A stretch of DNA of 40,515 nucleotides from a virus, in the IMG/VR virus record IMGVR_UViG_3300035670_000526, positions 1-40,515 of that record. One strand, written 5' to 3'. Numbering within the stretch: the first letter of the stretch is position 1; each line of letters begins with the position of its first letter. The notes beneath the pieces are model-generated. The model was given only the letters and a program-made list of their open reading frames with translations. It was not told the origin of the DNA and searched no databases. Positions 1-40,515 of this stretch are shown here, piece by piece. A program made the position numbers and the translations under genes.

Positions 1-75
1 ATCGTGACATAGATTGCCTATTTTTTAGGCACCCCCGCCATTTTGGCAGGCCAACTTGCATATTTTTTAAGCAGC
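1..75 (-). other. Window-edge non-coding stretch with two small hairpins
   Basis: This stretch lies downstream of the HNH stop codon and runs off the left edge. On the plus strand it holds a 6-bp inverted repeat, TGCCTA (15-20) and TAGGCA (26-31), with a five-T loop, and a second small repeat GCCA/TGGC near 38-47. Neither is followed by a clear U-run on the minus strand, so I do not call a terminator. A minus-strand ATG at 61 opens 20 codons to the edge, but it has no Shine-Dalgarno sequence. If the genome is circular, the packaging (cos or pac) region should be near here. Confidence 0.35.
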
Positions 76-420
76 CTAAGATTTTAGCAACCATAGCCCG
101 TCCTTTTTGCACAATTCTTGAGCTTCGATTCTTTGATGGCATTGTCTACAAACCGCAACTAGATTTGACTCCATCAACCGCAAGTCTGGCCGATCCGCGA
201 TCGCTTCCAAATGGTGCACTTCCCTTGCCGCTGTGATCCTGCCTTGATCGTAACATGGCTGGCACAATGGGTTGCATTTGCGGTAGCGCTCCGACAATCG
301 TCTCCAGTCATCACCGTAGCCTCTTTGGTGTGTCGTGACTCTGTTCTTTTTCTTCGCTTTGCAATGGCACCACCTGCCTTCGTAATAGCCGCCGCACTGA
401 TAGCACGCTTGCCTCATCAT
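76..420 (-). CDS. HNH homing-type endonuclease, terminase-associated
   Basis: This 114-residue protein is a small Zn-binding HNH nuclease. An N-terminal zinc-knuckle pattern (CYQC near residues 6-9, CHC near 18-20) precedes the HNH core: a CxxC pair (NPLCQPC), the HH dyad in REVHHLEAI, the Asn in ESNLVAVC, and the final CRQCHQRIE. HNH proteins of this size sit next to the terminase genes in HK97-like phages, where they nick DNA with the terminase during cos-type packaging. Its start overlaps the stop of the upstream tail gene (ATGA; a second ATG follows at 417). It is the last gene before the left edge, and the small terminase is the first complete gene at the right edge, which is the order expected of a circularly permuted map. 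Confidence 0.85.
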   Translation of the reverse strand: MMRQACYQCGGYYEGRWCHCKAKKKNRVTTHQRGYGDDWRRLSERYRKCNPLCQPCYDQGRITAAREVHHLEAIADRPDLRLMESNLVAVCRQCHQRIEAQELCKKDGLWLLKS

Positions 421-1643
421 CCCACCGTTGGAGCGTATCGAACCTCTAGCGTGCCTCTCAAGTAAACTGTTTTCGGTGCGGCCTCATCCCTAAGTACCCA
501 ACCCAATTCCCTCTGCGATGCTGTCGCTGCCGATGGGTATGAAAATGTGACTGTATTGTTATTCGCACCGCTAATCGTGATTGACCCGCTTGCCACCACT
601 GCGACATCGTCGCCAGTTTTTAGATTCTCAAAGATGATCGTTAGCGTCTTCCCGCTGAAATCATAAGGCGTCGTGCCGTCTGCTTGGTATACGCCGATCG
701 ATTGCGAAATAGTTTCGCCAACATAAGCGACAAGCGATGTCGTCTCGCCTCTGCCCGCCGCAACGCCCGATGCCGGTAGCACTGTTACGGTACTGCTTCC
801 GCTTGGTGCTTCCTCAAGAGCCTTTGCCGTAAACCGATCCCCGCTCGAATCCTCCACCAGCCCAATCAGCCTAGCCAGCGCCCTGCCAGCCGACCCGACA
901 ACGCTAAATCCGCTCGTAAGCGCCGACCAAACGCCTAACACAATGTCCGAGATAGCATGAACGTGACTCGTCGGATCGATCAGCACGGTATCACCCGCGA
1001 TCGGTGCCACCGTCAACGCTTCCTCAAGCACGATCGACAACGTGCCGTCGCCGTTGTTTGTCGTCGTGAGAATCGGACTGTTTTGTTCGTTTGCGTTGCC
1101 GCTGTTAAGCCACAAAACAGAATGCTCCAGCGCTCCCGTCGGGTAGTCTGCCCCTGAGATCGTGAACGTCGTCGTCGTCGGTGTCGGGCTCGCTAGAATC
1201 GTGCCTTCGATAACGGCGTTCGACTTGCGGAGAATATCCATCAACTTGCCGAACGTGCCTGCTGTCGTGTGTCCGCTGTAGGCTTCATCCCAAACAGCAT
1301 CGGCAACCTCCGCTGACGTTGGCGGTGCTGTTGCAAGCGAATACCCTGTTTTGTCGTTGACGATCACCGCTTTTGCCGCGTCGTAAACTTGATAGGTCGC
1401 TGTCGTCAACGCCAACGTAACGTAGCCACTTGCCAGAGGAATTATCGGGCTTGTGCCGATCGTTGCTACGTACTGATATTCGCCTGCCGCAACGCTCGTA
1501 AAATCCGCCGCATACGTCCCTTTGCGGTTTGTCGCCTCTGTAGCCGCTGCGTTTGCGACCTCGGTATCCGATCCGACGACAAACAGCCGAAGCGTTACGG
1601 TCTGCGACGGTGCGGCGCGAAATTCGATTGTCTGTGTTGCCAT
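417..1643 (-). CDS. Tail fibre or baseplate-type structural protein
   Basis: The 408-residue protein is rich in Thr, Ser, Val and Ala and has short beta-strand-like repeats. It includes a segment of the type DAVWDEAYSGHTTAGTFG, which recurs in phage tail and baseplate proteins from many environments. The C-terminal ~110 residues (Gly-rich, with G..PYDFSGKTLTI..EN) resemble a BppU-like immunoglobulin-type baseplate domain. I infer a distal-tail or receptor-binding role from composition and from the neighbouring fibre gene. The ATG at 1643 lies one base after the upstream TAA. The distance from the main tail operon (24-30 kb) is unusual: fibre genes are usually beside the tape measure. Confidence 0.6.
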   Translation of the reverse strand: MATQTIEFRAAPSQTVTLRLFVVGSDTEVANAAATEATNRKGTYAADFTSVAAGEYQYVATIGTSPIIPLASGYVTLALTTATYQVYDAAKAVIVNDKTGYSLATAPPTSAEVADAVWDEAYSGHTTAGTFGKLMDILRKSNAVIEGTILASPTPTTTTFTISGADYPTGALEHSVLWLNSGNANEQNSPILTTTNNGDGTLSIVLEEALTVAPIAGDTVLIDPTSHVHAISDIVLGVWSALTSGFSVVGSAGRALARLIGLVEDSSGDRFTAKALEEAPSGSSTVTVLPASGVAAGRGETTSLVAYVGETISQSIGVYQADGTTPYDFSGKTLTIIFENLKTGDDVAVVASGSITISGANNNTVTFSYPSAATASQRELGWVLRDEAAPKTVYLRGTLEVRYAPTVG

Positions 1644-1644
1644 G

Positions 1645-2649
1645 TTAAGTCCCGTAAGCCATTTCGCCGCCGTAAAAAACAGCTTGCCAACGCCAAGTTT
1701 CTCCACTGACTCCAGTTGCCGCAACCTTCAACGATTCGTTTGTGTCGTCAGCGGTCACGCTTATAGAAGTGCCGGCCGCCTCGTCAGTTCCGATCGTGTT
1801 TACGCTTCCAATCAGAGAAGTCGTGTTGCCGACTCTTTTTATGCGCACTTGCCGCATGTACGACGCAACCGACGTTCCATCGCTTTTTGATCCGGTAATA
1901 AAAAGCAAACCTTGCCAAATTGTTCCGGATCTAAGAACTGCCCTGTCCGATCCGTGAATTAAAAGTTCAACTTCCGAATTCGTCGTGGTCTTTCCTGCAA
2001 ATTGCAAACAATGCTGTTGGTTTTCTCCTGGAGTTGCGCCGAAGCCTTCGCCGCCAATAACAAACTGGCCGCGAATATGCGCCCTTGCCGCACGACCGAA
2101 TGCGGCTGAATTTGTCGCACCAGAATCAACCCTTCCGCCAACGCCAAACAAAAACGAACAGTAGCCCGAATTTATACCATAGCCACCTCCGCAAATCGAA
2201 TAAGTGCCACTGCATTGCGACACTTCGCCGAACACAACGCTATTTTGACCTGTTGCACTGCTGCTGACTGCTGACAATGCTGAGGAGTAAAGGCCGCTAA
2301 CGGTGCAACTGTTAGCCGCAAAAGATCCTGAGTGACTGCCAGAAACCGCATTGTTTGATCCAAATGCGGCTGAATCTGCTCCGCTCGCTACACGATCGGC
2401 GGCAGCACGCGACATCTGGAAATCGCTAGCCCTCGCGCCCCTAGCATTGCCTCCGGACGACGCTCCGTCTGGCACTTGTGCCGATATGTAGCCGGTGCCC
2501 TTGGGCGTCAGCGCGATACCGATGTTCGTACCGCTACCCTTCGCCGCAAATTGCACAACGTTGATCGAGTTGTTTGGGCTCGCGGTGTAAATCGCTTGGT
2601 CCCAATTGATGTCTACGATCTGTTGAAAAATGATCGCTTCAGTTGCCAC
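1645..2649 (-). CDS. Fibre protein with YadA/hemagglutinin-type head repeats
   Basis: This 334-residue protein starts at GTG directly after a TAA. Residues ~80-200 are degenerate ~14-residue repeats of the SxAxG type (for example SAAFGSNNAVSGSHSGSFA), as in trimeric autotransporter (YadA/Hep_Hag) heads and some phage fibres. These form left-handed beta-rolls in trimers. The C-terminal ~110 residues (from about QHCLQFAGKTTTNSEVELLI) look like a globular beta domain suitable for binding. I infer a trimeric host-recognition fibre. No catalytic motif is visible. It is followed one base later by the second fibre-like gene. Confidence 0.65.
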   Translation of the reverse strand: MATEAIIFQQIVDINWDQAIYTASPNNSINVVQFAAKGSGTNIGIALTPKGTGYISAQVPDGASSGGNARGARASDFQMSRAAADRVASGADSAAFGSNNAVSGSHSGSFAANSCTVSGLYSSALSAVSSSATGQNSVVFGEVSQCSGTYSICGGGYGINSGYCSFLFGVGGRVDSGATNSAAFGRAARAHIRGQFVIGGEGFGATPGENQQHCLQFAGKTTTNSEVELLIHGSDRAVLRSGTIWQGLLFITGSKSDGTSVASYMRQVRIKRVGNTTSLIGSVNTIGTDEAAGTSISVTADDTNESLKVAATGVSGETWRWQAVFYGGEMAYGT

Positions 2650-2763
2650 TTATCGACCTTTTGAAAAAAACCAAACAGCGATCGCTACCGGCACTGCTAT
2701 TGCCAGTGGAGTCCACCACGGAACGGACGACTCGATACAGACTCGAAGATCGTTGAACGTCAT
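2650..2763 (-). CDS. 37-residue single-span membrane protein
   Basis: This very small gene starts at an ATG overlapping the upstream stop (ATGA) and ends at a TAA abutting the next gene's GTG. The N-terminal part is polar (MTFNDLRVCIESS). It is followed by one hydrophobic span (PWWTPLAIAVPVAIAVWFF) and a basic tail SKGR, as expected of a single transmembrane helix. Tight coupling on both sides argues that it is translated. I cannot assign a function. It could be a small lysis or membrane-perturbing protein like those in the neighbouring membrane-gene cluster. Confidence 0.6.
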   Translation of the reverse strand: MTFNDLRVCIESSVPWWTPLAIAVPVAIAVWFFSKGR

Positions 2764-3275
2764 TGCATCGACCCCCATATCTGCGTCATAACGACCCCGG
2801 CATCGTCGCCTTGCTTGTACGATTCGCCGAATTGTGCACCCGCTGTACGTGCCTTTTGGCGGTGAATCTTTTCCGATTCGTCGGTCTTTCGCTTATCAAC
2901 GTCGCCGATCGTCGGTTGTGCCGTGAAGCCCTCATAGGTCCAACGTGGCTTTCGCTCTACGCCCCAATCTCGCATGATCGCGACCCGTTCGTCGGTAAAA
3001 GTGTCGGGCTCCATCGCCCCAAGTTGCGTCAGCATTGTTTGCGTCTGCGGATCCCCAAAATCTAGCCCGTTTGCCATCTGGTCGGCAACGTCGCCAAATC
3101 CGATTTGCCTGAGCTTGCCAAGCATACCGCCCCAGCCGCTTAAGCCCGGACCAAACGCCCCAAGCCCTCGTGCACCCGTCGCCCACGCTTCCGCCATTGG
3201 CCTTCGCCGCTCGACGATTTCGAGTAGTTGGTTCAATATCGAAACGGTCGGTTGTGTCCAGTCGATGGGGTTCAT
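2760..3275 (-). CDS. Hypothetical protein, 171 residues
   Basis: I do not recognise the family. The protein begins with an amphipathic segment (IDWTQPTVSILNQLLEIVERR), continues with a Gly-rich region around residues 35-55, and ends in a charged helical part rich in K, D and Q. There is no signal peptide or membrane span. It lies between small membrane-protein genes and the fibre genes, and it overlaps the 37-residue gene by four bases. No good Shine-Dalgarno sequence precedes the ATG. A structural or tail-accessory role is possible but not shown. Confidence 0.6.
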   Translation of the reverse strand: MNPIDWTQPTVSILNQLLEIVERRRPMAEAWATGARGLGAFGPGLSGWGGMLGKLRQIGFGDVADQMANGLDFGDPQTQTMLTQLGAMEPDTFTDERVAIMRDWGVERKPRWTYEGFTAQPTIGDVDKRKTDESEKIHRQKARTAGAQFGESYKQGDDAGVVMTQIWGSMQ

Positions 3276-3308
3276 AATGCGGCGGGGCTTGTAGGCGGGA
3301 GGGTCGGT

Positions 3309-3479
3309 CTAAAGCTTATTGCTTATTTTCTGAATGCAGACTGCAAGCTCAAGCAAAAAGTTCCTTTCGGCTTCTGCTTTTTTACGCTGCTCTTTCCATT
3401 GCTCACGCAGCCAATACGACTGCCAAGCAATCACACCGGAGGCGACGGCAAGCACAAAAACAATCGTATAAAGCGGCAT
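3309..3479 (-). CDS. Small membrane protein with coiled coil, spanin-like
   Basis: This 56-residue protein has an N-terminal membrane helix (MPLYTIVFVLAVASGVIAW) followed by a charged helix with heptad character (LREQWKEQRKKAEAERNFLLEL). That is the topology of a very short inner-membrane spanin. The ATG at 3479 is preceded by GAGG about eight bases upstream. A longer reading with an in-frame upstream ATG is possible but lacks a ribosome site. The lysis role is inferred from topology and from neighbours. Confidence 0.6.
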   Translation of the reverse strand: MPLYTIVFVLAVASGVIAWQSYWLREQWKEQRKKAEAERNFLLELAVCIQKISNKL

Positions 3480-3481
3480 GA

Positions 3482-3610
3482 TTATGACCTCGGAGGAGCG
3501 TTGAAAAGCCAACGAAGGTAATCATCCAAAGTTATCGCTATCTGCCAAGGGTCCGGCCCCGTAATTAGAGGCTCGAAAACCAGTCGGTACATCAGCTCCA
3601 TATATTCCAT
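3482..3610 (-). CDS. 42-residue protein with strong ribosome site
   Basis: The ATG at 3610 is preceded by AAGGAGGG with good spacing, one of the best Shine-Dalgarno sequences in the window. The product is short, acidic to neutral and amphipathic (MEYMELMYRLVFEPLITG, then DDYLRWLFN). Most of it lies inside the 59-residue reading frame at 3522-3701, in a different frame. I do not recognise a family. Confidence 0.55.
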   Translation of the reverse strand: MEYMELMYRLVFEPLITGPDPWQIAITLDDYLRWLFNAPPRS

Positions 3611-3701
3611 CGCAAACCCTCCTTGGTCGCGGTGCATAAACGACGACGCTCACGGCCGCTGTCGCACCACACAACACAAACAGAAACAACACATCCATCA
3701 T
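3522..3701 (-). CDS. 59-residue protein with N-terminal hydrophobic segment, overlapped gene
   Basis: The ATG ATG pair at 3701/3698 overlaps the upstream stop (TGATG-type coupling). The N-terminus is strongly hydrophobic (MMDVLFLFVLCGATAAVSVVV) and then basic (PRPRRVC), like a signal or anchor sequence. The polar tail is encoded by the same DNA that carries the 42-residue gene in another frame. The Cys in the hydrophobic segment lacks a canonical lipobox, so lipoprotein processing is doubtful. Nested membrane genes of this sort recall Rz/Rz1 pairs, but no homology is visible. Confidence 0.45.
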   Translation of the reverse strand: MMDVLFLFVLCGATAAVSVVVYAPRPRRVCDGIYGADVPTGFRASNYGAGPLADSDNFG

Positions 3702-4000
3702 CGGACCTCGGAGGGTGAGGATTTGGCGGGGAGTCGATCACGCATCAACTCAATAAACAGTTCGCGGTCTTTGTCGTGTGACTCGACCATTTTCGTTATG
3801 GCCTCGTTTTGTCTTGTAACGAGGTCGCTTATTCGTTGTGCAATTTCTTCGCTTCGCTTCTTGTCGACTTCGGGAATCAGCACGACCATGCTATAGGCAA
3901 GGAATCCCAAAATACAAAAAAGCAAAATCGTTGGCACGCCCTGTTGAGCAATCCAAGCCGCGACTAGCTTTTTCGTGTCGTTATCTAGTGGCAGGTTCAT
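3698..4000 (-). CDS. Membrane protein with C-terminal coiled coil (holin or spanin-like)
   Basis: The 100-residue product has a polar N-terminus, one strong membrane helix around residues 22-44 (PTILLFCILGFLAYSMVVLI) and a charged helix with heptads to the end (KKRSEEIAQRISDL...). The start is the ATG at 4000, which overlaps the previous stop (ATGA) and has AGGGGGG upstream. The single span plus coiled coil fits an i-spanin or a phage membrane-accessory protein. It belongs to a run of at least nine small membrane genes. Confidence 0.6.
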   Translation of the reverse strand: MNLPLDNDTKKLVAAWIAQQGVPTILLFCILGFLAYSMVVLIPEVDKKRSEEIAQRISDLVTRQNEAITKMVESHDKDRELFIELMRDRLPAKSSPSEVR

Positions 4001-4449
4001 TTCGTCCCCCCTGCCACGGACGGCAAACCCGTCTGCATGCTTCGCGGTTGTGGCGGTGTCGTCCGTGACAAGAGAGACGTTAGCGTTGATAGGCTGAGAT
4101 GCCCGTTGTGGATCGTCCATGTCCCACGCTCAAAAACGTAAAAACGAAACTCAGTTGAGCCCTCAAGATCAATCGTCTGAATTCGCCAGCCTTTTGCTAC
4201 CAATGCGGCCCCTTCGCTGCTCATCCATCGCACCATCTGCGGTCCTTGAGCATCGCACACGACAACGATCGTCGATCGATCAATCGGTGCTCGGTATGAG
4301 TCGCTGCGATCCTCGTACCTCGGCAGGGTCGGCACGTCTTCGACTAATTGCTCGATCGGTGCCGTCTCGCCATTGCGAAAGCCGACCGATGCGACGGACC
4401 AAGCCGCAAGAGCGATTGCCAGAATTATGAATGCGTCCCTGCGATCCAA
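3997..4449 (-). CDS. Membrane-anchored protein, possibly thioredoxin-fold without the Cys pair
   Basis: The product has an N-terminal anchor (AFIILAIALAAWSVASVGF) and a periplasm-type domain of about 120 residues. Its order of elements (STIVVVCDAQGPQMVRWM, then a helix, then WRIQTIDL, FRFYVFERGTWTIHNG) recalls a thioredoxin-like fold, but the site where CxxC would lie has only one Cys. That fold call is tentative. Two TTG starts are possible: 4455 overlaps the previous TGA, whereas 4449 has GGAG at seven bases and is preferred here. Confidence 0.5.
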   Translation of the reverse strand: MDRRDAFIILAIALAAWSVASVGFRNGETAPIEQLVEDVPTLPRYEDRSDSYRAPIDRSTIVVVCDAQGPQMVRWMSSEGAALVAKGWRIQTIDLEGSTEFRFYVFERGTWTIHNGHLSLSTLTSLLSRTTPPQPRSMQTGLPSVAGGTK

Positions 4450-4451
4450 CG

Positions 4452-4607
4452 TCAATCTCCGATTAAATCTTCATCAATGTAAACGTATGGAATTGCTGGG
4501 CCTTTCGGGCGATATGAATCTTCCAATTCTTTGTAATAAATTGACGCCACAGTCATGCAAAGTGCAATCACAACGCAAATAGCGGCTTCAATGTTTTCGC
4601 GATCCAC
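4452..4607 (-). CDS. 51-residue single-span membrane protein
   Basis: This small gene starts at GTG one base after the upstream TAG and ends in a TGA overlapping the next gene's TTG. The sequence has a short charged N-terminus, a hydrophobic span (AAICVVIALCMTVASIYY) and an acidic tail (YIDEDLIGD). Coupling to both neighbours supports expression. No family is recognised. It is one of the membrane-cluster proteins. Confidence 0.55.
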   Translation of the reverse strand: MDRENIEAAICVVIALCMTVASIYYKELEDSYRPKGPAIPYVYIDEDLIGD

Positions 4608-4608
4608 T

Positions 4609-5025
4609 CTAGTCTCCGATTATCGGCGTCCCGTCCACGCTCGTCTCTTCGCCTCTCAATTCACGATCGGCCTGCAGCATCAACGCCAACGCCTTCGCCG
4701 CTTTGGGATCGGCAAACGGCCCGCCGCGTTGTTCGTCTTCAAGCCGTGTAATCGTAAGGCGGATCACGTCGCTAGGCGTTGCCCCGCCGTCGCCGCGCCA
4801 GTGAATGCGGACGACTTGCTGCCCGTCTCTGACTACTTCGCCGAATCCGCTGCCGTCGGGACGCTTCGATGTTCTTAGTTCGGTTGTCACTGTTTTTCGC
4901 TCCCAGTTTTCGCCCCAGTTGTTCACCCATTGCGGTGCCGGCGCCTTTTTCGAATTAGTGCGAAACCAGTCCGCCACGGCTTCGTCGTACTGAAGTTGCT
5001 TAGGTTTGATTGCGAATTTAATCAT
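4609..5025 (-). CDS. Hypothetical protein, 138 residues
   Basis: This soluble-looking protein has an N-terminal basic and aromatic region, two Trp-rich stretches (WVNNWGENWER) and a helical C-terminus (AAKALALMLQADRELRG). The start overlaps the peptidase stop (ATGA), so it is translated right after the cysteine peptidase. It could be a partner or inhibitor of that peptidase, as small genes coupled to proteases often are, but nothing in the sequence proves this. Confidence 0.6.
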   Translation of the reverse strand: MIKFAIKPKQLQYDEAVADWFRTNSKKAPAPQWVNNWGENWERKTVTTELRTSKRPDGSGFGEVVRDGQQVVRIHWRGDGGATPSDVIRLTITRLEDEQRGGPFADPKAAKALALMLQADRELRGEETSVDGTPIIGD

Positions 5026-5849
5026 GCCGCTAGTACCAATGGGCTAACCCGTTGAATTGCAATCTGTTCAGATGCTCGCGCTTTGCTCTCAGTCAAGATT
5101 CCGCACCCTTGCTGGCCCCACGTAATCTTCCAGGAGTTTACAAACTTTATCCCGAATAAGCCACCATCTAAAATCATGGCACGGACGGCATAGACAAGAT
5201 GGCCCCACCAATCTAGCCCGATCGTCACTGGTCGCGGCCACTTCGGGTCAGTCAATACGCTGATCAGTGCAAACAAGTCTTTTTGCGGTAGCTCAAGCGA
5301 TTGGGTAACTTTGTATCGTGCCGCATTTTCCTGCACTTCGCGTCGGTCCCAGTTGCTCATTTTGGCTTCATGCCCTGGCCACAATGACGCTTCGACAATG
5401 CCCCATTGCTCAATGTACCGAAGTGCTTCCTCAGCCCACCCGCCCTGATTGCGGCCTTGCTTGCCGCGGTAGGCTGTCGGAAATGGGTTTAGCTTTGGGG
5501 CCTTTACGCCGGTCATTGCGTAGGATGTTAATGCCGCACCAGTACAGCCATAAAACCAGCAGTATCCCCATTGGTCTTGATCAAGCACATCGACTTCGCC
5601 TGCGATCCGCCAATCGTCTGGCGTCGCCTTGTTTTCGTCGGCCCTCTTAATGCGATCGCGAAGCTTGTTCCTGTCGCTTTCGTATTGGTACTGATAGAGC
5701 GGCCGCGATGCTGAGCCAAACGGTGCAGCCGCGTAATCCCTCGACACCATCCCGAAGCTGTAGCCTTCTTGCCGCCATTGATCGACAAACTTGCTGGCGT
5801 TGCCGTCGTCGATTATCAGCGGGTTCGATCCAAGGTCGCTCAAATACAT
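5022..5849 (-). CDS. Papain-like (C1 family) cysteine peptidase
   Basis: The 275-residue product carries all the landmarks of papain. The oxyanion Gln is at ~91, six residues before catalytic Cys97 in QDQWGYCW. His217 lies in WGHLVYAV, Asn238 in NSW, followed by the WGxxGxG-like TWGQQGCG. It has no signal peptide and no propeptide of usual length, although ~85 residues precede the active site. The chosen ATG overlaps the upstream stop (TGATG); an in-frame ATG at 5888 would add 13 residues. It lies in the membrane/lysis module, where an endolysin would be expected, and follows a membrane thioredoxin-like gene. Hydrolysis of protein in the host envelope or proteolytic virion processing are both possible. 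Confidence 0.85.
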   Translation of the reverse strand: MYLSDLGSNPLIIDDGNASKFVDQWRQEGYSFGMVSRDYAAAPFGSASRPLYQYQYESDRNKLRDRIKRADENKATPDDWRIAGEVDVLDQDQWGYCWFYGCTGAALTSYAMTGVKAPKLNPFPTAYRGKQGRNQGGWAEEALRYIEQWGIVEASLWPGHEAKMSNWDRREVQENAARYKVTQSLELPQKDLFALISVLTDPKWPRPVTIGLDWWGHLVYAVRAMILDGGLFGIKFVNSWKITWGQQGCGILTESKARASEQIAIQRVSPLVLAA

Positions 5850-6187
5850 CACCGCCCCCACCGAAAGAATCCAACCCGCTCCGTCCATCGTCGCCCGTCA
5901 AAGATTCGCGTCGTTGGGTACTGCTTAGCCGGAAGCTCAACGATCGTTGTTTCGTAACCTGCTTCGCGTGCTTGAGGTAGCGTCTCCCGCTTGAGTTGTT
6001 CGCACGGTGCACAGCCCTGTTTCGAAATCATAATCACCGCCCGCCCGCTGACTTCGATTCCCGTAACGGGATCGCGGACAAGCTTTGCGGCCTGTCGCGT
6101 TTCGGCGGGTGGATTGTTCCAAAACAGCAAGCCGCAAAAAACTAAAGCTATCACGATTATCACTCCATCGATTCGTTGTTTTTCCAT
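5849..6187 (-). CDS. Membrane-anchored thioredoxin-like protein (CAPC)
   Basis: This 112-residue protein has an N-terminal membrane helix (GVIIVIALVFCGLLFW) and a thioredoxin-like domain. In the domain a beta strand (RAVIMISKQG) leads into CAPC, the CxxC redox pair, then a helix (EQLKRETLPQAREAGY), a strand, and a PTTRIF segment containing the position of the cis-Pro. It would face the periplasm or equivalent compartment. The next gene, the cysteine peptidase, starts inside its stop codon, so the two are co-translated. A plausible role is keeping the peptidase Cys reduced, or disulfide handling during lysis. Both are inference. Confidence 0.75.
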   Translation of the reverse strand: MEKQRIDGVIIVIALVFCGLLFWNNPPAETRQAAKLVRDPVTGIEVSGRAVIMISKQGCAPCEQLKRETLPQAREAGYETTIVELPAKQYPTTRIFDGRRWTERVGFFRWGR

Positions 6188-6481
6188 TTATGCAAACATG
6201 CACAAGCAGTTGTTTTCTCCGTCGTACATGACACCACATCTCGACAATTCAATTATTTCATCGTCGCTTAAGAGTGCGATTTGATCGTCTTCAATATCAA
6301 GGTAGATTTTGTCGTGCTCTGCGGCTGAAACAATGTCTTTTTTGCCAGGGAAAAGCCTGTCAAGCAAAAGAAACGCGTGTAAGTCCGGTCGGTTGCTTCG
6401 CTTGTTTTGCACTTTTTCAAAACCAAGAAACTCGCTATCTCCAATCGATTCCCATCTTTCTTCAATTATTTCAATATCCAT
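6188..6481 (-). CDS. Hypothetical acidic protein, 97 residues
   Basis: This acidic protein has many Asp/Glu and ends in a Cys-containing tail (SRCGVMYDGENNCLCMFA). No signal, span or known motif is visible. The ATG at 6481 is used here; a GTG at 6484 is immediately upstream in frame. The stop is directly followed by the thioredoxin-like gene's ATG. Function unknown. Confidence 0.55.
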   Translation of the reverse strand: MDIEIIEERWESIGDSEFLGFEKVQNKRSNRPDLHAFLLLDRLFPGKKDIVSAAEHDKIYLDIEDDQIALLSDDEIIELSRCGVMYDGENNCLCMFA

Positions 6482-6484
6482 CAC

Positions 6485-6664
6485 TCATTCCATTTCGCTA
6501 ATCGTTCGCTCAAAAGCAACTAACGCCGCCCCGGCTATCTGGTTAATCCGCTTATTATTTTTCTTGCTTGCTGGCCCGCTGCTAAGCGTCCGAACATCGA
6601 TCAAAGCCCGGACTAGGTCGGCGACGGTCGGCGGTAGAGCGTCTAGCAGTTCGTCGGGGCTTAT
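6485..6664 (-). CDS. Small hypothetical protein, 59 residues, possible AUA start
   Basis: An open frame fills the gap between two genes and has protein-like composition: an acidic helix (PDELLDALPPTVADLVRALID), a basic Lys/Asn stretch and a C-terminal helix. It has no ATG, GTG or TTG near its 5' end. The frame begins after a TGA at about 6690. The codon ATA at 6664 overlaps the upstream TAA, exactly as ATG does at other junctions here, and AGGA lies about 11 bases upstream. A CTG at 6649 is the other candidate. The frame ends one base before the GTG/ATG of the next gene. I think it is real, but the start is uncertain. Confidence 0.5.
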   Translation of the reverse strand: MSPDELLDALPPTVADLVRALIDVRTLSSGPASKKNNKRINQIAGAALVAFERTISEME

Positions 6665-7044
6665 CTTTCGATCATCCTGATAGCGTCGTCAATCCGCGAT
6701 GGTATCGCTTCCACCCGCACCGATCCGCCTTTCGCGATCGCCATTGCCGGCGGGTTGCTGATCTTGTTTCTGAGTTGCTGCCAGATGCCCAAACCGTCGA
6801 AGCTATCGCGAACATCCTGCTTCCGATACTGCCCGCCCGCTGCTTTTACGCTCTCAAGCAATCGCAACGAATTGACCACCGCTCCCTGTTCCGACGTGAT
6901 TGCCTCCGGTCGGCTGCCATCCTCAAGTACAAGCACGTACAATCCATCATCGGCGATGTCGCGGCCGATCGCACCGCCCGACCGCATCCACGCGGCAACG
7001 GCAAGCAACAACAGAGCTAAGCCGATTCGCTGCCTGCTTGTCAC
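6661..7044 (-). CDS. Membrane-anchored or exported protein, 127 residues
   Basis: A GTG start overlaps the upstream TGA (GTGA). The product has an N-terminal hydrophobic segment (IGLALLLLAVAAWM) and a soluble domain beginning GLYVLVLEDGSRPEAIT, followed by a helix and PPAMAIAKGGSVRVEAI. The strand-helix-strand order and a PPAM segment at the place of a thioredoxin cis-Pro loop suggest a distant thioredoxin-like fold without Cys. This is weak. It belongs to the run of membrane genes ahead of the peptidase. Confidence 0.55.
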   Translation of the reverse strand: MTSRQRIGLALLLLAVAAWMRSGGAIGRDIADDGLYVLVLEDGSRPEAITSEQGAVVNSLRLLESVKAAGGQYRKQDVRDSFDGLGIWQQLRNKISNPPAMAIAKGGSVRVEAIPSRIDDAIRMIER

Positions 7045-7376
7045 GGCTTGGCCTCCGTCTCTGCTGGCCTGCCAATCGGCGACGATCCTGACTCCATCAA
7101 AAAGGTCTCAAGCGAAAACGGCTTTGGCCTTGCAGCAAAAAGACGACCGGCCGCGATCCGTGCGGCCTGCGATCCTTCGTCGTCGCCGTTCTTTTCGAAA
7201 TGCTTCAGCAAAAGGTCGGCGGCGGAGACAAGGCGAAATAGATCACCTCCGGTCTTGTCTCCGCCGCGATCCCCCCAGGTGCCCCACGCGGAGCGAATAC
7301 GATCACCGAACAACAGCCACCCGGCCGCTGCGGCAAGTGCTATCGGTGCGATTTGCTGCGGATCAAGTGCCGGCAT
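7041..7376 (-). CDS. Small membrane-associated protein, 111 residues
   Basis: The N-terminal 35 residues hold a short hydrophobic span (IAPIALAAAAGWLLFG). A Gly/Asp-rich linker, a helical segment (DLFRLVSAADLLLKHFEKNG) and an Arg/Ala-rich C-terminus follow. The gene overlaps the holin-like gene by 14 bases and the next gene by four. I do not recognise a family. Gene position and topology fit a lysis or envelope-interaction accessory. Confidence 0.55.
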   Translation of the reverse strand: MPALDPQQIAPIALAAAAGWLLFGDRIRSAWGTWGDRGGDKTGGDLFRLVSAADLLLKHFEKNGDDEGSQAARIAAGRLFAARPKPFSLETFLMESGSSPIGRPAETEAKP

Positions 7377-7554
7377 TTTTGCTCTCTAGGTACTTCCGAA
7401 GCACGTTGATGGCGACACTGGCAAAAGCCGCCACGGTCAGCAATGTCGCGTTGCCACTCGCCTGCATCGCGGGGATCACCACGGTTGCGGCAAAGGTCAG
7501 GGCCGCCCCGCCGATCGCAATCACTGCCCCTCGGCCAATCGATGCCCAATCCAT
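7363..7554 (-). CDS. Holin-like two-span membrane protein
   Basis: The 63-residue product has two hydrophobic segments (GAVIAIGGAALTFAATVVIP and ATLLTVAAFASVAINVL) separated by a short polar turn, and a charged tail (RKYLESKNAGT). This is the classic outline of a class II holin. The ATG at 7554 overlaps the preceding TGA (TGATG). It is the second gene of the promoter-proximal end of the lysis operon. The holin call rests on topology and position alone. Confidence 0.65.
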   Translation of the reverse strand: MDWASIGRGAVIAIGGAALTFAATVVIPAMQASGNATLLTVAAFASVAINVLRKYLESKNAGT

Positions 7555-7910
7555 CAAAGCTCCCCCACAAATTCGCGAATCTGCCCACTACTGGCCGAAA
7601 ACCCACCGCTGGACGAAAGATAGCCCGCTGCTTTCAAAGCCTTGTAAATCAGGATGCAAAGCTGCACCAGAAGCATGATCGTCGCCGGGTCGATCGCCGG
7701 TGCACCGCTGAGCCGCAAGCCCGATAATTGCTCGTAGATCGTCGCCCGGACATCGTCTTCTTCGGGATCCTGGCCCGAAAACTGGCCGCAACAAACCCGG
7801 ACGGCTTCGATTGCTTGTGCGATCTGTTCATCGTTCGCCCCGTTTGCCCGTGCCTTTTTGGCCTGCACTTTCGCCGCGACGATATAGAATTTTTGGCGAA
7901 TCAGCGACAC
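7554..7910 (-). CDS. Hypothetical protein with one membrane span, first gene of lysis operon
   Basis: A GTG start at 7910 is preceded by TAGGAG at eight bases. The product (118 residues) has a helical, basic N-terminus (AAKVQAKKARANG), an acidic middle (GQDPEEDDV) and a C-terminal hydrophobic span (IMLLVQLCILIYKALKAAGYL) before a Ser/Gly tail. It is read directly from the promoter at 7946-7973 and is coupled to the holin-like gene. Function unknown; a holin partner is possible. Confidence 0.6.
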   Translation of the reverse strand: MSLIRQKFYIVAAKVQAKKARANGANDEQIAQAIEAVRVCCGQFSGQDPEEDDVRATIYEQLSGLRLSGAPAIDPATIMLLVQLCILIYKALKAAGYLSSSGGFSASSGQIREFVGEL

Positions 7911-7945
7911 GATCGACTCCTAGTTAGATGAGAGAGTACGCCCGG

Positions 7946-7973
7946 ATTGTAACGGCTAACGTCGATCTGTCAA
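7946..7973 (-). promoter_or_regulatory. Sigma70-type promoter of the lysis/fibre operon
   Basis: On the minus strand, TTGACA (7968-7973) and TACAAT (7946-7951) are separated by 16 bases, so the -35 is perfect and the -10 has one mismatch. Transcription would start near 7939 and reach the GTG at 7910 after a short leader. The terminator at 7983-8007 lies just upstream, which isolates the unit. No palindrome is visible in the spacer, unlike the promoters at 8.5 and 11.0 kb. Confidence 0.75.
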
Positions 7974-7982
7974 GCGGAAACG

Positions 7983-8007
7983 AAAACAGCCGGCTTTTGG
8001 CCGGCTG
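7983..8007 (-). terminator. Intrinsic terminator after the 8026-8454 gene
   Basis: The sequence has an 8-bp perfect stem, CAGCCGGC (7987-7994) with GCCGGCTG (8000-8007), and a five-base loop. On the minus strand it is followed by UUUU (7983-7986). It lies 19 bases after the gene's stop codon and just before the lysis-operon promoter. Confidence 0.85.
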
Positions 8008-8025
8008 CGGTGGCGTTGAAATCGC

Positions 8026-8454
8026 CTATTTTGCTGCGTGCATCTCGTTCATGGCTTTTACAACGACCTGATACGCTTCCTTGCGGGTCTTGTAGCCTTC
8101 TGGGTGCCCAACCGCTTCGCCGTCCAAAACCGGCATCCATCGCCAGCCCAAAACGCCTGTGTAAATCCTTCCGTTTGAGGATTCGCGTTCATACTCTGCC
8201 TCAAGGTAGTGACGCTCGATGACAACGCGACGGGCTTTCGTGCTTTCTTCCTGCGATCGCTTTTCTTTGTCGGCTTTAATGCAGCCCAAAAGCATTTCAA
8301 TTTCTGCTGCCGATTCTCGCTTTATCAACTTGCGGTCGTTCGATGTGCGGCGATACTTTGTCGCTACCATCTTTGCTTCCGCCTCGCGCCAAAGGCGATT
8401 CCTGAACGATTCCTGCTTTGGCGTTTCGTAAAGCCAATCGAGATTACGTGCCAT
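8026..8454 (-). CDS. Hypothetical protein in its own transcription unit, 142 residues
   Basis: This charged, mostly helical protein has a basic N-terminal half (FRNRLWREAEAKMVATKYRR) and a C-terminal part with Trp/Gly/Pro (LGWRWMPVLDGEAVG) ending in a helix. No known domain was recognised. It is the only gene with both a private operator-bearing promoter (8503-8531) and a private terminator (7983-8007), which is typical of a regulator or an anti-host protein. The ATG is preceded by GGAG at nine bases, next to the CCACAACCC leader motif. Confidence 0.65.
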   Translation of the reverse strand: MARNLDWLYETPKQESFRNRLWREAEAKMVATKYRRTSNDRKLIKRESAAEIEMLLGCIKADKEKRSQEESTKARRVVIERHYLEAEYERESSNGRIYTGVLGWRWMPVLDGEAVGHPEGYKTRKEAYQVVVKAMNEMHAAK

Positions 8455-8466
8455 TTTTTCGTCTCC

Positions 8467-8475
8467 GGGTTGTGG
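8467..8475 (-). promoter_or_regulatory. CCACAACCC leader motif upstream of the 8454 start
   Basis: The minus-strand motif CCACAACCC ends 12 bases before the ATG and runs into the Shine-Dalgarno GGAG. The same nine bases sit 12-13 bases before the starts at 10663, 10949 and 33192. Confidence 0.5.
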
Positions 8476-8502
8476 TGTTGTGCTTTGTCTTGCGACTCCC
8501 TA

Positions 8503-8531
8503 GTTATATCGGTTGGTAATTACCAACGCAA
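8503..8531 (-). promoter_or_regulatory. Promoter with palindromic operator in the spacer
   Basis: The minus-strand -35 is TTGCGT (8526-8531) and the -10 is TATAAC (8503-8508), with a 17-base spacer. The spacer and the edge of the -35 hold the perfect 14-bp palindrome TTGGTAATTACCAA (8513-8526). A protein bound there would block RNA polymerase. An almost identical arrangement occurs at 10997-11025. It drives the 8026-8454 gene. Confidence 0.8.
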
Positions 8532-8535
8532 TAGG

Positions 8536-8652
8536 TTAGCCGGGAATTTTTTGGCAACTTTCCGGAATTTCCGGACGGTTCGAACTAACGAGGATTCCTC
8601 GGCAGTTGACAAACGGGGGCAAGCCAAGCCGCTGGATTTCGTCGTCAGTCAT
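8536..8652 (-). CDS. 38-residue protein ending at the operator promoter
   Basis: This tiny frame starts in an ATGA overlap with the previous stop and ends in TAA five bases before the -35 of the 8.5 kb promoter. The product is MTDDEIQRLGLPPFVNCRG followed by a short polar tail. It may be a real last gene of the small-gene operon. No function is visible. Confidence 0.45.
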   Translation of the reverse strand: MTDDEIQRLGLPPFVNCRGILVSSNRPEIPESCQKIPG

Positions 8653-8855
8653 TGCTTCGGCTCCGGGTAACATCGCCAAGTATCAGAAAATCTTTCCATC
8701 AGCACGTTGATCGTCTGCACGCTTTGCTGCGTCGTATTTTGCTTTTCCAATTGTTTGTCCTTTAGCACTTTCGCCGCTGTGACTCTTTCGGCTATGGGCC
8801 TGCTTTCGTCGTCGCGTGCGGCTGCTAGTTGCTTCATGTGCTTGTAGAGGGTCAT
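8649..8855 (-). CDS. Small helical protein, 68 residues
   Basis: This highly charged, probably all-helical protein (MTLYKHMKQLAAARDD, then ERVTAAKVLKDKQLEKQN) has overlaps of four bases with both neighbours. No motif is recognised. It belongs to the early small-gene operon running from the 11.0 kb promoter. Confidence 0.55.
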   Translation of the reverse strand: MTLYKHMKQLAAARDDESRPIAERVTAAKVLKDKQLEKQNTTQQSVQTINVLMERFSDTWRCYPEPKQ

Positions 8856-9190
8856 TGCTTGGCCTTCGCTCTTTTTGTCGCTTGGTCAATCGCGGCTTGC
8901 TCGCAAACAAGTTTGGCAACCTCTTGCCTTATTTCTTCGTCAGTGCAGTCCTTCATCCGGTTCACAATCGGCAACAACCCGATCGGATCAATTCCAATCT
9001 GCCGCGTGCGATCCGCAATGAATGCCCATCCTATACTGCGAGCTTCGCCGTTGTCTTTGTGCTCAACTACGTTGACGCGATTATGTCCTAACTTTTGCTT
9101 GACATGCTCCGCAATCCTTTCCGCATTTTCGCGGTCGCTGTACCAGCCATCGAGACCGCCCCATTCTAGATCAACGACTAAAAACGACAT
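8852..9190 (-). CDS. Hypothetical protein, 112 residues
   Basis: The N-terminus (MSFLVVDLEWGGLDGWYSDRENAERIAEHVKQKL) combines a beta strand with a helix, then a basic strand and a C-terminal helical part rich in Glu/Lys/Ala. No known motif or membrane span is visible. It overlaps the 47-residue gene upstream by 13 bases. It is a small early-operon gene of unknown function. Confidence 0.55.
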   Translation of the reverse strand: MSFLVVDLEWGGLDGWYSDRENAERIAEHVKQKLGHNRVNVVEHKDNGEARSIGWAFIADRTRQIGIDPIGLLPIVNRMKDCTDEEIRQEVAKLVCEQAAIDQATKRAKAKQ

Positions 9191-9321
9191 GACTTACCTC
9201 GCTTTACCGCGGCCCAAAGTGCCCACCACCAGATTGACTCCGCCTCTCGACGCTCTTTTTCGCTGCGGCTTGCATCGTGGCGTATTTCAATCAGTCGCAG
9301 AATTTGTTTGTATGGTTTCAT
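9178..9321 (-). CDS. 47-residue Trp-rich basic protein
   Basis: The ATG at 9321 overlaps the upstream stop (ATGA). The product has a helical N-terminus (YKQILRLIEIRHDASRSEKERREAES) and an aromatic segment (IWWWALWAAVKRG), so it might associate with membrane or a partner protein. No family known. Confidence 0.5.
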   Translation of the reverse strand: MKPYKQILRLIEIRHDASRSEKERREAESIWWWALWAAVKRGKSCRF

Positions 9322-9563
9322 TGCAATTCCTTTAGCTCTATCTCGACGTGCCAGCCGTCGTAGTCGCATGGATTAACGACACGCTCTTGAACGTGCTCGC
9401 GTACTTCGCCCCAAAAAATTTCCGTTGCACCTTCGCCCCACTCGCCTTCGGATTCTGCAGCGGATCGTTCTTCGCTGAGTAGTCTTTCGGCTTCTTCTTT
9501 TGCTTCTTCGGACGTATCGTGAAATGTAAATCCGCATTCGCTGTATGCAAAAAATCGTTTCAC
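9318..9563 (-). CDS. Small acidic protein, 81 residues
   Basis: The GTG start overlaps the upstream TGA. The product is very acidic (SEEAKEEAERLLSEERSAAE, then GEWGEGATEIFWGEV) with aromatic residues at both ends. Acidic small early phage proteins are often DNA mimics or inhibitors, but no specific evidence for that exists here. Confidence 0.55.
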   Translation of the reverse strand: MKRFFAYSECGFTFHDTSEEAKEEAERLLSEERSAAESEGEWGEGATEIFWGEVREHVQERVVNPCDYDGWHVEIELKELQ

Positions 9564-9847
9564 TTTGTTTTCCCCGGTCTTTTGTTTTGGATTTGCTTCG
9601 GCAATTTTCGCCGCGGCTCTTTCGGCTTTACTTGCGGCTGTGGATCGACTTCCGCCAGCTTGCCCTTAACGATCTGATCGACCTCGCGAAGCTTAGCCCG
9701 CAGTATTCGGCAGTGCATGTCCAGTGCATTTTTCGCTAGCTCGGTAAACGAGATGCCTAGTAGATCGGCCGCAGTTTTCCATGCGTCCCACTGCTTTTGT
9801 TTGATTCGACCTAGCACTCGCACGGGGTCTCGGTTGTCGCTGCTCAT
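9560..9847 (-). CDS. Possible DNA-binding protein, 95 residues
   Basis: Residues 8-50 have the outline of a ribbon-helix-helix or small HTH fold (RVLGRIKQKQWDAWKTAADLL, then ISFTELAKNALDMHCR). The C-terminal 40 residues are a Lys/Pro/Gln-rich basic tail. I infer nucleic-acid binding at low confidence. ATGA and GTGA overlaps tie it to its neighbours. Confidence 0.5.
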   Translation of the reverse strand: MSSDNRDPVRVLGRIKQKQWDAWKTAADLLGISFTELAKNALDMHCRILRAKLREVDQIVKGKLAEVDPQPQVKPKEPRRKLPKQIQNKRPGKTK

Positions 9848-10038
9848 TCTGGGTTATCCTGGCTGTCGAGAATCGAAAGTACAAGCAGCCTAGCGGCCTT
9901 TATTCGCTTAAACGCGTCAAGCATCCATTTCCGCTCATCTGCCGTCGTCTCTGGCGACTCGTCGCACACTTGCATCAGCAATCCGATTATTACGTTAGCC
10001 GTTGCGATTGCTTCGCGTTTTTGCTGGTCGAATGTCAT
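9844..10038 (-). CDS. Small helical protein, 64 residues
   Basis: The ATG at 10038 overlaps the upstream stop (ATGA), so I prefer it over an upstream in-frame ATG at 10116. The product is MTFDQQKREAIATANVIIGL followed by helical, charged sequence. No motif is recognised. Confidence 0.55.
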   Translation of the reverse strand: MTFDQQKREAIATANVIIGLLMQVCDESPETTADERKWMLDAFKRIKAARLLVLSILDSQDNPE

Positions 10039-10217
10039 TCTGCGGCCTCCGCTTCGGCGATCAGTATATTCAGGCGGTTCACCTCGTCGCCGATTTGCTT
10101 TGCGTTGCCGTGCCACCCCTGCTCATACAGTTCGTCTCGCCGATACCGCAAGTAGTCGCGGATCGTAATCAGGTCGCGAAGCTTTTGGTCGCGGGTGTCG
10201 GGTTGAATGTTGGTCAT
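10035..10217 (-). CDS. 60-residue helical protein, paralogue A
   Basis: This is a two-helix-type protein with a conserved core, RDYLRYRRDEL near the middle and GDEVNRLNILIAEAEAAE at the C-terminus. The gene immediately upstream (10214-10396) encodes a clear paralogue of the same length, and the DNA of their 3' ends is nearly identical. The pair is a tandem duplication. Function unknown; the helical hairpin might oligomerise. Confidence 0.65.
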   Translation of the reverse strand: MTNIQPDTRDQKLRDLITIRDYLRYRRDELYEQGWHGNAKQIGDEVNRLNILIAEAEAAE

Positions 10218-10396
10218 TGTGCGGCCTCCGCTTCGGCGATCAGTCTATTCAGCCGGCTAACCTCGTCGCCGATCACTTTTGCGTCGATGTAGCATCGGTC
10301 GGCCAGTAAAGCGTCTCGCCGATCCCGCAAGTAACTGCGAATCGCTACTAAGTTGCGGATCTTTTGTTCTGTCCGCGTTAGTCCGTCGTCGCTCAT
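10214..10396 (-). CDS. 60-residue helical protein, paralogue B
   Basis: The ATG at 10396 begins MSDDGLTRTEQKIRNLVAIR, and the protein ends GDEVSRLNRLIAEAEAAQ, matching its downstream neighbour at most positions in the last 18 residues. The stop overlaps the start of paralogue A. The gene follows an intergenic gap holding the 20-bp direct repeat at 10420-10439. Confidence 0.65.
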   Translation of the reverse strand: MSDDGLTRTEQKIRNLVAIRSYLRDRRDALLADRCYIDAKVIGDEVSRLNRLIAEAEAAQ

Positions 10397-10419
10397 GATT
10401 TGCCTCTGTGTGCTGTGTG

Positions 10420-10439
10420 AAATGCCGGAGCCCACCCGG
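10420..10439 (-). repeat. 20-bp direct repeat flanking the 10460-10663 gene (copy 1)
   Basis: The plus strand reads AAATGCCGGAGCCCACCCGG, identical to 10693-10712. Both copies are followed within about 15 bases by GGCTGGT. On the minus strand, AGCC, CCGG, GGCT and CCGG follow in interleaved order. Confidence 0.75.
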
Positions 10440-10459
10440 ATTAGGCTGGTAGGTGAAGA

Positions 10460-10663
10460 TCAATATTCGACAACTTCATACTCGACCGAGGCGTCGACTA
10501 CGGTCCCGACGTCGCCTCGCAAATCGTCGGCAACTTTTTCCGCCGCTTCACGAGTCTCAAATCTAGTGTCGGCATGATCGCCGATTGCGTAATACCGATC
10601 GCAGTGGACGCGGTTGCCGTTGTTGTCTTTTGCGGTCGCGGTGATGATGAATTGCGTTGCCAT
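10460..10663 (-). CDS. Small protein flanked by direct repeats, 67 residues
   Basis: The product begins MATQFIITATAKDNNGNRV and contains a helical segment (RFETREAAEKVADDLRG) and a beta-type C-terminus ending in Tyr (VEYEVVEY). It loosely resembles the 67-residue product at 11029-11232, since both share the order helix with (R/T)ETA or REAA, then LRGDV. The ATG follows the CCACAACCC motif without a clear Shine-Dalgarno sequence. The gene lies exactly between two 20-bp direct repeats, so recombination could remove it cleanly. Confidence 0.6.
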   Translation of the reverse strand: MATQFIITATAKDNNGNRVHCDRYYAIGDHADTRFETREAAEKVADDLRGDVGTVVDASVEYEVVEY

Positions 10664-10676
10664 GTTTATTCTTGCT

Positions 10677-10685
10677 GGGTTGTGG
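10677..10685 (-). promoter_or_regulatory. CCACAACCC leader motif upstream of the 10663 start
   Basis: The motif ends 13 bases before the ATG at 10663. No purine-rich Shine-Dalgarno sequence follows it here, so it may itself help initiation. Confidence 0.45.
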
Positions 10686-10692
10686 TTGTGTA

Positions 10693-10712
10693 AAATGCCG
10701 GAGCCCACCCGG
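10693..10712 (-). repeat. 20-bp direct repeat (copy 2) with interleaved stems
   Basis: This is the second copy of the 10420-10439 element. On the minus strand AGCCC, GCCGG, GGGCT and CCGGC follow in that order and then AUUUU. Two alternative 5-bp stems (first with third, second with fourth) are therefore possible, and the second looks like a weak terminator. Confidence 0.6.
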
Positions 10713-10739
10713 CGTTGGGGCTGGTGTGCAGTTGGACAA

Positions 10740-10949
10740 CTATCGGATAAACGCATCTGCCAAAATCAAAATATGCTGCTCGTCGGTGTGCCCCAAAACC
10801 CGCAACGCTTGGCGGTATGCCGAACGCTTGGCGTCAACCGATATGCTCCAGCCTTGTATTTCCTTGCGGATCTTGCCGATCATTGCTTGAGCAATCTTGC
10901 AATTCTTGTTTGCCGCCAGTGCCTTGAGTTGCTTCTGAATCTTGGTCAT
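10740..10949 (-). CDS. 69-residue basic helical protein, first gene after the 11.0 kb promoter
   Basis: The protein MTKIQKQLKALAANKNCKIA continues with a helical, Lys/Gln-rich segment and ends ILILADAFIR. As the first gene behind an operator-controlled promoter it is a likely early product. There is no recognised domain. The ATG is preceded by GCGAGAAAACG rather than a strong ribosome site, and by the CCACAACCC motif. Confidence 0.6.
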   Translation of the reverse strand: MTKIQKQLKALAANKNCKIAQAMIGKIRKEIQGWSISVDAKRSAYRQALRVLGHTDEQHILILADAFIR

Positions 10950-10961
10950 CGTTTTCTCGCT

Positions 10962-10970
10962 GGGTTGTGG
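10962..10970 (-). promoter_or_regulatory. CCACAACCC leader motif upstream of the 10949 start
   Basis: The motif ends 12 bases before the ATG at 10949. It lies in the leader of the operator-controlled transcript starting near 10990. Confidence 0.45.
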
Positions 10971-10996
10971 TTGTGCTTGTCATTGCTGACGTAGGT

Positions 10997-11025
10997 ATCA
11001 TATCGGTTGGTAAATACCAAGTCAA
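10997..11025 (-). promoter_or_regulatory. Strong sigma70-type promoter with operator palindrome
   Basis: The minus-strand -35 is TTGACT (11020-11025) and the -10 is TATGAT (10997-11002), with a 17-base spacer, so both are close to consensus. The spacer and -35 edge hold TTGGTAAATACCAA (11007-11020), two perfect 6-bp arms around AA. The register is the same as at 8503-8531. It would drive the small-gene operon 10949 to 8536. Confidence 0.85.
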
Positions 11026-11028
11026 CAA

Positions 11029-11232
11029 CTATTTTTCAGAATTTTCCCCGCCACATTTTCCCCAACTAAACAGCCATTCCCGGCCAGTCCACCGCTCAAC
11101 CTCGACCCGCGTAACGTCGCCACGCAATGCCGCTTCTGCCGTTGCGATTGCGGTTTCTCTAGTCGTGCCTTTTGGTAGCTCGTTGACGGTTGATTCGGCG
11201 GGGCGACGGTATGCCAGGATTCGGTACTTCAT
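11029..11232 (-). CDS. Small hypothetical protein, 67 residues
   Basis: The product MKYRILAYRRPAESTVNEL has a helix (TRETAIATAEAALRGDV), a strand (TRVEVERWTGREW) and a polar end. The arrangement resembles the repeat-flanked 10460-10663 product. It is coupled by ATGA to RusA upstream and ends four bases before the -35 of the 11.0 kb promoter, so it is the last gene of the replication operon. Confidence 0.55.
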   Translation of the reverse strand: MKYRILAYRRPAESTVNELPKGTTRETAIATAEAALRGDVTRVEVERWTGREWLFSWGKCGGENSEK

Positions 11233-11609
11233 AGCGGGTGCACCTCAAGGCAAATTAAATCCTTGTCGCCGTATAGCTTTCGGATCGTCAAATAAACAAT
11301 CGACTTGTCGTCGCTCCACAGCACGCCGTTGAGACTATCGCAAATAGCCTTTGCGATGTTGTCAGCGTCGGGCTTAACTGTGTGCTGTGCCCTGGTCACC
11401 GTTGCCGGCCGCTTGAAGATTGCGACCACGTGAACAATCAGCGGACCCTCTAGCGGCTTGCCGTCGTATTTGCTTTGAACATATTCGCGGATCTCCGCTT
11501 CGTATGCCGTTGCTTTCTTTGTGTTGTAGGTCGCTATCTTGCCGCCGCGAATCATGCTGCGGTGACGCTCTTTGCCTTTGGGGGCGATCGGAATTGCAAA
11601 CTCAAGCAT
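11229..11609 (-). CDS. rusA: RusA-family Holliday junction resolvase
   Basis: The 126-residue product matches RusA in length and signature. After an N-terminal strand and a basic patch (KGKERHRSMIRGGK), it has KPDADNIAKAICDSLNG and LWSDDKSI. Asp81, Asp83 and Asp100 correspond to the catalytic aspartates that bind Mg. RusA dimers cut four-way junctions and resolve recombination intermediates before packaging. It sits in the operon of the exonuclease/RecT pair, consistent with recombination-dependent replication. It overlaps the previous gene by eight bases. Confidence 0.9.
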   Translation of the reverse strand: MLEFAIPIAPKGKERHRSMIRGGKIATYNTKKATAYEAEIREYVQSKYDGKPLEGPLIVHVVAIFKRPATVTRAQHTVKPDADNIAKAICDSLNGVLWSDDKSIVYLTIRKLYGDKDLICLEVHPL

Positions 11610-11850
11610 CTTCGCGGCACTCCTTTAGCATCTTGTCAATCGCATCACGCAACGCCGGCCATCTTGCCGCATCAATCCGCAAATTGCCTTCGCCGCTTTC
11701 GCGTATCGCCGAATACACTTCGACAAACTCACCGCCGCCTTCGTCTGTGATCTCGACCACGAATCCTAGCTCGTTGTATAGCGGCTCGCCTTTCACGCCG
11801 ACCAAAACTTTGATCGTTCGCGTCTCGTATTCGACTGGCTCTTCGCTCAT
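11602..11850 (-). CDS. Hypothetical protein, 82 residues
   Basis: This acidic beta-rich small protein (VEYETRTIKVLVGVKGEPLY, then a GGGEFVEVYSAIRE segment) ends in a helix (LRDAIDKMLKECRE). Neighbours are a HTH protein and RusA, with overlaps at both ends. No family known. Confidence 0.55.
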   Translation of the reverse strand: MSEEPVEYETRTIKVLVGVKGEPLYNELGFVVEITDEGGGEFVEVYSAIRESGEGNLRIDAARWPALRDAIDKMLKECREDA

Positions 11851-12563
11851 TGTGTCGCCCCAAAGAATTTAACCTCTGACCCATTCACGACAAACAACGC
11901 CGGCACCGTCTCGCCCGTTCGCTTGTCCCTGAACCACTGGCCCGGTGCGTAATGTTGCGGCCTAGTCGGCACGACCGGCACTGCCTTGGCCGGCCGCTGC
12001 ATCGGCTCTGATCCGATACCGCTTGCGGCCCTGACTCTATCTCGCTTCTTCGCTGTTGCAAATGCCGGCTCGTAGATGCCTCTGGCTTTTCGCCACTCAG
12101 TAATCGTCGACCAACTGCAATGAGCATAGACCCGCATCGCGTCGCGGTTAGTCTTTCCGTGCTGCGCGACGTATTCGTCCAGCTTCCGAAAAGCGGACTC
12201 GATCTGTGCCGATCGCTTTGCCGTCCTCTGATTTGCTTCAAGTCCGTGCCGTGCGATAGCGGCTCGCTGCAAACGTCGTGCTACCGTTTTCCCGCGGCCG
12301 TATCGACGCATAATTTCTTTAAGCGACACCGGCCAATTCTTGGCGATCTCTTCGACCACCACGTCATCGACTTGCACCGGTCGCAGTCCGCCGTTTGATC
12401 TCGGCGGCTCTTGTCCGTGAATTGATGCCACATGGTCGCGAATCCTTGCACCGGTTTTGAAATCGCAGTTGCACAACTCCGCGATTTGCGTCGCCGTCAG
12501 CGGCCATCGTCCCTCGACTAGATCGATCCATTGCTCCCAAGTGGTCTTGAATTTTACGGTCAT
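11847..12563 (-). CDS. DNA-binding protein with repeated helix-turn-helix segments
   Basis: In this 238-residue protein at least three HTH-like blocks can be seen: residues ~20-50 (LTATQIAELCNCDFKTGARI), ~75-100 (VSLKEIMRRYGRGKTVARRL) and ~130-160 (TNRDAMRVYAHCSWSTITEW). A basic linker and a small beta C-terminus follow (APGQWFRDKRTGETVPALF). I infer a transcription or replication-region DNA-binding factor. It is a candidate for binding the palindromic operators or the iterons, but that is untested. ATGA overlaps join it to its neighbours. Confidence 0.65.
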   Translation of the reverse strand: MTVKFKTTWEQWIDLVEGRWPLTATQIAELCNCDFKTGARIRDHVASIHGQEPPRSNGGLRPVQVDDVVVEEIAKNWPVSLKEIMRRYGRGKTVARRLQRAAIARHGLEANQRTAKRSAQIESAFRKLDEYVAQHGKTNRDAMRVYAHCSWSTITEWRKARGIYEPAFATAKKRDRVRAASGIGSEPMQRPAKAVPVVPTRPQHYAPGQWFRDKRTGETVPALFVVNGSEVKFFGATQ

Positions 12564-12700
12564 TTTTTCGCTGTCCTTTCAATTAGTTCGATGAGTCTAT
12601 TCCTAAGTCGGTCGTGGTCTTGGCACTCAATCAAAGCGGCTAGCACTTCGTCGCGAAATTGGTCGAGGCTCATTTGCGTTTCGTCGTCTTTAGTCGTCAT
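12560..12700 (-). CDS. 46-residue helical protein
   Basis: The product is MTTKDDETQMSLDQFRDEVL followed by a charged helix ending IERTAKK. The ATG at 12700 has GGAGGG upstream, and this ribosome site lies inside the 55-bp direct repeat at 12702-12756. The stop overlaps the HTH gene's ATG. Function unknown. Confidence 0.6.
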   Translation of the reverse strand: MTTKDDETQMSLDQFRDEVLAALIECQDHDRLRNRLIELIERTAKK

Positions 12701-12701
12701 C

Positions 12702-12756
12702 AATCAGCCCTCCGAAAACTTGCGATTTGTAACGTCACCGGCCCCGCTGGACTGTG
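12702..12756 (-). repeat. 55-bp direct repeat, copy 1, downstream of the PP-loop gene
   Basis: This copy is about 80 percent identical (44 of 55 bases by eye) to 13593-13647, including an unbroken 16-base core around GTAACGTCACCGG. The far copy encodes the last residues of the loader-like gene (AGPVTLQIASFRKAD). Here the same residues are encoded but lie after the PP-loop stop and are not attached to a gene. The repeat also carries the ribosome site of the next gene. Confidence 0.8.
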
Positions 12757-12757
12757 C

Positions 12758-13591
12758 TTATACCCCGCACATCCCATCGCATTCATCCAAAAACGAAAAA
12801 ACTTGCTGACCCTTTTCGATGTCGTTACGGAAGTCGATCTGGTCCAGCGGTTTGCATGACTTGTGCAGAAATGGCGTGCTTTCCATGTCGTCGCAATTTG
12901 CCTTTGATGCCTGTAGTTCTTTTTCAAATTGCACTGCCCTAGCAAATTCGTCCGGCTCTTCTGTTTGCAAGCGCCGCCATTCTTGATTTCGATGGAACGG
13001 GCAATAAACACAAGACGATCGCGGCGGTTCTGGATATCCGTTTTTAACCATCCAGTCAATGCAGTCCGCCCGCCTCATTCGCATCTCGACAAGCGGCCAC
13101 CGATTAACTACCCACGCATCGCGGCTTAGCTTCATTCGCTGCATCTCGTCGTATGAAATGCCGATGAGGCTTGTGACTGTTGTTTCCGTTTGCCCTCGCT
13201 TGATTCCGCACCGACTGCGAAGCTCTTTAATGATCGGCTTGATTTTGTAGTCCGCGGTGCAGATTCGAAACTGTATTTTTCCAGAGTCGCCGTCTGGTGA
13301 CAAAGTAAAAACAGGAATGCTAGTCCGCGAATACCTGCGGCCGTCTTTGGCTGTTTTAATCCTTAAGGCGTCGTCGCTAAGCTTTCCATTCGTGACTCGG
13401 TAAACCGGAAAGCTCAATTGTGACTCTAGCCAATCCAGCCACTTATAAACGCTTGCCGGCTCGTCTTGTGTATCTGCGAAAATCGCAAAATCAACCTTGA
13501 TGCCAAGCAGTTCCCCGCGGCTCGCCATTAGTGCCATCGTTGACGATTGCACGCCGGCGCCAAGGCTGATTACGTTATATTTAGTTTCCAC
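12758..13591 (-). CDS. PP-loop ATPase, PAPS reductase-like phage protein
   Basis: The 277-residue protein opens with a beta strand and the PP-loop SLGAGVQSS (residues ~9-17), which binds ATP pyrophosphate. FADTQDE (~39-45) follows, typical of adenine-nucleotide alpha-hydrolases. A cysteine cluster CVYCPFHRNQEW occurs near residues 192-203. Phage members of this family are common and are often called PAPS reductases or DndC-like, but the true substrate is usually unknown. The GTG start overlaps the upstream TAG. The gene is flanked by a 55-bp direct repeat, suggesting cassette insertion. A sulfur or base modification role is possible. Confidence 0.8.
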   Translation of the reverse strand: METKYNVISLGAGVQSSTMALMASRGELLGIKVDFAIFADTQDEPASVYKWLDWLESQLSFPVYRVTNGKLSDDALRIKTAKDGRRYSRTSIPVFTLSPDGDSGKIQFRICTADYKIKPIIKELRSRCGIKRGQTETTVTSLIGISYDEMQRMKLSRDAWVVNRWPLVEMRMRRADCIDWMVKNGYPEPPRSSCVYCPFHRNQEWRRLQTEEPDEFARAVQFEKELQASKANCDDMESTPFLHKSCKPLDQIDFRNDIEKGQQVFSFLDECDGMCGV

Positions 13592-14223
13592 TAGTCCGCC
13601 TTTCTAAAAGATGCTATCTGTAACGTCACCGGACCCGCTGGCCTGTGTTCAATTGCTGTACGTCGTTCCGCGTTGCTGCACTCGATGCGGACGATTGGAT
13701 CACGCATCTGGCCGCCCACGCAACGCTTCTCCCCGAGGCCCTGAAGCGGCCTGCAAGCCTCTGGCGATAGCGTGTCACCCATCGCTGCGTAAGTCTTCAA
13801 AAACTCATGCCGTGCCCACTTTTCGCCTTCTGCACCATCAAGCCGGCTTAGGAAATTCGGCCAGCCTCCCAAGTTGCGAATCGTCGCGTTGATCCGCTGA
13901 TCGCCGAAGTCCGGCCAAACGTACGAGCCTTTCGGGATCGCCTTTAGGACGTCGCCCCAAGCGTCTACGGCTTTGGTGTCGCTGTCGACGGTCACGCCGG
14001 CAAGCTCTCGAATCTTTGCCGGTGACGGCATTCCATCGACTTCCCTCAAGGCTCGGACGAAGCCGTTCTGTAGTTGGTCGTCGGTTAGGTCGGACAACGC
14101 CAAAGCGTAGCCTAGGACCATGTTTTCATTGGGGTCAATCCCCTTCGTCGCCATTAAGGCGTTCAACAGCGTCAAAAATCGCTTCGACTTTTCCGCTTGA
14201 AAAGACTCGTTCGAAAACGTCAT
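13591..14223 (-). CDS. Replication-associated protein, possibly helicase loader-like
   Basis: The 210-residue protein begins MTFSNESFQAEKSKRFLTLLN, has a helical N-terminal domain, then WGDVLKAIPKGSYVWPDFGD and LGGWPNFLSRLDGAEGEKWA. This W...GxY...LGGW pattern recurs in phage proteins found beside O-like initiators. I infer a primosome or helicase-loader role from position. The start at 14223 has AAGGAG ten bases upstream and overlaps the initiator gene by 89 bases; an in-frame ATG at 14154 gives less overlap. The last 15 residues lie in the repeat shared with 12702-12756. Confidence 0.6.
   Translation of the reverse strand: MTFSNESFQAEKSKRFLTLLNALMATKGIDPNENMVLGYALALSDLTDDQLQNGFVRALREVDGMPSPAKIRELAGVTVDSDTKAVDAWGDVLKAIPKGSYVWPDFGDQRINATIRNLGGWPNFLSRLDGAEGEKWARHEFLKTYAAMGDTLSPEACRPLQGLGEKRCVGGQMRDPIVRIECSNAERRTAIEHRPAGPVTLQIASFRKAD
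13593..13647 (-). repeat. 55-bp direct repeat, copy 2, upstream of the PP-loop gene
   Basis: This copy encodes the C-terminus of the loader-like protein and carries the ribosome site (AAAGGCGG) for the PP-loop gene. See copy 1 at 12702-12756. Confidence 0.8.
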
Positions 14224-15094
14224 TTCGGTTTTTCTCCTTGAGTTGTCCAAAGGTCATCGGTAGAGGCGACGGCTTACGCTCCGTCGTCAGTGTTCGGTCA
14301 TCCTGCCACGCCGCCGGGTCATCCTCCCATCGGCCTTGATTTAGCCACGTCGCCGGCATGCAAGAATACTCACCCTTGCCGCGATCGCTTGCGGCGTATT
14401 CAGCCGCCTTGCCAATGATCGTTTCGGAGTCCGCAGCCTTGATTGCCTTTTGCCAAGCGGCATAGGCCTGTTTTTTGCCTAGCCGCCTGCGGGTCGGGTA
14501 AGCGTCCCAGAATCTTTGGAAGTCTGGCGAATACTCGGCACGTGCGAATTTTTCGCACTGCGCTGTAGTAGGATCTTCTTTTAGCTCTTCTATTCTCTTT
14601 TCTTCTCTTCTTTCACTCTTCTCTTCTCTTCTCTTCTCTGGTGTTGTTTCTAGCGTTACTTTTGTAACGGTCGGAGCGTTACAATTGCGTGTCAAATCTG
14701 TTACATCAGCGTTACCGTTTTCGTACGGATTCATTACACCTGCGTTTTTCTCGGTGTTTTTGCGATATTTGCCTACCCGCTTAGCGTTTTGTGCTCGAGC
14801 TTTTGCAGTTTCCCCGTTGTGATTCTCAAACTTTGAAACTGTGATTGTTCCGTTACTCTCGAGCATCCAACCGACTTCAATCATCAATTCTGTAAAGTTA
14901 GTAACGCCAACGTCACGATTTAGTAACGTTTTTGTAACGCTCGGAGCGTTACCGTCTGTCGTGTGAATGTCGAACCACGCCCACACCCTAAGAAGCTTTC
15001 CGACCACTGCGTCGGGGTCAATCTTTAGCCGGTCGGCAATGATTAGCACTTCCGGCTTATTGCTGGTTGCTATTTCAAACTTGATCCACGACAT
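14135..15094 (-). CDS. O-like phage replication initiator
   Basis: The 319-residue protein has a winged-helix-type N-terminal domain (residues 1-110: WIKFEIATSNKPEVLIIADRL, ... VGWMLESNGTITVSKFENHN). A low-complexity charged linker follows (REEKSERREEKRIEELKED), and then a C-terminal domain with FWDAYPTRRRLGKKQAYAAW and ATWLNQGRWEDD, common in phage replication proteins of the lambda O/DnaD-like type. Its gene contains clustered GTAACG iterons and palindromes, as lambda O contains its origin. The start follows the structured leader at 15106-15195. A weak ribosome site (GAGC) precedes the ATG. Confidence 0.75.
   Translation of the reverse strand: MSWIKFEIATSNKPEVLIIADRLKIDPDAVVGKLLRVWAWFDIHTTDGNAPSVTKTLLNRDVGVTNFTELMIEVGWMLESNGTITVSKFENHNGETAKARAQNAKRVGKYRKNTEKNAGVMNPYENGNADVTDLTRNCNAPTVTKVTLETTPEKRREEKSERREEKRIEELKEDPTTAQCEKFARAEYSPDFQRFWDAYPTRRRLGKKQAYAAWQKAIKAADSETIIGKAAEYAASDRGKGEYSCMPATWLNQGRWEDDPAAWQDDRTLTTERKPSPLPMTFGQLKEKNRNDVFERVFSSGKVEAIFDAVERLNGDEGD
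14575..14639 (-). repeat. Homopurine tract inside the initiator gene
   Basis: About 65 bases are almost purely C/T on the plus strand, built from short TCTTC/TTCTC units. They are purine on the coding strand and encode the Glu/Arg/Lys-rich linker. Next to the iteron cluster it could be an easily deformed element of the origin, or simply coding for a linker. Confidence 0.6.
14652..14952. other. Origin-like iteron cluster (GTAACG / CGTTAC)
   Basis: Within 300 bases there are about nine copies of GTAACG or its complement CGTTAC, at 14654, 14664, 14677, 14710, 14851, 14901, 14923, 14934 and 14947. Two 19-bp inverted repeats occur: a perfect one, GTAACGCTCGGAGCGTTAC (14934-14952), and one with a single arm mismatch (14664-14682). 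Both are in the same context (preceded by TTT). Initiators of the O type bind iterons in their own genes, so I infer a replication origin here. Part of the repetition is explained by the encoded peptide NAPxVTK, but the other hexamers fall outside it. Confidence 0.65.
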
Positions 15095-15105
15095 GGCTAA
15101 AGCTC

Positions 15106-15195
15106 AAAAAATCCACCGAGCGGGAAGGCGTCACGGGCCGCGCAGATAAGCGCAGAATCCCCGCTCGGTGGTTTGGTTTGTTAAAGCCCGTGACG
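15106..15195 (-). promoter_or_regulatory. Structured leader with interleaved stems and terminator before the initiator gene
   Basis: In RNA order the minus strand holds four parts. Element 1 (15186-15195) can pair with element 3 (15129-15138) over 10 bp, GCCCGTGACG with CGTCACGGGC. Element 2 (15160-15171) can pair with element 4 (15113-15124) over 12 bp, CCCGCTCGGTGG with CCACCGAGCGGG. Element 4 is followed by six U (15106-15111) and, 11 bases later, by the initiator ATG. A small hairpin (GCGC/GCGC) sits between 2 and 3. Elements 2+4 form an intrinsic terminator; 1+3 interlocks with it. The topology matches the leader at 22334-22435. Confidence 0.75.
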
Positions 15196-15211
15196 GCTTG
15201 TCAATGCCTAA

Positions 15212-15217
15212 ATTCTA
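15212..15217 (-). promoter_or_regulatory. Probable -10 element upstream of the initiator leader
   Basis: TAGAAT on the minus strand would start a transcript near 15205, placing element 1 of the leader at the RNA 5' end, as at 22.4 kb. No good -35 lies 16-18 bases upstream, so an activator may be needed. The TTGACA at 15199-15204 is not usable as its -35 because it lies downstream. Confidence 0.45.
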
Positions 15218-15260
15218 GCCTTTTTTTACCCGAAGGCGTAGCGGCCGGGATCGCCGGGAT

Positions 15261-15560
15261 TTAGTCGGCATCGCTTTTCCTGCGTTGTGAATCACGTCGC
15301 CGCCGTATCTCCATCGCCGCCGCGACCGTTCGCAGCGTCAACTCCCTAGCCTTGTTCGCCCGCTCAGGCTCACAGTGCCGACAATACCACTTACCGGTTA
15401 ACGATTGCGTCGTGCAGTGGATCGGCTTCGCGTGTGCCGGCCCGTTGCATATCGGCACATCTAGCGGATCGACCTCGATTGACACGAAGCCCGGTCCGGC
15501 TGTCGGCATGCCGGGCAAGGTGCGGTTTAAGTCGTGGTAGACTTCGGCGGGGAAGGTCAT
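15261..15560 (-). CDS. Small zinc-finger-like protein, 99 residues
   Basis: The protein has CNGPAHAKPIHC followed by a CRHC pair, spaced to form a Cys/His zinc site around residues 38-65, then a very basic C-terminus (REL...MEIRRRRDSQRRK). This suggests a nucleic-acid binding accessory protein. The start overlaps the RecT stop. It is the last gene before the initiator leader. Confidence 0.6.
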   Translation of the reverse strand: MTFPAEVYHDLNRTLPGMPTAGPGFVSIEVDPLDVPICNGPAHAKPIHCTTQSLTGKWYCRHCEPERANKARELTLRTVAAAMEIRRRRDSQRRKSDAD

Positions 15561-16297
15561 TCTGCCGCTCCCTCAAGCAGTCCCGCGATCTCATCTGCGG
15601 TCGTCGTGGTCGCCCCGCGATGAACCACCGTCGCGTCGATTTCGTCATCCGTTGCGATCGCGTCTCGGATTTCGGCAGATAGCTCGATCCACTTCGATGC
15701 CCGTTTAAAGACGGTCTTCTTTGCCATCTCTGACCAATCCGTCACCCACGGCCCCGACTTGCCACTGCGGCTTCGTGCCCTGACCGCTTCCACCTCATCG
15801 CGGGTCATGACTTCGCATTTCGTGCCGGTCGTCGTCTCGATTATCGCGTAGACGGCAAACACTTCGCCACGCGGCTTTCGGTAGTCGATTGTGTGCTTTG
15901 TGATCAGCCCGCAGTCAACGTCGAATTGATCGCTTTCGCAAACGGTATCGGCGTGAATCCGCTTGATTGTGCCGGATCGCATCGCAAGTTGCACGAGTCC
16001 TTTGTAGTCGATGATTAGCGTGCACTTATCGCCGTAGGGTATTAGGTGAGCGTGTCTGCCGTCTGGCTCTAGTCCCCATTGCGATAACTGCATCATGCAA
16101 TCGAAAAACGATTGCTGCGTGCACTTTTGCAAGGCCGGCGTTCGCGTCAATGCCGTCATCGCCGTTCGTGCCATCCGCTCCGGTGTGCAGTGCTTCGGCA
16201 GGATGCTGGCGATCGTGTTTCTGAATGCCTCGCCGCTTAGGTGTTCGCGGATCGTCAATTGCTTCTTCGGTGCTTCGGTGATGGTTGTCTCTGTCAT
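15557..16297 (-). CDS. recT: RecT-family single-strand annealing protein
   Basis: The 246-residue product is a clear RecT/Bet-type annealase. It contains the typical N-terminal region (LTRTPALQKCTQQSFFDCMMQ), the signature GLEPDGRHAHLIPYG...CTLIIDYKGLVQLAMRSG, and the C-terminal block WSEMAKKTVFKRASKWI. It forms rings or filaments on single-stranded DNA and anneals complementary strands made by the partner exonuclease. The ATG at 16297 lies one base after the exonuclease stop, with GGAG nine bases upstream. The pair promotes recombination during replication. Confidence 0.93.
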   Translation of the reverse strand: MTETTITEAPKKQLTIREHLSGEAFRNTIASILPKHCTPERMARTAMTALTRTPALQKCTQQSFFDCMMQLSQWGLEPDGRHAHLIPYGDKCTLIIDYKGLVQLAMRSGTIKRIHADTVCESDQFDVDCGLITKHTIDYRKPRGEVFAVYAIIETTTGTKCEVMTRDEVEAVRARSRSGKSGPWVTDWSEMAKKTVFKRASKWIELSAEIRDAIATDDEIDATVVHRGATTTTADEIAGLLEGAAE

Positions 16298-16298
16298 T

Positions 16299-17042
16299 TC
16301 ATGATCTCCAGTTTGGTAAAAAGATAGTCCGCAACTCGTTTTCTCCGGCTTCGTGCCAGTCGTTACGCGATCGCCTTTCCGCGTACTCTTCAATAAGGCT
16401 CTGTCGATCCTCATTCGCCCGCTGAAGGTCAACGTCACCAAGCTCGTAACATCGCACTCGGTATGGCGATGTCGTCTCGCAAGCCACAAAGATAAATCGA
16501 TCGGCGACTCCAGCCGATAGATAGTGTGCGGCCTGAAGATCGTACCGCCTTTGTGCGATGTCCTTTGCAAAAGCCTTGTCGGTTGCATCCTGGCAGGTCT
16601 TAATGTCAACCACGATCGGCCCTGCAAGCCAATCAAATTTCGCCCGACACTTGACGCCGTAGGACTCCCAAAAGTGCTCGGTTTCCGCCGTGCCGCTTTT
16701 AAATAGCGTCGAAGCCATCTTGTCGTAGCGAAATGCCCTTCGAAGAATCGCAATCGTTAAGGCGTCATCTTGCTTCACATGGATCTTGCCTTCGTGTGCG
16801 GCTGCCCAGTCCTTGTACGCATTGGTCCGTTTGTCGCTGCACTGTGGCGGGATGCAAGCGTAATCCGCATCGAATCGGTCCGGCTCAAGGATAGCGGCGT
16901 GTATAGCCGATCCAAGAGCCATTGCCGCTGACTCTTGCCGCGGTGCCGTCTTTGTAACGTGCTCGGCTTCGAACACACGCCAACCGGCGGCCATTGATTT
17001 AAGTTGTGTTGCTGATAGCTCAGGCCTGTCGTGGTAGCTCAT
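16299..17042 (-). CDS. PD-(D/E)XK exonuclease partnering RecT (RecE-like)
   Basis: The 247-residue product starts MSYHDRPELSATQLKSM, the typical LSxSxxK beginning of phage PD-(D/E)XK nucleases of the DUF3799/RecE type. It has ALGSAIHAAILEPD, then the catalytic core with AKFDWLAG, VVDIKT and a QAAHYLSA helix. The Asp in FDW, the D-x-K of VDIKT and the following Gln form the metal site. It would resect double-stranded DNA 5' to 3' and hand single strands to RecT. The ATG at 17042 overlaps the previous gene by 23 bases, with AGGGAG 13 bases upstream; an in-frame upstream ATG at 17129 is less likely. Confidence 0.88.
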   Translation of the reverse strand: MSYHDRPELSATQLKSMAAGWRVFEAEHVTKTAPRQESAAMALGSAIHAAILEPDRFDADYACIPPQCSDKRTNAYKDWAAAHEGKIHVKQDDALTIAILRRAFRYDKMASTLFKSGTAETEHFWESYGVKCRAKFDWLAGPIVVDIKTCQDATDKAFAKDIAQRRYDLQAAHYLSAGVADRFIFVACETTSPYRVRCYELGDVDLQRANEDRQSLIEEYAERRSRNDWHEAGENELRTIFLPNWRS

Positions 17043-17217
17043 CTGCTTTAATCGCTCCCTGTATCGTGATCGGTAGTTGCCGCGGCTTAATGGCATCACG
17101 TAGCCACTTGGCCGCAAGATAGTTTGCATGCTGACGGCTTGATCGGCCGTCGTGTTCGATTATCGCCGCCCGTTCTTCCCAAGCGGCGAACAGTTCTGCG
17201 TCGGTCCAGTCGGTCAT
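17020..17217 (-). CDS. Small hypothetical protein, 65 residues
   Basis: This helical protein MTDWTDAELFAAWEERAAII has Arg/Ser/His-rich middle and a Pro-containing end. Overlaps with both neighbours (4 and 23 bases) support translation. No motif known. Confidence 0.55.
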   Translation of the reverse strand: MTDWTDAELFAAWEERAAIIEHDGRSSRQHANYLAAKWLRDAIKPRQLPITIQGAIKADELPRQA

Positions 17218-17576
17218 TTTTTACGCCGCGGGTTTTCGCGTAGCGATTGTTCCCACGGGCCTGGGATGTCAATGTCGATTAGTAATTTGTCTAAATAGTG
17301 GATTCCGTTTGTGCAAAACCATCCATCAGATTCGCGTTGCGGTTCTGACTTGTGCAAATAAAGCACGCCATCCCTGTCTTTTGTTATCCAATCGCACTTC
17401 AACCAATTCGGCCAGTCGCTTGGCACGCCGTTAATCAGGAAGGGTTTGGCAGGTCGTATGTGAATCGTATACGGAATCGCTGCTGACCTGTCATCGTGCT
17501 CGCCGTATTGATTGCCACGGTAAAGGCTTGTTATTTCGTAGCCGTCTGGGATTTCGACTGTGATCTGCGTCTTCAT
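17214..17576 (-). CDS. Hypothetical protein, 120 residues
   Basis: The protein starts MKTQITVEIPDGYEITSLYRG and contains aromatic, beta-type sequence with SDWPNWLKCDWITKDRDGVLYL in the middle. It looks soluble. The start codon lies inside a 20-bp repeat also found at the start of the upstream gene (17818-17837), with ribosome site AGAGGTGAG. Function unknown. Confidence 0.55.
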   Translation of the reverse strand: MKTQITVEIPDGYEITSLYRGNQYGEHDDRSAAIPYTIHIRPAKPFLINGVPSDWPNWLKCDWITKDRDGVLYLHKSEPQRESDGWFCTNGIHYLDKLLIDIDIPGPWEQSLRENPRRKK

Positions 17577-17591
17577 TCGCTCACCTCTTTG
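17572..17591 (-). repeat. 20-bp direct repeat at gene starts, copy 1
   Basis: The plus strand reads TTCATTCGCTCACCTCTTTG, identical to 17818-17837. It contains the ribosome site and the start codon of 17214-17576. Together the copies bracket the 75-residue gene. Confidence 0.75.
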
Positions 17592-17594
17592 TTT

Positions 17595-17822
17595 CTACGC
17601 CGTTATTTCGCCAAGCTTTCGGCAAATAGCATTTGCAGTCTCTTCGAATCTTAATAAACACTCATGCCCTGCGTACAAGCAACCAACCAAGTAAAGCCGG
17701 CCTTTGTAAGCTTGTAGCTCAATCCTTCTTCGGCGTCCGCGTGCCTTGACATACCACACGCTTAGCCCGTCTTTGTTTTGTCGCCTCCGGTGATCAGCAA
17801 GCGTTGGCGGTTTTGGTTTCAT
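17595..17822 (-). CDS. Small basic protein flanked by direct repeats, 75 residues
   Basis: This basic protein MKPKPPTLADHRRRQNKDGL has an Arg-rich segment (VKARGRRRRIELQAYKGRLYLVGC) and a C-terminal helix (RFEETANAICRKLGE). Its start lies in the 20-bp repeat and it is bounded by the other copy downstream, so it behaves like a removable single-gene cassette. No family recognised; nucleic-acid binding is possible from the charge. Confidence 0.6.
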   Translation of the reverse strand: MKPKPPTLADHRRRQNKDGLSVWYVKARGRRRRIELQAYKGRLYLVGCLYAGHECLLRFEETANAICRKLGEITA

Positions 17823-17837
17823 TCGCTCACCTCTTTG
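17818..17837 (-). repeat. 20-bp direct repeat at gene starts, copy 2
   Basis: Identical to 17572-17591. It holds the ribosome site GAGGTGAG and the ATG of the 17595-17822 gene. Confidence 0.75.
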
Positions 17838-18358
17838 ACGAAAGTGCCGTTGATGATTCGCCCCTTGCGATCCTTAATTTCTTCCCACGCCGCTTCCTGG
17901 CATTGTTCAAACGCCAGCCCGTATTGTGCCGCGATTATCGCAAGAACCACCGAACAATCGCCGATTGCGTCAACGATCTCTGGCAGGTCGCCGTCTTTGA
18001 TAGCGTCGCGTAGCTCTTTGACCTCTTCGACAAGCTTTCCGAATTGATCCTTTGGCGTCGTGCCGCCGATGATGTTCCGGTCCTTCGCCCACTGCGTCAC
18101 ACGCTCCGACCACGGCTTCGGCGGCTGCGTTAGTCCGTGCTGGGCTAGCTCTTCGGGGGTAAGCTCGCGGCACTGTGTGTACGCCACTCCATGTTCGGTC
18201 CTGTACAACGTAATTGCTTGTTTTTCTTCGCCATACCAACAGTCGCTTTCGCCGACGTAAATAAGCCTAGCATGCTCATGCCAGCGTACTCCGCCTTGGT
18301 AGATGTCGCCAAACATACACCACGGCCGCCGCTGTGCGTCTTTGTCAGTCATTGTCAT
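17819..18358 (-). CDS. MazG-like nucleotide pyrophosphohydrolase with N-terminal accessory domain
   Basis: In this 179-residue protein, residues ~105-150 carry the all-alpha NTP pyrophosphohydrolase pattern. KLVEEVKELRDAIKDGD is followed by EIVDAIGDC, with ExxE and ExxD metal-binding motifs. MazG-type phage enzymes hydrolyse NTP/dNTP or (p)ppGpp-type nucleotides, balancing pools. The first ~85 residues (DKDAQRRPWCMFGDI ... ELTPEELAQHGLTQ) form a separate domain that recurs in the next upstream gene (18355-18741). The start overlaps that gene's stop. Confidence 0.8.
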   Translation of the reverse strand: MTMTDKDAQRRPWCMFGDIYQGGVRWHEHARLIYVGESDCWYGEEKQAITLYRTEHGVAYTQCRELTPEELAQHGLTQPPKPWSERVTQWAKDRNIIGGTTPKDQFGKLVEEVKELRDAIKDGDLPEIVDAIGDCSVVLAIIAAQYGLAFEQCQEAAWEEIKDRKGRIINGTFVKEVSE

Positions 18359-18741
18359 TGTGTTATCCCTGCTTTTTTGAGTTCGTTTTCGGTTGCTTTA
18401 CGGGCTTGATCCCAGTAGTACGGCGCGTGATCGTCTGTGCCATCGACGACAATATACTTTTCCGTTTTTGGCGGTGCGGATAGCAGCACGTTAGGCCCTG
18501 CCCATTTATCCATGCCGTAATCTTTAACCATCACCCACGGCCGCTCCCGTGCATCTTCGTCCGTCAGTTCGGCCAAGTCCTCGCCGTCGGTCGTGCCGGT
18601 GATTTGCATGGCTTCAAGTTGCCTGACAACGGCTAGCCAATACTGTTCGCCTCCAAGCCACTCGGCTAGCTTGTTGCGCTCTAAAATCTTTAGTAGCGCC
18701 CGCTGATCGCGGCATTCGTCTTGCGTTAGTTCGCGGTTCAT
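18355..18741 (-). CDS. Hypothetical protein sharing a domain with the MazG-like protein
   Basis: The 128-residue protein begins MNRELTQDECRDQRALLKIL, then has the domain DEDARERPWVMVKDYGMDKW ... ATENELKKAGITQ, which aligns with the N-terminus of the MazG-like neighbour (RPWxM, Asp, a Trp, ending in EL...G(I/L)TQ). Tandem genes sharing a domain suggest duplication. TAATG overlap couples it to the methyltransferase. Function unknown. Confidence 0.6.
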   Translation of the reverse strand: MNRELTQDECRDQRALLKILERNKLAEWLGGEQYWLAVVRQLEAMQITGTTDGEDLAELTDEDARERPWVMVKDYGMDKWAGPNVLLSAPPKTEKYIVVDGTDDHAPYYWDQARKATENELKKAGITQ

Positions 18742-19718
18742 TACATTTCCTCGCTTGTGGTTGCAAATAGGTCTAACTGGTCTTCGCTCGGCATATCGTC
18801 TACGGCCTCCATGTTTTGCTTTGCCTGAAGGAAGTAAGCGGTCTTTAGCTCAAAGCCAATTCCGCGGCGGCCATTGCGAACAGCACCAAACACTTCAGAG
18901 CCGACGCCCATGAAAGGCGTTAGAACCGTCTCGCCCGGATTGCTCCACATGACCACCGAACGATCGATAACGTCAAGCTGCAACGGGTGAACGTGCTTTT
19001 CATCTTCGCCTTCTTTGCTGTCGCGGTATGGCAAAACTCGGTCAATTCGTATATCCATCCAAACACATGAGGCATACTGTCGCCAAATGTACTGAGAAAA
19101 TTTGTTCATCTTCTGATCGCCTTTCATGCCTCTGTAGCGAAGCAATTCGGACGGCGGTTGATTTTCACCTGCGTATTCATGTAGTCCAGTTTCGTGAATG
19201 ACCGGAACCTTGTTTTCGCCTTTCTTGCGAAACATAAGCAAGTAATCGCCGTTGGCTATGCTGTTGCGTGTTGAGTCTTCGCATAGCGTTTTATGATGCA
19301 AGCTTTTCATCATCGTTCGATTTCGAACCATCAAAGGCTCTTTCCAAATAATCCGCCGGCCGCCGTACGCCCACCCTCTCGCTTCATGCTCTCGAATGAT
19401 TCGCCCCGGAAGATCAAACATCGCATCGCAGCCCGCATTGCTTAACGGGATGTCCATGCAATGAACCGCAGAGATTCGCCCCGGCATTGTGATCCGCGTT
19501 ATTTCGTCAATCGCGTAGCCGTAGTGAGTAAAAAACTCATCGTGGTTAATTGCGTTACTCATGTCCCTTTCGTCGCTGCTGTACTGATACAGCCCTGCAA
19601 ACGGCGGAGAATAAACCGTTAGGTGAACTGAGTCATTCGGTAGATTCTGCATCCCTTCGACGCAATCGCCGTTGTAAATAGCGTAGCGGTCGGTAATCAC
19701 TTGTTGCTTTACAGCCAT
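18741..19718 (-). CDS. DNA methyltransferase, beta-type (N4-cytosine or N6-adenine)
   Basis: The 325-residue protein begins with a target segment NGDCVEGMQNLPNDSVHL, then catalytic motif IV SPPF at residues 37-40. The SAM-binding motif I-like TPFMGVGSEV lies near the C-terminus (~262), followed by GIGFEL, so motif order is IV before I (beta class). Cytosine-N4 enzymes often use SPPF, but N6-adenine is also possible. The gene overlaps the helicase stop by 10 bases. The pair is common in phages and may protect phage DNA from host restriction. No restriction nuclease is present. Confidence 0.88.
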   Translation of the reverse strand: MAVKQQVITDRYAIYNGDCVEGMQNLPNDSVHLTVYSPPFAGLYQYSSDERDMSNAINHDEFFTHYGYAIDEITRITMPGRISAVHCMDIPLSNAGCDAMFDLPGRIIREHEARGWAYGGRRIIWKEPLMVRNRTMMKSLHHKTLCEDSTRNSIANGDYLLMFRKKGENKVPVIHETGLHEYAGENQPPSELLRYRGMKGDQKMNKFSQYIWRQYASCVWMDIRIDRVLPYRDSKEGEDEKHVHPLQLDVIDRSVVMWSNPGETVLTPFMGVGSEVFGAVRNGRRGIGFELKTAYFLQAKQNMEAVDDMPSEDQLDLFATTSEEM

Positions 19719-21142
19719 GCTGGCACCTCAATTTTCTTTGTGTATTCGTTAGTACGTTTAATCGTTTCTGCGTTTCGCATTTCCTTAACCAAGGCGTCGA
19801 ACATAGCGCTCGCCCTTCCGGCCTTGTTTCGCATGTTAGCAAGCACGCGGACCTCGCCTTCAGTCGCTACCGTATCAACCGTCACCGGCCGCTTTTGGCC
19901 GAACCGATAACATCTCCTTACGCTCTGGTATTGTTGCTCGTAGCTGTGACTCGCAAACGTTACAACGTGGTTACAGTGCTGCCAATTTAATCCCCACGCC
20001 CCGATCTTCGGTTTAATCACAAGCACACGAAGAGAGCCATCTGCAAACGCCTCATAAGTTGCCTCCTTTTCGTCGTCTGGCGTCTTTCCTGCTATCTGCT
20101 TTGCTCCGGGTATCAACCGCTCTAGCTCGTCGCCCTCTTCGTTCAGGTGACACCACACAACGGCCGGACGATCATGGTCAACCAAGTCGGCAATAAACCG
20201 GCACCGCTGATCTAGTGTTCGCCGCCTTTCTTCGCGTTCGCCTTGCATGCCGATTGCCGGCATACAAAACAAAAAGCCATCTGGCGGCGTGTCGATCTTT
20301 ATGACGTGGTCGCGTTCAATCAACCTCGGAAGCTTGTAGCCTTTGTCGTCAAAGCCTAAATCGGACGGCATGCGGCATGCCCTAGCCCATGAAGACACCC
20401 ACCGCCAAAAATGCTGCACAGCATGATGTTTTAGCCTCCACTGGCCGATAGTTTGAGCAACGCGAAAAGCAAGCTTTGCGAAGTATTGTTCGTCATGCTT
20501 CATCAACGCCTCGGCTTCCTCTTGTTTCTTTAGCTCTGACTTCTGGCCCTTGTCGTCAAGCATGCGAAAAAATCGCTTTAGCATGTCGCTGTGTGTTAGC
20601 TCTCCCAGCGCTTCTGACGATGTGCCAAGCTCAACATAGTCATTTGGTGCCGCGGTTGCCGTGCAAAGCAATCGATAACGCATCTTCGACATGAATCGCG
20701 TTATCCGCTTTTGCGTCGATCCGCTTAGGCTCTTAAGTATCGACGACTCGTCACAGACAACGCCCACAAAGTCTTCGGCGTTAAAATTGTTTAGCCGCTC
20801 GTAATTGGTTATCACAATTCCGCCAGCGTGCTGGCCGTCTTTGCTCCGCTTAGCCTCTATGCCAAATCGCTTGGCCTCTGCTTCAGTTTGTGACGCAACT
20901 GCAAGCGGCGTTAGGATAAGCACACTCCCGCCAGCATGTCGCCGCACCTGATCAGCCCACGCTAGCTGCATAAATGTTTTACCAAGTCCGCAATCAGCAA
21001 AAACAGCCGCCCGACCGCGAAGTAGTGACCACTCGACCAAATGCCGCTGAAACGGCTTAAGTTGATCTGGAAGGTCGCTGGCCTCAAAACCATCGCCTCC
21101 GGTGTACTGTCCCTTAATCGCTAGGAATTGTTCGTAGCTCAT
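19709..21142 (-). CDS. SNF2-like superfamily 2 helicase/translocase
   Basis: The 477-residue protein has Q-motif-like LKPFQRHLVEWSL, Walker A FADCGLGKT (49-56), motif II DESS (131-134), LLCTATAAPNDYVELG (motif III region), and C-terminal motifs with SLRVLVIKPKIGAWGLN and QQYQSVRRCYRFGQKRPV (motifs V-VI). The family hydrolyses ATP to move on double-stranded DNA. It is co-translated with the methyltransferase, so a joint role in DNA access or modification is likely. A DISARM- or BREX-like defence role is not indicated, because the other subunits are absent. Confidence 0.88.
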   Translation of the reverse strand: MSYEQFLAIKGQYTGGDGFEASDLPDQLKPFQRHLVEWSLLRGRAAVFADCGLGKTFMQLAWADQVRRHAGGSVLILTPLAVASQTEAEAKRFGIEAKRSKDGQHAGGIVITNYERLNNFNAEDFVGVVCDESSILKSLSGSTQKRITRFMSKMRYRLLCTATAAPNDYVELGTSSEALGELTHSDMLKRFFRMLDDKGQKSELKKQEEAEALMKHDEQYFAKLAFRVAQTIGQWRLKHHAVQHFWRWVSSWARACRMPSDLGFDDKGYKLPRLIERDHVIKIDTPPDGFLFCMPAIGMQGEREERRRTLDQRCRFIADLVDHDRPAVVWCHLNEEGDELERLIPGAKQIAGKTPDDEKEATYEAFADGSLRVLVIKPKIGAWGLNWQHCNHVVTFASHSYEQQYQSVRRCYRFGQKRPVTVDTVATEGEVRVLANMRNKAGRASAMFDALVKEMRNAETIKRTNEYTKKIEVPAWL

Positions 21143-21426
21143 TTCTCCAAGCTCCTAAACGGCATACCCTTCCGCACTAGCACCGCCTGTATCTCGGCAT
21201 CAGGGCTCGCTTCCCAATCCCTCCAGACCGGATGCTCGATCCCTTCGCACGGCGTCGGATCGTATAGGTCGCGTTTGCGGCGACGTTGGATGATTAGTTC
21301 GGTCGCACAGTGATGAAAATGGACAAGTGCCGATTCGTGTTCGTCTTCGGGTTCCATCGCATGCCACCTGCCGCCTTCACGCCACACTAGCCGGAACTGC
21401 CATTCGTGCTGATCGTCTTCGTTCAT
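21139..21426 (-). CDS. Hypothetical acidic protein, 95 residues
   Basis: The ATG at 21426 overlaps the previous TGA. The product MNEDDQHEWQFRLVWREGG is acidic with His/Glu stretches in the middle and an Arg-rich segment (IIQRRRKRDLYDPTPCEG). No family known. It is coupled to the helicase on one side and to the acetyltransferase on the other. Confidence 0.55.
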   Translation of the reverse strand: MNEDDQHEWQFRLVWREGGRWHAMEPEDEHESALVHFHHCATELIIQRRRKRDLYDPTPCEGIEHPVWRDWEASPDAEIQAVLVRKGMPFRSLEK

Positions 21427-21857
21427 CGTTTCGCCCTCTCTTTGTTTGGACCTTCGTAAACCCAGTAACGACTCTTCGGATCGCCAGCAATCGCCTTTGC
21501 CCGCATGCCAAGCGATCGCAAAAAGTCTTGTGCTACGCAATCAGGATCATTTGCAAACGCGGCTCGAACAAACCGCTTGCCGTGCTTTGACAAAATCAGT
21601 CGCACCGCGTCTGTAGCTACTCGCTGCCGTTGGTAGTGGTCGACAATCGCTATATTGCAAATCCGAACGGCGTCGCGGGTCAGTGCGACGAATGCAAACC
21701 CAGCGGGGTCGCCAAAGTATTCGATCAGATAAACTCGGCGGTTCCGCTGATTGATCCAATCGAGGTATTCGCCGATTGACAACGCGGAAAAGTGCCTGTC
21801 GTGTAATAGGTGGATAAACGCGTTGTCTTGCGGTCGTGCTAGTCGAATTTCGATCAT
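21423..21857 (-). CDS. GNAT-family N-acetyltransferase
   Basis: The 144-residue protein begins MIEIRLARPQDNAFIHLLHD. It has the strand-helix pattern of GNAT proteins, with the beta-4 strand/P-loop region ICNIAIVDHYQRQRVATDAVRLIL, where the acetyl-CoA loop (Q/RxxGxG/A) is degenerate as QRQRVA. The C-terminal strand is followed by SLGMRAKA. Substrate unknown. Phage GNATs may modify a host or phage protein. The ATG at 21857 follows GAGGGTG. Confidence 0.75.
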   Translation of the reverse strand: MIEIRLARPQDNAFIHLLHDRHFSALSIGEYLDWINQRNRRVYLIEYFGDPAGFAFVALTRDAVRICNIAIVDHYQRQRVATDAVRLILSKHGKRFVRAAFANDPDCVAQDFLRSLGMRAKAIAGDPKSRYWVYEGPNKERAKR

Positions 21858-21997
21858 TCTGTCACCCTCGTTCGGTTGTGATACTTCCGCCATTCTCGCC
21901 ATCGTGCACGCGTGTCTCGATCGTCCCGCGGCTGTGACATTATCGCCGCGATCGCACAAAATAGAGCGATTGCGGCTAGGGTTATGCTGTGGATCAT
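21854..21997 (-). CDS. 47-residue membrane protein
   Basis: The ATG overlaps the upstream stop and the TGA overlaps the acetyltransferase ATG. The N-terminus is hydrophobic (MIHSITLAAIALFCAIAAIM) and the C-terminus strongly basic (DRDTRARWREWRKYHNRTR), the pattern of an N-out single-span protein with a cytoplasmic tail. It could be a small antagonist of host membrane functions. No family known. Confidence 0.6.
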   Translation of the reverse strand: MIHSITLAAIALFCAIAAIMSQPRDDRDTRARWREWRKYHNRTRVTE

Positions 21998-22332
21998 TTC
22001 TTTTGTCCGTTTTGCATCTTGTGGAATTGGTTGTAAATCCCTGAGTACGTGCGGCCAAGTTGCTTCGCCGTTTCGTTAATTATCTGCCGCTTTTCCTTTT
22101 CCGTCGCCAGTTGATTTGAGTAGCGAAAAAAAGCTCGCCGCAAAATCTCAAGCGACTCGCCTTTATAATACTTGCCGCCCCTGCGGCTCTTTGGCTGTGG
22201 CTCTACCTCTGCTTGCGGCTTGTCAACAATGTCGATCTGCCAATCGTCAACAAGTGCGATCGCGTCGACCAATCGCAGCCGCTCGTTTGGTGTTAGTGTT
22301 AGTGCGGCGGATAGTACGTCTGAAAGCTTCAT
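21994..22332 (-). CDS. Putative DNA-binding regulator, first gene of its transcript, 112 residues
   Basis: This protein starts MKLSDVLSAALTLTPNERLR and has a basic segment (KSRRGGKYYKGES) and a C-terminal helix-turn-helix-like region (EKRQIINETAKQLGRTYSGIYNQFHKM). It is the first gene of the transcript from the 22444-22472 promoter and follows the interleaved-stem leader. A regulator of the following genes is plausible. An in-frame upstream ATG exists, but the ATG at 22332 has AAGG upstream and follows the leader. Confidence 0.6.
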   Translation of the reverse strand: MKLSDVLSAALTLTPNERLRLVDAIALVDDWQIDIVDKPQAEVEPQPKSRRGGKYYKGESLEILRRAFFRYSNQLATEKEKRQIINETAKQLGRTYSGIYNQFHKMQNGQKK

Positions 22333-22333
22333 T

Positions 22334-22435
22334 GTGTTGTGCCTTAAAAAGCGCCGGCGGGTTTGCACAACACACTTTGCCAAGAAATGGCGAGAGGTTC
22401 CCGCCGGCGCTCTGTTTTGTCTTTCGGTGTTGTGC
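22334..22435 (-). promoter_or_regulatory. Structured leader with interleaved stems and terminator before the 22332 gene
   Basis: In RNA order the elements are: element 1, GCACAACAC (22427-22435); element 2, AGCGCCGGCGGG (22400-22411); element 3, GTGTTGTGC (22365-22373); element 4, CCCGCCGGCGCT (22350-22361); then a U-run (22346-22350); then GCACAACAC again (22334-22342); then AATG. Elements 2 and 4 pair over 12 bp as a terminator. Element 3 can pair with 1 or with the third copy over the start region. A small hairpin (GCCA/TGGC) sits between 2 and 3. The topology matches the leader at 15.1 kb. Confidence 0.78.
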
Positions 22436-22443
22436 TGTCGGAA

Positions 22444-22472
22444 AAGATAGACGAGGGTAATCACCGCGTCAA
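22444..22472 (-). promoter_or_regulatory. Sigma70-type promoter with degenerate operator
   Basis: The minus-strand -35 is TTGACG (22467-22472) and the -10 is TATCTT (22444-22449), with a 17-base spacer. The spacer holds GGTGATTACC, one mismatch from the core GGTAATTACC of the 8.5 kb operator, in the same register. The predicted start (~22437) puts the leader at the RNA 5' end. Confidence 0.75.
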
Positions 22473-22491
22473 GAGAATTCCCAAAGATTTT

Positions 22492-22788
22492 TTAGCCGTC
22501 TTTTTTGCCATAGCCCGTTCGCAAAATTGCGATTGACAATTCGGTAGACGTTTGCTCGATCCATTTTTCTGCCGCGAAGTGCATCTCGCTCAACGCGTGT
22601 TGGCACTCATGAATCAGAGCGTCAAGCAACTTGTCGGCCGGTTGATCGTAGCGAATCAAGATAAGTCGATCGTCCCAGTAGCAAATGCCGTCAAGCTTCG
22701 GCAACTTGCGTCGTGTGACAAATTGTATTCGCCATTCTTTGCCGCCCAAAATGCAGTCGAAGTCTGCCGGCTTTTTGTAGCGTGTCAT
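22492..22788 (-). CDS. HExxH zinc metallopeptidase-like protein, 98 residues
   Basis: The protein has a central HECQH (His60, Glu61, His64) preceded by LLDALIHE and followed by a helix (FAAEKWIEQTSTELSIAIL) with a Glu that could be a third ligand. This is the minimal gluzincin/ImmA-like or SprT-like layout. No signal peptide is visible. ImmA-type peptidases cleave repressors, but the length is short. The peptidase activity is predicted from the motif only. Confidence 0.7.
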   Translation of the reverse strand: MTRYKKPADFDCILGGKEWRIQFVTRRKLPKLDGICYWDDRLILIRYDQPADKLLDALIHECQHALSEMHFAAEKWIEQTSTELSIAILRTGYGKKDG

Positions 22789-23654
22789 TGTCGCGTCCGT
22801 TCGACGTGGAATTGGTAACGATACTTGTCTCCGCGTTTTTTGTAGACGGACAACCAGTAGCCGCCCCTCGGTCGCGGCCCAACTCCTTTTTCTGTTTGGA
22901 ATCCGCCTTCGCCCTTTCCGTGTTCGTCCTTGTACGAGGGGGATCGAATTTCCAATACTGTTTTTTGTTCAATCGCCCCTGCATGATTCACATATATCTT
23001 TTGCGATTCGCCGTAGGTCGCTTGGTGAACGTGCTGACTCCAAATCGCGTCGCACAACGCAAACATGCCATATCTTGCAAAATCGATTGTCCCTTTTGTC
23101 ACCGGCCCGCCGCCGCCGTGCCCGTGGTGATAATACAAGTCTAGGCTGCCGCGATTGCCGCCGCCCTGGCTTAGAAAGAACTGGACGAAGCCCGTATAGC
23201 CGCCAGCAATGGTCGGCGCACCTTGTCTCCTCAGTTCCGCACAAAGCCGATCCGTTAAATCGGTTTCGTGATTCTTTTGGATTGCGGTTTCGTGATTGCC
23301 ACGGTGGATGAGAATGATATTAGCCGCGTAAGGTCGCAACCACTCTGCCGCCGTCTCGACTAGCCTGTCTAAGTAGTTGCCCGTTGCGTGCTCTGGCTTT
23401 AGCTTTCGCTTGTCTGATCTTTTGTCGTACTTGCCCTGCATCGCACAAAAAAAGTCACCGCCTAAGATAATCGGTGATCCGCGTCCGACCGCTTCGGCTA
23501 GATGCGTCTTGAGTAGCTCGCCGTCGCTGTCGGGGTTGTCCCAGTGGGCGTCACCGGCTAGAAGCACTGGCGGCAATTCGCCGGCCTGAAAATCCCAGCG
23601 CAGTGCTAGGCAATCGTTGCGCTTTTCGATTTCAAGATTCGAGTCTAACGCCAT
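22785..23654 (-). CDS. Calcineurin-like metallophosphoesterase
   Basis: The 289-residue protein has the full metal-site set: GDAHWD (Asp35, His37), GGDFF (Asp67), RGNHE (Asn120, His121), YHHGHG, and a later HVH plus NHAG. These bind two metals and hydrolyse phosphate esters. Phage members include DNA or nucleotide phosphatases; the substrate here is unknown. The ATG follows CGGAG, and the gene is the first on a transcript starting from the extended -10 at 23692. Confidence 0.85.
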   Translation of the reverse strand: MALDSNLEIEKRNDCLALRWDFQAGELPPVLLAGDAHWDNPDSDGELLKTHLAEAVGRGSPIILGGDFFCAMQGKYDKRSDKRKLKPEHATGNYLDRLVETAAEWLRPYAANIILIHRGNHETAIQKNHETDLTDRLCAELRRQGAPTIAGGYTGFVQFFLSQGGGNRGSLDLYYHHGHGGGGPVTKGTIDFARYGMFALCDAIWSQHVHQATYGESQKIYVNHAGAIEQKTVLEIRSPSYKDEHGKGEGGFQTEKGVGPRPRGGYWLSVYKKRGDKYRYQFHVERTRQ

Positions 23655-23691
23655 CCGTTGGCACTCCGAAAGATGAGAGGAGTTTGTCCGT

Positions 23692-23700
23692 ATTATAGCA
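23692..23700 (-). promoter_or_regulatory. Extended -10 promoter for the phosphoesterase
   Basis: The minus strand reads TGCTATAAT, a perfect -10 with a TG one base before it. No good -35 is present, as is usual for extended -10 promoters. It lies between the zinc-ribbon glycosyltransferase stop and the phosphoesterase start, with about 30 bases of leader. Confidence 0.6.
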
Positions 23701-23705
23701 AGGCG

Positions 23706-24869
23706 TCATCCGTCTTCGCGACGATTCGCGAAGTATTCACATAGTTGAGCCCGTAGCCCTGCCGGTGCGGCCTCTGTCCACCGCCACGCCTTGCTGTCAG
23801 TATCGATCATCGTCTGCGGGTCGAAGTCCCATCGACACAAAATTTCGTCGCGGGAAATGTATTGACGGTTGGCTCTGTCTCCGTGCCACAAGTGCTTGAC
23901 CGCACCCGCTATATGCCCAAATTTGGCCCCGCCTACGCTCTCGCGGTATCGCTTGCAATCTTCCATCAGTCGCGGTGCTTGACGCTCTGAGAATGCGGTT
24001 GCGATGCCCGTGACAGCCTCAAGAAACGTTGCGTCACCGCCGCCTGCGATGTTCCGATCGTATAGCCCGCCGATCGACTCAAGCCACTGCCGCGAAGCAA
24101 GCCAAGCCCCTCCCGGTGCCCCGCTTGGCCCTCTGCCGGCTTGGATTTGTGCTACGGCTCCTGGTTGGTGGCTCATTGCGTTGCCGTCGCGGTCAAGATA
24201 GTCAACGCGGTCAAATAGTTGCACAACGTCTAGGCCGCTCAGGATGGCTTCTACGCCAGTTTGTGCCCAGTCGCCGCGGGTGAAAATCAGGTCGTGATCG
24301 ATCCAAGCGACAAACCGAACGGATGGCTTTAGCAGCGTTAGAGCGTAGTTAATCAACCGCTCCTTTTGCCACATGATCGAATCGTGGCCGCCGTAGACGT
24401 GGATCGCTTCGGGGATGTCGGGATCGCTGCCGGCTAGCTCAATCGTCACCACGCCCGGCGGCATCGTCTTGATCCACTGGCGGTACGTGTCGCGGAGTCG
24501 CTGAAAGCCGGCGGGGTTAAAATGCGTCGTGATGATGGCAAGGTCTTCAACTGGATGGCGTCTTGATTTGCATCCCGCACAAACGACGCCTTGCCATCTG
24601 CTTTGAATAAGCTGCCGCACCAAGCACCGCCCATGTATTTTGCACTCATAGACGTTGGCATCGCCATCGCAACCGCAATTAACGCGATCGACAATTTCGC
24701 CGCGGTGGCTGCACGGCAAGTCGATTCGCAATTCCTCGTCGTGGATTTGTTGAACGTGCGGCAACAACTCTTCGCCGCGAAACTTTGCTTTGCACCCGCA
24801 CCGAACGAAATCAGCTGACCCGATTATGCCTGACCGGCCGCAACTAGGGCAACGGAAAAGCCGCCTCAT
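23706..24869 (-). CDS. Zinc-ribbon glycosyltransferase-like (GT-A) protein
   Basis: The first ~105 residues are Cys-rich (CPSCGRSG, RCGCKAKF, CSHRGE, NCGCDG, CKIHGRC, VCAGCKS), forming zinc ribbons. Residues ~112-330 are a GT-A-type domain with IDHDLIF at the DxD position (metal/nucleotide-sugar site), then a helical end with conserved Trp. Proteins of this cysteine-rich plan are, from memory, especially common in Planctomycetes. The gene ends the tail operon; it could glycosylate tail or host surface. Overlap with the previous gene is ATGA. Its position at the far end of the tail genes is unusual. Confidence 0.65.
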   Translation of the reverse strand: MRRLFRCPSCGRSGIIGSADFVRCGCKAKFRGEELLPHVQQIHDEELRIDLPCSHRGEIVDRVNCGCDGDANVYECKIHGRCLVRQLIQSRWQGVVCAGCKSRRHPVEDLAIITTHFNPAGFQRLRDTYRQWIKTMPPGVVTIELAGSDPDIPEAIHVYGGHDSIMWQKERLINYALTLLKPSVRFVAWIDHDLIFTRGDWAQTGVEAILSGLDVVQLFDRVDYLDRDGNAMSHQPGAVAQIQAGRGPSGAPGGAWLASRQWLESIGGLYDRNIAGGGDATFLEAVTGIATAFSERQAPRLMEDCKRYRESVGGAKFGHIAGAVKHLWHGDRANRQYISRDEILCRWDFDPQTMIDTDSKAWRWTEAAPAGLRAQLCEYFANRREDG

Positions 24870-25681
24870 AACCGCTCAATCTCTGCGGTAAACGTGCCGG
24901 CGGTTTTAAAAGTGCTTGTCGATGTGTCGTAAAAATCATTGATGCCGGTCCAAGCTGGATCATCGTAGTCCACCACGTCACCCCACCCGCCAAACACTGA
25001 CCGAAAAAATCGAAGGTCGCCGCTGATAACGTCTTGGACCCTTGCCCCGTCCCAGCCGATTCGGCTCCAGTTAAACGTTGGCCCTGTCTTTTGCGTTGCT
25101 TGGCTGTATTCGCTTGACGTTGGCACAAATTCGAGTCCAAGAACAGGGTGAACGCCATCGAACGGCGGCGGCACCAATGCTCCTGGGTTAAATGCTCCGA
25201 GGTCTGTAACAAGTCCAAGCGAAAGCAACCTAAAAAAATTAGCGTCAAACACGTTCGACGGCCTCGTCGATTTTGCTTCGATGTTTGTGTTTAGCGTGTA
25301 CGTGTAATCGTAGGGAACGTAATTTTCGTAAATGTTGTAAGTGATCTCGACAAGCTCGGAGTCGTCTGCAGACCAGATGCAGCCGTACTGCGTCCGCTCG
25401 ACTGATAAATACCAAGTGCCGTTCAATCCGCTCATGCCGGTGATGTCGGTATAGTATTCGTCGATCTCTATTGAGTGTGCGTCTTGAATCCCAGATATGA
25501 CAAGCTTAACGCGAAGCCCGTCACGATAAGCAGGGTAGTTGGTTATTACAGTTGCCGGGGTATCGAAAACGTTTGTCCCATTGTCAATGCCCCCGCATTT
25601 GCAGCATCCGCACGAGCCGTGCCGCGTAGTCTCTAAGAAAGAGCCCAAAACCGGCCGCGGCCCGAACCATCGCGTCGTCAT
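24866..25681 (-). CDS. Distal tail or minor structural protein, 271 residues
   Basis: The protein has a Cys-rich start (SCGCCKCGG), beta-rich sequence with many Tyr/Asp/Thr (YTDITGMSGLNGTWYLSV ... YNIYENYVPYDYTY) and an end of DFYDTSTSTFKTAGTFTAEI. It is typical of phage tail accessory or fibre proteins of marine-type viruses, but I do not recognise a family. The ATG overlaps the previous TAA (TAATG), and the stop overlaps the zinc-ribbon gene's ATG. Confidence 0.55.
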   Translation of the reverse strand: MTTRWFGPRPVLGSFLETTRHGSCGCCKCGGIDNGTNVFDTPATVITNYPAYRDGLRVKLVISGIQDAHSIEIDEYYTDITGMSGLNGTWYLSVERTQYGCIWSADDSELVEITYNIYENYVPYDYTYTLNTNIEAKSTRPSNVFDANFFRLLSLGLVTDLGAFNPGALVPPPFDGVHPVLGLEFVPTSSEYSQATQKTGPTFNWSRIGWDGARVQDVISGDLRFFRSVFGGWGDVVDYDDPAWTGINDFYDTSTSTFKTAGTFTAEIERL

Positions 25682-26028
25682 TAGACGTAGCCCTCTTCCG
25701 GTGCGCACAATGCCTGGATGGCAAAGTATTCGCCACCTTGAGCGATACAGTAGCCTTTTGCTCCCGACGCTAGGCCAACAAATATTGCTTCAGGGTCTTT
25801 AAGAGTTGCACCTGTGGCAAAAGTTGTGCCCGCCATCGTCTTGATCGTTGCGGCTACGCTTGTTCCGGTCGTGTATGCGGCTGTGGTTTCGAAGCGGTAG
25901 AGGGTAGAGCCGCCACCACCGCCAACCGGCTGCCGGCCAGGAATGATTTCTGACCGTGCCCCAATCATCGCCGCAAGGCTCTCAGCGTCGTTAAGGCTAA
26001 ATCCGTATGTCCGGTTGTCCTTTGCCAC
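25681..26028 (-). CDS. Small structural-type protein, 115 residues
   Basis: This GTG-start gene overlaps the previous TAG. The protein MAKDNRTYGFSLNDAESLAA has a Gly-rich loop (GGGGGS) followed by beta-type sequence (YRFETTAAYTTGTSVAATIK). It is probably a minor tail component. No specific family recognised. Confidence 0.5.
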   Translation of the reverse strand: MAKDNRTYGFSLNDAESLAAMIGARSEIIPGRQPVGGGGGSTLYRFETTAAYTTGTSVAATIKTMAGTTFATGATLKDPEAIFVGLASGAKGYCIAQGGEYFAIQALCAPEEGYV

Positions 26029-26441
26029 TATGGCTTCTCCACGCCGCTTGCGATCGGCCTAAACGCAAGCTTGTTAGTTGCGGTCGCCGTGCCCAAAATT
26101 GTCGAATAATCACCCGCCGCTAAATCGCCGATCGGTGCGATTGCTCCGGCAGTCTGTGAAACGATGTATGTTTCGCTAACTGTCAGAGTAGCCCCCACGT
26201 CGATGTCGCCACCGGGTAGCATGTAAACCACGTCCTGATCGGCTGCGGTTGCTGGGGTCAAGATCATCGCCCTACAATTGGCCTCCGCTGCCGTGCCGTC
26301 TGATTGGCATTTCTTCAGCTTGCCGCTTGTGTCGAAGTATGCCGGATCGCCTTGCGTCAAAGCCTCTCCACTCTTGCCCATTGATACGGGGCCTACGCTC
26401 ATCGGCTTAACGTTTGCTGCGGTCCTAGATAAATCAGCCAT
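26028..26441 (-). CDS. Decoration-like beta protein, 137 residues
   Basis: The protein has patterns of phage decoration or accessory proteins: GEALTQGDPAYFDTSGKLKK, then ANCRAMILTPA, then TYIVSQTAGAIAPIGDLAAG. These short beta-barrel modules usually stud heads or tails. Here it lies among distal tail genes, so it may be a tail-surface version. Two bases separate it from the upstream stop. Confidence 0.5.
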   Translation of the reverse strand: MADLSRTAANVKPMSVGPVSMGKSGEALTQGDPAYFDTSGKLKKCQSDGTAAEANCRAMILTPATAADQDVVYMLPGGDIDVGATLTVSETYIVSQTAGAIAPIGDLAAGDYSTILGTATATNKLAFRPIASGVEKP

Positions 26442-26443
26442 GC

Positions 26444-27277
26444 TTACCTCAGAAACGTGTTAAAATCGATTGTCGCAAACTTGTCAAAGTTTAAGATTGC
26501 CGGTGCGGTTCCGGCTGTTTGTTTGGCCCCGCTTCCGTTTAATGCCCCTTCAATGACGTTGCCATCGGCATCGGTGTAAGCCTTGAGCGTGCCAGCGTCT
26601 AAATAAACCGTGCCCGTATCAAGTCGCTTGTCTCGCCAGTCCCGAGCGTTGTAGATGATCCTGTACTGCGTTAGCCGCCGCAAACGACCGTAATAAAATC
26701 CAATCACTGACGAAGTGATCGTGCAAAGCAGCGTTTTTGCTGCCCTGCCTTTGAATGGCGTTGAATTAACGACCTCATCCCGCGTCAGCATTTGTTCGTC
26801 TGAAAGGCTTGCCGATTCGAATTGAAAGAACTCCCAGACCGGCAAGTATCGAGTCAAGACTATACCCTGCGGGAATACCTGCCCGGCAGAATTAACAATC
26901 GCCACGCCTGACGCATCGGTAAAGCTTGGTTCCTGAACCCGTTCCTTTTTTAGCTCGTAAACCGGCACCCACTCTTCAGGGAATTGCGTGTTTTGCGATT
27001 GCTCTACCTCGCTACTAAACTCCGCTGTCACTTCCCATAGCCGCCGATGCCTTGGGATGCGATCAGCCCCCAAGGATTGGCAAATCATCAAGCCATCATC
27101 GGTGAACGTTGTCATCGGGATCGGTAAGCCCGACGTTAGCAAGATGCTGCTATACGACGGATCGTCGCTATCGGCTTCGACTCGGTAGCCTTGCGACTGT
27201 CGCCAAACCGGCCCGCCGTTTTTAATGGCCAGTTCGACGCTGCCGGTTATCGTTTTGCCTTGTAGCGTGTGTGCCAT
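26444..27277 (-). CDS. Distal tail protein-like, 277 residues
   Basis: The gene directly follows the tape measure with TAATG overlap. In siphoviruses that position is normally held by the distal tail (Dit-type) protein or a baseplate hub protein. The sequence is beta-rich, begins MAHTLQGKTITGSVELAIKN, and ends with a Gly/Asp-rich part (YLDAGTLKAYTDADGNV). No strong signature is visible, so the role is inferred from position. Confidence 0.55.
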   Translation of the reverse strand: MAHTLQGKTITGSVELAIKNGGPVWRQSQGYRVEADSDDPSYSSILLTSGLPIPMTTFTDDGLMICQSLGADRIPRHRRLWEVTAEFSSEVEQSQNTQFPEEWVPVYELKKERVQEPSFTDASGVAIVNSAGQVFPQGIVLTRYLPVWEFFQFESASLSDEQMLTRDEVVNSTPFKGRAAKTLLCTITSSVIGFYYGRLRRLTQYRIIYNARDWRDKRLDTGTVYLDAGTLKAYTDADGNVIEGALNGSGAKQTAGTAPAILNFDKFATIDFNTFLR

Positions 27278-29154
27278 TATCCTCTACCCGGAAGCTTTTG
27301 CACTTTGTTTTCGACGACATTAACATTCAGTTTTTGAAGCTCAAGCAAAATTAAAGATCGCTTTCTTGCTTCTTCCTGTTGTCGCCGCATTTCTTCAGCC
27401 GCTTTTTCCGCGATCTCTTTTTCGCCTGGCGTTGGCTGGTCAGGAATTGCAACCGCCGCCATCAATGCGTTAGATTGTTCGGCCAAGAATCGCATTGCTT
27501 CGCTACTGCCAGCCTCAAAACCGCTTGGCCCTTTAGCTACGGCGGATCGCATTTCCATCTGTCGCCGCCGCTGTTCTTCAAAATGTCGAATAGCAGCATC
27601 GGCCGCTTGCTCTTGCAGCCTAGCCAAATCTTGCTGTTCTTGCTTTTGCCTTTGGCGTTCGGCAATGTCCTTTCGAATGTTGGCAAGCGATTCCACTTGG
27701 GCATCGTTAAGACCGTTTGCCCTGTCAACGATCTTTTGATATTCCTCTGCGGAATACGTTAGCTCGGCACGCTGTAGCATTAGTTGCTGCGCTTGCCCTG
27801 AATAAACCTCAAGAGCCTTTTGTGCTTGCTGTAGTTTTTTAGCCTCAAGATTGATTGACACCACCTGAGCATCGATTGCGTCCTGCGCGGCCTTCTTGGC
27901 CCTTTCGGCTCGCCTTGCTTCGGTTTTTTCGATTGCTTCCTGTAGCACTGACTTTTGGCTGTCTAGGTCGTTTACTAGCTTTGTTTTTCCGTAATACGCG
28001 TCTAGCTGAGTGTTAATTCTCGAAATGTTAAATTCGATGTCCTTTGTGCCAGCAATCCACTGCCCTAGCAAATTGGCATTTTCAAACGTATCACCGATAA
28101 TTGCACCGGCTAGCGCAAACGTTCGATAGGTGCGATTAACTCCGAACTCTAGCCCGTCTAGCGCCGATTCTGAGTCTCGGATGTTTTTGGATAGCTCGGA
28201 AATTGAATTGGCAAGCTCAATCACTGTTGGAGTCAATCGCGATCCAATTTCGATTGACATTTCGGTCACGTTGCCGATCATCTGAGCAAGTGCCCCGGAT
28301 GTCGTTTTGCTCATCTTGTCGGTCATGCCGAAAAACAATCCGCCTTGCGATGTAGCACGGCGGAAAGAATCTTCGACCATTTGAGCCGATATTGCCCCGG
28401 CCTCCATATCTTTCTTTAGGTCCAGCATAGACCGGCCAGTCGTTTTTGATATTTCAAGCAGCGGATTAAAACCGCCGTTGATCATCTGCAGCAGGTCTTG
28501 ACCCATTAGCCGGCCGGCCGCCGTTGTTTGTGCAAACGCAAGCGAAAGAATTTCAAACCGCTGTTGATTGCCTCCCGATACGTCGGCAAGCATCTTTAGC
28601 GTAGCGATTACCTTTTCGGCGTTCATGCCAAACGATAATAGTAACTGCCCGCCACGCTGGACAGCCGGAAGCGATAGCGGCGAAGCTTGGGCAAGCCGTT
28701 TCATGTCTGCAATCAAACTGGCGGCTTCCTGTGCCGATCCGGTCAGTACCTCAAACTGAACAGATGCGGCCTCTGCCTCTGCGGCTAGTTGAACAATTTG
28801 CTTTCCTGTCTGTAGCCCTAGATACGCACCCGCAAGCCGCCTAATTGAAACAAGCATTGTGTTGTTAGCTTCGGATTGCCGTCGTGCAGCCCTTTCCTGC
28901 TTGCCGGCCGTTTCGTCTAAAGCTTTGCCGATCTGATTAACGCCGCGAATATATTGCTCCGTCGTAATCTTGTTATGGATGTACGCCGCATCAAGCCGTG
29001 CTAGCGATTGCTGATAGCGTTCAACTGGCGTCTTAGCGGCTTCCATGACTTGGTTCACGCTACGCATCGTTGACGACATACGCTTCGCCGCTTCGTACAC
29101 TTGGGAAGCGTCTGCGGCGATGCGGATGTTAAGTGCCGTTATGCTTGTCGCCAC
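27277..29154 (-). CDS. Tape measure protein
   Basis: The 625-residue protein has the tape measure N-terminal pattern: EVLTGSAQEAASLIADMKRLAQASP, then VQRGGQLLLSFGM, and RLMGQDLLQMINGGFNPLLE. Long helical regions rich in Ala/Gln/Glu follow (residues ~420-600, coiled coil). It sets tail length and is ejected with DNA. At about 0.15 nm per residue the tail would be near 90-95 nm, an estimate from length. The GTG start overlaps the chaperone stop (TAGTG). It lies directly after the G/GT chaperone genes, as in lambda. Confidence 0.9.
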   Translation of the reverse strand: MATSITALNIRIAADASQVYEAAKRMSSTMRSVNQVMEAAKTPVERYQQSLARLDAAYIHNKITTEQYIRGVNQIGKALDETAGKQERAARRQSEANNTMLVSIRRLAGAYLGLQTGKQIVQLAAEAEAASVQFEVLTGSAQEAASLIADMKRLAQASPLSLPAVQRGGQLLLSFGMNAEKVIATLKMLADVSGGNQQRFEILSLAFAQTTAAGRLMGQDLLQMINGGFNPLLEISKTTGRSMLDLKKDMEAGAISAQMVEDSFRRATSQGGLFFGMTDKMSKTTSGALAQMIGNVTEMSIEIGSRLTPTVIELANSISELSKNIRDSESALDGLEFGVNRTYRTFALAGAIIGDTFENANLLGQWIAGTKDIEFNISRINTQLDAYYGKTKLVNDLDSQKSVLQEAIEKTEARRAERAKKAAQDAIDAQVVSINLEAKKLQQAQKALEVYSGQAQQLMLQRAELTYSAEEYQKIVDRANGLNDAQVESLANIRKDIAERQRQKQEQQDLARLQEQAADAAIRHFEEQRRRQMEMRSAVAKGPSGFEAGSSEAMRFLAEQSNALMAAVAIPDQPTPGEKEIAEKAAEEMRRQQEEARKRSLILLELQKLNVNVVENKVQKLPGRG

Positions 29155-29845
29155 TACTTACCCCACTTTGCGGCGAAAGCCTTTTCGGCCGCCTTGATGC
29201 TGTTTTCGTTAGATTGAACCGGCGGCCTGTGCCAATTGGCCGGCATAAAATCTTGAACCGGGATAGGCTTTTGCTTTGCCCCGTGCGAAGCGGCAACCGA
29301 ACACGACAAAGCGGACAATTGAGCCGAAATAATCGCGTCCCGTTGGTAATCCTGCCCCCACGGTTCAAGCATATAAAACGCCTCCCAAACGGCCAGCGTT
29401 CGCTGTGACACGCTTGCTAGCCACGCCTCCGGGTCATCGATTCCGAGCGCCAAGCAGACTCGACAAGCAAGCCTTAACTTAGCGCTCCTTGTTAGTTTCC
29501 CAGCATCGTTTCAACCGTTACTGAGTCCCTGTCTGTTAGCTCCCTAGCCCTCTTTGCGATCTTGCCGAAGATGCCAGCATCAAGCTTCGCAAGCTCGCCC
29601 GCTTCGTCGTCGATCAATAGCCGGTTGCCGTCGTCGTCAACCATCGCCATAGCGACGTAGAGCCGTTCCGCTGCCAGAAGCCCCGCCTGTGACACTTGGC
29701 CTTTTTTGTCAAGCATCATCAGGTTATGCCGGGATACCTCTTCCTGCGTTAGGCTCTGGATGCGGACCTTTGCACCGTTGCCAAGGTCAACAACGTCAAA
29801 ACGTCGGTTGCAAAATCCAAGCAGTTCAATCTTCGTCAGGCTCAT
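29154..29845 (-). CDS. Tail assembly chaperone GT fusion, by -1 frameshift at 29495-29501
   Basis: The G frame (117 codons, to TAA at 29492-29494) shares its start with this product. At GGGAAAC just before the TAA, a -1 slip opens the T frame, which is uninterrupted to the TAG at 29154 (113 further codons, giving about 230 residues). In lambda the GGGAAAG heptamer does the same, producing gpG and gpGT, which load the tape measure and recruit tail-tube protein. The T portion (ALGIDDPEAWLASVSQRTLAVWEAF ... WHRPP) has no good independent start, only a TTG at 29453. Confidence 0.8.
29492..29845 (-). CDS. Tail assembly chaperone G protein
   Basis: The 117-residue protein begins MSLTKIELLGFCNRRFDVV and has the acidic, helical character of tail chaperones (LAAERLYVAMAMVDDDGNRL ... 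FGKIAKRARELTD). It binds the tape measure and keeps it soluble. The start overlaps the preceding gene by 20 bases; longer in-frame starts exist upstream but would bury the preceding gene. Confidence 0.8.
   Translation of the reverse strand: MSLTKIELLGFCNRRFDVVDLGNGAKVRIQSLTQEEVSRHNLMMLDKKGQVSQAGLLAAERLYVAMAMVDDDGNRLLIDDEAGELAKLDAGIFGKIAKRARELTDRDSVTVETMLGN
29495..29501 (-). promoter_or_regulatory. Slippery heptamer GGGAAAC for -1 programmed frameshift
   Basis: The 0-frame reads CTG GGA AAC TAA. The heptamer matches X XXY YYZ, lies one codon before the stop of the G frame, and the -1 frame is open beyond it. Only a short AT-rich region follows, and no convincing stimulatory pseudoknot is visible. 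Confidence 0.75.
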
Positions 29846-30116
29846 CTTCTTCCGTTTGCTCCGGGTATAAAACACTCGGCGGAACTGATTCCACGCGGCT
29901 TTCTTTTTCGCCCCGCTGCCGTGCCACTTCCGCACAAATTGCGGCTCGGTCTTGTTCGTTAAAGTGCTCAAAAAAAGACACGTGCTTGCCTTCCTTTGGC
30001 ACCCATCCGCAATGGGATCCGTTGACTACCAACGCCCACTGCGGAAACTCGATTGCTTCGCCGGTTAGCGTGTAATTCGCTACGTGCGGCAATAGCTCGA
30101 CGGTTAGCTTGCTCAT
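29826..30116 (-). CDS. Small tail-operon protein, 96 residues
   Basis: The gene lies between the tail tube and the chaperone, overlapping both (ATGA and 20 bases). The product MSKLTVELLPHVANYTLTGE has a middle with Trp/Gly/His and an acidic C-terminus (PEQTEEDEPDED). It may be an additional chaperone or tail-tube accessory. No family recognised. Confidence 0.6.
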   Translation of the reverse strand: MSKLTVELLPHVANYTLTGEAIEFPQWALVVNGSHCGWVPKEGKHVSFFEHFNEQDRAAICAEVARQRGEKESRVESVPPSVLYPEQTEEDEPDED

Positions 30117-30511
30117 GTGTAACTCGGTCCCGTCGCGCCGTCGAGCTTGATGGTCATCGTGCCCTGACTGATTTGGTTATTAACAAAAGTCGGGTATCCC
30201 TTCTCTGTCACAAAACCAGTTCCGCTTAGACTTCGTGCTGTGGTCGCGGTGCCCTCTTTTGGAAAGGTAAGCGTCCAAGTGTCTTTCGCGCCGATTGCCG
30301 GCGGGTTGGTGTTCGTCCAGTTGAACGTCACGCTGATCTCTGGCGTGTCTGCCATGTCACCAACTTGGTACTTCATGAAAGTCGTAGTCTGGCCAAGCGT
30401 CGAAATGTCCAGAGCCTCGATTGATTCGCTGCCGCCTGCAATTTCAACGATGTCAAGCGTTGCGGTGTAAGTCGTTGCGGTAAGGGTTGCCCCACGTCCT
30501 GCGATTGGCAT
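30113..30511 (-). CDS. Major tail (tube) protein
   Basis: The protein (132 residues from the ATG at 30511, which has GGAGG nine bases upstream) has the features of TP901-1/lambda-type tail tube proteins. These include MPIAGRGATLTATTYTATLD, the ALDISTLGQTTTFMKYQVGD segment, EISVTFNWT, and a Thr/Gly-rich end. It polymerises into the hollow tail. The ATG at 30520 is in frame but lies too close to the ribosome site. Order with tail terminator and chaperone is standard. Confidence 0.85.
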   Translation of the reverse strand: MPIAGRGATLTATTYTATLDIVEIAGGSESIEALDISTLGQTTTFMKYQVGDMADTPEISVTFNWTNTNPPAIGAKDTWTLTFPKEGTATTARSLSGTGFVTEKGYPTFVNNQISQGTMTIKLDGATGPSYT

Positions 30512-30512
30512 G

Positions 30513-30935
30513 TTAAACATCCTCCAAGTAGGTTAAGGAATAGTCCTGAGACGAAACGTAACGCAGCTCATGTGTGCCATCTATTGGCGATTCGGTGAAG
30601 TCATTTCGGCCGCTTGCCAGCATCGAACATCGTATGTTGACGCCCGAGTAAACGCCCTCCAAGTCAAGCACGCCGCATAGCCTGACCGCTTCGCATAATG
30701 CGTTGCAAGCGTTGCGGGTTGTGGCGTAGCATCTAACTTCTACTATTGCTTCCGCCATGCCTGCCTTGCTGCCTTTGATGTTTTCGTGGTGTAGCGTGCT
30801 AATGCGGTGATAAGTTATTGCCGGCATCGTCGCGTTCTGTGGCAGTTCATCTGGGTACATACGCGACCCGATCAAAGCAGACACGCTGCTTTGAGCGACA
30901 ACGAAAGCCCGAAACGATGCGCCAACGTCAGCCAA
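30513..30935 (-). CDS. Tail terminator/completion protein (DUF3168-like)
   Basis: The 140-residue protein has an N-terminal helix FRAFVVAQSSVSALIGSRMYP, the ELPQNATMPAITYHRIS signature, a middle strand set (EAIVEVRCYATTRNACNALCEAV) and a final strand RYVSSQDYSLTY. This is the gp17/DUF3168-type fold that caps the tail tube at the head end. It overlaps the gp10-like gene by eight bases. Confidence 0.85.
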   Translation of the reverse strand: MADVGASFRAFVVAQSSVSALIGSRMYPDELPQNATMPAITYHRISTLHHENIKGSKAGMAEAIVEVRCYATTRNACNALCEAVRLCGVLDLEGVYSGVNIRCSMLASGRNDFTESPIDGTHELRYVSSQDYSLTYLEDV

Positions 30936-31485
30936 GACTAAACCTTTTGAGGCGTTCCATATTTCTTGCCACGGTTCGACGCATCGCGGTTACAAGTGCC
31001 CTAACTTGCTGCGGCCTTGTTTGGTGCGAAGCGTCTTCGAGAAACCGATTTGTTTTTCGATTGCGATTGCCCGGTCCAAACGTTCGCTTGCCCCAGTAGA
31101 CTTGCTCTTTTGTATTGCCAGTTTTTGAGTTCGGTAGCGGCGAAATAAAGTTGGCTTTGTTGCCCCAGGGTCGCCGCGGTCCCACCATGACCGAAACAAC
31201 GGTGCCCCGCATATCGTCAAGCACTTTTGATTCGAGCATGTCCTTAAGTTGATACGGATACCACTTAGTGCGGGATGATCCAGTTTGTCGGTTGCTTGTG
31301 CCTGTCTTGCGTCCGTCTGGTGCCAATTGCTTGGCCTTCTTTTCAACCACTTCCGCCGCTGCCGGCAATCCTCGATTCACGGCCGCCCGCCTGACTTCTT
31401 CCGGCACGCCTTGAGTAATGCGATCGATGATGGCCTTGTCATAGCCAACTATGATTCCAAACTTTAGTTTTTTGCGTGGTGCCAT
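30928..31485 (-). CDS. HK97 gp10-like head-tail adaptor or tail component, 185 residues
   Basis: The protein has a basic N-terminus (MAPRKKLKFGIIVGYDKAII), a segment AAAEVVEKKAKQLAPDGRKTG (typical gp10-like KxLAP), Trp/Arg-rich WYPYQLKDMLESKV and VSVMVGPRRPWGN. These patterns occur in HK97 gp10/SPP1 gp16-17-region proteins that join head and tail. The start overlaps the previous stop (TAATG). Confidence 0.75.
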   Translation of the reverse strand: MAPRKKLKFGIIVGYDKAIIDRITQGVPEEVRRAAVNRGLPAAAEVVEKKAKQLAPDGRKTGTSNRQTGSSRTKWYPYQLKDMLESKVLDDMRGTVVSVMVGPRRPWGNKANFISPLPNSKTGNTKEQVYWGKRTFGPGNRNRKTNRFLEDASHQTRPQQVRALVTAMRRTVARNMERLKRFSLG

Positions 31486-31832
31486 TATTCGACCACCTTG
31501 CAGTGACAATCTAGGTAGCGGTCGCGGCCTTCAATGGGTTGCACAAAGACAATCCCAAACGCCTGATTGTTGAACACGATTCGATGTTGCGGTGCGTATT
31601 GCTCTCGATACCTAACCGTGAATACTGCGTTTATGCCTTCGTTGACTTGCGACCCGCGGAAGACTTGGCCACCACTAACCGCGGCGTAATCTGCCGGCTC
31701 GTTAGCCATGCCGGTGATCGTTGTCCAAGTCGTAACCATTTGCCCCGCCGCGTCGGCTGCATCGACTTGCTTTTGCACGGCGACGCGGTATCGCATGTTG
31801 GCCACACTGAACCGCCTAGGGCGTCCGCTCAT
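31485..31832 (-). CDS. Head closure protein (gp16-like)
   Basis: The 115-residue beta-barrel type protein contains NMRYRVAVQKQVDAADAAGQMVTTWTTI and VRYREQYAPQHRIVFNNQAFGIV. These match the SPP1 gp16 family of stoppers, which close the portal channel and dock the tail. Position after the connector and four-base overlap support it. Confidence 0.85.
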   Translation of the reverse strand: MSGRPRRFSVANMRYRVAVQKQVDAADAAGQMVTTWTTITGMANEPADYAAVSGGQVFRGSQVNEGINAVFTVRYREQYAPQHRIVFNNQAFGIVFVQPIEGRDRYLDCHCKVVE

Positions 31833-32407
31833 GGGTAGCTACTCCGCATGTACTGGCGCACCAAATCGTCGTAATGACGCAAGTCGTAAAGCCCGTCATT
31901 GTCGCCGGGGTTCTTGTCAAAATAGTACACGACGAGCGAAAGCATCGCGGCCTTGGCCATTGCCGGCACTTCCAGCGGGTCGCTTGTCCCTGCGGTGTAA
32001 TTGACGGTCACGGCGTCAAATCTTGCCGCGGTATCTGGCCATTGTTGCTCGTAAGCTAAGCGGATCGCGTTGCTGTAATCATCGAGTACGTACAAGCTTG
32101 CCGATGCCGTTTGGCTTGCGTTGTTCGCGTCGAAATAGGTAATCGAACTGACCGCCGTCACGCCCTGCGGCAATAGCTCAAGCGGATCCGCGAAAGCATC
32201 GAACACTTGCCGAAATGTGCCGGACGTTGTTGCCCGCTGCGTATCGCGTTCCCATTTTTCCCTAGCCGCTTGGATTAGCAGCGTTAGCCGCTCATCGTGC
32301 GTAGCGTCTCCGCTGCCGATGTTCAGTGCTTGCTTGGCTTGTAGCAAGCTGATCGGCTCGCTTGTCGGTTGCGTTAGTCGCTTCCACTTCGGCACTGTCA
32401 GTTCCAT
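31829..32407 (-). CDS. Head-tail connector (gp6-like)
   Basis: The 192-residue protein starts MELTVPKWKRLTQPTSEPIS and continues with LLQAKQALNIGSGDATHDERLTLLIQAAREKWERDT, the N-terminal signature of the gp6/YqbG connector family. A segment DAFADPLELLPQGVTAVSSI follows. It forms the ring below the portal. The start is preceded by AGGATCG. It overlaps the upstream small gene (32292-32546) by 116 bases. Confidence 0.88.
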   Translation of the reverse strand: MELTVPKWKRLTQPTSEPISLLQAKQALNIGSGDATHDERLTLLIQAAREKWERDTQRATTSGTFRQVFDAFADPLELLPQGVTAVSSITYFDANNASQTASASLYVLDDYSNAIRLAYEQQWPDTAARFDAVTVNYTAGTSDPLEVPAMAKAAMLSLVVYYFDKNPGDNDGLYDLRHYDDLVRQYMRSSYP

Positions 32408-32546
32408 CTTCTACGATCCTGCAAAATCCGCGTTTTGTTAGGATGTCCGCTTGTCCCCAGGTCACTAACTGGCGTTGATGTTGTCGCATCAAGTACCAGT
32501 CTCTCAGGAACTCGACTAGGACGTAGTCACCTTGTGCTGTAGCCAT
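32292..32546 (-). CDS. Small protein overlapping the connector, 84 residues
   Basis: The N-terminal 45 residues look genuine (DYVLVEFLRDWYLMRQHQRQL ... LTKRGFCRIVE). The C-terminal half is Gln/Arg/Ala-rich and overlaps the connector's start region in another frame. The ATG overlaps the glycosyltransferase-like stop by 20 bases. It may be a small head gene whose stop lies within the next gene. Function unknown. Confidence 0.5.
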   Translation of the reverse strand: MATAQGDYVLVEFLRDWYLMRQHQRQLVTWGQADILTKRGFCRIVEDGTDSAEVEATNATDKRADQLATSQASTEHRQRRRYAR

Positions 32547-33192
32547 TGCGTGCCCGCCACTCCTGCGGGTAGAGGTGTTCGACTTGCATCTTGTCGTTAA
32601 ACGTTGTGATCATTTCTTCCAAGTGCCCGACGCTGCAAAGCGGATCCATGTAGATCGAGTTGCCAGCATCGCCCCAAGCTTTCCAAAACGATATGTCAGC
32701 GTCGATCTTGTCTTTGTGTGTCCACGTACCATCCGGCCCCGGCTGGTCGCTGAACCACGGAAGCGGAACGGTCGCAAGCTTCCGCATGTCGATCAGCGTT
32801 AGGCCAAAGTGTGCGGTATAAACTTGAAACGGTGCACCGGTTATCGTTAGCGTTTCCTCTCCGCAACTCGCTAAAGGGTAGTGGCACCCTCGCTTGCATT
32901 GCAAAGCGGCTAGAGCGTCGATTCCTGCGTCTGGTGTTGAAATGACATTAAGCAAACGTTGGATATGCTTTGCGGTGAACATTGAGTCCCCGTCAATTGT
33001 CAATGCGTAATCGAGCCCGTATTCCAAGGCGTCGTGCAGCATGTTTTGCATACACTGTCCGTAGAATACGCCGCCGCTTACCTGCATTGGTATTCCGATC
33101 GCCTGCAATGCCAACTCAATATGATTTCGCGCCATAGTGTTTTCATAACGGGCCGCCGTCATGAATGCGTGAACTTTAACCTTGTGTCCCAT
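32527..33192 (-). CDS. Glycosyltransferase-like (GT-A) protein in the head operon
   Basis: The 221-residue protein begins MGHKVKVHAFMTAARYENTM and has the GT-A Rossmann core with YALTIDGDSMFT at the DxD position (Asp-Gly-Asp). Downstream are ALAALQCKRGCHYP, FGLTLIDMRKL, WFSDQPGPDGTWTHKDKI, and a metal-binding-type SVGHLEEM. A structural-gene neighbourhood suggests modification of capsid or tail proteins; alternatives include host glycan modification. The start has GGAG seven bases upstream and the CCACAACCC motif before it. Confidence 0.7.
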   Translation of the reverse strand: MGHKVKVHAFMTAARYENTMARNHIELALQAIGIPMQVSGGVFYGQCMQNMLHDALEYGLDYALTIDGDSMFTAKHIQRLLNVISTPDAGIDALAALQCKRGCHYPLASCGEETLTITGAPFQVYTAHFGLTLIDMRKLATVPLPWFSDQPGPDGTWTHKDKIDADISFWKAWGDAGNSIYMDPLCSVGHLEEMITTFNDKMQVEHLYPQEWRARNGYSTR

Positions 33193-33205
33193 CCCATTTT
33201 GCTCC

Positions 33206-33214
33206 GGGTTGTGG
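33206..33214 (-). promoter_or_regulatory. CCACAACCC leader motif upstream of the 33192 start
   Basis: The motif runs into GGAG and ends 13 bases before the ATG at 33192, as at 8454, 10663 and 10949. Confidence 0.45.
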
Positions 33215-33220
33215 TGTCAA

Positions 33221-33649
33221 CTAGCTAAGGATCGCCCCGCCACCAACGTCGCTGATTTCGTCGGGCCGAATTTCCTTGTCAAGCAAGGCGACCCCGCCAT
33301 AAATGACGGTGTCATTCGTGGTGGTGCCTGGCGTTACCTTGACGCGAACAAACTTCTTGATCGACCCGTCAAGGTTGATATGCGAAACGCTGATCGTGCC
33401 GGCGGTGCCACGGGTGACGCTGCGATTGAGTGCAGCGTCGAACGTTGCAAAGGCGGTAGCCGCATCGGTGTCGCTGTGGGCAAACTCAAGCGTCGGGCCG
33501 GCTGCGTTTGTGTTGAGGTCTGCCGAAAAATTGAGAGACACACAAAGATTCTTGGCCCCTAGCGTGTCAATCGACTTTGCGGCGGTCGTGGTCGCTGCCG
33601 TTGCCGGTGCGAAAACAAGTTCTTGATAAATCGGTTGTAAGCTTTTCAT
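33221..33649 (-). CDS. Putative head decoration or minor capsid protein, 142 residues
   Basis: The ATG at 33649 begins MKSLQPIYQELVFAPATAAT. The sequence is Thr/Ala/Asp-rich with beta strands (NLCVSLNFSADLN, KKFVRVKVTPGTT) and no charge clusters, typical of decoration-type proteins. It follows the capsid terminator and a weak AGGAA ribosome site, so it can be expressed at a different level from the capsid. No known signature. Confidence 0.55.
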   Translation of the reverse strand: MKSLQPIYQELVFAPATAATTTAAKSIDTLGAKNLCVSLNFSADLNTNAAGPTLEFAHSDTDAATAFATFDAALNRSVTRGTAGTISVSHINLDGSIKKFVRVKVTPGTTTNDTVIYGGVALLDKEIRPDEISDVGGGAILS

Positions 33650-33682
33650 TTTTGATGATTTCCTAGCGTGTGATTTTTTTCT

Positions 33683-33718
33683 AAAAGGAGCCGGCCAACA
33701 TCGACGCCAACCGGCTCC
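33683..33718 (-). terminator. Intrinsic terminator after the capsid gene
   Basis: An 8-bp perfect stem, GGAGCCGG (33687-33694) and CCGGCTCC (33711-33718), is followed on the minus strand by UUUU (33683-33686). It lies 25 bases after the capsid stop. Leaky termination here would lower expression of downstream head genes relative to capsid. Confidence 0.8.
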
Positions 33719-33743
33719 GATCCAACCCGGAGCAAGGGAAGGA

Positions 33744-35072
33744 TTATTGCAGCTCGATGGCAACCATCGGGCCGGCTTCGGTCGCGGTTCCTCGCTCGTG
33801 AACGTTGATGTCGAAACGCTCGGTGCCCTTGAGCCCGATCGCGTCTTGCTTCCAGTAGACGGAGCTATCCGCCGAAATGGTCACGCCGCGACGTGCCCCG
33901 AAGGTTGCCGCCATTGACAAATCACCAAAGTAGGCGACGATCGTATCGGCAAGGGATCCCGAAGAGTTTGGAAGCACCTGAGTAAACCGAACCGGGTAGC
34001 CCAAGAATGACAACTGCGGCGACCCCGCGAGATTGTCAACCATGTTGCCACCTGCGGCAAACTGCAATCGAGCCATCGAAAGGTGATAGCCCGCACTCGA
34101 CACGTACCACGCCGGCGAAATGCCGGGGAACTGTGGCAACTTAGCCACGGCCGCTTCGAAGTCGGCAATCACCATTGCGGCAAACGTGGTAGAGCTGGCC
34201 GTCTTTGCAACCGACCCTGCGGCCAGTGCAGACTTGAGCCCAACCATTCCGCCGTAAGTGCTAGTGCCGTCGCCGTTGAATCCACATTGATCTTCCTTTT
34301 CGGCAAAGCTCAAAGCGAATTCTGTCGAAACCAAATCGGCCAATGCGACGATGGCGTCTTCGTCAAGCTCGCTAGAGACTTGAGTTAAAACACCAAGCTT
34401 CTTGGCTTCCAGTTTGATTTGGTCGAACTTCATGTCCGAAGCGGTGATCTCGTCATTCTCGCCGACGAAGTACGAGGTGAAGCCACCTGCACGCCGCGGG
34501 ATGAGTACGCTTGACGATCCCATCGGATAGACACGGGCAAAGCGACGGAATACGCCGCGATCCTCGACCAGCCGAATGATTGACGCTTCCAGCGGTTCTG
34601 GCACAACGTAGCCGCCTTTGGTGCTGTCGCCTACGCTGTGGGCGTTGACGATTAGCCCTTTGTCTTGGCAGTAATCCATCGACGGCTTGTGACCGTAGAT
34701 GGCCGCTGCGCAGAACAGGCCGGCATCGACCGCATCTTGCCGATTCTCAAAGTTCTTCGCGTTGCCGCGGTACTTCTTGACGTTGACCACCGGCTGCGGC
34801 GGATCCCCAAGCCGCGGCGTAGGTGCGGCCGCTTGTGCCCTGGTGATTTCCATCCGTGCGGCGACGTGTTGCCATTTCTTCAGGTCAGCATCGACCGCCC
34901 CAAGCTCGCCAAGGTCGCTTTCGTTCTTGCCCTGAATGGCAACAAGCCTTGCCGATTCGTCGGCGGTAAGATCGCGGTCGGCTTCTTTGGCTACCGCCAG
35001 AATTGCTTCGGCTTCGCTGTAGAGTTCGTTTCGCCGTGCCTGCAAGCTTTCAATTCGTGCTTTCAAATCCAT
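33744..35072 (-). CDS. Major capsid protein, HK97 fold
   Basis: The 442-residue protein has an N-terminal delta-like scaffold domain (residues ~1-75, coiled coil, MDLKARIESLQARRNELYSE) and a processing region. Then comes the HK97 core with GGYVVPEPLEASIIRLVEDRG, SVLIPRRAGG, FVGENDEITASDMKFDQIKL, and a C-terminal GLKGTERFDINVHERGTAT. The ClpP-like protease upstream would remove the scaffold domain. It starts behind AAAAAGG and the structured leader at 35091-35149. Confidence 0.95.
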   Translation of the reverse strand: MDLKARIESLQARRNELYSEAEAILAVAKEADRDLTADESARLVAIQGKNESDLGELGAVDADLKKWQHVAARMEITRAQAAAPTPRLGDPPQPVVNVKKYRGNAKNFENRQDAVDAGLFCAAAIYGHKPSMDYCQDKGLIVNAHSVGDSTKGGYVVPEPLEASIIRLVEDRGVFRRFARVYPMGSSSVLIPRRAGGFTSYFVGENDEITASDMKFDQIKLEAKKLGVLTQVSSELDEDAIVALADLVSTEFALSFAEKEDQCGFNGDGTSTYGGMVGLKSALAAGSVAKTASSTTFAAMVIADFEAAVAKLPQFPGISPAWYVSSAGYHLSMARLQFAAGGNMVDNLAGSPQLSFLGYPVRFTQVLPNSSGSLADTIVAYFGDLSMAATFGARRGVTISADSSVYWKQDAIGLKGTERFDINVHERGTATEAGPMVAIELQ

Positions 35073-35090
35073 GATCAGCCTTTTTGATTG

Positions 35091-35149
35091 GCCGGCCGAT
35101 CATGTACCAAAAAGCCAAACGGCCTGGATTTAATCGGCCGGCGGTTTGG
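35091..35149 (-). promoter_or_regulatory. Leader with interleaved inverted repeats before the capsid gene
   Basis: In RNA order, CCAAAC (35144-35149) can pair with GTTTGG (35115-35120), and GCCGGCCGAT (35133-35142) with ATCGGCCGGC (35091-35100) over 10 bp. This 1-2-3-4 order is as at 15.1 and 22.4 kb. No U-run follows the last element; U5 lies between elements 3 and 4 instead. This is a weaker member of the group. It may control capsid translation, because the capsid ATG lies 19 bases downstream. Confidence 0.5.
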
Positions 35150-35222
35150 TGTTTGTCCAAATCGCCGCCAATCGAAATCCGGCCGCTAACGAGTTGCCGA
35201 TTAACGATTAAGTCGTCGTGTG

Positions 35223-35255
35223 TTATTACGGTAACAAATTGCTACCGTTTGTCAA
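35223..35255 (-). promoter_or_regulatory. Possible capsid promoter/operator
   Basis: TTGACA (35250-35255) and TAATAA (35223-35228) are separated by 21 bases, too far for a standard promoter. The spacer is mostly a 19-bp inverted repeat (CGGTAACAAATTGCTACCG, 35229-35247; 8 of 9 arm pairs match). It could bind a regulator that adjusts the spacing, or it could simply be a binding site. The TTGACA overlaps the protease stop. Confidence 0.4.
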
Positions 35256-35914
35256 CTGTTTTTGCGAAGCCTTAGCCTAGCGGCCTCTCTGGCAAACGGG
35301 TACGGCGTCCTGTCGCCTGCCTTTTGTGCCCTCGCCATCGCTGCCGGCATCTTGCGATACTTGGCCGCTACTGGCTCAACTGCTTGCCCTTCGATTGCGT
35401 CGATAAGGCCGGCGTCTAAAGCGGCCTCTGCACTGTACCAAGTCTCCGCTTCCATCATCGCCTTAATTTCGTCGCGGCTTTTTTCCTTGCCGCGTTTCTT
35501 GTACGCATCCTCGTAGATGGCAACGATCCGTTCTTCGTGGATGTCCAGTGTGTCGGCAAGCTTGCGAAGCTCTTTGGCGTTTCCGCTTGCCATCATCAAC
35601 CAAGGCGAATGAACCATAGCGGCCGCACCTTTCGCCATCTTGAGCGATTCGCCGGCAAGCATAATCACCGAAGCAATCGAGTACGCCGAAGAATCGACAA
35701 TCACATCGACGCCGCCCGGATGTCGCCGAAGCATCTCGTAGATCGCTATGCCCTCATCGACACCACCGCCGCCGCTGTTGATTCGAACGGTAGCACGACC
35801 GGGAATTGCGTCCAATGCTTCCTGCACGGCACCGGCATCGATCATCCCGAACCACTGAGGGCCAATGTAATCGTACAAAAAGATTTCTTTCGTTTGAGTG
35901 TTGTAGCTAAACAT
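35252..35914 (-). CDS. ClpP-like prohead maturation protease
   Basis: The 220-residue protein carries the phage ClpP/S49-type layout: INSGGGGVDEGIAIYEML, nucleophile Ser79 in SSAYSIASV, MVHSPWLM (His102) and the region of an acidic partner. It cleaves the capsid scaffold domain during maturation. The ATG at 35914 (GGAGGG upstream) overlaps the methyltransferase stop by eight bases; longer in-frame starts are less likely. The order portal, protease, capsid is interrupted only by the methyltransferase. Confidence 0.88.
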   Translation of the reverse strand: MFSYNTQTKEIFLYDYIGPQWFGMIDAGAVQEALDAIPGRATVRINSGGGGVDEGIAIYEMLRRHPGGVDVIVDSSAYSIASVIMLAGESLKMAKGAAAMVHSPWLMMASGNAKELRKLADTLDIHEERIVAIYEDAYKKRGKEKSRDEIKAMMEAETWYSAEAALDAGLIDAIEGQAVEPVAAKYRKMPAAMARAQKAGDRTPYPFAREAARLRLRKNS

Positions 35915-36545
35915 GCTCGCCCTCCAAAGTTGGCACCAAATCGTTACGGACAAAAATAGAGTTCACGCGGCTTTTGGCAATTAGCGTGTAGCCGTACCAT
36001 CGAATCCGACGATCTATTTCAAAAGCTGGGGCCTGAATTGAAAAGCCATCGACTAAAAGCCCAAGGCACCACCGCGGCGGCAAGCCTTCGGGCTCAGCGT
36101 GCCCGATTCGCGGCCCAAATTGGTCGTAGTGCTCGATCATCATGACTTGCGGCCGGCCCATCCTCAGCACTTGTTCCGCGATCGGCCAGTCTTGCCCATC
36201 AACATCGACGACAACGAACGATTGCGACAAATCAAAGCCTTCAAGCAGCCGAATATCAAAAAAACCGTTGATAATTGCGGTCTTTTTGGTCATTTTTAAG
36301 GCGTTTTGACGCAGTTCGTCAGCCTCAAAAAGCATCGTTTTGACGCCTTTTTCAAGCAAAAAACCGAGTGTAAGCGGCAACGTTTGGCCGTCTCCGGCAC
36401 CGATTTCGATAGCCAAATTGGGGCTAAAACGCTCTGAAAGTGCCTCCAAAATGCCCGTTTCGCCAAACTGCCAGCCGTCCGCACGGTCGTTTAGCCATGC
36501 AAACCGCTGTTCTGTGGCGGTCATTGGTGATTGCGTGCCGGTCAT
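35907..36545 (-). CDS. FkbM-like SAM methyltransferase between portal and protease
   Basis: The 212-residue protein shows SAM-binding motif I IEIGAGDGQT (near residue 46-55), a motif-II acid in LFEAD, motif VVVDVDGQD, and a final strand region VNSIFVRND. This is an FkbM-type small-molecule or glycan O-methyltransferase outline. It is inserted between portal and protease genes as a moron-like extra. Substrate unknown; it may act with the glycosyltransferase-like proteins. The start overlaps the portal stop (ATGA). Confidence 0.75.
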   Translation of the reverse strand: MTGTQSPMTATEQRFAWLNDRADGWQFGETGILEALSERFSPNLAIEIGAGDGQTLPLTLGFLLEKGVKTMLFEADELRQNALKMTKKTAIINGFFDIRLLEGFDLSQSFVVVDVDGQDWPIAEQVLRMGRPQVMMIEHYDQFGPRIGHAEPEGLPPRWCLGLLVDGFSIQAPAFEIDRRIRWYGYTLIAKSRVNSIFVRNDLVPTLEGEHV

Positions 36546-38188
36546 CTGCTATTTTGCTCCGAAATAGCGCTAAGGATCGTATCTGCACGGCGATCCCATC
36601 CCGCAACCGTTTCGCCAACGATGGCGACGAGTTCGGTTTCGTCTTTTGCTTGTCCGGCTGCGTCAAGCAGTGCCGCCTTACTTGCTTCGGTGTAAGCCTC
36701 TGCGATGTCGGCCGCGTCGATGTCATTTCGTGACGACAAAAGCGGCTTGATCGCGTCGGCTAGCGTGCCTGTAAACTTATCATAAAACGAGTCGAGCCAA
36801 TCGACGTAGTTTTTTGATTTGCAACCTGCGACAACTCGCTTTTTCTCTACGGATTGGATTCGCGACACAACAACCCGCATTGCGGCCCGTGCGGCCGCTT
36901 CGCCTGTGTCAATGTCGTCTTCGTCGTTTGGGTCGTCGTCTTCGCCTTCCACGCCGCCTGACCCTACGCCCGGAGTAATAGCCGGGTTAGCGTAAACATC
37001 GCCGCCGGTATACGGGTTCAAGTCAAGCAGCTCGCGTGCCTCGTTAGGCGAATAGATTCGGGCATTGATGCCAGTTGAAAGGCTATTGATTGTCGTTTGG
37101 TGATCGGTGCGGAGTAGTGCTCGGTCGTGAAACTTGAAGTACAACTCATCGGCTCGCTGTTCGCGTTCCGTCAATAACTTGCGGTCCAGTTCTTCCTCCC
37201 AGGTCTTTAGCCACTTGGCCAAGCAGTTAGACAAGTAAGCAAGCGTCCGCTGCTCAATGCCGTTGTAGCTTGTCGAATCGTCGCCGAGGATCGTTTCAAT
37301 ACAAAACCACAACGCAACATCTTCGCGGGCAAATTGGCGGCTGTCGTTTATTTCCGCGTCTCTGGCGTTCATCGAAACAACGTTAGCCTTAATGCCCTCG
37401 CGCAAAAGCCCGATGTTCCCGTTCTGATCCGGTCCGCCATGCTGTTTGCGAAATGCCTCAAGAAACTCCCGTGCTTGTTTTTCATCGCGAAACATATTGG
37501 CCGGGGCTTCAAGCAGCATCGACGAGCGAAAGCCTTTGTCGAATCCGTTTTTCACCAGCCTGTCCGATGCTATGCCGATCGTCCAGTTGTCGTTTGCAAT
37601 CTTCCACAAACTAAATCCTGCGAAGCCATCAAACCCAAGGCCGGGAAAGTGGCATATTTCGCTGTCGGCGATAACCATTAACCCGCCACTGCCTGGAATG
37701 TCGGGATCGCTTGCCATCTCGACTTCGCGATACTTGCGAATTGGTTCGTCTTTGTGGCTATCGTATAAATACCACTTTTCGCCTTGATACATGACGATAG
37801 CCATCTTGGCGGAATCAAGCGGCAACAAATCTAAAATCTGCGATCGATCAGAGTTGCCGGCACGCCGCATCCAAGCAAATCCGTTGCCATACATAAGGCA
37901 GTTTGCTTGCAAGCTTTGCTTAAACTGCATTGCGGTCTGATAGTAGTTCGGCCGCTTCTTGCAAAGCATGTAGCGGTAGTCATCAACTGCACGCTCTGAT
38001 CCTCTTTCTAAAGATCGGTGAAGCACTAGCGGCAGTTGCCCCATGTGCCCGCTGATCTTATTGACCGCGTACCATATTGGCGCGTAGCTCATCGCCTTGA
38101 CTGGTGAAACAACTTTTTTATTCTCGTCGTTTACCAGTGCATCAAACCAGCCGTTGAAGATGCGTCCGATGTTCATAAGTCCGGCCAT
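36542..38188 (-). CDS. Portal protein, HK97 family with C-terminal extension
   Basis: The 548-residue protein has the HK97-type portal core with KAMSYAPIWYAVNKISGHMG, YRYMLCKKRPNYYQTAMQFK, YGNGFAWMRR, IAVDRHNEALLARLL-like regions and GISRLMPNEARELLDLNPY-like RIYSPNEARELLDLNPYTGG. The usual length is about 400 residues. The last ~125 residues (from DDPNDEDDIDTGEAAARA) form an added helical domain. The ATG has AAGGAG at six bases. It forms the dodecameric DNA gateway. Confidence 0.92.
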   Translation of the reverse strand: MAGLMNIGRIFNGWFDALVNDENKKVVSPVKAMSYAPIWYAVNKISGHMGQLPLVLHRSLERGSERAVDDYRYMLCKKRPNYYQTAMQFKQSLQANCLMYGNGFAWMRRAGNSDRSQILDLLPLDSAKMAIVMYQGEKWYLYDSHKDEPIRKYREVEMASDPDIPGSGGLMVIADSEICHFPGLGFDGFAGFSLWKIANDNWTIGIASDRLVKNGFDKGFRSSMLLEAPANMFRDEKQAREFLEAFRKQHGGPDQNGNIGLLREGIKANVVSMNARDAEINDSRQFAREDVALWFCIETILGDDSTSYNGIEQRTLAYLSNCLAKWLKTWEEELDRKLLTEREQRADELYFKFHDRALLRTDHQTTINSLSTGINARIYSPNEARELLDLNPYTGGDVYANPAITPGVGSGGVEGEDDDPNDEDDIDTGEAAARAAMRVVVSRIQSVEKKRVVAGCKSKNYVDWLDSFYDKFTGTLADAIKPLLSSRNDIDAADIAEAYTEASKAALLDAAGQAKDETELVAIVGETVAGWDRRADTILSAISEQNSR

Positions 38189-38197
38189 AGTTTCTCC

Positions 38198-39874
38198 TTA
38201 AACAATAAACATCGAACCATGTGCACGGGCACGGGTAGACATGCAAGCACGAAAAGCCATCACAACGGCCACGACGGGGTCGATCTTGTCGCGGCTGTTG
38301 CTTTTATCGAACATCCAACGATCGGTGCGATCGCGAACAATAACCGCATTTTGTACGCAGTATCTTAGCAAAGAATCCGATCCGCTGTGAGAGAATCGGC
38401 CCTCGCTGATTGCTTGCAAGAATGCCCGAATCGGTTCGTTAAAATGAAGGTAATTCTGTGGCATTCGTATCGGCTTGAGCCCTTCCTGCTCAAGATGCCC
38501 GGCAATGACGTTAGCTTGATACGGGTCGAATGCTATTTCTGCGATATTCCAGTCTTCGCATTCAGCTATTAAGTCGTCCCGAAGGTTATCTAGTGCGTAC
38601 TTGCCAACATCGATAAGCCCTTGAGACAAAAACGATGCGAAAGGCTGTAGCGTCAAGTCGCGGCGGGTGTCCGCGAACATATAGCTTTTCTGCTTGCACT
38701 CGTAACGATAGATTGGCCTTTCGTCTTCGTCTTCGCCGATGCGGAACCGTGCAACTACCGCCCATGATGCTAAGTCATCACGGCCGCCAAGGTCAAAACC
38801 GGCTGCGATTGCGTCTGCGTCGTGCCAATCTGATAGCCCTGTGCCTAGCTCATCCCATCGCCGAATGTCAATTGCGTGCTCTGTTGACGATGTCATGCGG
38901 TTGCAATGGTAACGCAAAAAACGATTCTTGGCCGTTTGCTTTGCTTTCGCCTCTGCGGCTTGCTCCCGTAAGTAATCAATCTTGACCGATTGACCTAGGC
39001 CGGGATTTGCCTTGATCCAAACCGATTCGTCGAACGGGTCGTCATCGTCGTCAAGTTCGGCGACATAGGCGAATAACTGCGGATCCGCTGCCTGTTGCTC
39101 TAGTATCAACTTGCAGTAGTTTACCTCGTCCTTCCATAGCTCGCTTTTGTCATCGCCTGCGGTCGTGATTGTGCAGAGCAGCGGTTGTCGCCTTGCACCT
39201 GAGCCCGTCCGCATTGTGTCGTAGAACTTGCGGTGACGTTCTACCCAAGCATGCAGCTCGTCAAGGAAGATGGCGTGGGGGTTTAGCCCGTCATAAGGCT
39301 TATCGCTGCCAAGCGGCCTAATGAGGCTTAATGTAGCTGGGAATTGTATAACGGCGACGCGGCTGTCGGCGTGCTTGCTTAGTGTCTTTGACGCCGCAAT
39401 CATCTGCTTTGCGTCATTGAATAGGATCGCCGCTTGCTCTCGCTTGGTCGCTCCAATATAGACTTCGGCCGCTGCTTCACCGTCAAAGAATGCAAACAGA
39501 ATAGCAAGGCCGGCTGCCCACGTTGTCTTGCCGTTTTTGCGTGCAACCGAAACAAAAGCACGACGAAATCGGCGGTAGTGCGTTTCCTTATGCTTCCAGC
39601 CGGTCAGGTTAGCCGTCACAAACTTTTGGAAGTCGCAAAGCTCGATCGGCTGCCCTGCCCATTCGCCCTTGTAGTGACGGAAAATCAGCGGGAAAATCAA
39701 GCAAGCGTTTTCGGCCAAGTCCCAGTCGAAATAATAATCGCCGGGATCTTCAAGGTCGCGCAAAAATCGCTCGCAAGCTAGGCGGACCCACTTGCCGGCG
39801 ATAATCTTGCCACTGACGACGCCCTCGGCATAAGCCATAACGTCGCGTCGTATGTCAACCGTTTCCTGCGACAA
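38198..39874 (-). CDS. Terminase large subunit (HK97-like)
   Basis: The 558-residue protein has the ATPase Walker A VARKNGKTTW (residues ~110-119), Walker B IFLDELHAW (~202-210), coupling TITTAG (~235), and a C-terminal RNase H-type nuclease with GFDLGGRDDLASW and a late DKIDPVVAVV acid. It cuts concatemers and pumps DNA into the prohead. The TTG start at 39874 overlaps TerS by 20 bases; an ATG at 39838 is the other option. It works with TerS and probably HNH. Confidence 0.95.
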   Translation of the reverse strand: MSQETVDIRRDVMAYAEGVVSGKIIAGKWVRLACERFLRDLEDPGDYYFDWDLAENACLIFPLIFRHYKGEWAGQPIELCDFQKFVTANLTGWKHKETHYRRFRRAFVSVARKNGKTTWAAGLAILFAFFDGEAAAEVYIGATKREQAAILFNDAKQMIAASKTLSKHADSRVAVIQFPATLSLIRPLGSDKPYDGLNPHAIFLDELHAWVERHRKFYDTMRTGSGARRQPLLCTITTAGDDKSELWKDEVNYCKLILEQQAADPQLFAYVAELDDDDDPFDESVWIKANPGLGQSVKIDYLREQAAEAKAKQTAKNRFLRYHCNRMTSSTEHAIDIRRWDELGTGLSDWHDADAIAAGFDLGGRDDLASWAVVARFRIGEDEDERPIYRYECKQKSYMFADTRRDLTLQPFASFLSQGLIDVGKYALDNLRDDLIAECEDWNIAEIAFDPYQANVIAGHLEQEGLKPIRMPQNYLHFNEPIRAFLQAISEGRFSHSGSDSLLRYCVQNAVIVRDRTDRWMFDKSNSRDKIDPVVAVVMAFRACMSTRARAHGSMFIV

Positions 39875-40355
39875 CCTTTTTTGTTTGCATCCTCTTTAGC
39901 ATGTCCAAAACGGGATCCGAATCTTCCTCTGATTTGCCGGTGCGCACCCGCGACCGTGCTGCTGGCGTCAGGCCGAACTCGATGCAGATTTTTAGGATCT
40001 TGTCCGTTAAGGCGTCCCACTCTTTTTGGGCGGGGTGAACCGATGGGACGCCCTTTTCGTTCGTGACGATCAGCCCCTCTTCGTTGACGATTCGCCAGCA
40101 CTGGTCCGCCCTAGCACATGCCTTTGCGTATTGCGTCATCTGCTTTTGATACGATGGGCTTAGCGTGCCCATGCCGCTGAGGATTTCGGCGACTTCGTCC
40201 CAGGCCTTGTCGGCCGCGGGATCGTCGGCGACCTCGACCGGCTTAACGGGACAGCCGGCAAGCGGCTTGGCTGCATCGGTGATGCGGCGTTGTGGATCTT
40301 TAGCGTAGGCCCCAAGCCTTTCTAGCTCTTCCGGCGGCTTTCTAGGTCGTGCCAT
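39855..40355 (-). CDS. Terminase small subunit, P27 family
   Basis: The 166-residue protein has the P27-type features: MARPRKPPEELERLG start, helical middle (AWDEVAEILSGMGTLSPSYQ) and the signature EFGLTPAARSRVR near the end. It recognises the packaging site and loads TerL. The ATG overlaps the end of the truncated upstream frame by 14 bases. It is the first complete gene of the right edge. Confidence 0.9.
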   Translation of the reverse strand: MARPRKPPEELERLGAYAKDPQRRITDAAKPLAGCPVKPVEVADDPAADKAWDEVAEILSGMGTLSPSYQKQMTQYAKACARADQCWRIVNEEGLIVTNEKGVPSVHPAQKEWDALTDKILKICIEFGLTPAARSRVRTGKSEEDSDPVLDMLKRMQTKKVVAGNG

Positions 40356-40515
40356 TTGCGGCCCTCTGTGATAGGTAACGCGAACGAATCATTTCACGCT
40401 CTATGATTTGTCGAACCTCTGCTTCGGACGCTTTTGGGGCCGTTTTAGGGGCTCTGGCGGCCTGAAAACTAGGCAAATTGGGGCGGCTCTCGTTTTGCGG
40501 ATGCACAAGCGAAGG
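40342..40515 (-). CDS. Partial gene at window edge, upstream of TerS
   Basis: An open frame of 57 codons comes in from the right edge and ends in TAG just inside the TerS start. The visible end includes ASEAEVRQIIEREMIRSRYL, probably helical. With the left edge joined it would extend to a TAA, with GTG at 40506 the only plausible start. Small genes of this type sit between HNH and TerS in some phages. Function unknown. Confidence 0.45.
   Translation of the reverse strand, partial: PSLVHPQNESRPNLPSFQAARAPKTAPKASEAEVRQIIEREMIRSRYLSQRAANGTT

Follow-up and report, generated by a model that had tools for sequence, protein, structure and literature searches.

The stretch of viral DNA analysed here, an IMG/VR window of 40,515 bases, encodes a replication initiation protein on its minus strand. 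Just upstream of this gene, on the same strand, lies a leader (15195-15106, read directly from the letters) in which four elements are interleaved; element 1 is complementary to element 3, and element 2 to element 4. A second minus-strand leader at 22.4 kb (22435-22350) repeats the layout with a 1:3 helix of 9 bp and a 2:4 helix of 12 bp, and stands before a gene for a small protein; the recognisable genes around the initiator leader are also on the minus strand. The features are collected in Table 1, where the two are called the initiator leader and the 22.4-kb leader. Elsewhere in the window, minus-strand open reading frames at 12700-12750 and 13591-13641 have near-identical peptide ends (PAGPVTLQIASFR.AD), which suggests that a segment of ~50 nt has been duplicated between these two places.

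Table 1. Coordinates of the leaders and their neighbouring genes in the window, and of leaders in related contigs.
Feature	Contig	Position	Strand	Remarks
Replication initiation protein, 319 aa	window	14135-15094	-	PHROG 2509 1.4e-44, PHROG 9474 1.2e-43
Initiator leader, candidate -10 box TAGAAT, weak -35	window	15212-15217	-	16 nt upstream of element 1; best promoter-like site p=0.15
Initiator leader, element 1	window	15195-15186	-	CGTCACGGGC; near predicted leader 5' end; 10 perfect pairs with element 3; covaries in homologues
Initiator leader, spacer L1	window	15185-15172	-	TTTAACAAACCAAA; A-rich, unpaired
Initiator leader, element 2	window	15171-15160	-	CCACCGAGCGGG; 5' arm of putative terminator; 12 perfect pairs with element 4
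Initiator leader, L2	window	15159-15139	-	GATTCTGCGCTTATCTGCGCG; predicted 4-bp hairpin GCGC-UUAUCU-GCGC (DNA GCGC-TTATCT-GCGC)
Initiator leader, element 3	window	15138-15129	-	GCCCGTGACG; in loop of 2:4 hairpin; pairs with element 1
Initiator leader, L3	window	15128-15125	-	CCTT
Initiator leader, element 4	window	15124-15113	-	CCCGCTCGGTGG; 3' arm of putative terminator
Initiator leader, U-tract	window	15111-15106	-	six U after A15112 (ATTTTTT); anchor of the family scan
22.4-kb leader, sigma-70-type promoter TTGACG-17-TATCTT	window	22444-22472	-	identical in relative G011
22.4-kb leader, element 1	window	22427-22435	-	exact coordinates from sequence
22.4-kb leader, element 2	window	22400-22411	-	exact coordinates from sequence
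22.4-kb leader, element 3	window	22365-22373	-	exact coordinates from sequence
22.4-kb leader, element 4	window	22350-22361	-	short T run after
22.4-kb leader, element 5, second copy of element 1	window	22333-22342	-	GCACAACACA; directly before ATG; also complementary to element 3
Small protein MKLSDVL..., 112 aa	window	21994-22332	-	behind 22.4-kb leader; no Pfam match, weak PHROG 2610
G011 initiator leader	L103	16165-16244		same layout, different sequence
G011 leader before 22.4-kb-protein homologue	L103	10019-10104		same layout, different sequence
Leaders before helicase and HNH gene	L021	3361-3446, 5913-5996		same layout, different sequences
Leader before endonuclease VII gene	L106	11957-12047		layout kept, different sequence; U-tract poor

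The original prediction had described the initiator leader in some detail, and its anatomy was confirmed at exact coordinates: both helices are perfect (1:3 of 10 bp, 2:4 of 12 bp), a hairpin lies between elements 2 and 3, six U follow element 4, and the initiator ATG at 15094 begins 11 nt past the last T and 18 nt past element 4. The gene behind the leader was rightly called a replication initiator, with matches to PHROG replication-initiation families at ~1e-44. The minus-strand leader has a predicted minimum free energy of -45.2 kcal/mol (z = -4.8; 0 of 200 shuffles equally stable), and the loop of its terminator-like hairpin is long, at 35 nt. Across the border of element 1 and L1, the stretch GGGCTTTAACAAA (15176-15188, minus strand) resembles an rrn boxA (GCTCTTTAACA); the other leaders lack it, and the likeness is probably chance.

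The interleaved layout is rare by chance—at an arm sum of at least 17 it occurs in only two places on both strands of the 40-kb window, the initiator leader (sum 22) and the 22.4-kb leader (sum 21), and among 100 locally dinucleotide-shuffled windows none reached 22 and four reached 21. Related viral contigs totalling 3.1 Mb contain 2,159 distinct sites with a U-tract followed by a start codon; 17 of these have the layout at a score of at least 45, against 0.0 per shuffle, and 20 have it at a score of at least 40, against 1.0 per shuffle; a few of these matches are near-duplicates, such as L020/L021. The layout is ~10-fold commoner at U-tracts with a start codon after them (18/2240) than at those without (5/6506; p=2e-7), in a contig set enriched for phages related via terminase, helicase and methylase genes, so that these rates are not those of phages at large. 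Three matches with high layout scores but no U-tract (L025, L244, L255) were treated as chance or coding. A weak match in phage lambda (L269, 44773), with a 1:3 helix of 6 bp, is at chance level and was not counted; its U-tract lies downstream of gene Q, about where terminator tR' is expected.

The terminase gene of the window has relatives 92-95% identical in many viral contigs, and the useful relatives came from terminase, methylase and helicase queries, the initiator and the 112-aa protein yielding few. The most informative is G011 (IMGVR_UViG_3300042309_000653, contig L103), which carries a homologue of the 112-aa protein behind the same kind of leader as well as an initiator that shares its C-terminus with that of the window; it was the sole relative matched when the conserved promoter of the 22.4-kb leader was searched for as a DNA pattern. 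Its homologue of the 112-aa protein (L103 10124-10300) is only 59 aa long and keeps the N-terminal part. Its initiator (L103 16262-17473; terminase 95% identical) contains an HNH domain and differs from the window's initiator in its N-terminal domain, the C-terminus alone being shared; the difference reads as a modular exchange. The scan used on the window, when run on G011 and further contigs, gave the L103, L021 and L106 leaders of Table 1.

Applied to 1.8 Mb, a tolerant layout descriptor found further initiator leaders (L127, L136, L168) and others besides. Altogether, some 20 leaders of the same design and of largely unrelated sequence stand before other phage DNA-handling genes. The prediction that the two leaders of the window differ in sequence and share a layout therefore holds, and many other phage leaders do likewise. 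The genes behind them encode initiators (the window, G011, L127, L136, L168), HNH or endonuclease VII proteins (L021, L106, L077, L181), a helicase (L021), a DUF3560 protein (L080) and small proteins of no known function; the gene behind the leader in L140 is initiator-like by eye but has no family match. A loop-loop version with the same element order precedes homologous initiators in MW202710 (Manatee Spring phage) and L317. The whole leader is enclosed by a further 11-bp inverted repeat in L136 (3600-3740) and in L168 (8680-8810), with one arm (ATGATTGCGTC) at the promoter side and the other (GACGCAATCAT) ending at the start codon; the repeat is not kept in L127. Taken together, the set looks like a recurrent, putative RNA switch of phage DNA-handling genes.

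The leader is no constant companion of the initiator, and replication gating, if any, occurs in some lineages only. Upstream of 45 of 61 distinct initiators the DNA is coding right up to the initiator, with no leader; 3 of the remaining 16 upstreams have the layout by an automatic criterion, and L274 and L275 were added by hand. A stricter automatic scan found the layout in 4 of 68 initiator upstreams—a lower bound, given that L168, L274, L275 and L279 were missed. In L282, L284, L289, L299 and L301 (~1150-1200), homologous initiators stand directly behind a plain terminator hairpin and U-tract with no 1:3 partner, and a helicase homologue on a Planctomycetota MAG contig has no such leader in the stretch examined. 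The original proposal that the element gates replication stands only in part: a helix 2:4 of terminator form and a U-tract do lie just before the initiator start codon. As a statement of function it was too narrow, because the layout also precedes HNH and endonuclease VII, helicase and small-protein genes, and most initiator homologues have no leader.

Comparison of homologous leaders shows that pairing is kept while sequence changes; the sets contain 2-4 sequences each, with structures assigned by the analyst from the sequences. The initiator leader can be aligned with its G011 counterpart and with both L021 leaders. In helix 1:3 of this set, 40 of 40 cells are paired and 6 of 10 pairs have changed on both sides; only 0-1 of 500 shuffles of the 3' letters match this covariation, and sliding the partner abolishes the pairing. 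In helix 2:4, 5 of the 8 outer pairs have changed on both sides, once these helices are put in register by hand where the automatic alignment slips. Between the 22.4-kb leader and that of its G011 homologue, the promoter is identical and 6 of 9 pairs of 1:3 have been replaced on both sides. A third set (L274, L275, L279), before homologous initiators, has all 48 cells of 1:3 and 2:4 paired with 8 both-sided changes; here the spacer is nearly invariant (CAACAACGCGGG-AACCGC) while the helices change together, and an extra hairpin lies in L1, not L2. Covariation in homologous phages had been proposed as the check on the claim that the fold rather than the sequence is conserved, with loss of one pairing in close relatives named in advance as its refutation. 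No such loss occurred—both pairings persist through compensatory changes, and the claim extends well beyond two leaders.

The 15 tabulated leaders share further anatomy. Stem 1:3 spans 7-13 bp and stem 2:4 8-18 bp, L1 is 12-26 nt and L3 0-8 nt long, and most have the hairpin in L2. The A-richness of L1 is marked across 18 leaders (161/333 A, 48%, versus 600/2160, 28%, in the flanks; p=3e-13). A sense sigma-70-like site lies upstream of 13 of the 15 leaders at the scan threshold, the initiator leader being one of the two exceptions; its promoter is not secure, with only a weak site where related leaders have better ones. From the end of the best -10 box to element 1 is ~4-20 nt, a distance that counts in 3 nt of element 1 itself; a transcript start near element 1 is therefore expected. 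The sequence traits of an attenuator leader are present, with a GC-rich stem and then a U-tract between promoter and start codon, the promoter-like site being secure for the 22.4-kb leader and most relatives and weak for the initiator leader. In sequence, helix 2:4 and the U-tract behind it look like an intrinsic terminator placed right in front of the start codon.

Energy models of the growing transcript give the same order of events in all 15 leaders: exposure of element 3 lets helix 1:3 form, with 92-100% of its pairs, and 2:4 replaces it late, when no more than the final 0-6 nt of element 4 have yet to emerge. Part of the RNA is still under the polymerase during its passage over the U-tract, and the model therefore puts the decision at the terminator itself; from this folding order and polymerase cover, we propose that element 1 captures element 3 and favours read-through. 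Against this, helix 2:4 is the global minimum in 15 of 15 leaders under energy models that exclude pseudoknots; by default the leader could terminate transcription, or fold into a pseudoknot that contains the two helices together.

We judge it somewhat better than an even chance that the leader is a cis-acting transcription attenuator, ~100 nt long and independent of any leader peptide. Transcription would start close to element 1; element 3, on emerging, would pair with element 1 as an antiterminator and so capture the would-be loop of terminator hairpin 2:4. If the capture held while the polymerase crossed the U-tract, the gene starting 11 nt further on would be transcribed; with element 1 unavailable or displaced, 2:4 would form and transcription would stop, leaving a short structured RNA. 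We infer termination in vivo, with 1:3 as the ON state and element 1 under some control. The long terminator loop and weak promoter of the initiator leader, and the poor U-tract of L106, count against this reading. The 22.4-kb leader adds a variation: element 5, which repeats element 1 just ahead of the start codon, has a 10-nt complement to element 3 (p=0.003), as is also seen in the leader of the G011 homologue (p=0.013). This arrangement fits the capture logic, since element 3, once released by element 1, could cover the start region. Element 5 is clear in these two homologous leaders only, suggestive in L127 (p=0.11) and L181 (p=0.16), and absent from the initiator leader and from most others.

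The same architecture can be read in other ways. The main rival is that both helices coexist in a stable H-type pseudoknot, the A-rich L1 spanning stacked stems, that serves as an RNA landing site for the initiator or another protein and so controls translation or stability. The short L3 and the length of the A-rich L1 are as expected for stacked stems bridged by L1, and the T4 gp32 leader is a precedent (PMC3014915); we nevertheless consider this combined reading unlikely, because the U-tract found behind element 4 of nearly every leader would be superfluous for a protein site, the stems are not conserved in sequence, L1 length is uncorrelated with stem length among the 15 leaders, and the downstream genes are too diverse for autoregulation by a single protein. 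That the leaders stand before initiators and nucleases, and that plain terminator hairpins with no 1:3 lie directly before other initiators (such as L282, L284, L299 and L301), would suit an unregulated, partly efficient terminator—an insulator or damper before potentially harmful DNA-acting genes, with 1:3 merely setting the level of read-through. A plain damper could do without element 1, whereas compensatory changes have preserved 1:3, and we regard this reading as quite unlikely.

A terminated or processed leader might instead act in trans on nascent copies, as P4 CI RNA does, with its element 3 or 1 binding the nascent partner, blocking 1:3 and provoking termination; the outcome would be sequence-specific self-immunity. 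Stem sequences differ between leaders of one genome, and complementarity of elements 1 and 3 is at most 5 nt between non-homologous leaders against at least 7 nt within a leader, as though leaders were kept orthogonal; elements 1, 3 and 5 also resemble P4 seqA, seqB and seqC (PMC4825925). With element 5 confined to the few leaders named above, no match for P4 itself in the layout scan, and no sign of processing or lysogeny, the trans reading appears very unlikely. Least probable, to the point of being barely credible, is a DNA-level element in which the inverted repeats are operators, origin repeats or recombination sites: inverted repeats do adjoin the initiator gene, and two leaders are flanked by the extra 11-bp repeat, but the layout has a fixed coding-strand polarity (promoter upstream, A-rich L1, short L3, U-tract after element 4, start downstream), also precedes non-replication genes, and has stems that are not conserved, unlike protein-binding sites. 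Ribosome-mediated attenuation by a leader peptide was rejected, there being no ATG in the core of the initiator leader and element 1 lying close to the predicted transcription start in most leaders. Control by a pT181-like antisense RNA was looked for and is unsupported—antisense promoter-like sites occur at just 3 of 15 leaders, are weak, and are absent from both leaders of the window, in a scan for promoters of the usual type.

A recurrent RNA architecture of this kind is missed by sequence-based RNA families because it is mainly the pairing that is conserved. The genes behind the leaders commit a phage to replicating or cutting DNA; should the attenuator mechanism be true, the leaders would give phage genes a protein-free or minimally assisted timing device. 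A descriptor of the layout (element 1, A-rich spacer, element 2, hairpin, element 3, short gap, element 4, U-tract, start) can be used to search other genomes. A broader view, which we offer as doubtful, is that they represent a widespread class of phage RNA switch defined by topology, in which the 5' end of the message captures its own terminator loop while stems diverge freely, possibly with orthogonal leaders whose short RNAs are specific self-immunity signals for replication and nuclease genes.

No Rfam family (4227 searched) matches the window at the gathering score; at permissive E only sub-threshold matches appear, among them microRNA precursor models that score far under their cut-offs, and the loci of five relatives give none at E<=1. 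No published description of the layout was found in the literature searched, which lay largely outside subscription journals. Several known systems are nonetheless close. Plasmid initiator mRNAs (pT181 repC, pIP501 repR) have an untranslated leader with alternative pairings, one of which is a terminator before the gene (PMC5703833). There a counter-transcribed antisense RNA drives the switch, whereas the phage leaders have no convincing antisense promoter. The element order also differs: unlike in the pT181 leader, the terminator 2:4 and the competitor 1:3 of the phage leaders are interleaved and share no strand.

As proposed for the phage leaders, RNA pairing and premature termination control replication genes in P4 CI RNA and P1-type C4 RNA (PMC4825925). 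A P4-type trait, one sequence with complements both upstream and downstream, is present through elements 1 and 5 in the 22.4-kb leader and its G011 counterpart, is as uncertain in L127 and L181 as element 5 itself, and is absent from the initiator leader; the P4 genome has no layout match, and the leaders no Rfam match. In the fluoride riboswitch, long-range pairing formed during transcription competes with an intrinsic terminator, as proposed here (PMC11077080), but the phage leaders have no conserved aptamer sequence and no match in Rfam. The T4 gene 32 pseudoknot and the leaders of T4-type homing endonucleases likewise lie upstream of replication or endonuclease genes (PMC3014915); they act on translation and are not described as interleaved with a terminator arm. 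Because defining features of each system are missing or at most putative here, we have not filed the leaders under any of them. Most likely they are a variant of transcription-attenuator leaders, a known kind.
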